Source: Clostridiaceae bacterium
GTDB lineage: Bacteria; Bacillota; Clostridia; DSM-8532
Direction of reading: 5' to 3'
Assembly: GCA_012523705.1 (NCBI GenBank)
Contig: JAAYTU010000058.1
Coordinates: forward strand, 1-35,183
Length of the DNA stretch: 35,183 nt
Part shown: positions 1 to 35,183 of the stretch, piece by piece
Position numbering within the stretch: position 1 is the stretch's first letter
Layout of the letters: every line of letters starts with the position of its first letter
Notes under the pieces: model-generated
Seen by the model: the letters and a program-made list of their open reading frames with translations, nothing else
The model's database searches: none
Told to the model about the DNA's origin: nothing
Made by a program: the position numbers and the translations under genes

Positions 1-65
1 ATATTTTATGTATAATAAAGAAAAGCAGAGATGATTTGCAAAAAAAAGCTTAAGGAGGCTAAAGC

Positions 66-440
66 ATGATCGAGAATTTGAATGGGGAATTGAAAAAATA
101 TTTGGAGGGAAAACCTGTAGTATCTGCTCTTCTTAGTTTTGACATGATAGTTTTATATGTTGCCGCAGGGTTAATGCTTCTAAACCTGATAACACCACTG
201 GGAGGATTTGTAAGCGGGCTGCTTTTGTATGTCTTACTGCTTGGTGTTGTTTTATGTCTTGCAAACAATAACTTTACCGCGTTGATGATAGGTCTGGGAG
301 TAAAAGCCGGAATAGAAATTGTCTACCTGTTAATAAGCATCTTTGGTAAATACAGAGCATTTAGCTGGAGCTCATTATATGCTGCCGTTATATTTGGCTT
401 CTTTGCGTTCTTAGCATATAAAAAGACCTTCTCAAAGTAA
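66..440 (+). CDS. Small hydrophobic membrane protein, unknown function
   Basis: 124 aa ORF with several hydrophobic segments; aggaggc Shine-Dalgarno just upstream of ATG. Confidence 0.75.
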   Translation: MIENLNGELKKYLEGKPVVSALLSFDMIVLYVAAGLMLLNLITPLGGFVSGLLLYVLLLGVVLCLANNNFTALMIGLGVKAGIEIVYLLISIFGKYRAFSWSSLYAAVIFGFFAFLAYKKTFSK

Positions 441-470
441 ATACATAATAGCGAATCTCAAAATGAACAT

Positions 471-506
471 AATCGCCAGAACCAGTAACTGATGGTTCTG
501 GCGATT
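471..506 (+). terminator. Perfect 14-bp hairpin, terminator-like
   Basis: AATCGCCAGAACCA-GTAACTGA-TGGTTCTGGCGATT directly after the 124 aa ORF; no strong T-run follows. Confidence 0.6.
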
Positions 507-561
507 GTAACTTATAGGGCTCGAGGTTGGCTGTATAGGTCAAAATTAAGCAAAATAGGTA

Positions 562-590
562 TTGAGATTTTCAAAGATATGTTCTATAAT
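562..590 (+). promoter_or_regulatory. SigmaA-type promoter for tRNA-Pro
   Basis: TTGAGA-N17-TATAAT 17 bp upstream of the tRNA. Confidence 0.65.
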
Positions 591-606
591 AGTTTTTGTC
601 TGTTGT

Positions 607-684
607 CGGGGTGTAGCTCAGGTGGATTAGAGTGCTTGCTTGGGGTGCAAGAGGTCGCACGTTCAAGTCGTGTCACTCCGACCA
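607..684 (+). tRNA. tRNA-Pro(GGG)
   Basis: Cloverleaf readable by eye: acceptor CGGGGTG/CACTCCG, anticodon stem CTTGC-TTGGGGT-GCAAG (anticodon GGG), TTCAAGT T-loop, encoded CCA. Confidence 0.93.
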
Positions 685-688
685 AGTT

Positions 689-741
689 AGAGTGGTCTTA
701 CAGGATTTGTAGCACAATTTCCTGTAAGGCCACTCTTTTTT
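689..741 (+). terminator. Intrinsic terminator after tRNA-Pro
   Basis: AGAGTGGTCTTACAGGA ... TCCTGTAAGGCCACTCT followed by TTTTT. Confidence 0.85.
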
Positions 742-837
742 ATCGAAATTGCAGTTTCAACCTTCAATATATTTACATAAAAAGTAAAATAATTGGTATC
801 AAATTCTCAAAATTACTTAAATTTATATATTTTTCTA

Positions 838-865
838 TTTACATTCAGACAATATATGATATAAT
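838..865 (+). promoter_or_regulatory. Putative promoter for the AbrB-like gene
   Basis: TTTACA-N16-TATAAT. Confidence 0.5.
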
Positions 866-903
866 TCAAAAATAATCTATTTTTTTATTTAGGAGGGATC
901 TGT

Positions 904-1143
904 ATGAGGGCCACCGGTTATGTGAGAAAGTTAGATTCTTTAGGCAGAATTGTACTTCCCAAATCATTACGCAAAGAGCTGGATATTAATGAAGGCGACG
1001 ATATTGAAATGTATGTGAACCAAGAGGGCAATGTTATCCTAGATAAGTATGTTCCAAGATGTATTTTTTGTGACCAATCAAAAACTGAGATTGTTGAATT
1101 TAGAGGTAAGTTAGTCTGCGATGATTGTATACGAGATATGTAA
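904..1143 (+). CDS. AbrB/SpoVT-family transition-state regulator
   Basis: 79 aa; N-terminal MRATGYVRKLDSLGRIVLPKSLRKELDI swapped-hairpin signature; C-terminal CxxC...CxxC; aggaggg SD. Confidence 0.9.
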   Translation: MRATGYVRKLDSLGRIVLPKSLRKELDINEGDDIEMYVNQEGNVILDKYVPRCIFCDQSKTEIVEFRGKLVCDDCIRDM

Positions 1144-1173
1144 TATCTGATATATATATAATCTTTAATATTT

Positions 1174-1202
1174 AAAACGGCGGTATTTACCGTCGTTTTT
1201 TT
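1174..1202 (+). terminator. Intrinsic terminator
   Basis: AAACGGCGGTA-TT-TACCGTCGTTTTTTT. Confidence 0.8.
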
Positions 1203-1255
1203 GGGTATAAACATATTGAGTCGAAATGTTTTTAACCGGATGGTTGGAGGTGCCC

Positions 1256-2251
1256 ATGCAAATTCGTGAGTATTATGAAGCTATGGAGGAAAAAAATCTA
1301 TCTGAATTCGCATGCCTGAGCAAAAGAAGTAAGGGCCGGGAAAAAATTGAGAGGCAATGTGATATCCGGACCGTTTTTCAGAGAGACAGAGATAGAATTA
1401 TCTATTCTAAAGCATTTAGGCGATTAAAGCATAAAACACAGGTTTTTATATCTCCCGAAGGAGACCATTATAGAACGCGTCTTACTCATACCCTGGAGGT
1501 TTCACAAATTGCCAGGACTATAGCCAGAGGCCTGAGGCTTAACGAGGACTTAACCGAGGCCATTGCCCTTGGACATGATTTAGGACACACTCCCTTTGGA
1601 CATGCAGGGGAAAGGATCTTGAACCAGGTATGCACCCTCGGATTTAAACATAATGAGCAAAGCGTCAGAGTGGTTGATGTATTGGAAAAGGACAGAAAGG
1701 GCTTGAATCTGACATGGGAGGTCAGAGACGGAATCTGTTGTCACACAGGGAACGATATGCCATCAACTTATGAAGGCTGTGTTGTCCGCTTCGCAGACAA
1801 AATAGCTTATATCAACCATGACATAGAAGATGCTATACGAGCTAGAATTCTGAGCGAACAGGATTTGCCAAAGGAATGCTCCAATACCCTAGGCAACACC
1901 TCCTCACGCCGGATTAACAATATGATTGTAAATATTATAGAGAACAGTATAAAGCATGGGACTATATGTATGAGCCAGGAATTTCAAGAGAGCTCTGACT
2001 GTTTAAGAAACTTTATGTTTGAAAATATTTACATTGGCTCCATTGCTAAAGTAGAAGAGTCAAAGGCTGAGAGCATGGTAAAAGAGCTGTTCTTGTATAT
2101 TTTAAAGACCCCTGACCTTTTGCCTCCTGATTACTATGAGGCTATTGATTCAGAGGGACTTGAACAGACTGTTTTAGATTACGTTGCGGGAATGACTGAC
2201 AGATATGCCGTGAAGAAATTCCAGGGAATTTACATTCCCGCTTCCTGGTAG
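1256..2251 (+). CDS. dGTPase-like HD-domain phosphohydrolase
   Basis: HD motif GHDLGHTPFGHAGE and typical N-terminal RDRDRIIYSKAFRRLKHKTQV; start moved to 1256 because GGAGG lies at about 1245-1249. Confidence 0.88.
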   Translation: MQIREYYEAMEEKNLSEFACLSKRSKGREKIERQCDIRTVFQRDRDRIIYSKAFRRLKHKTQVFISPEGDHYRTRLTHTLEVSQIARTIARGLRLNEDLTEAIALGHDLGHTPFGHAGERILNQVCTLGFKHNEQSVRVVDVLEKDRKGLNLTWEVRDGICCHTGNDMPSTYEGCVVRFADKIAYINHDIEDAIRARILSEQDLPKECSNTLGNTSSRRINNMIVNIIENSIKHGTICMSQEFQESSDCLRNFMFENIYIGSIAKVEESKAESMVKELFLYILKTPDLLPPDYYEAIDSEGLEQTVLDYVAGMTDRYAVKKFQGIYIPASW

Positions 2252-2360
2252 CATATACATTTATATGTATATGGCATTAAAAACCATTTAAAATATCGGT
2301 TTTTAGAGAAGGAAAAAACGGCAATCTGTCGAATAATAAAGTCTAGAGGTTAATTGGTAT

Positions 2361-4157
2361 ATGTATTACCCTGAAGAAGTAATAGAGGATGTAAGAATAC
2401 GAAATGATATTGTTGAAGTAGCCTCAAGTTATATTAAGCTTGAGCGAAAGGGTAGACGATATTTTGCCCTGTGCCCCTTCCACGGTGAAAAAACCGCTTC
2501 TTTTTGTATCGAACCCACTAAACAGTTCTTTTATTGTTTTGGCTGCAACAAGGGTGGTAGTGTTATTCATTTTATTATGGATATCGAGAATCTCGAATTT
2601 GTGGACGCATTAAAATTTCTTGCGGACAGAGCGGGCATTACACTTCCCGAGCCAAATGATAATAGGGAAAAGGAAAAGACAAGGATCAGAAAAAAGATTC
2701 TTGAAGCAAATAAAGAAGCTGCTCGGTTCTTTTTCTCGAATTTGGCAAGCAGCAGTGGTGTTGAAGCCCAGGGGTATTTAAAAAAACGAAATCTGACAGA
2801 AAAAGCAATAAAACAGTTTGGCATCGGATTTGCCCTACAGGAAAAGGATGCCCTTACTAATTATTTACTAAATAAAGGAATGAGCAAAGGCCTGCTACTT
2901 GATGCTGGCCTTTCAACAGAAACCAAAGATGGATATCTGATAGACAGATTCAGAGGAAGAATAATGTTCCCTATTTTTGATATTAGGGGCAATACAATTG
3001 GCTTTGGTGGAAGGGCATTAGGTGATATTCAGCCTAAATATTTGAATTCTCCTGATACCCTTGCATTTAATAAAAGAAGAGAGCTTTATGGCCTGAATTA
3101 TGCAAGACTAAGTAAGAGTAAAAAATTATTGATTGTTGAAGGCTATTTGGATGTGATTTCATTGCATCAAGGGGGTATAGATTATGCAGTGGCATCATTA
3201 GGAACAGCATTAACTCAATCTCAAGCGTGGTTACTAAAAAAATATGCAGACGAAGTTATATTTTGTTATGATTCGGATACAGCTGGACAAGCCGCCACAC
3301 TGCGCGGACTGGAGATTCTGGAGAAAAGCGGGTGCAATGTTCGGGTGCTTTTACTGCCCGATGGAAAGGATCCGGATGAGTATATAAAAAATAATGGCTC
3401 TGAAAAGTTTAAAAACCTAGTGGAAAGGGCAATATCACTGCTAGAGTATAAAATTAAGGTACAGCAGAGAAAACACAATGTGGACAACATAGATGACAAA
3501 ATTAAATTGCTCAATAGCATAGCGGAAGTTCTAGCCGAGCACGACAATGAAGTTGAAATAGAGCTGTATACAGAGGCTTATGCAGAGCAATATGGGATTT
3601 CCAGAGACTCGCTAGAAAAAGAAATTAATAAAGTTAGAAATAATCAGAAACAAAATAGTGGGAAATATATTCAGAATAGAAGTAATTATAGCATGGGCAA
3701 TAGACAGCCTTCAATTACCAGTGTTGATCCCCGATATGGTGAGTTGGAATACATATTGTTGTTGACGCTCTGCAATGAAAACCGTTTATATCAAACGGTG
3801 TCACAGAGTTACGGATTAGATGACTTTAAGGATAGTGGTGCAAAGCTTGTTGCCAGGAAGGTATATGAAAGATTATCAGAAAATAAGAGTTGTGTTTTAG
3901 GGGAACTATTAAATGAACTCGATTCACAGCAGGCGGCATACATGGTTCGACTTTCTGAAACAAAATGCAAATTGGATGACTGCGAAAAGGCTGTGGAACA
4001 AATAATTAACAAGCTCCTGCTTTATACGCTTGAGGAGGAACAGAAACTGACATTTGAAAGGATAAAGAATGAGCAGGATGGCGATATAAGAAAGGAACTA
4101 GCTGTTGAGTTCAGTGAGCGAGCAGAAAAAATAGCTGAACTAAAAAGATTTGCATAA
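2361..4157 (+). CDS. dnaG: DNA primase
   Basis: 598 aa; zinc motif CPFHGEKTASFCIEPTKQFFYCFGC, TOPRIM region IVEGYLDVISLHQ; next to rpoD as in the macromolecular synthesis operon. Confidence 0.97.
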   Translation: MYYPEEVIEDVRIRNDIVEVASSYIKLERKGRRYFALCPFHGEKTASFCIEPTKQFFYCFGCNKGGSVIHFIMDIENLEFVDALKFLADRAGITLPEPNDNREKEKTRIRKKILEANKEAARFFFSNLASSSGVEAQGYLKKRNLTEKAIKQFGIGFALQEKDALTNYLLNKGMSKGLLLDAGLSTETKDGYLIDRFRGRIMFPIFDIRGNTIGFGGRALGDIQPKYLNSPDTLAFNKRRELYGLNYARLSKSKKLLIVEGYLDVISLHQGGIDYAVASLGTALTQSQAWLLKKYADEVIFCYDSDTAGQAATLRGLEILEKSGCNVRVLLLPDGKDPDEYIKNNGSEKFKNLVERAISLLEYKIKVQQRKHNVDNIDDKIKLLNSIAEVLAEHDNEVEIELYTEAYAEQYGISRDSLEKEINKVRNNQKQNSGKYIQNRSNYSMGNRQPSITSVDPRYGELEYILLLTLCNENRLYQTVSQSYGLDDFKDSGAKLVARKVYERLSENKSCVLGELLNELDSQQAAYMVRLSETKCKLDDCEKAVEQIINKLLLYTLEEEQKLTFERIKNEQDGDIRKELAVEFSERAEKIAELKRFA

Positions 4158-4191
4158 TAATTTACGATAAACCGAGGGGTGGAGAAACAAA

Positions 4192-5682
4192 ATGGCAGAG
4201 AAAAAAAAGAAGATAATTGATGAGCCAGTCAAGAATAAGTCTACTACAAGGGCAAAGAAGAAAGAAAAGCCCGTTGATTTGGGGAAAGACATAGATGATT
4301 CAAAGGTTATTGATAAATCTGATTTAGAAGAACCCGATAAGAAAAAGACGGCTAAAAAAGGGACCGCTAAGAAGGTCAAGCCTGCAGCAAAGAAAGAAAC
4401 GGCTAATAAGGATACCGTAAAGAAAGCCGCTTCTAAAAAAGAGCCCACTGATCAGGGGGCGAATGAGAAGGCCAAATCTGAGAAAGATACTGCTAAGAAG
4501 GATACAACGAAAGGAGCGACTACAGAGGATTTGACTGATAAAAAAGAACCCATTAAGAAAAATGATGAAGATGTGAACATGGATTCTAAATCTATATTTA
4601 TTCGCCTTGCCAAAGAGGGAAAACAGAAAGGAATGCTGACATATCATCAAATAGTAGATGCTTTTGAGCGTGTTGAAATAACACCGGAACAAATTGAAAA
4701 AATCTATGAATCTCTTGAAAAACATGGGATAGAGGTTGTTCCCGAGAGCCTGGATGACGAATACGATGATATCCCCTTACTGGACAAGGAGGAAGAAGAC
4801 GAAGACGAAGATGAAGATAAGGATCTTGCTGATGTATCTATTCCTGAAGGAGTAAGCATAGATGACCCTGTAAGGATGTATTTAAAAGAAATAGGAAAAG
4901 TGCCTTTGCTCACCAGTGAAGAGGAGGTTGAGCTTGCACAGAGAATGGAGCAGGGCGATGAGGAAGCTAAAAGGCAATTAGCAGAGGCTAATCTGCGTCT
5001 TGTTGTTAGTATTGCTAAACGTTATGTCGGAAGAGGAATGCTGTTTTTGGATTTGATACAAGAGGGTAACCTAGGTCTCATTAAAGCAGTAGAAAAATTT
5101 GATTATAGAAAAGGTTTTAAGTTCAGCACCTATGCCACATGGTGGATAAGACAGGCTATAACAAGAGCTATTGCGGACCAGGCTAGAACTATTCGCATAC
5201 CCGTCCATATGGTTGAAACTATTAATAAGCTTATCCGGGTATCAAGACAACTACTTCAGGAACTTGGAAGAGATCCGACACCTGAAGAAATTGCTAAAGA
5301 AATGGGCATGACCGAGGATAAGGTCAGGGATATCATGAAGATTTCTCAAGAGCCTGTTTCCCTTGAGACTCCCATAGGTGAAGAGGAAGACAGTCATTTA
5401 GGTGACTTTATTCCTGACGATGAAGCTCCCGCACCAGCTGAATCAGCAGCATATGCCCTGCTAAAGGAGCAACTGGTGGATGTTTTGGATACTCTTACCC
5501 CAAGGGAGGAGAAGGTCCTTAGGCTACGATTTGGATTGGACGACGGCAGAGCACGAACCTTAGAAGAGGTTGGTAAAGAATTTAGCGTCACAAGAGAAAG
5601 AATACGCCAGATCGAAGCAAAGGCTTTAAGAAAGCTTCGTCACCCAAGCCGTAGTAAGAAGCTAAAGGATTTCTTGGACTAA
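4192..5682 (+). CDS. rpoD: Primary sigma factor (sigma70/SigA) with long Lys-rich N-terminal extension
   Basis: 496 aa; [55 protein letters not shown]-terminal HTH; SD gaggggtggag. Confidence 0.97.
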
Positions 5683-5710
5683 AATCGTAGATTATTTTAG
5701 TTATATTCTA

Positions 5711-5739
5711 TTGACAGAACTTGTTTCATAATATATAGT
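5711..5739 (+). promoter_or_regulatory. SigmaA promoter of the infC operon
   Basis: TTGACA-N17-TATAGT. Confidence 0.75.
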
Positions 5740-5745
5740 GTTAGT

Positions 5746-5939
5746 TGGTAATCAAGTAGAAGCTTTGCTTCTCACCTTGTTCGGCAATAGCCGGCGGGTC
5801 AATAGCGATATCTGGTATCTGATGTAGATTCGTTAATTGACATAAAACAGGTGGAGCACGGCTTCACCTGTTTATTTATTGTGGGAAACCACATTATCTT
5901 TCTATTCGCTTCGGCGGGTGGATATATTATTCGGAGGTG
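5746..5939 (+). promoter_or_regulatory. infC operon leader RNA (L20-leader type), including an attenuator hairpin at 5845-5873
   Basis: About 190 nt untranslated leader with GAAGC-TTT-GCTTC, CTTCTCACC and GGCGGGTCA-like segments, then hairpin AAACAGGTG..CACCTGTTTATTTATT before infC; position matches the known Firmicute L20 leader. Confidence 0.75.
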
Positions 5940-5945
5940 TTTTTT

Positions 5946-6461
5946 ATTAGTAAGGACCATGCACAGATCAATTCGGCTATTCGTGACAAGGAAGTACGAC
6001 TAATTGATGTAGATGGAACTATGATTGGTGTTGTCTCGGCGAGAGAGGCACAGCTAAAAGCAAACGAAAGGGAATTGGATCTGGTGAAGATAGCTCCTAA
6101 CGCAAATCCACCTGTTTGCAAGATTATGGATTATGGCAAGTACTTGTATGAGCAAAGCAAGCGAGAGAAAGAAGCAAGGAAGAAGCAGACTACAATTGAA
6201 GTTAAAGAGATAAGACTTTCTGCAAAAATCGAGGAGCATGATTTTAACTTCAAGGTCAAAAACGCCATAAAATTTCTTGAAGATGGGGATAAAGTTAAGG
6301 CAACTATCCGTTTCAGAGGTCGAGAAATAGCATATTCAGCCTTAGGACGGGAAGTTATGAACAAATTCGCCGAATCTGTCAAGGAATATGGAAAAGTGGA
6401 CAGACAGCCTTCAATGGAAGGCAGAACCATGTCCATGATATTTTCTCCAATTAAAAAATAA
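5946..6461 (+). CDS. infC: Translation initiation factor IF-3 (AUU start)
   Basis: IF3 sequence [21 protein letters not shown]..; SD GGAGGTG at 5933-5939 overlaps the tracked GTG start and is well spaced from in-frame ATT at 5946. Confidence 0.93.
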
Positions 6462-6483
6462 TAATAGAGAAGAGGTTAGCTAT

Positions 6484-6681
6484 ATGTCAAAGCTCAAAAC
6501 CCATAGTGGTTCAAAAAAGAGATTTAAAGTTACTGCGACCGGAAAGGTTAAGAGAAACCAAGGTTACAAAAACCATATTTTAACGAAAAAAACAACTAAA
6601 AGAAAAAGACAGCTTCGCAGGAGTTTGGTTGCATCGGATGCTAATGCTGCAACAATAAAACAGATGCTGCCTTACGCTTAA
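6484..6681 (+). CDS. rpmI: 50S ribosomal protein L35
   Basis: 65 aa [26 protein letters not shown]; canonical infC-rpmI-rplT order. Confidence 0.97.
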
Positions 6682-6713
6682 GGCTTGATTATTAAAAAGA
6701 GAGGTGTTTTAAA

Positions 6714-7058
6714 ATGGCGCGAGTAAAAAGCGGTGTTCGCAAACGTGCGAAGCATAAGAAGATTCTAAAACTTGCCAAAGGTTATTTTGGTGCAAAAAGT
6801 AAACTGTATAGAGTGGCAAATGAGGCTGTAATGAAGTCTCTGAGCTATGCATATAGAGACAGAAAGCAAAAGAAACGCGATTTCAGAAAGCTTTGGATTA
6901 CACGTATAAATGCAGCAGCCAGAATGAACGGAATGTCATACAGCAAGTTTATGAATGCTCTTAAGAAGTCTGGTATTACTTTGAACAGAAAAGTTCTGGC
7001 AGACATGGCAGTTAATGATGCTGCAGGTTTCAAAATGCTAGTTGAAAAAGTAAAATAG
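6714..7058 (+). CDS. rplT: 50S ribosomal protein L20
   Basis: 114 aa [33 protein letters not shown]. Confidence 0.98.
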
Positions 7059-7163
7059 ATTTGATGGTTGGATATATCCCGTCAGGAAATTGGAGTTTCC
7101 TCGCACTTTGAGAATTGACTTAAGGTGTGAAGCAACTCCTTTCTTATGTATCCGGAGTGCATT

Positions 7164-7961
7164 ATGAATGAGCCAAGTATAATTACTTCAGCTAATAACC
7201 CTATAATTAAAGAAATAAAAGGTTTAAAGACCAAAAAGGGACGAGCCAAAGCGCAAGCCTTCTTACTTGAGGGAAGCAGGCTTGTGCTTGATGCAGTTCA
7301 TAGTGATGCGCAAATTAAGTATTTAATAGTTTCGGATACCTATGCTGAAAAGGGAGAATATCTCAGTGAAAAAATCCATAAAATCAGAACTATACAGATT
7401 CCGGACAGGCTTTTTACAAATATAAGCGAAATTGAATCGCCACAAGGTATTATGGCTATTGCTGAGATACCGCAATATGATGAACATAACATGTTAGAAG
7501 GGGCGAGCCGCATTATAGCTCTTGAGAATTTACAGGACCCCGGAAACATTGGAACTATCATTAGAACCTCGGATGCCTGCGGATTTGACGCCGTTATTGT
7601 TTCAAGAGACAGCGCTGATATATATAATCCTAAGGTTATCCGTTCAACTATGGGAGCGGTGTTCCATCTGCCCGTTATTGAGGTCCATGATTTTTACGGC
7701 ACACTGAGAATAGCAAAAGAGAAGGGTCTGTCAATAGCTGCTGCACATACCAGAAAATCAGAGCCCTGCTGGAAGGTTAATCTGGCGAATAATATTGTTA
7801 TTGTAATTGGTAACGAGGCGAATGGAATAAGCGACAAGCTTTTGGGACTTGCAGATTCAACCATCATGATCCCAATGAATAGTAGGGCTGAATCTTTAAA
7901 TGCGGCTGCAGCTGCTTCAATACTGATATATGAGAGCATGCGTCAAAGCTGCTTAAAATAA
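7164..7961 (+). CDS. TrmH/SpoU-family RNA 2'-O-methyltransferase
   Basis: Motifs ALENLQDPGNIGTIIRTSDACGFDAV, VIGNEANGIS, IPMNSRAESLNAAAAASILIYE. Start at 7164 preferred (cggag SD); the track begins at 7146. Confidence 0.92.
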   Translation: MNEPSIITSANNPIIKEIKGLKTKKGRAKAQAFLLEGSRLVLDAVHSDAQIKYLIVSDTYAEKGEYLSEKIHKIRTIQIPDRLFTNISEIESPQGIMAIAEIPQYDEHNMLEGASRIIALENLQDPGNIGTIIRTSDACGFDAVIVSRDSADIYNPKVIRSTMGAVFHLPVIEVHDFYGTLRIAKEKGLSIAAAHTRKSEPCWKVNLANNIVIVIGNEANGISDKLLGLADSTIMIPMNSRAESLNAAAAASILIYESMRQSCLK

Positions 7962-8011
7962 GACATTTTGTATTAATATAATAGCCTGGCAAATGAATTT
8001 TGTTAAAATCC

Positions 8012-8040
8012 TTGAAAAAGGTTTATAATTATTATAAAAT
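8012..8040 (+). promoter_or_regulatory. Putative gap promoter
   Basis: TTGAAA-N17-TAAAAT. Confidence 0.5.
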
Positions 8041-8098
8041 TACTTGTGGAATTTGTGATTTTGTTAACAATTTTCAATATTTAATATTTTGGAGGTAA

Positions 8099-9115
<1,017 letters not shown>

Positions 9116-9139
9116 TAACTAAATAGTTGGAAATAGTAT

Positions 9140-9168
9140 CAAAGAGCGGCCTTTCCGGTCGCTCTTTG
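9140..9168 (+). terminator. Intrinsic terminator after gap
   Basis: CAAAGAGCGGCC-TTTCC-GGTCGCTCTTTG. Confidence 0.75.
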
Positions 9169-9239
9169 TTAAAGTTTGCTTATAAACCATATAGTTCTAT
9201 TATTGTATAACAAAACAACATACAAATTAGCATTATTTA

Positions 9240-9269
9240 TTGAAACCCTATGTATAAATAGGGTAAAAT
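9240..9269 (+). promoter_or_regulatory. Putative pgk promoter with an inverted repeat in its spacer
   Basis: TTGAAA-N18-TAAAAT; ACCCTAT-gtataa-ATAGGGT between and overlapping the elements. Confidence 0.5.
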
Positions 9270-9333
9270 AATAAGGCTATAACCAATTATTCAGTCAATT
9301 CGTAGCGAATAATCGTATAAAGGAGCTGTTTTT

Positions 9334-10530
9334 ATGAGTATGAAGAATAAAATGACCATTTCAGATATGGATGTTAAAGGCAAACGCGTCATAGTTCGTG
9401 TTGATTTCAATGTTCCCCTGGATGCAGAGGGAAACATCACTGATGATAAGCGTATCGTTGGTGCTCTTCCTACAATTAAGTATGTTATTGAAAACGGTGG
9501 AAAGCTTATTCTTGTTTCTCATCTTGGAAGACCGAAGAATGGCTTTGAGGCTAAATTCAGCATGAAGCCTGCAGCTGATCATTTAAGCAAGCTATTGGGC
9601 AAAGAGGTTATACTAGCTGCTGATGTTATCGGCGAAGATGCAAAGGCTAAAGCAGCTGTTCTTAAAGAGGGCGAAATACTTATGCTGGAGAATGTCCGCT
9701 TCCACAAGGAAGAGACAAAGAATGATCCTGAATTTGCAAAAGAACTTGCAAGTCTTGCGGACATCTATGTAAATGATGCATTTGGTACAGCTCACAGAGC
9801 ACATGCTTCCACCGCAGGTTTAGCAGATTACCTGCCATCAGCCTGTGGATATTTAATTAAAAAAGAACTGGATGTTATGGGCAGAGCCCTTGATGACCCT
9901 GAAAGACCTTTTGTTGCTATTTTAGGTGGAGCTAAGGTTTCGGATAAAATCAGTGTCATCGAAAATCTTTTGGATAAGGTTGATACATTAATTATTGGCG
10001 GAGGAATGGCTTATACTTTCTTTAAGGCACAGGGCTATGAAGTAGGAACTTCACTTTGCGAACTGGATAAGCTTGAGTTGGCTAAGTCTTTATTGGCAAA
10101 GGCTAAGGAAAAGAATGTAAATCTTCTTCTTCCAGTTGATAATGTGGTGGGTAAAGAGTTTGATGCAAATACTGAGGCAAAAACAGTACCATCTACTCAA
10201 ATCCCTGATGGCTGGATGGGCCTTGATATTGGTGAAAAGACTGTAGAATTGTTTGCTGGTGCAATTAAGAATGCTAAAACCGTAGTCTGGAACGGACCTA
10301 TGGGAGTATTCGAGATGGAAAGATTCGCGAACGGCACAAGAAAAATTGCCGAAGCATTAGCAACTTCCAACGCCACAACAATAGTTGGCGGAGGCGACTC
10401 AGCAGCAGCTGTAGAACAATTGGGATATGCTGATAAGATTACCCATATTTCTACAGGAGGTGGAGCATCCTTAGAATTCTTAGAAGGAAAACAGCTCCCG
10501 GGTATTGCGGTTTTAAATGAAAAGAAATAA
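9334..10530 (+). CDS. pgk: Phosphoglycerate kinase
   Basis: 398 aa; [42 protein letters not shown]; aaggag SD. Confidence 0.98.
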
Positions 10531-10555
10531 ATAATATGAAAGGTTGGATTTTATA

Positions 10556-11314
10556 ATGTCAAAACGTACTATTATGGCAGCAGGAAACTGGAAGATGAAC
10601 AAGACACCTGGCGAGACAAAAGAATTTGTTAATGCGTTAAAGGGACTTGTTGCTGGTAGTAATTCAGAGGTAGTGATAGGTGTACCATCTGTTTGCATCC
10701 CTGCAGCGACAGAAGTGGCAAAGGGTTCAAATATTAAAGTGGCAGCACAAAATGTTCACTTTGAAGCCAGCGGAGCCTATACAGGAGAGGTTTCCTGTGC
10801 AATGCTCAAGGAGCTGGGTGTGGAATATGTAATTATCGGACACTCAGAGAGACGCGAGTATTTTGGCGAAACAAACGAAATGATTAACAAAAAGGCAAGA
10901 GCAATTCTGGATGCTGGTATGCTTCCAATCATTTGCTGCGGCGAGACTCTTACCCAGAGAGAGCAGGGCGTAACTGCTGAGCATGTTCGCTATCAGATAA
11001 AAATTGCTCTTCTCGGTCTTAGCGCTGATGAAGTTTCAAAGCTTGTAATTGCTTATGAACCTATCTGGGCCATAGGAACTGGGAAAACTGCAACCGATGA
11101 GCAAGCTGAAGAGGTTTGCGCGGTTATCCGCCAGCTTTTAGTTGAGCTGTATGGTAATGATGTTGCTGAGAAAACCCGTATATTATATGGTGGAAGTGTA
11201 AATGCAGGAAATGCAAAGGCACTGTTCTCCATGCCTAATATTGATGGCGGCCTAGTTGGTGGTGCAAGCCTTAAACTGGATGCTTTTGAACAGATCGTGA
11301 AACACGACGCCTGA
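10556..11314 (+). CDS. tpiA: Triosephosphate isomerase
   Basis: AAGNWKMNKT, IIGHSERREYFGE, YEPIWAIGTGKTA; start ATG at 10556 downstream of aaaggttgg. Confidence 0.98.
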   Translation: MSKRTIMAAGNWKMNKTPGETKEFVNALKGLVAGSNSEVVIGVPSVCIPAATEVAKGSNIKVAAQNVHFEASGAYTGEVSCAMLKELGVEYVIIGHSERREYFGETNEMINKKARAILDAGMLPIICCGETLTQREQGVTAEHVRYQIKIALLGLSADEVSKLVIAYEPIWAIGTGKTATDEQAEEVCAVIRQLLVELYGNDVAEKTRILYGGSVNAGNAKALFSMPNIDGGLVGGASLKLDAFEQIVKHDA

Positions 11315-11328
11315 AATTAGTTTTCATG

Positions 11329-11358
11329 CCCTCCGGTAAGTACTTACCGGAGGGTTTT
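11329..11358 (+). terminator. Terminator formed by a perfect 26-bp palindrome
   Basis: CCCTCCGGTAAGT|ACTTACCGGAGGG followed by TTTT. Confidence 0.75.
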
Positions 11359-11407
11359 ATGGACTTATGTACTTAATCAGATAGTTATTTAGAAAGGTAT
11401 GAGTTTT

Positions 11408-13042
11408 ATGCTAAAAAGAAACGGTTATACTCCTGCCGAAGGACCTATACTACTAGTCGTAATGGATGGAATCGGAATCAGCGATTCAACAGTAGGAAAT
11501 GCGGTTAAGGATGCCTACACCCCTAATCTTGATAAACTTATGAAGGATAATCCCTATGTTCTATTAAAGGCTCACGGGACAGCAGTTGGCCTGCCTACCG
11601 ACGATGACATGGGTAATTCCGAGGTGGGTCATAATGCTATAGGGGCCGGCCAGATTTATGCCCAGGGGGCAAAGCTTGTTACTGAGGCAATTAATAGCAG
11701 GGAAATGTTTAATGCTAAGGGATGGAATGAGGTAAAGGCTAACTGTGTTTCTAATGAATCAACACTGCACTTTATCGGTCTTTTTAGCGATGGAAATGTA
11801 CATTCACATATTGACCATCTTAAGGCCATGATAATTCAAGCTAAAGAGGAAGGCATAAAGAAGGTCCGTGTTCATATTTTATTAGATGGACGTGATGTTG
11901 GCGAGACATCGGCTTTAGAATATGTAACACCCTTTGAGGCCTTTTTGGGTGAATTAAATGATTCTGAATTTGACGCCAGAATAGCCAGTGGTGGCGGGCG
12001 TATGAACATTACAATGGACAGGTATGAGGCAAACTGGAGTATGGTCGAAAGAGGTTGGCATACTCATGTACTGGGTGAAGGCAGATTATTTGATTCAGCT
12101 ACTGAAGCTATTGAAACTCTTAGAAATGAGACTAATGCTATAGATCAGGATCTTCCGCCCTTTATTATCGGTGAGAATAATAAGCCTGTAGGTACTATCG
12201 AGGATGGAGATAGTGTGATATTCTTCAATTTCCGTGGAGATCGCGCTATTGAAATATCCAAAGCCTTTGAACAACAAGATTTTAAGCATTTCGACAGAAA
12301 GAGATGGCCTAAGGTTACTTATGCAGGGATGCTTGAATATGATGGGGATCTTCATATTCCTAGCAGATATTTGGTTAACCCTCCTTCAATCAAGCATACA
12401 ATGAGCCAATATCTTGTGGAGGCTGGAGTAAGCCAGCTAGCTGTTTCGGAGACTCAAAAGTTTGGGCATGTGACATATTTCTGGAACGGTAATAACTCAG
12501 GGAAATTTGATGATGTATTGGAGACCTTCTGTGAGATACCATCTGACATTATTCCCTTTGAGCAAAGGCCCTGGATGAAGGCGGCCCAAGTAACAGATAA
12601 AACCATAGAGCTTTTAAATACCGGGAACTATACGTTTGGAAGAATTAATCTGGCAAATGGCGATATGGTAGGTCATACTGGTAATTATGCTGCTGCAAAA
12701 ATTGCAGTAGAAACTGTAGATCTTTGTCTAGGCAGGTTAATTCCTGTAATTGAGAAGCTTGGTGGAGTTCTTATTGTCACAGCAGATCATGGAAATGCTG
12801 ATGAAATGTATGAAATAGATAAGTCAGGTAATGCAAAGACTGACAGCCTTGGCAAGATAAAGGCCAAAACCAGTCATACCCTAAGCAAGGTACCCTTTAT
12901 TATTTATGACAAGGGGAATAAAGGGAAATATTCTTTTGCAGAGGGGGACTATGGGCTTGCCAATATCGCTGCGACTGTTGTTAATTTATTAGGATATGAA
13001 GCACCTGAATTATGGGAAAAATCAATGATAGAAATTAAATAG
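11408..13042 (+). CDS. gpmI: 2,3-bisphosphoglycerate-independent phosphoglycerate mutase
   Basis: VVMDGIGISDS, MGNSEVGHNAIGAG, TADHGNADEM; start at 11408 spaced better from agaaagg than 11399. Confidence 0.94.
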   Translation: MLKRNGYTPAEGPILLVVMDGIGISDSTVGNAVKDAYTPNLDKLMKDNPYVLLKAHGTAVGLPTDDDMGNSEVGHNAIGAGQIYAQGAKLVTEAINSREMFNAKGWNEVKANCVSNESTLHFIGLFSDGNVHSHIDHLKAMIIQAKEEGIKKVRVHILLDGRDVGETSALEYVTPFEAFLGELNDSEFDARIASGGGRMNITMDRYEANWSMVERGWHTHVLGEGRLFDSATEAIETLRNETNAIDQDLPPFIIGENNKPVGTIEDGDSVIFFNFRGDRAIEISKAFEQQDFKHFDRKRWPKVTYAGMLEYDGDLHIPSRYLVNPPSIKHTMSQYLVEAGVSQLAVSETQKFGHVTYFWNGNNSGKFDDVLETFCEIPSDIIPFEQRPWMKAAQVTDKTIELLNTGNYTFGRINLANGDMVGHTGNYAAAKIAVETVDLCLGRLIPVIEKLGGVLIVTADHGNADEMYEIDKSGNAKTDSLGKIKAKTSHTLSKVPFIIYDKGNKGKYSFAEGDYGLANIAATVVNLLGYEAPELWEKSMIEIK

Positions 13043-13077
13043 TTTATTGCTTTTTAAGATCTTATGAGTTATTATTG

Positions 13078-13103
13078 AGGCAGGGATTTTATCCCTGCTT
13101 TAA
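13078..13103 (+). terminator. Intrinsic terminator after gpmI
   Basis: GGCAGGGA-TTTTA-TCCCTGC followed by TTTA. Confidence 0.65.
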
Positions 13104-13132
13104 AATCCCAAAAGCAATATTTGGAGCATTTT

Positions 13133-13546
13133 ATGCGTATATTAGGTATAGACTATGGTGATGCTAGAATAGGAATAGCAGTTAGTGATCCACTAGGTTT
13201 AACAGCACAGTCCATTGAAACTATTAGTTGGAAGAATGACATCAATCGTCCAATTAATCGAATTAAGGAAATTGTTGAATCATATGATTGCGAGGCTGTT
13301 GTTGTAGGTCTTCCCAGAAATATGAACGGAACTGTGGGGCCCAGAGAGCTCAAAACACGTGAATTTATGCAGCTTCTTGAAAGTGCATTACCTCGGACCA
13401 GGATAATTCCATGGGATGAACGGTTAACGACTGTTATGGCTCAGCGTGCTATGCATAATATGGGTATTGAAGCGAAAAAACAAAAGGGCAAGCTCGATCA
13501 AATAGCTGCATCTTTTATATTACAGGGATATTTAGATTCATTATAA
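13133..13546 (+). CDS. ruvX: YqgF/RuvX-type RNase H-fold protein
   Basis: MRILGIDYGDARIGIAVSDPLGLTAQ, VVGLPRNMNGTVG, DERLTTVMAQ; start 13133 after ttggag. Confidence 0.92.
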   Translation: MRILGIDYGDARIGIAVSDPLGLTAQSIETISWKNDINRPINRIKEIVESYDCEAVVVGLPRNMNGTVGPRELKTREFMQLLESALPRTRIIPWDERLTTVMAQRAMHNMGIEAKKQKGKLDQIAASFILQGYLDSL

Positions 13547-13579
13547 AATATCCCTAATTTTATTTGAGAGGAGAATATT

Positions 13580-13885
13580 ATGGATAACGAACGTGAAATA
13601 ATTGAATTGACTGGTGAAGAAGGAGATTCAATCAAATGCGAGTATCTGGACACAGTACTTGTTGAGGACAATGAATACGTTGTATTATTACCATTGGATG
13701 GAGAAGCCGATGGATGCGATTCATGTGATTGTGGAGACCATGAGTGCACATATGAAGTTATCATTATGAAAATAGATAAGAACGAGGACGGAGAGTTCTT
13801 GATACCTGTTGAAGATGATGACGAATTGGAAAAGGCCTTTGAAGTCTTCATGGATCAAATCGACGAAGAAGACGACGAGGATTAA
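13580..13885 (+). CDS. DUF1292 family protein (YrzB-like)
   Basis: 101 aa acidic protein directly after ruvX, as in other Firmicutes; EYVVLLPLDGEAD..YEVIIMKID pattern. Confidence 0.85.
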   Translation: MDNEREIIELTGEEGDSIKCEYLDTVLVEDNEYVVLLPLDGEADGCDSCDCGDHECTYEVIIMKIDKNEDGEFLIPVEDDDELEKAFEVFMDQIDEEDDED

Positions 13886-13917
13886 TAATCGTTAATAGTC
13901 TAAAGAATTAATTGAAC

Positions 13918-13945
13918 AAAGGGTGACAGCTTTTTTTGTTACCCT
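13918..13945 (+). terminator. Hairpin with U-rich loop after the DUF1292 gene
   Basis: AAGGGTGACA-gctttttt-TGTTACCCTT. Confidence 0.5.
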
Positions 13946-14099
13946 TGATCTTCATACTCTTTGCTGTTATCTAGCTTTTAGCTGCAGTACATATTTTAGC
14001 CTTTGACTTTTGTTAATAATAAGCTTTCACAGGTATTGCCTGACAGCAAGTTGCTTTACCCGATTATTACAAAAGAAAAATGAGGTGAACATAAAGGCA

Positions 14100-15143
14100 A
14101 TGAAAAAGAAAAAGGTTTTGTTACTATTTTTATGTGGTTTATTTTTGTTTTTGTGTAGTTGTGGAAATCAAGAAGAACCAACTGCTGCAGATACCCCTAC
14201 TCCAACAGCAACCCCGGAATCGACACCAACACCCGAACCGACCCCTGTAATTTTTAATCCGGATTTTGTTGTTCCTGATTCATCAAAGCGACCTGTGGCC
14301 GTCATGATTGATAATCAGGGTGACCGGGTTTTGCCCCAGGGAGGAATTGCTCAGGCACAATTAGTATATGAAATTCTGACTGAGTATAATATTACACGCT
14401 ATATGGCTGTGTTTTGGGATACATTACCTGAAATGGTGGGACCGGTAAGAAGCTCGCGCCATTATTTTCTGGATTATGTTCTGGAGCACGATGCAATATA
14501 TACTCATGCGGGGGGCAGCACCTATGCCTACAGAGATATTCCTAAATTGAAAATACAGAACATTGATTATCAGGTTCACTCTTCTGCCTTTTGGGACCTG
14601 ACAAAAGATATAAACAATTGGCAGGATTCTTATACTTCAAGAGAAAGAATTGAAAAATTTGTTTCTGATAAAAAATACCGTGAAGAATCTAAGGTATCCT
14701 TCCATTTTTCCTACCATGATGAGTTTATAGTACCAGATGGTACTGATGCAACAGATGTTTTTATTCAGTTTTCTTCCGGCAATGACAGTACCTGTGGCTA
14801 TATATATGATGAGAATGAAAAGGTCTATTTAAGATCAAGAATTGGTAAGGTGCATATAGACCGCAATACAGAAGAGCAAATCAAAACCACAAATATAATA
14901 GTGCTGAAAATATCAAGCCCTTTAATAGAGGGGGATGCCTATGGCAGAAGAAACCTGTTAAATATAGGTAAGGGCGAGGGCTATTATATTACAGGCGGAA
15001 AGGCTATTCCAATCGAGTGGTCAAAATCAGCCAGAGATGCACAAACACAGTATACGACAGAGAATGGAAAGCCTTTGGTATTGAACAGAGGACAAACATG
15101 GATTGAGGTTGTACCCAAATTAGAGTATTTAACCATGAAGTAG
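14100..15143 (+). CDS. DUF3048 (YerB-like) lipoprotein
   Basis: Signal peptide with lipobox LFLCSCG, Thr-Pro linker (TPTPTATPESTPTPEPTP), RPVAVMIDNQGDRVLPQGGIAQAQLVYEI. Start moved from 14010 to 14100. Confidence 0.85.
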   Translation: MKKKKVLLLFLCGLFLFLCSCGNQEEPTAADTPTPTATPESTPTPEPTPVIFNPDFVVPDSSKRPVAVMIDNQGDRVLPQGGIAQAQLVYEILTEYNITRYMAVFWDTLPEMVGPVRSSRHYFLDYVLEHDAIYTHAGGSTYAYRDIPKLKIQNIDYQVHSSAFWDLTKDINNWQDSYTSRERIEKFVSDKKYREESKVSFHFSYHDEFIVPDGTDATDVFIQFSSGNDSTCGYIYDENEKVYLRSRIGKVHIDRNTEEQIKTTNIIVLKISSPLIEGDAYGRRNLLNIGKGEGYYITGGKAIPIEWSKSARDAQTQYTTENGKPLVLNRGQTWIEVVPKLEYLTMK

Positions 15144-15166
15144 TTAAACTTGAGGTATTTTTTAAT

Positions 15167-15196
15167 GGACTGGTTATAATCGACCAGTCCCTGTTT
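15167..15196 (+). terminator. Intrinsic terminator
   Basis: GGACTGGT-TATAATCG-ACCAGTCC then ctgttt. Confidence 0.65.
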
Positions 15197-15273
15197 ACCA
15201 AGCTTTCTATTTTACTTCTACACGGTTTATCTGTATAATTACTAATGTACTAAGTGATGGAGGGAAAAAATAT

Positions 15274-16473
15274 ATGGAAAGAATCATAGGCACAGTCTCC
15301 AGAGGCCTTCGTGCACCAATTTTCATGCAAGGCGATGATGTTGCCCAAATAGTTTGCGAGACCGTGTTGAAAGCGTCAGAGCTTGAGGGCTTTCCAGTCA
15401 GAGATAAGGATATCGTGGCTATAACTGAATCAGTTGTTGCACGCGCTCAAGGGAATTACGCTCACATTGACTCAATAGCAAAGGACATACATAATAAATT
15501 TGGGGACGATACTATTGGACTGGTGTTTCCAATTTTAAGCCGTAACCGCTTTGAAGTGTGCTTAAAAGGGATTGCAAAGGGAGCAAAAAAAATAGTCCTT
15601 ATGCTTAGCTATCCGGCTGATGAAGTGGGTAATCATCTCATTGATATGGATTTAATAGATGAAAAGGGCATTAATCCATGGGTGGATGTTTTAACAGAAG
15701 AGCAATACCGGGAGTTTTTCGGATACTGTAAACATACCTTCACCGGAGTGGATTATGTTGAGTTATACAAATCCATCATTAAAGAGTATGATTGCGATTA
15801 TGAAATAATCTTTGCAAATAATCCAAAGACTATCCTCAATTATACAAAAAATATTTTAGCCTGTGATATTCACTCAAGAAACAGAACAAAGAGAATATTA
15901 ACTGAGAATGGGGCTGACAAGGTATATACTCTTGACGACATACTTTCGTCACCTGTTGACGGCAGTGGCTATAATGAGCATTATGGTCTTCTAGGATCTA
16001 ATAAATCGACAGAGGATACGGTTAAGCTTTTCCCTAGAGATTGTCAGACCTTGGTTCATAATATCCAGGCTTTAATACTCCAAAAAACTGGGAAAAAAGT
16101 TGAAGTCATGGTTTATGGAGACGGTGCTTTTAAGGACCCTGTAGGGAAGATATGGGAATTGGCTGACCCTGTGGTTTCTCCGGGATATACTGAAGGCCTT
16201 AAGGGTACACCAAGTGAGATCAAGTTGAAGTATCTAGCCGATAACAATTTCTCTGACCTTAGTGGAGAAGCATTAAAAAAAGCAGTATCGGGATACATCC
16301 AGGATAAAAAAGGTAATTCCGTTGATGCTGATGCTATCGAAGCCCAAGGAACCACGCCCAGAAGGCTTACTGATTTAATAGGATCTTTGTGTGACTTAAC
16401 CTCCGGCAGTGGAGATAAGGGAACACCGATTATTCATATTCAAGGATACTTTGACAGTTTTTCAGAAGATTAA
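15274..16473 (+). CDS. Coenzyme F420-0:L-glutamate ligase (CofE)-like family protein
   Basis: 399 aa; DKDIVAITESVVARAQGN near N-terminus and VMVYGDGAFKDPVGKIWELADPVVSPGY resemble the CofE fold family; SD ggaggg. Confidence 0.7.
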   Translation: MERIIGTVSRGLRAPIFMQGDDVAQIVCETVLKASELEGFPVRDKDIVAITESVVARAQGNYAHIDSIAKDIHNKFGDDTIGLVFPILSRNRFEVCLKGIAKGAKKIVLMLSYPADEVGNHLIDMDLIDEKGINPWVDVLTEEQYREFFGYCKHTFTGVDYVELYKSIIKEYDCDYEIIFANNPKTILNYTKNILACDIHSRNRTKRILTENGADKVYTLDDILSSPVDGSGYNEHYGLLGSNKSTEDTVKLFPRDCQTLVHNIQALILQKTGKKVEVMVYGDGAFKDPVGKIWELADPVVSPGYTEGLKGTPSEIKLKYLADNNFSDLSGEALKKAVSGYIQDKKGNSVDADAIEAQGTTPRRLTDLIGSLCDLTSGSGDKGTPIIHIQGYFDSFSED

Positions 16474-16475
16474 TT

Positions 16476-16500
16476 AAAGGCACCCTCATAAGGGTGCCTT
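16476..16500. terminator. Bidirectional-looking terminator
   Basis: AAAGGCACCCT-CATA-AGGGTGCCTT between convergent genes. Confidence 0.75.
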
Positions 16501-16534
16501 AATAGTTTTAGACCAGATAGATGCGTTTCAGTCG

Positions 16535-16822
16535 TTAATTCCTTTTAAGTAATATGTCCAATATAAGGGCTCCGATTATTGTAACCACCCAGAATCTACA
16601 AGAGTATAGAACAATCCACTTAATATATTCAACCCGTTCATTTAAGTCTATAGCGCCGGTTATGTAAGCTACAGAAAGACACAAAGCGGCTAATGTAAGG
16701 ATAAATAAAACAATGAAGCCTAGCTTTATAAGGATTTTGCTTGGTTTTTCGAGTTCTGTAAATCTTTCGTCAGCTCGCTTCGCAAATTTTCGTAGACGAT
16801 GCATGTATTTTTTTTCGTTCAT
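16535..16822 (-). CDS. Small membrane protein, unknown function
   Basis: 95 aa, two predicted hydrophobic helices; ggaggga SD on minus strand. Confidence 0.7.
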   Translation of the reverse strand: MNEKKYMHRLRKFAKRADERFTELEKPSKILIKLGFIVLFILTLAALCLSVAYITGAIDLNERVEYIKWIVLYSCRFWVVTIIGALILDILLKRN

Positions 16823-16991
16823 TTAATGTCCCTCCAAATGTATCTTACTATTATAAATTAACATAGATGATGGGCCTGAAACAATAAACAAAAAGTGGGA
16901 CTTGTATTAACTATGAGATAACCTACTATTACGGCAAGAAGAACACAGGCTATACCCGTTAGGTAATAAATACATTGCTTAAGCCTTTGTC

Positions 16992-17020
16992 TTGACTTTT
17001 AATATAATTATAGTTACAAT
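16992..17020 (+). promoter_or_regulatory. SigmaA-type promoter
   Basis: TTGACT-N17-TACAAT upstream of the zinc-ribbon gene. Confidence 0.6.
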
Positions 17021-17091
17021 TTTTATGAAACCATGCAGAATTTTCATGTCATTATTATTAATGGCCATTGAGGTCGAACTGGAGGGGTTAT

Positions 17092-17814
17092 ATGTATTGT
17101 AAGAATTGTGATCAGTCGTTTTCCGATGAACATGTTTTCTGTAACAACTGTGGTGCAAAACTTGAAGATATAGATGCTGCCACTGAAGCCCTATTGGAAA
17201 ATAATACCGAAGACAATGCTGTGGCAGACGTAAATACCGAGCCTCAGCCAGCAGCGGAGCAGGAAGCTGCAGAAACAAGACCTGAACCTGTGTTACAGCC
17301 TGAATCACAACCTGAACCACAGCCACAGCCCGTACCTAAAACAGAGCCTAAGCCAGAAAACACTATACCACAAGCTGTTGCACCGGAAGATTTCAAGAGT
17401 ACGGCACAATCAACCCAACCTGTTGCTGTTTCATCGGAACCAGTTGTTGATAAAAAGCAGAGCAAGACCGTATCCTTTATTACATGGCTTATTATTATTA
17501 TTATTAATATTATACCATTCACTGCAGGGGTCATATATACTGTGGGCTCCCTGGTTTCTCCCTTCTTCAATCTGGATAACATTACTGTCGAAGGACTTAT
17601 ACTGCCAGCGTTATCTTTAATCTATGTAGTTATGTTGTTTCTTTGGGCCTTTGGAAAGCCCAAAGCCCGTTCATTAAAGAATTATTCAAAGGCAACACTA
17701 ATAATGGCTGGTATTATTATAGTAGTTGGATTTGTTATATTCCTGTTATTGCGCGATTACATTCTTGATATTATTGAAAACCTTCCATCTATATATGGGG
17801 AATTTCCTTTCTAG
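17092..17814 (+). CDS. Zinc-ribbon domain membrane protein
   Basis: MYCKNCDQSFSDEHVFCNNCGAKL at the N-terminus, Pro/Glu/Gln-rich linker, C-terminal TM segments; start 17092 after ggagggg. Confidence 0.8.
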   Translation: MYCKNCDQSFSDEHVFCNNCGAKLEDIDAATEALLENNTEDNAVADVNTEPQPAAEQEAAETRPEPVLQPESQPEPQPQPVPKTEPKPENTIPQAVAPEDFKSTAQSTQPVAVSSEPVVDKKQSKTVSFITWLIIIIINIIPFTAGVIYTVGSLVSPFFNLDNITVEGLILPALSLIYVVMLFLWAFGKPKARSLKNYSKATLIMAGIIIVVGFVIFLLLRDYILDIIENLPSIYGEFPF

Positions 17815-17959
17815 GACGGCTATGTTTTTTTAAATAAGAATTGAATTATTTGATTGCCTCAAAAACTTTCCATTTGTTCTTGGGGCAATCTGCGTTTTTA
17901 TTGGTATTTTTAGCAAATGGAATCTCCCTCAAATATATCGTATTTTATCAAAATACTTA

Positions 17960-17988
17960 TGGACAAGTTTATTATACTATGGTAATAT
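17960..17988 (+). promoter_or_regulatory. SigmaA promoter of the pyr operon
   Basis: TGGACA-N17-TAATAT, about 30 nt upstream of the leader ORF. Confidence 0.6.
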
Positions 17989-18019
17989 AATTTGAAAATA
18001 ACTTTGAGAGGGAAGGAAC

Positions 18020-18142
18020 ATGGTGTACTTAATGGTGGAAAAACTAAAGACGAACTCTTTTAACAGGATTAACACCGGGTCACTTATTCCCTTTTCCATA
18101 ACAATTGAATCATTGCAAGTTAATTATTGCTTTTACAAATAG
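18020..18142 (+). CDS. Putative pyr-operon leader peptide, 40 aa
   Basis: MVYLMVEKLKTNSFNRINTGSLIPFSITIESLQVNYCFYK*; SD-like gagagggaagg upstream; stop codon TAG (then TAA) is inside the 5' arm of the terminator. Absent from the ORF track because it is short. Confidence 0.6.
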   Translation: MVYLMVEKLKTNSFNRINTGSLIPFSITIESLQVNYCFYK

Positions 18143-18168
18143 TAAGACAACGGTCTTACTATTTTTTT
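18138..18168 (+). terminator. Attenuator-type intrinsic terminator upstream of pyrB
   Basis: AATAGTAAGAC-AACG-GTCTTACTATT with continuous T-run (18162-18168). Confidence 0.88.
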
Positions 18169-18281
18169 ATGACCGGGGCTAATAATCCTGCTCCAAGAGT
18201 TTAAGAGTTCAACAAGAATTATTAAAAGCAATAAGAACTTTTTGAGGATACGAAAAGTAGTCATAGGGAGTGAAATAGATT

Positions 18282-19208
18282 ATGAAGCTTAGATCCAAGG
18301 ATTTACTGGGCTTATATCATCTTGGTGCTGATGAAATCAATTATATATTGGACACGGCCAAAGATATGAAGAAAATTGTTCTTAGCTCTATGAAGAAAGT
18401 AAACTATCTTCAGGGAAGGTCGGTAGTAAGCCTTTTTTATGAAAACAGCACACGCACGCGGGTATCCTTTGAACTGGCCGCCAAATACATGGGTGCCCAG
18501 GCAGTTAACGTTTCTGTAAATTCAAGCAGTGTAGCTAAAGGAGAAACCCTGATCGATACCGGTAAAACCCTTGATGCTATGGGTACTGACATTGTTATTA
18601 TGCGCCATAACCAGTCAGGCGCTCCTAATCTCCTCGCTAAAAATATAAAGGCATCAGTTATTAATGCAGGTGATGGCATGCACGAGCATCCCACCCAGGC
18701 ACTGCTTGATATGCTTACCATGATAGAGGAGTTTGGATCTTTAAAGGGACTTAAGGTAGCAATAATAGGTGACATCTATCATAGCCGCGTTGCCAGAAGT
18801 AATATTATCGGCCTGAATAAAATGGGTGCAAAGGTACAAATATATGCACCGTCTACCTTAATGCCGGTGGGAATTGAAGAGTTAGGAGTAAAGATTTGTC
18901 CAACTATAGAGGATGCAACTAAAGACTGTGATGTAGTAATGGCATTGAGAATTCAGCTCGAAAGGCAAAAGAACGCTTTGTTCCCCACCAGTAATGAATA
19001 TTCAAAATTCTTCGGATTAAATCCTGATAATATCAAGGGGACCAAAAAAAATGTTCTTTTTATGCACCCGGGACCTGTAAACAGAGGCCTGGAAATGACC
19101 TCCTCCTTAATTGATGCCGACAACTCTGTAATTAATAAGCAGGTTACCAATGGTGTAGCTGTGAGGATGGCATTGCTTTATTTGCTTATAGGGAGGGATG
19201 AGCTATGA
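18282..19208 (+). CDS. pyrB: Aspartate carbamoyltransferase catalytic chain
   Basis: FYENSTRTRVSFELAAKYMGA, HEHPTQALLDMLTM; heads the pyrimidine operon. Confidence 0.97.
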   Translation: MKLRSKDLLGLYHLGADEINYILDTAKDMKKIVLSSMKKVNYLQGRSVVSLFYENSTRTRVSFELAAKYMGAQAVNVSVNSSSVAKGETLIDTGKTLDAMGTDIVIMRHNQSGAPNLLAKNIKASVINAGDGMHEHPTQALLDMLTMIEEFGSLKGLKVAIIGDIYHSRVARSNIIGLNKMGAKVQIYAPSTLMPVGIEELGVKICPTIEDATKDCDVVMALRIQLERQKNALFPTSNEYSKFFGLNPDNIKGTKKNVLFMHPGPVNRGLEMTSSLIDADNSVINKQVTNGVAVRMALLYLLIGRDEL

Positions 19209-20491
19209 GAACTTTGATTATTAATGGCAAGGTGTTTTTAGATGGCCAAATTGAAGAGGGAATGAGCCTTCTTGTTGATGATGGTATTATTATCGATGCT
19301 CAGAAGGATATTAAATGGGAGGCAGATAGAATTATAGATGCCAAAGGTCTTTATGTTTTGCCTGGCCTTATAGACGCCCATTGCCATTTAAGGGATCCGG
19401 GCTTTGAATACAAGGAAGATATTGTAACCGGAACAAAAAGTGCTGCAAAAGGTGGTTTTACTTCAATTGCATGTATGCCCAACACCAGTCCGACCGTTGA
19501 TAACATAGGCATAGTAAGATATATCATTGAGAAAGCAAAAAAGGACGGATTTGTAAATGTATATCCTATTGGTGCAATTACCAAAGGCTTAGAGGGAAAA
19601 GAACTGTCAGAGATGGGTAGTATGAAGGAAGCCGGAATAGTCGCTGTTTCTGATGATGGGAAGCCTGTGATGAATGGCGATGTCATGAGAAAAGCCCTGA
19701 TTTACGCAGGACAATTTGGCTTGAGTGTGATATCCCATTGTGAGGATCTGAGCATTACTGACGGCGGAAGCATGAATGAGGGAGTTACCTCCACTATATT
19801 AGGATTAAGAGGTATCCCGGCATCCTCTGAGGATGTAATGGTAGCCAGAGAGGTTCTGCTTTCTGAGTATACCAAAGTTCCTGTTCATATTGCTCATGTA
19901 TCGACAAAGGCTTCGGTTGAGATTATCAGGCAGGCAAAGAAGCGTGGGATAAAGGTCACGGCTGAAACCTGTCCGCATTATTTCACATTGACCGAAAAGG
20001 CATGTCTGGACTATGACACGAATACAAAAATGAATCCTCCCCTAAGAACTCAAGTTGATCTTGAAGCAGTTATTGAGGGCCTCAGGGACGATACAATAGA
20101 TATAATTGCAACCGATCATGCCCCTCATCACCGTGATGAAAAAAATGTTGAGTTTGAAAGGGCTGCAAATGGTATAGTAGGCTTTGAGACGGCTTTATCA
20201 CTTAGCTATACCAATTTGGTGGAAGCGGGATACTTAAGCTTTTCACAAATGCTCCATAAGCTTACTGTTAATCCTGCAAAAATGTTAAAATTGGATAAGG
20301 GTGTCTTAAAATGCGGTAAATCAGCGGATTTAATTCTGGTTGATTTTGATAATGAGTATACTGTGGATGTCTCAAAATTTGCGTCAAAGAGTAAGAATTC
20401 CCCCTTTGATGGCTTTAAAGTGAAGGGAAGGGTTTTGCTTACCATGGTTGGCGGCAAAATCTCTTATTCTGATGAAGGCTTTACACTGTAA
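19205..20491 (+). CDS. pyrC: Dihydroorotase
   Basis: GLIDAHCHLRDPGFEYKED, ATDHAPHH; 4-nt ATGA overlap with pyrB. Confidence 0.97.
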   Translation: MRTLIINGKVFLDGQIEEGMSLLVDDGIIIDAQKDIKWEADRIIDAKGLYVLPGLIDAHCHLRDPGFEYKEDIVTGTKSAAKGGFTSIACMPNTSPTVDNIGIVRYIIEKAKKDGFVNVYPIGAITKGLEGKELSEMGSMKEAGIVAVSDDGKPVMNGDVMRKALIYAGQFGLSVISHCEDLSITDGGSMNEGVTSTILGLRGIPASSEDVMVAREVLLSEYTKVPVHIAHVSTKASVEIIRQAKKRGIKVTAETCPHYFTLTEKACLDYDTNTKMNPPLRTQVDLEAVIEGLRDDTIDIIATDHAPHHRDEKNVEFERAANGIVGFETALSLSYTNLVEAGYLSFSQMLHKLTVNPAKMLKLDKGVLKCGKSADLILVDFDNEYTVDVSKFASKSKNSPFDGFKVKGRVLLTMVGGKISYSDEGFTL

Positions 20492-20554
20492 TCTTATTAG
20501 GACGGCAGTCCCCGAAATTGTAGAGATTATAAATAGATATTTATAGGAGGAGCT

Positions 20555-21496
20555 ATGAACTTTTCAGACAAGCTTACAGAATTAATAAAACAGAAAAACA
20601 ACCCTTCGGTACTTGGTCTGGATCCAAAGCTTGAGTATATCCCCGAGTCTATAAAGAATAAGTATTTCAATAATTATGATGCACCGGGAAAAGCAGTGGC
20701 CGGCAGTATTGTTGAATTTAACAAAAGACTCATAGATGCATTATATGATATAATTCCAGCAGTAAAGCCTCAGCTTGCTTATTACGAAATGTATGGCATT
20801 GATGGAATTAATGCCTTTTATGAAACAGTAGCTTATGCTAAAGAAAAGGGTCTTTTAGTTATAGCCGATGGTAAACGGAATGATATTGGCACAACTGCAC
20901 AGGCATATGCTAAAGCTTATCTTGGAAAAACAGATATTAATGATAGAAATATTGAAGCCTTTGGAGCCGATGCTCTTACCGTAAATGCCTATCTGGGCAT
21001 AGATGGAGTCAAGCCATTTATCGAGGAATGTGAAAAGGATGCGAAGGGCATATTCGTGCTAGTAAAAACATCAAACCCCTCATCAGGCCAACTTCAGGAT
21101 CTGGTTCTACAGGATGGGCGTACTATCTATGAGGCAATGGCTGATTTGGTAAATGAATGGGGAAGTACAACCCTTGGCCAATGCGGCTATTCTTCTGTAG
21201 GTGCAGTGGTGGGGGCAACATATCCTACGCAGCTTGAAGAAATGAGAAAGCGCATGGATAAAGCCTGGATTTTAGTGCCCGGATACGGAGCCCAGGGTGG
21301 AACAGCCAGGGATGTAGCCAGGGCCTTTGATAAGGATGGCCTGGGAGCCATTATAAATGCGTCAAGAAGTCTTATGTGTGCATACAATCTGGAGAATTGG
21401 AAAGCAAAGTATTCAAAAGAGCAGTTTGCAGAAGCTGCAAGGAGTGAAGCAGAGCGTATGCGGGATGATATAAATAAGGAAAGGGAATCTTTATGA
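20555..21496 (+). CDS. pyrF: Orotidine 5'-phosphate decarboxylase, type 2 (long form)
   Basis: SVLGLDPKLEYIP, VIADGKRNDIGTTAQAYAKAYLG, LVPGYGAQGG; aggagg SD. Confidence 0.96.
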   Translation: MNFSDKLTELIKQKNNPSVLGLDPKLEYIPESIKNKYFNNYDAPGKAVAGSIVEFNKRLIDALYDIIPAVKPQLAYYEMYGIDGINAFYETVAYAKEKGLLVIADGKRNDIGTTAQAYAKAYLGKTDINDRNIEAFGADALTVNAYLGIDGVKPFIEECEKDAKGIFVLVKTSNPSSGQLQDLVLQDGRTIYEAMADLVNEWGSTTLGQCGYSSVGAVVGATYPTQLEEMRKRMDKAWILVPGYGAQGGTARDVARAFDKDGLGAIINASRSLMCAYNLENWKAKYSKEQFAEAARSEAERMRDDINKERESL

Positions 21497-22566
21497 AGGC
21501 TGTTTTAGCGTTGGAAGATGGAACCATGTTCCATGGTGAGTCAATAGGTGCACAAGGTACATGCATTGGAGAGATTGTGTTTAGTACAGGAATGACCGGC
21601 TATCAGGAGGTTTTATCCGACCCCTCATTTGTGGGGCAACTGGTGGCTCTGACCTATCCCATAGTTGGAAACTACGGCGTAAATCCCGAGAACACGGAAT
21701 CAGACAAAATACATCTTAAGGGCTTTATAGTCAGAGAGCTGTGTAATGAACCGAGCAATTTTAGATGCCAGGGAACACTTGATGAATATCTCAAAAAGAA
21801 TAGTATTATCGGCATTCAGGGGATTGATACCAGGGCCTTAACCAGAATACTCAGAGATAAGGGTACAATGAACGGGATTATTTCAACCCAATCTGATTTT
21901 AAATTAGAGGACTGGTTTGATAAGGTTAAGTCTCATAAGCTTGTTAATCCTGTTGATATGGTCACATCAAAAGAAGTCAAGCATTATGAAGGAGCGGGAA
22001 AAAAGGTTGCAATAATTGACTATGGTCTAAAAAAGAGCATAGTAAAATGCTTACAAAAGCGTGATTGCGATATATATGTTTTCCCTGCAGACACCGTAGC
22101 AGATGATATTTTAGCTGTAAATCCCAATGGAATAGTATTGTCAAATGGCCCAGGAAACCCTGAGGACTGTAGTAAACAGGTGGAAGTAATAAAGGGACTG
22201 TTGGGGAAGAAACCGATATTAGGAATATGCTTAGGTCATCTGTTGGCTGCCCGTGCCTATGGAGCCGATACAGTTAAGATGAAGCACGGTCATCACGGCG
22301 GGAATTATCCTGTTAAGGATATTATAAAGGACAGAACATATATAACATCACAGGGACATGGCTACGTTGTGGCTCCGGATTCACTGTATTTAAGCAAAGC
22401 AGAAATAAGCCATGTTAATATTAATGATAGAACGGTTGAGGGAATTAAGTATTTGGATACCCCCACTATAACTGTTCAATTCCACCCTGAGGCTTCTCCC
22501 GGTCCAAATGATACAGAATTTATATTTGACAGGTTTATCGCTCTTATGAATGAAGATTCTCTTTAA
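21493..22566 (+). CDS. carA: Carbamoyl-phosphate synthase small subunit
   Basis: [55 protein letters not shown] overlap with pyrF. Confidence 0.96.
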
Positions 22567-22600
22567 TTTAGTTTTCACCCAATCAGGAGGTTCAAAAGTA

Positions 22601-25600
22601 ATGCCCAGAAGACAAGATATAAAACGAGTATTGGTTATAGGCTCAGGGCCTATTGTAATAGGACAAGCAGCGGAGTTTGATTATGCCGGAACCCAGGCAT
22701 GTCAGGCTCTGAAGGAGGAAGGAATAGAGACTGTTCTTATTAACAGCAATCCAGCCACTATTATGACCGATCCCGAAATTGCGGATAAGGTGTATATAGA
22801 ACCTCTTAAAGCTGAAATTATTAAGAAGATTATACTAAAGGAAAGGCCAGATAGCATCCTGCCAACATTAGGCGGTCAAACGGGTTTGAACCTGGCAGTA
22901 GAATTGGCTGAGTCAGGCTTTCTGGAGCAGGAAGGCGTAGAACTGTTAGGTACAAAGGTTGATGCCATACAAATGGCAGAAGACCGTCAATCCTTCAAAG
23001 ATACCATGGAATCTATAGGTGAACCCTGTATTCCCAGTAAGGTGGTTAATACCCTACAGGACGCACTGGATTTTACTGAGGAAATCGGTTATCCAGTCGT
23101 GGTAAGGCCTGCCTACACCTTAGGGGGAACCGGTGGCGGTATTGCATATAATGAGGAGCAGCTAAGGGAGATTGGCTCAAATGGCCTTCGTTTAAGCCGG
23201 GTACATCAGGTTTTGATAGAAAAGTGTATAGCGGGCTGGAAGGAAATCGAATTCGAGGTTATGGGTGATTCTAAGGGAAACGTAATCACCATATGCAGCA
23301 TGGAGAACATTGATCCTGTGGGTGTTCATACAGGGGACAGTATTGTTGTTGCCCCTACACAGACCTTAGGTGAAAAGGAATACCAGATGCTAAGATCCGC
23401 TGCCTTAAATATTATTACAGCCTTGAAAATTGAAGGAGGGTGCAATTGTCAGTTTGCCCTTCATCCCAATAGCTTTGAATACGCTGTTATTGAGGTAAAT
23501 CCCCGCTTAAGCCGTTCATCAGCCTTAGCGTCTAAAGCAACCGGCTATCCTATAGCCCGGGTAGCAACAAAGATAGCAATAGGCTATGGACTTGATGAGA
23601 TCAAGAATGCTGTAACAGGAAAGACCTATGCATGTTTCGAGCCAGCTCTCGACTACTGTGTGGTTAAGATACCCAAATGGCCCTTTGACAAATTTGTCAA
23701 GGCTAAGCGTACCCTTGGAACACAGATGAAAGCTACAGGCGAGGTTATGGCTATAAGTAACAGCTTTGAAGGAGCACTGGTTAAGGCTCTTCGCTCCCTG
23801 GAGCTTGGAATTAAAACATTAGAGACACCACATTTTAAAGAGATGGAGGATGCAGTCCTCAGAAAGGCGCTGCACGACATAGATGATAACCGTCTGCTGG
23901 TAATAGCAGAGGCTATCAGAAGGGGTATTACCCTTGAGGATATTAATGAAATAACAGAAATTGATATGTGGTTCCTCAATAAGTTCAGAAATATTGTCAG
24001 AATGGAGGAACACTTAAAAACACTCGGTTTAGATACCCTTGATAAAGAAACACTTCTAAAGTGTAAGAAGATGGCCTTTTTAGATGAGGTAATAGGTAAG
24101 TACGTAAAGGCCTCTAAAAAGAACATTAAGGAGCTTAGAATCAAATGGGGGATAAGACCTTCATATAAGATGGTTGACACCTGTGCGGCAGAATTTGAGG
24201 CAGAGACGCCATATTATTACTCAACATATGATGAATACTCGGAGTCAGTGCCAACCAATAAAAAGAAAGTTATAGTATTAGGCTCAGGACCCATCCGTAT
24301 AGGCCAGGGAATAGAGTTTGACTATTGCTCGGTACACTGTGTCTGGGGACTTAAGGATGAGGGATATGAGACTATTATAATTAACAACAATCCTGAGACG
24401 GTATCCACCGACTTTGATACATCAGACAGACTCTATTTTGAACCCTTAACCCCTGAGGATGTTGAGGAGATTATTGAGCTTGAGAAGCCTGAAGGAGTAA
24501 TTGCTCAGTTCGGTGGACAAACCGCTATTAAGCTTACCAATCCTTTGAATGATGCTGGTGTTAATATTTTTGGCACAGCAGCTAAGAATGTTGATGCAGC
24601 AGAGGACAAGGAGAAATTTGACGCTATCCTTGAAGAACTCAAAATACCCAGACCTAAAGGAACCACCATCAGAACGCTTGACGAAGCCATAGAGGCTGCT
24701 AATAGCCTCGGATATCCTGTTCTGGTCCGTCCATCCTATGTTCTTGGTGGTAAGGGCATGGAGATTGCGTATAACGATAAGGATATAGTGGAATTCATGG
24801 AGATTATTAATCGCGAGGAGCAGGAGCACCCCATTCTTATTGACAAATATCTTATGGGAACAGAGCTTGAGGTAGACGCAATTTGCGATGGAGAAAACAT
24901 ATTTATCCCCGGTATTATGGAGCACCTGGAGAGAGCAGGAGTCCACTCAGGTGACAGTATTTCCATGTATCCGCCTCAGAATCTTTCCTTTAAAATTAAA
25001 GAGAAAATAATTAATTATACTGAAAAATTAGCAAAGGCCCTTGAGGTAGTGGGTATAGTTAATATCCAATATGTTTTATTCAATGATGAAATATATGTAA
25101 TAGAGGTTAATCCACGCTCTAGTCGCACCGTGCCTTATATCAGCAAGGTGACGGGGATTCCTCTGGTTAAAATGGCAACACGTATTATGATGGGTAGAAA
25201 GCTATCGGATTTCCCCTATGGAACAGGCCTGTACAATGAAAGAGATTTTGTGGCAGTAAAGGTTCCTGTCTTCTCCTTTGAAAAACTGCATGATGTTGAT
25301 ACAGGCTTGGGCCCTGAGATGAAGTCAACGGGAGAGGTGTTGGGAGTTGCCAGAAATCTTCATGAGGCTACATTAAAAGGTCTTGTGGCATCAGGTTTTG
25401 AATTTCCGGAGCCGGGCAGTGGAATCCTCTTTACTGTGAGGGATGCTGATAAACCAGAGCTAATAGATTTAGCAGACGGATTCGAAAGATTAGGTTATAC
25501 CCTGTATGCTACAGGTAAGACGGCTCTTTATCTGAATCAGCATGCAATAGCCACAAACAGTGTTAAAAAGCTCGATGAGGGATCTCCTAATATTATAGAT

Positions 25601-25822
25601 CTTATGGAGCAAGGGAAGATAAAGCTTATAGTAAACACTCCTACCAAGGGAAGAGACTCCCACAGGGATGGCTTCAGAATAAGGAGAAAGGCTGTAGAAA
25701 GCTCAATTCCTTGCATAACCAGTATGGATACGGCATATGCAGTGTTACACTGCCTTAAGACGGGGAAGAAGTCGGAGGATCTTGATATTATAAACATCAG
25801 CGATTTAAGAGCTGAAAAATGA
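22601..25822 (+). CDS. carB: Carbamoyl-phosphate synthase large subunit
   Basis: [37 protein letters not shown]; two ATP-grasp halves; start at 22601 after aggagg (track begins at 22550). Confidence 0.97.
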
Positions 25823-26161
25823 AGTCTCACCCAAATGTACGTATATGACCCGCAATTAAGTACAGATATTGAACCTGATCAGGTAATGATCAACGGAAAA
25901 CTATTTATAGTAAATCAGGAATTCTACCATAAGTTAGCGGCCTTATCTATTGAGGAAAATTTTAATATGGCCAACTAACGATATTGTAAGTACTGTTTCT
26001 ACTATTATGTAAAAGAACAACCGGTCTAAATCCTGGTCAGGGGCCTGTTCTAATCACATGCATGAGACCATCTTTGAACAAGCTGCAGCTATTCTTCTCA
26101 AACAGCGAGAAACATGAATAAAGACACCAACTTTATCCCCCAAATCCTCTTGCGTTTCTGC

Positions 26162-26190
26162 TTGACAAAGGCTGAAATCGTTGCTATAAT
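26162..26190 (+). promoter_or_regulatory. Exact consensus SigmaA promoter for tRNA-Leu
   Basis: TTGACA-N17-TATAAT, 15 bp upstream of the tRNA. Confidence 0.85.
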
Positions 26191-26205
26191 TGCAAAGTAC
26201 CACAT

Positions 26206-26288
26206 GCGGATATGGCGGAATTGGCAGACGCACTAGATTTAGGATCTAGCGGGAAACCGTGGGGGTTCAAGTCCCTTTATCCGCACCA
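26206..26288 (+). tRNA. tRNA-Leu(UAG)
   Basis: Acceptor GCGGATA/TATCCGC, anticodon stem-loop CTAGA-TTTAGGA-TCTAG (anticodon TAG), variable arm, GGTTCAAGTCC T-arm, encoded CCA. Confidence 0.94.
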
Positions 26289-26290
26289 AG

Positions 26291-26325
26291 AACGGGTTTT
26301 AACAGTTTTGTTGAAACTCGTTTTT
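26291..26325 (+). terminator. Terminator after tRNA-Leu
   Basis: AACGGGTTT ... AAACTCGTT followed by TTTT. Confidence 0.7.
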
Positions 26326-26454
26326 TGATTTAGCACCTACTTTTCGCACCACCTTTATAAAAATGCATAAAAAAAAGAGCTATTCGATAGCCCTTTTAGT
26401 TTCATCTCCTATTATGTTAGCTGTGTTTGGTTAGGTGATCCAACTATCTCCCTT

Positions 26455-26480
26455 AAGACCTGGGTTAAGGTCTTTTTTTT
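26455..26480 (+). terminator. Intrinsic terminator
   Basis: AAGACCT-gggtta-AGGTCTT followed by T-run. Confidence 0.7.
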
Positions 26481-26607
26481 ATGATCAGAGCAGGAAAAAA
26501 GAAACGAAAAAAGTAACTATGTCGTAGTAATACGGCTTTTTATTATGTCGTCTTTTTGGTATTGCAGACGAGAAAGAACAAGACATCACCGGACACGACC
26601 GGGGTAA

Positions 26608-26868
26608 ATGGGTGAATACGATGTCATGGTCTGCTGTGAAGTTGAAGACACCACAAGTCTGCCCGAAAACACAGATTCAGAAATAATACCTTCGGGAAAA
26701 TACGCTAAATTTATTGTTCATGGACATGTGCAAAAGGCTGTAGCCGAGTTTTGGATGAAGCTTTGGTCTATGAACCTGGACAGAAAATTCACCTGTGATT
26801 TTGAAGAATATCAGCCCGGTGGAGATATGGAAAACGCTGAAATACACATCTATATTTCATTGAAATAA
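26608..26868 (+). pseudogene. Truncated GyrI-like/effector-binding domain protein (C-terminal half)
   Basis: GEYDVMVCCEVEDTT..IPSGKYAKFIVHGHVQKAVAEFWMKLW..FTCDFEEYQ..ENAEIHIYISLK matches the C-terminal half of AraC-type effector-binding (GyrI-like) domains; in-frame TAA directly before the ATG and no N-terminal half. Confidence 0.6.
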
Positions 26869-26870
26869 AA

Positions 26871-26917
26871 ACAGGGGCGTGTCCCGCCCCACAATAAGAC
26901 ACAGAACCGCCCCTGCC
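26871..26917. terminator. GC-rich hairpin between convergent genes
   Basis: CAGGGGCG ... CGCCCCTG, with nested TGTC/GACA and an alternative GGGGCG-TGTC-CGCCCC hairpin. Confidence 0.55.
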
Positions 26918-26923
26918 TCGCTG

Positions 26924-27454
26924 CTATTTACAAAACTTTTCGTTATATTTATCAATTTCCTTCTTAATTGTTGAGATGGCTTTTTTACGGCCTTTAACCT
27001 CGGTTACTTCGGTCTCCACCTCTTCTAGTTCCTTGTATACGCTGAAAAAGTGAGTCATTTCAAGGGAGATATGCTTAGGAAGATCGGACACATCCTTATA
27101 GTCGTTATAGCTTGGATCGCTAAATGGAATGGCTATAATTTTTGAATCCTTTCTTCCATTATCAATCATGGAGAATACTCCTATAGGGTAGCACCTTACA
27201 AGAGTCATAGGAACAATAGGCTGAGAGCAAAGTATTAATACATCCAGAGGGTCATTGTCGTCCCCGTATGTTCGGGGGATAAATCCATAGTTCGCTGGAT
27301 AGTGGGTTGAGGTATAAAGGATACGGTCAAGGACGAGCATCCCGGTTTCCTTATCCAGCTCATATTTAGTTTTGGACCCCTTTTCAATTTCAACTACTGC
27401 ATAGAAATCTTCGGGAGTAATGCGCGTGGGGCAAATATCATGCCATATATTCAT
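26924..27454 (-). CDS. ppa: Inorganic pyrophosphatase, family I
   Basis: 176 aa; FYAVVEIEKGSKTKYELDKETGMLVLDRIL, YPANYGFIPRTYGDDNDPLDVL. Confidence 0.95.
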   Translation of the reverse strand: MNIWHDICPTRITPEDFYAVVEIEKGSKTKYELDKETGMLVLDRILYTSTHYPANYGFIPRTYGDDNDPLDVLILCSQPIVPMTLVRCYPIGVFSMIDNGRKDSKIIAIPFSDPSYNDYKDVSDLPKHISLEMTHFFSVYKELEEVETEVTEVKGRKKAISTIKKEIDKYNEKFCK

Positions 27455-27511
27455 TTTAGATAACTCCTTTAGTTTTATTTTTATTAATCATTACTTTTGA
27501 AATCAAACTAA

Positions 27512-28480
27512 TCAATTCAATATTTTAACTATTTCCTCCAAAGAGGGCAAGGCCGGAATAGCACCTCTGCGGCTTATACAGATACTGGCCGCCGCATTTG
27601 CAAAGTGGGCAAAGGCGGAAGCCTTTGACAATGTCAGCTCATGAGGCTTCAGAGCACTGTCTGCCATACAATATAAAAATGCTCCCCAAAAGGAATCCCC
27701 AGCACCTGTGGTATCAACAACCCGGCCTTCAAAGGCAGGTACTCTGCTCATACCTTCTTTTGTACAAACAAGGGCACCCTCCTTGCCCAAGGTAACAACC
27801 ACGCAGGAAACGCCCATATCAATTAACTTGGCAGCAGCGTCCTGGGGCTTTTGTATATCGGTAAGAAGCTCTGTTTCCTCGTCTGAGATTTTTATTATAT
27901 CCGCTAGAGGAAGGATTGAACGCATTTGCTCGATTGCAGTCTCACGGCTTGTCCACAGAGAATCACGATAATTTGGATCATATGAAATTATTGCGTCCAT
28001 TTTTTTAGCTTCGTTTATGGCATAATGAGTAGCACTCCTAGCCGGTTCATCAGTTAATGAAAGAGATCCAACATGAAGAATTCTTGTGTTATGTAGAATT
28101 TCGGTACTTACCTCTGATGGATGAAGCATTGTGTCGGCTCCCGGCTTTCTTGCAAAGCTAAAGCTGCGTTCTCCATCAGATGAAATGGATACAAAAGCCA
28201 GAGTAGTAAACACATCATCTGCCATGACCATTCCCCTTGTATCCACCCCTATATTTTCTAGGGTTTTGGCGAGGAATATGCCATGCATGTCATTTCCGGT
28301 TTTCCCGATGAAAGCAGATTTCTTTCCAAGCCTGGCAACTTGACAGGCAACATTTGCAACGGCACCGCCCGGATTTTGCTCAAAAAGACGCATGCCTGCA
28401 TCAGATTTGTCGGATTCAGTAAAATCAATCAGAATCTCTCCTAAAGTCGTTACATCAAATTTATTTGTCATATTAATCAC
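27512..28480 (-). CDS. PfkB-family carbohydrate (fructo)kinase
   Basis: LGEILIDFTES, NPGGAVANVACQVARLGKKSAFIGKTGNDMHG, VDTTGAGDSFWGAF. Start may be GTG 28480 or ATG 28471. Confidence 0.92.
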   Translation of the reverse strand: MINMTNKFDVTTLGEILIDFTESDKSDAGMRLFEQNPGGAVANVACQVARLGKKSAFIGKTGNDMHGIFLAKTLENIGVDTRGMVMADDVFTTLAFVSISSDGERSFSFARKPGADTMLHPSEVSTEILHNTRILHVGSLSLTDEPARSATHYAINEAKKMDAIISYDPNYRDSLWTSRETAIEQMRSILPLADIIKISDEETELLTDIQKPQDAAAKLIDMGVSCVVVTLGKEGALVCTKEGMSRVPAFEGRVVDTTGAGDSFWGAFLYCMADSALKPHELTLSKASAFAHFANAAASICISRRGAIPALPSLEEIVKILN

Positions 28481-29160
28481 CCTATAGCCTTTGGATATTC
28501 ATTGCAAAGAAGGTAAAGGGGAGGCTCGTCCTCAACAATTACGGGAAAGCGCCCTTGTTTCTCGTAAAAGTGATTATCGGTATTATCATCGTTTACCATA
28601 GACACCTCGCCAATCAGAACCGGGCCATGTCCTTTTTCTGCCCAGAAGGAATGATATTGACCTTGCGGTAGGGTAATACTCATGCCGGGAGTAAGACGCA
28701 GGACAGAGGCAGCAGGAACAGTGGATATGCATCCGTCCATATTAACTGTAACGGGAGTGTCTAAAAGTGCTCCATTCTTATCGGAGTTCCAGACCTGAAC
28801 CATTAGATTACCACCGCCACGATTAATAATATCCTCCATTTTGTTGTGATGAAAATGATTAGGGCAAATCTGATTTTCTTTTGAAATTAATAATTTCTCT
28901 GCATAGGGCTTTTTATATTTTCTATTATGTTGATTTCCATTCCTTAGGGTAAAAAGTATTAACCCGATTTCATCAAATCTGCCATGCCCATAATCTGTGA
29001 TGTCCCATCCCAACATGTTATCCCGGATTTCATCATATTCGTGCCCGGCTTCATTCCATTTCTCGGGGGGCCAGAATGCAAAGGGTGGAAGATTAAAGCC
29101 CATGGTCTTTATAAAGGCTTCAGCTTCTCGTAAAACATGATTGATCTCAGATCGTTTCAT
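28477..29160 (-). CDS. D-lyxose ketol-isomerase-like cupin protein
   Basis: 227 aa; KRSEINHVLREAEAFIKTMGFNLPPFAFWPPEKW, NHFHHNKMEDIINRGGGNLMVQVWN metal-binding region; overlaps the kinase gene by 4 nt. Confidence 0.82.
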   Translation of the reverse strand: MKRSEINHVLREAEAFIKTMGFNLPPFAFWPPEKWNEAGHEYDEIRDNMLGWDITDYGHGRFDEIGLILFTLRNGNQHNRKYKKPYAEKLLISKENQICPNHFHHNKMEDIINRGGGNLMVQVWNSDKNGALLDTPVTVNMDGCISTVPAASVLRLTPGMSITLPQGQYHSFWAEKGHGPVLIGEVSMVNDDNTDNHFYEKQGRFPVIVEDEPPLYLLCNEYPKAIG

Positions 29161-29340
29161 AATTATGTAACTCCAAAATATTTTAATATTTGTTCCTTTG
29201 AATAATATTATACCGAATTTTGCTAATTCCTTAAAGAGTGCAGCATATATTCCGGCGAAAAAGAATCAATACAGAGTGGAGTAGTTATAATATTATGCCG
29301 ATTAATTGATTACAAAATGTGGGCATCAAGCTCTTTTTTC

Positions 29341-29360
29341 CTGTATAAATCTGTATAAAT
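29341..29360. repeat. Perfect tandem direct repeat, 2 x 10 bp
   Basis: CTGTATAAAT CTGTATAAAT. Confidence 0.85.
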
Positions 29361-29428
29361 ATAGATTTTTCCTGAGTATTAACTTATAATAGAAGTAAAT
29401 TATTGTAAAGAGATAGGGGATATGAGCA

Positions 29429-30901
29429 ATGAAACAACGCTTATTGGTGCTATTTGTACTTATTATATTACTGTTATTTACTTCATGTGGAAGGTATCAA
29501 GGTGTAGAGGATACCCCTGACACTTCGCCAGAACCGATAGAAACAGTAAATACTGAGCCCCCGGTAGAAACTCAGGATCCCGATACAGTTGAAAAGTCTC
29601 CCTTTGAAGATACAACTATTATAAGTGAGGATGGAAAAACAATTACGGTACATAATGCCCAAGAGCTTATCTATTATCTCGAATCTGACAAGCATTTTTT
29701 ACTTATGCCGGGTGATTATGACCTTTATAATACTCATTATATGGGGGGCTTTGAGCCGGTATTGAAAGACCTCAAAAATGTAACTTTGGAAGGTGTAGGT
29801 GATGAGCAGGTTAAGTTTATCACCAGTGATATTTACAAGGATGTATTAGAAATAGAAAACTGTAAGGGTATTACCTTAATTAATCTTTATCTTGGTCATG
29901 TTCCAAGGGCTGATGAACTCTGTTCGGGTTCGGTTTTGTACTTAAATAAATGTCAGGGTATTACTATAAAAAATTGTACGCTATTTGGTTGTGGTATGTA
30001 TGGCATTATAGGGTTTGACGATGCCAATCTGATAATAAAGGATTCCACTTTTCTTGATTGCTCAGAGGACCTGATTGATATAGCAATGAGCAGAAGAATA
30101 CTATTAGATAACTGTAAGTTTTACAATCGTGATGATGAAGGATTAAGATTCAATGATTGTCAGGAAGTAGATATAAAGAATTGTGAATTTATTGGTGAGT
30201 TATGTCCGTATCCATCTGTTTATGTAGATTATGAGAACATTCTGCAATATCCGAGCAACGGAAAGACATATACTATAAATGAAAGGGAGTATGATTGGGG
30301 AACTCTTACAAATAGCAGTGTAACGGGATATACAGCGCAGGAGGAAATTAACGACAGACTCAATTCTCTTAAGGAGGGTGTATCGATTCAGTTATCCAGT
30401 GAGATTGAATTCTATGGTGATGAAAATAAATATGTATACTGTTCTTTAATGTATAAAAAACCGCTTCTTGAAACAGAATATTTAAAAACAATTAATGAAG
30501 TTACATCTGTGCTTCAAGACTTTTTTGATAGCGAAATCGTAATTACTGTTGATTGGCCCGGGGGGGATTCCCCTGAGTTCACAAAAGCATCTGATGGCAC
30601 AATATGGATTCATTGTCCCTACAGCTCATTGGAGATTATTCTACAGGATGGAAGAAAATATCTTACTGTTCAGGAGGCTGAAGGCAAATTTTTAGAATGG
30701 ATTTTGTCTGAAAATAATGATATTGATCTTATAAAATCTCTTAACGAGGAAGATATAGAAACATATCTATATTCCACTAAGATTGATGGTTCTAAAGTAT
30801 ATTATCTTTTCGAAGCATACTTTAAGGATAGTTTTATTACTGATGTCTATGTAAATGCAATTGATGGTTCAATAAGCGAATCTTCAGATTTTATCTATTA
30901 A
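29429..30901 (+). CDS. Lipoprotein with right-handed parallel beta-helix (NosD/pectate-lyase-like) region
   Basis: Signal peptide and lipobox LLLFTSCG; repeated rungs NVTLEGVGDEQV, GITLINLYLG, GITIKNCTLFGCG, NLIIKDSTFLDCS, RILLDNCKFYNR, EVDIKNCEFIG. Confidence 0.8.
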   Translation: MKQRLLVLFVLIILLLFTSCGRYQGVEDTPDTSPEPIETVNTEPPVETQDPDTVEKSPFEDTTIISEDGKTITVHNAQELIYYLESDKHFLLMPGDYDLYNTHYMGGFEPVLKDLKNVTLEGVGDEQVKFITSDIYKDVLEIENCKGITLINLYLGHVPRADELCSGSVLYLNKCQGITIKNCTLFGCGMYGIIGFDDANLIIKDSTFLDCSEDLIDIAMSRRILLDNCKFYNRDDEGLRFNDCQEVDIKNCEFIGELCPYPSVYVDYENILQYPSNGKTYTINEREYDWGTLTNSSVTGYTAQEEINDRLNSLKEGVSIQLSSEIEFYGDENKYVYCSLMYKKPLLETEYLKTINEVTSVLQDFFDSEIVITVDWPGGDSPEFTKASDGTIWIHCPYSSLEIILQDGRKYLTVQEAEGKFLEWILSENNDIDLIKSLNEEDIETYLYSTKIDGSKVYYLFEAYFKDSFITDVYVNAIDGSISESSDFIY

Positions 30902-30947
30902 ATCAACATCTCAGGGATTACTACATAATCTTTTTTTAATAAAGGGT

Positions 30948-30977
30948 TTTACTTTTACCAGATTCATGTGTTATAAT
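30948..30977 (+). promoter_or_regulatory. Putative promoter of the Na/Pi cotransporter gene
   Basis: TTTACT-N18-TATAAT. Confidence 0.5.
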
Positions 30978-31011
30978 TTTGTCGAATTATGACTATATAT
31001 AGGTGGGCATT

Positions 31012-32775
31012 ATGGATATTTTTGGCATCTTAGAGTTAATAGGCGGATTGGCCCTGTTCCTTTTTGGCATGAGTTTAATGGGGACAGGCCTTGAAAAAAG
31101 TGCAGGCAACAAACTCAAAGGATTTCTGGAAAGGCTAACATCCAAAAAACTTAACGGTTTTTTGATGGGATTAGCCGTTACCGCTATTATACAAAGCTCC
31201 TCTGCAACTACCGTAATGGTAATTGGGTTTGTGAATTCCGGGATCATGACCTTAAAACAAGCTCTCCATGTTATCATGGGAGCCAATGTGGGTACTACAG
31301 TAACTGCATGGCTTTTAAGCTTAGCTGGAATTCAAGGTAACAATATTTTTATACAATTACTAAAACCTACTTCTTTTACTCCTATTCTTGCTCTTATTGG
31401 CATTGTCTTTTATATGTTTCTTAAAAATAAAAAGAAAAATGATATAGGTTTAATATTACTTGGATTTGCCACATTGATTTATGGAATGGAGGCTATGTCG
31501 GCCGCAGTTAAACCGCTGAGCCAGATGGAAGGATTCGCAAACCTATTTCTGCTTTTCTCAAATCCGATATTAGGTGTATTGGTAGGTGCAATTGTTACAG
31601 GTATTATACAAAGCTCGTCTGGTTCAGTGGGTATTCTTCAGGCCTTATCCACCACAGGCCAGATAAGCATTGGAGCAACAATACCCATAATAATGGGTCA
31701 GAATATTGGCACATGCGTTACTGCATTGATTTCCTCAGTAGGCACAAATAAAAATGCCCGTCGTGCAGCCATAGTGCATCTCTACTTTAATCTTGTAGGT
31801 ACCGTGTTCTACCTATCATTGTTTGCCATTCTAAACAGAGTGTTTTCTTTTGCATTTGTAAATCAGGCAGCTAATCCTTTTACAATAGCAATTATCCATA
31901 CTATATTTAATCTTGCATGCACAGCCTTGCTCCTTCCCTTTAGCGAGTTACTTGAAAAGCTTGCTTACAGAACTATACCCGACGATAATGAAAAGGAAAA
32001 GGTATTGCTATTAGATGCCCGTTTGTTTTCAACACCGTCAATAGCTCTTAATCGTAGCAGGGAAATTGCAAAGGAAATGGCCGATACATCTGTTAAAGCC
32101 TTAAAAATGTCTTTTGGATTGATTGATGATTACAATGAAAAGGTAGCAGAGAAAGTAAGTGCTTTAGAGGATCAGACAGACATCTATGAAGATTCATTAG
32201 GAACATATCTTGTTAAACTGTCAAGTCAAAACTTATCATCCCGAGACTCCACAGAGGCTGCAAAAATTCTCTTCCTTATTGGTGAATTTGAGAGAATTGC
32301 TGACTACGCATCAAACATCACCAAATCAGCCCAAGAAATATACGAAAAGAAATTGGTATTTTCAGATCAGGCCAAAAATGAACTGGCTGTTATGCTATCA
32401 GCTGTTGAAGAGATTGTAAAATTAGCTGTTAACTCCTTTAAAGAGAATAATCTTACCCTTGCGGCCAAGGTAGACCCTCTTGAAGAGGTAATTGATGAAT
32501 TAAAGAGTGCAATTAAAAAACAGCATGTTGGAAGATTGCAATCTAACGAATGTACAATTGAATTGGGATTTGTGTTCTCAGATCTGCTAACAGTGTTGGA
32601 ACGCATATCTGACCACTCCTCAAATATTGCCGGATGTGTTATAGAAATGTCTCATGACAGCATGAATATGCACGACTATCTACACACGGTCAAGTATGAG
32701 CGTAATACAGAATTTAAAGAACTGTTCAGTGAGTATTCAAAAAAGTATACTCTACCAAAGTTAAATGGAGTTTAA
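31012..32775 (+). CDS. Na+/phosphate cotransporter (NptA/PNaS family) with C-terminal PhoU-like domain
   Basis: Duplicated QSSSATTVMVIGFVNSG / QSSSGSVGILQALSTTG motifs and PhoU-like helical C-terminus; start 31012 after taggtggg. Confidence 0.93.
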   Translation: MDIFGILELIGGLALFLFGMSLMGTGLEKSAGNKLKGFLERLTSKKLNGFLMGLAVTAIIQSSSATTVMVIGFVNSGIMTLKQALHVIMGANVGTTVTAWLLSLAGIQGNNIFIQLLKPTSFTPILALIGIVFYMFLKNKKKNDIGLILLGFATLIYGMEAMSAAVKPLSQMEGFANLFLLFSNPILGVLVGAIVTGIIQSSSGSVGILQALSTTGQISIGATIPIIMGQNIGTCVTALISSVGTNKNARRAAIVHLYFNLVGTVFYLSLFAILNRVFSFAFVNQAANPFTIAIIHTIFNLACTALLLPFSELLEKLAYRTIPDDNEKEKVLLLDARLFSTPSIALNRSREIAKEMADTSVKALKMSFGLIDDYNEKVAEKVSALEDQTDIYEDSLGTYLVKLSSQNLSSRDSTEAAKILFLIGEFERIADYASNITKSAQEIYEKKLVFSDQAKNELAVMLSAVEEIVKLAVNSFKENNLTLAAKVDPLEEVIDELKSAIKKQHVGRLQSNECTIELGFVFSDLLTVLERISDHSSNIAGCVIEMSHDSMNMHDYLHTVKYERNTEFKELFSEYSKKYTLPKLNGV

Positions 32776-32824
32776 GATTTGATGTCTCTATTTAATAGTA
32801 TATAAAAAATATTATAGAATTCTA

Positions 32825-32859
32825 CAAAGAGCCTTTTCGGAGCACCGTTAAGGCCTTTG
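32825..32859 (+). terminator. Imperfect hairpin after the Na/Pi cotransporter gene
   Basis: CAAAG(A)GCCTT-TT-CGG-AGCA-CCG-TT-AAGGCCTTTG. Confidence 0.55.
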
Positions 32860-33036
32860 ATTTATATTCACGGTAAAGAACTTCGAAAACAAGGATTCTT
32901 AAGGTAATGCTACTATGAGTTGCCAGGTTGACTATTGCGACAATACTAGTATTATACTGACATTGTCCATTATGATAAAAACTGGTATTATTATGTATAT
33001 ATGCAAACATAAGAATTAATAATGATGAGGGATAGG

Positions 33037-33939
33037 ATGAATCAAACAAGTCTTACCACAATAGGCAGGGAGATTTATCCCGGTCGAGAGGTTAAGATAA
33101 GCTGTGTCACCGGTGTTGACCATATAGAATACACATGCCTGAAGGATAGATATAGGATTATTTATATCAAGGAGGGGCATGGAGTATTCAGGAATGACGA
33201 CAATATGCAAATTGTGACAGGCCCTTCTGTTTTATGTATAAACGAGTCTGATAATATTGAAATAAATAGCGCAACAAATATACAAATGGACATAATGTAT
33301 TTCGAACCTACCTGTTTTGAAAGATATATTGAATATGAGAGTATTGAAGCTTGGAAAAGCTCATTAAGAGATGATGCATATTTCTTTAGGCCATTTTTTG
33401 AACGGGATGAATCATATATAGGTGCCTGTGAGACCAATCATTTTCTTGGTAACCGTGTATCACAGCTTATCGCATTGGCAGATTCAGAGCTAAAAGAGCA
33501 AAGAGACCATTTTTGGCCATGTCGTAGCCGTTCATATTTTATAGAGCTGCTTCTGCTTACCAACTCGATCTACAGTGATGATGGAGCAAATAAAAAAATA
33601 TATCTCGGTCAGATTAGCGATGAGATAAAAAATGTGATAAGTTGGATTAATATTAATTACATGGAAAAAATCACACTGGAAACCGTAACAAAGCAGTTCC
33701 ATACCAATAAAACTACTTTAAATAGAAAATTTAAGTCGGTTATGGGAATAACCGTAACCGAGTATCTTTCTAGACTAAGAATGCAAATTGCCTGTTCTCT
33801 CTTAAGAAAGACGTATCTTACAATCAACGATATTATGGAAAGGGCCGGATTTAAAGATGATGCCCATTTCCTTCGCTCATTCAAAAAATATGCCGGCTGT
33901 ACCCCGTCCGAATACAGGAGCCGGTTTAACAACTCTTGA
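33037..33939 (+). CDS. AraC-family transcriptional regulator
   Basis: C-terminal double HTH: ITLETVTKQFHTNKTTLNRKFKSVMGITVTEYLSRLRMQIACSLLR..IMERAGFKDDAHFLRSFKKYAGCTPSEYR; start 33037 preferred after gagggatagg. Confidence 0.93.
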   Translation: MNQTSLTTIGREIYPGREVKISCVTGVDHIEYTCLKDRYRIIYIKEGHGVFRNDDNMQIVTGPSVLCINESDNIEINSATNIQMDIMYFEPTCFERYIEYESIEAWKSSLRDDAYFFRPFFERDESYIGACETNHFLGNRVSQLIALADSELKEQRDHFWPCRSRSYFIELLLLTNSIYSDDGANKKIYLGQISDEIKNVISWININYMEKITLETVTKQFHTNKTTLNRKFKSVMGITVTEYLSRLRMQIACSLLRKTYLTINDIMERAGFKDDAHFLRSFKKYAGCTPSEYRSRFNNS

Positions 33940-34045
33940 TAGTATTTCGCTTTACTATTTCCGATTAACAGGTTTTAGTTTCCGATTTGCAATTCAAAGC
34001 TCCTTATCTCTGATATTAAAATAAGAGCAAAGGAGAGTGAATAAT

Positions 34046-34975
34046 ATGAAAAAAAGATTGTTTATGGTCTTATTTGCTGTTGGAATGATTGCGATTACGT
34101 TGCTTACAGGATGTTCAGATTCACAATCCATTTCAGTAGACACCCCGAAATGGAATATAGTAGTCGATACTAAAATAACCCATCCCACACATACGGAGGC
34201 TTTTCATAATGAAAACTATGGATTAACAGTTGGATACGGCGGTGAAACACACTACACCAACGATGCCGGTAAAGAATGGCCTAAAAGTGACATAAAAGCA
34301 ATGTGCCGTTATTGCATTGATATTGTCGATGAGAACCTAGCCTGGAGTGGTGGAAATGGAGATGGAGTTTTCTATACAAATGATGGTGGCAGGACATGGA
34401 ATGAAGCGGGCAAAGTGAAGCTGGGAGGCACACATATACATATTGATTTTATTGACAACAACGTTGGATGGATTGCCACCTATAAAAAATGTGCTTCAAC
34501 AAAAGACGGTGGCAACACCTGGACAGAGCTAGCATTACCCGAAGAAATAGAAGGTATTTCGGCTATATTCTTAAGAACGGCTGAGCATGCATATTTATTA
34601 TCTAATGATGGTTGGCTTTTTACGACATCAGATGGAGGAACAACTTGGGACAAACAAAACTTAGAGTTCGAAAATTATGAAGTTAAAGACGAAAAAGGGA
34701 ATCCCGGATTATTTAAAAACAATGTAGCTATAGCAGATATTAATTTTACAGATGATAATAATGGCATTATTGTGTTTGCAGGAACCGCACCCGGGCAAGG
34801 TTCGATAGCGTGGTGCCTTACCACAGATGATGCCGGTGATACCTGGGTATCAGAAAAAATCGTGCCTAAGGAAGGATTTTCGGCTAATAAGGTATACCTC
34901 TCAAGTGATGGAAAATATCTTACATTAGGAAACTTTAAAAAGGAACTAATAGTGATGAAACGTACAGAAATGTGA
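34046..34975 (+). CDS. Lipoprotein with BNR/Asp-box repeats (Ycf48/sialidase-like beta-propeller)
   Basis: Lipobox LLTGCS; Asp-box-like copies TNDGGRTW, TKDGGNTW, TSDGGTTW, TDDAGDTW, TNDAGKEW; start ATG 34046 after aaaggag. Confidence 0.82.
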   Translation: MKKRLFMVLFAVGMIAITLLTGCSDSQSISVDTPKWNIVVDTKITHPTHTEAFHNENYGLTVGYGGETHYTNDAGKEWPKSDIKAMCRYCIDIVDENLAWSGGNGDGVFYTNDGGRTWNEAGKVKLGGTHIHIDFIDNNVGWIATYKKCASTKDGGNTWTELALPEEIEGISAIFLRTAEHAYLLSNDGWLFTTSDGGTTWDKQNLEFENYEVKDEKGNPGLFKNNVAIADINFTDDNNGIIVFAGTAPGQGSIAWCLTTDDAGDTWVSEKIVPKEGFSANKVYLSSDGKYLTLGNFKKELIVMKRTEM

Positions 34976-35035
34976 TAAGACACCTGAATATTTTATATTA
35001 TTTACAGTACCATTATAACTAATATTACATATATT

Positions 35036-35072
35036 ACTCAAAAAAACGGGGCTCGAATTTAGAGCCCCGTTT
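35036..35072 (-). terminator. Intrinsic terminator of the minus-strand gene entering from the right edge
   Basis: Minus strand AAACGGGGCTC-TAAATTC-GAGCCCCGTTTTTTTGAG: 11-bp stem plus T-run; the plus strand lacks a long T-run. Confidence 0.85.
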
Positions 35073-35117
35073 AGGCAAATCAGATTAGTGAGAACCGATT
35101 TAAGGCATGAGTCTGCC

Positions 35118-35183
35118 TTATGTTAAGGTCTTTAGGGTTGTCTTAGCAGCACCTGCAGCAGCAACAGCAGCAACAGCACCTGC
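35118..35183 (-). CDS. C-terminal end of an Ala/Gly-rich protein (partial, runs off the window)
   Basis: Minus-strand frame ...AGAVAAVAAAGAAKTTLKTLT* followed by the terminator at 35036-35072. Confidence 0.55.
   Translation of the reverse strand, partial: AGAVAAVAAAGAAKTTLKTLT

Follow-up and report, generated by a model that had tools for sequence, protein, structure and literature searches.

The stretch of DNA analysed here, which is 35,183 nucleotides long and is called the window in the following, is contig G000:C24 of a Clostridiaceae genome of 1.94 Mb that is 99.7% complete, and it carries a pyrimidine operon in the order pyrB-pyrC-pyrF-carA-carB behind a short leader region (Table 1). 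The original prediction had placed a promoter, a Shine-Dalgarno (SD) sequence, a 40-codon open reading frame (ORF) and a terminator before pyrB, and all of them are found exactly where it had placed them. In fact the stop codon TAG of the ORF (18140-18142) does lie inside the 5' arm of the terminator hairpin (18137-18164) as had been claimed, and the U-rich tracts said to occupy the last part of the ORF are located at 18087-18097 and 18120-18136. As for the genes behind the leader, the carB profile match starts at residue 18, and the real start of this gene is probably 22601. The pyrE model TIGR00336 finds nothing above its cut-off in G000, G009, G019 and G020, and in these four genomes the orotate phosphoribosyltransferase may belong to a different family.

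Table 1. Leader elements and pyr genes of the window, with the evidence for each
Feature	Position	Strand	Evidence and remarks
Promoter TGGACA-N17-TAATAT	17960..17988	+	-35 at 17960-17965, -10 at 17983-17988, TG ahead of the -10; promoter scan 9/12
Purine-rich Shine-Dalgarno of the leader ORF, GAGAGGGAAGG	18006..18016	+	SD-like sequence also ahead of the start in relatives
Leader ORF, 40 codons + TAG, MVYLMVEKLKTNSFNRINTGSLIPFSITIESLQVNYCFYK	18020..18142	+	Start ATG 18020; stop TAG 18140-18142, next in-frame codon TAA 18143-18145; open to the hairpin in 30/30 relatives; peptide unconserved
Pyrimidine-rich tract 1, TTCCCTTTTCC	18087..18097	+	Proposed RNA polymerase slow-down site; long pyrimidine run in 26/30
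U-rich tract 2, TTAATTATTGCTTTTAC, adjoining the hairpin	18120..18136	+	Kept among close relatives; T-runs shortly before the hairpin in most loci
Intrinsic terminator AAATAGTAAGAC-AACG-GTCTTACTATTT + T-run	18137..18168	+	Terminator scan, covariation; 12 pairs (18137-18164), 4-nt loop; holds the in-frame tandem stop UAG-UAA
pyrB, aspartate carbamoyltransferase catalytic subunit	18282..19208	+	NCBIfam NF002032, 393 bits vs cut-off 263
pyrC, dihydroorotase	19205..20491	+	NCBIfam TIGR00857, 418.6 bits, above cut-off
pyrF, OMP decarboxylase	20555..21496	+	NCBIfam TIGR02127, 301.7 bits, above cut-off
carA (pyrAA)	21493..22566	+	NCBIfam NF009475, 480.7 bits, above cut-off
carB (pyrAB)	22550..25822	+	NCBIfam NF003671, 1559 bits, above cut-off

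The window ORF by itself is weak evidence and is not significant in one genome, a leader-length open frame being present in 6.6% of dinucleotide shuffles; its significance arises because it is conserved across relatives. At the gathering level of Rfam only two tRNAs match in the whole window, with no T-box or riboswitch match, and 17800-18400, when scanned permissively, yields sub-threshold matches only, with no PyrR element among them. To compare the relatives, 33 genomes of the order were collected, pyrB orthologues were found in 30 of them, and the upstream DNA of all 30 was compared; these loci span 8 genera (g1-g8) in 2 families of heat-loving and digester Clostridia, including Thermoclostridium caenicola DSM 19027 and many Clostridiaceae MAGs. 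A promoter of the form T[GA]GAC[AG]-N17/18-TAnnnT lies 24-36 nt ahead of the leader start in all 30, and the leader ORF is open up to at most 6 nt from the hairpin in all 30 as well, whereas of the remaining frames one is open in none of them and the other in 6. The shuffle probability of the open frame varies from 0.01 to 0.6 per locus, and the highest value of each genus multiplied over the 8 genera gives 1.6e-8. Moreover the length from start to hairpin ranges from 95 to 147 nt with differences that are not always multiples of 3, and the ORF is nonetheless open throughout. ORF frame, stop/hairpin geometry and U-rich tract are thus kept across the 8 genera, as the original prediction required of related pyrB 5' regions, and they recur in further families. 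The geometry with the stop in the hairpin is upheld in 25 of the 30 loci, where the leader stop falls at -5 to +1, counted from the A of the ATAG in the hairpin, but not in the other five (L004, L022-L025), where the frame has no stop there and runs through the hairpin, like that of E. coli PyrL; the tandem UAG-UAA at the base of the 5' arm is in frame in about three quarters of the loci. The terminator scan finds no second terminator in 17000-19500, the promoter scan finds no promoter-like site on the + strand of 18165-18282, and in many relatives the gap from terminator to pyrB is down to 36-60 nt, which leaves little space for a second promoter, so that the operon would be reached via readthrough and expression of pyrB would require it.

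The leader peptides, in contrast to the frame that encodes them, differ strongly from genus to genus; their alignment holds no in-frame conserved codon, amino acid or regulatory-codon run, and in gap-free leader pairs each of the three codon positions takes roughly the same share of the substitutions. A pyrimidine run of at least 10 is present in 26 of the 30 leaders with a median start 49 nt ahead of the hairpin, with variants TTTTCCCTT, TTTTCTCTTTC and TTTCCTTTTTT, and it lies in frame 0, 1 or 2 of the ORF by lineage; for example, near-identical DNA gives VFPF in g2 and RISFF in g4. Besides this tract near -49 there are T-runs near -10 from the hairpin, and the T content is greater in the 3' half of the ORF and rises toward the hairpin in all 30. 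Given its composition, a single locus is only mildly unusual in having a long pyrimidine run (median shuffle P of about 0.05 in g1, g2 and g4), and the leaders show no enrichment of the NusG pause motif TTNTTT (44 against 33.7 expected, sd 6.2). Since the substitutions are about even and the tract occurs in all three frames, conservation concerns the act of translation and the nucleotides but not the peptide, and the alignments indicate that selection maintains a frame open as far as the hairpin, together with a pyrimidine-rich tract, rather than a peptide product. This is the pattern that a ribosome-coupled attenuation by polymerase speed needs, and it is unlike that of an amino-acid sensor or a small-protein gene.

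The promoter, the ORF, the tract and the hairpin are directly established, as are their conservation and the absence of PyrR from the window's own genome; together they probably make up a ribosome-coupled, UTP-responsive transcription attenuator of pyrB-C-F-carA-B that is PyrL-like. We infer UTP as the signal, the translation of the leader, the pausing and the readthrough. Transcription would begin at the conserved promoter and a ribosome would load onto the leader ORF. When UTP is plentiful, the polymerase would pass quickly through the U/C-rich tracts and be at the terminator ahead of the ribosome, whereupon the hairpin would fold and transcription stop before pyrB; when UTP is scarce, the polymerase would lose speed in the tracts, which lie about 50 nt and about 10 nt ahead of the hairpin, the ribosome would catch up, and while parked at the tandem UAG-UAA it would cover the 5' arm of the hairpin, letting the polymerase continue into pyrB. 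The leader peptide itself would have no role. Studies in E. coli report that a ribosome at a stop codon a few nucleotides ahead of a hairpin represses the terminator and that translation of the pyrBI leader is coupled through polymerase pauses (PMC4824070), and also that preventing termination needs tight coupling across PyrL (PMC5021804). However, B. subtilis is reported to show runaway transcription, and Bacillus-type Firmicutes to have transcription going ahead of translation with terminators right after stop codons (PMC7858274), so the stop-in-hairpin geometry alone would be no proof of coupling there. By a crude terminator finder, the stop-to-terminator distances of a complete genome of the family are not separable from those of E. 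coli. A tract with two jobs, which would slow the polymerase at low UTP and, once transcribed, pair with the purine-rich SD of the leader and close it, is a possibility that we hold only tentatively and rather doubt; the pause of the polymerase would then keep the initiation window open and act as a timer, by which a lineage whose transcription normally outruns translation would couple the two only on demand. Such an SD-tract pairing is predicted in four genera (genus permutation p 0.01; within-genus p 0.72 in g1 and 0.07 in g7), and as a regulatory helix it is suggestive only.

A translation-coupled attenuator would consist of identical parts if it read the speed or supply of ribosomes, that is amino acids or the general translation rate, in place of UTP, and the leader peptide is indeed rich in Phe, Lys and Ile; but nothing in the peptide or its codons is conserved in frame, no alternative antiterminator was established across the loci, and the element that is conserved is the U/C-rich tract as nucleotides, hence we regard this reading as unlikely. 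Still less can be said for an ordinary small-protein gene with a terminator of its own and with pyrB served by leaky readthrough. Terminators of Firmicutes do often stand close behind stop codons (PMC7858274), yet here the peptide is unconserved and has no Pfam match, the frame of the tract drifts, and the hairpin covaries and occurs only at pyrB, all of which makes this explanation quite improbable. In fact the pattern search for the hairpin sequence TAGTAAG...CTTACTATTT in the order's genomes returns a single site per genome, always at pyrB, against zero sites for reversed control patterns in the same genomes, and a stricter form, searched in 290 genomes of the class, precedes pyrB in G140, G205 and G281 and occurs at other sites in two genomes. 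The two inner pairs of the hairpin vary with compensation, with 98.4% of cells pairing and a covariation of 0.254 against 0.127 (0 of 500 shuffles). A covariance model of the hairpin run over 390 genomes gave zero matches and missed the window's own hairpin too, hence it is uninformative.

The outer nine pairs of the hairpin, which include the AUAGUAAG arm, are nearly invariant even where the UAG-UAA is out of frame, and this is beyond the needs of a bare terminator. Such invariance would suit an antiterminator dependent on a protein or a small RNA and acting on this arm or on the pyrimidine tract; the tandem UAG-UAA and the pairing account for part of it, however, and a leader segment complementary to the arm occurs in few loci only, so that we consider a factor of this kind very improbable. 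Among candidate structures, an antiterminator made from the leader start (CUUACUAU in L002 and L007) and the hairpin arm is good in only a few of the 30 loci, and it was rejected. Three genomes have neither pyrB nor the leader hairpin: G001 and G011, which are near-complete members of the genus, and G015, an incomplete relative.

Returning to the UTP-responsive attenuator, its relation to PyrR can be followed from genome to genome. A genome search for pyrR finds no PyrR above the cut-off in the window's 99.7% complete genome (best 29.4 bits against the cut-off of 138 of the NCBIfam model), and the identical search scores about 250 bits in most sister species of the genus; in the genera g2-g8 PyrR is likewise below the cut-off. 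The PyrR element RF00515 is absent from the leader even in a permissive scan and from the own genome under stricter filters, in line with the original prediction, which had found no motif like a PyrR-binding loop here. The broader claim, that this lineage uses PyrL-like control instead of PyrR, is supported for the own genome and g2-g8, which are without PyrR above the cut-off, but not for the genus as a whole, most members of which retain PyrR for a separate unit. In the sister species L153, L154 and L158 this unit contains PyrR and its RNA element followed by a uracil-permease-like gene, named by its sequence and not from a family search, and it is not at pyrB; in these species separate regulators seem to govern de novo synthesis and salvage. 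That a PyrR-controlled attenuator with an overlooked binding loop operates at pyrB is hardly credible, although outgroup Clostridia carry PyrR elements in their pyr operons, since the own genome and g2-g8 lack PyrR above the cut-off, neither the leader nor the own genome has RF00515, and where the genus retains PyrR the element is at pyrR and the uracil-permease-like gene. In those outgroups PyrR elements precede pyrR, and some outgroups have one in the interval from pyrR to pyrB. For instance, in Acetivibrio alkalicellulosi L077 and the MAGs L048, L050 and L052 the PyrR element and pyrR come first, then a leader ORF with the same ATAGTAAGG hairpin, and then pyrB, and in G035 the PyrR element is directly between pyrR and pyrB. 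It appears from these arrangements that the leader attenuator originated alongside PyrR and, in the own genome and g2-g8, ended up as the one pyr control that is visible, the direction of change being a matter of inference.

Compared with known systems, the Clostridia leader is most similar to E. coli pyrBI/PyrL, with which it shares an SD-led leader ORF of about 40 codons running into an intrinsic terminator before pyrB and a U/C-rich tract upstream of the hairpin. The two differ in several respects. In the control locus of E. coli MG1655 the start-to-hairpin distance is 90 nt and there is a single tract, TTTTTCTTCCC, at -30, as against about -49 in Clostridia; the PyrL stop is 42 nt past the hairpin start, whereas Clostridia usually have the tandem UAG-UAA inside the 5' arm; and the Clostridia operon is pyrB-C-F-carA-B in a Gram-positive host. 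Moreover the Pfam family PF08052 (PyrBI_leader) matches none of 6 Clostridia leaders, while E. coli PyrL matches at 3.1e-34, and because of this lack of a match the Clostridia leader appears to have evolved independently of PyrL, as a case of convergence. PyrR-dependent attenuation of the Bacillus type (RF00515) likewise puts a terminator ahead of pyr genes of the same pathway, but here the own genome is without PyrR and its element and the terminator is overlapped by an ORF. The his and trp amino-acid leader attenuators, including the histidine leaders in Bacilli (PMC2965389), combine a leader ORF with a terminator too, but here there is no regulatory codon run, no conserved alternative hairpin is established, and the terminator itself is overlapped by the ORF.

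In textbooks, the pyr genes of enterobacteria are controlled by UTP-sensing attenuation with a leader peptide, and those of Firmicutes by PyrR. Searches of the open-access literature returned no description of a pyrL-like leader from Clostridia, and a survey of 2010 stated that leader-peptide systems had been demonstrated in Proteobacteria and Actinobacteria only, with the histidine leaders in Bacilli as the exception (PMC2965389). A conserved PyrL-like attenuator of apparently independent origin in Clostridia, the cultured Thermoclostridium among them, would point to a replaceable regulatory layer, with the PyrR element only, both, or the leader only. It is of interest also because transcription in Firmicutes is considered to run ahead of translation, and it offers a natural test of whether the two can couple in Gram-positives thought to run them apart. 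Under runaway transcription the leader ribosome would be too late for a terminator about 100 nt downstream unless the polymerase waits, and a conserved pyr attenuator of this build predicts such waiting at low UTP in Clostridia.

In the E. coli rph-pyrE attenuator, translation ending near the terminator controls readthrough, and the translated part is a full gene, whereas the Clostridia use a dedicated leader. One locus, L072 (MAG UBA4821), is nearer to the rph-pyrE type: the stop of pyrR is 7 nt ahead of a ATAGTAAGG...CCTTACTAT terminator before pyrB with no separate leader ORF, and by analogy the translation of pyrR itself may play the leader's part there, like that of rph for pyrE.
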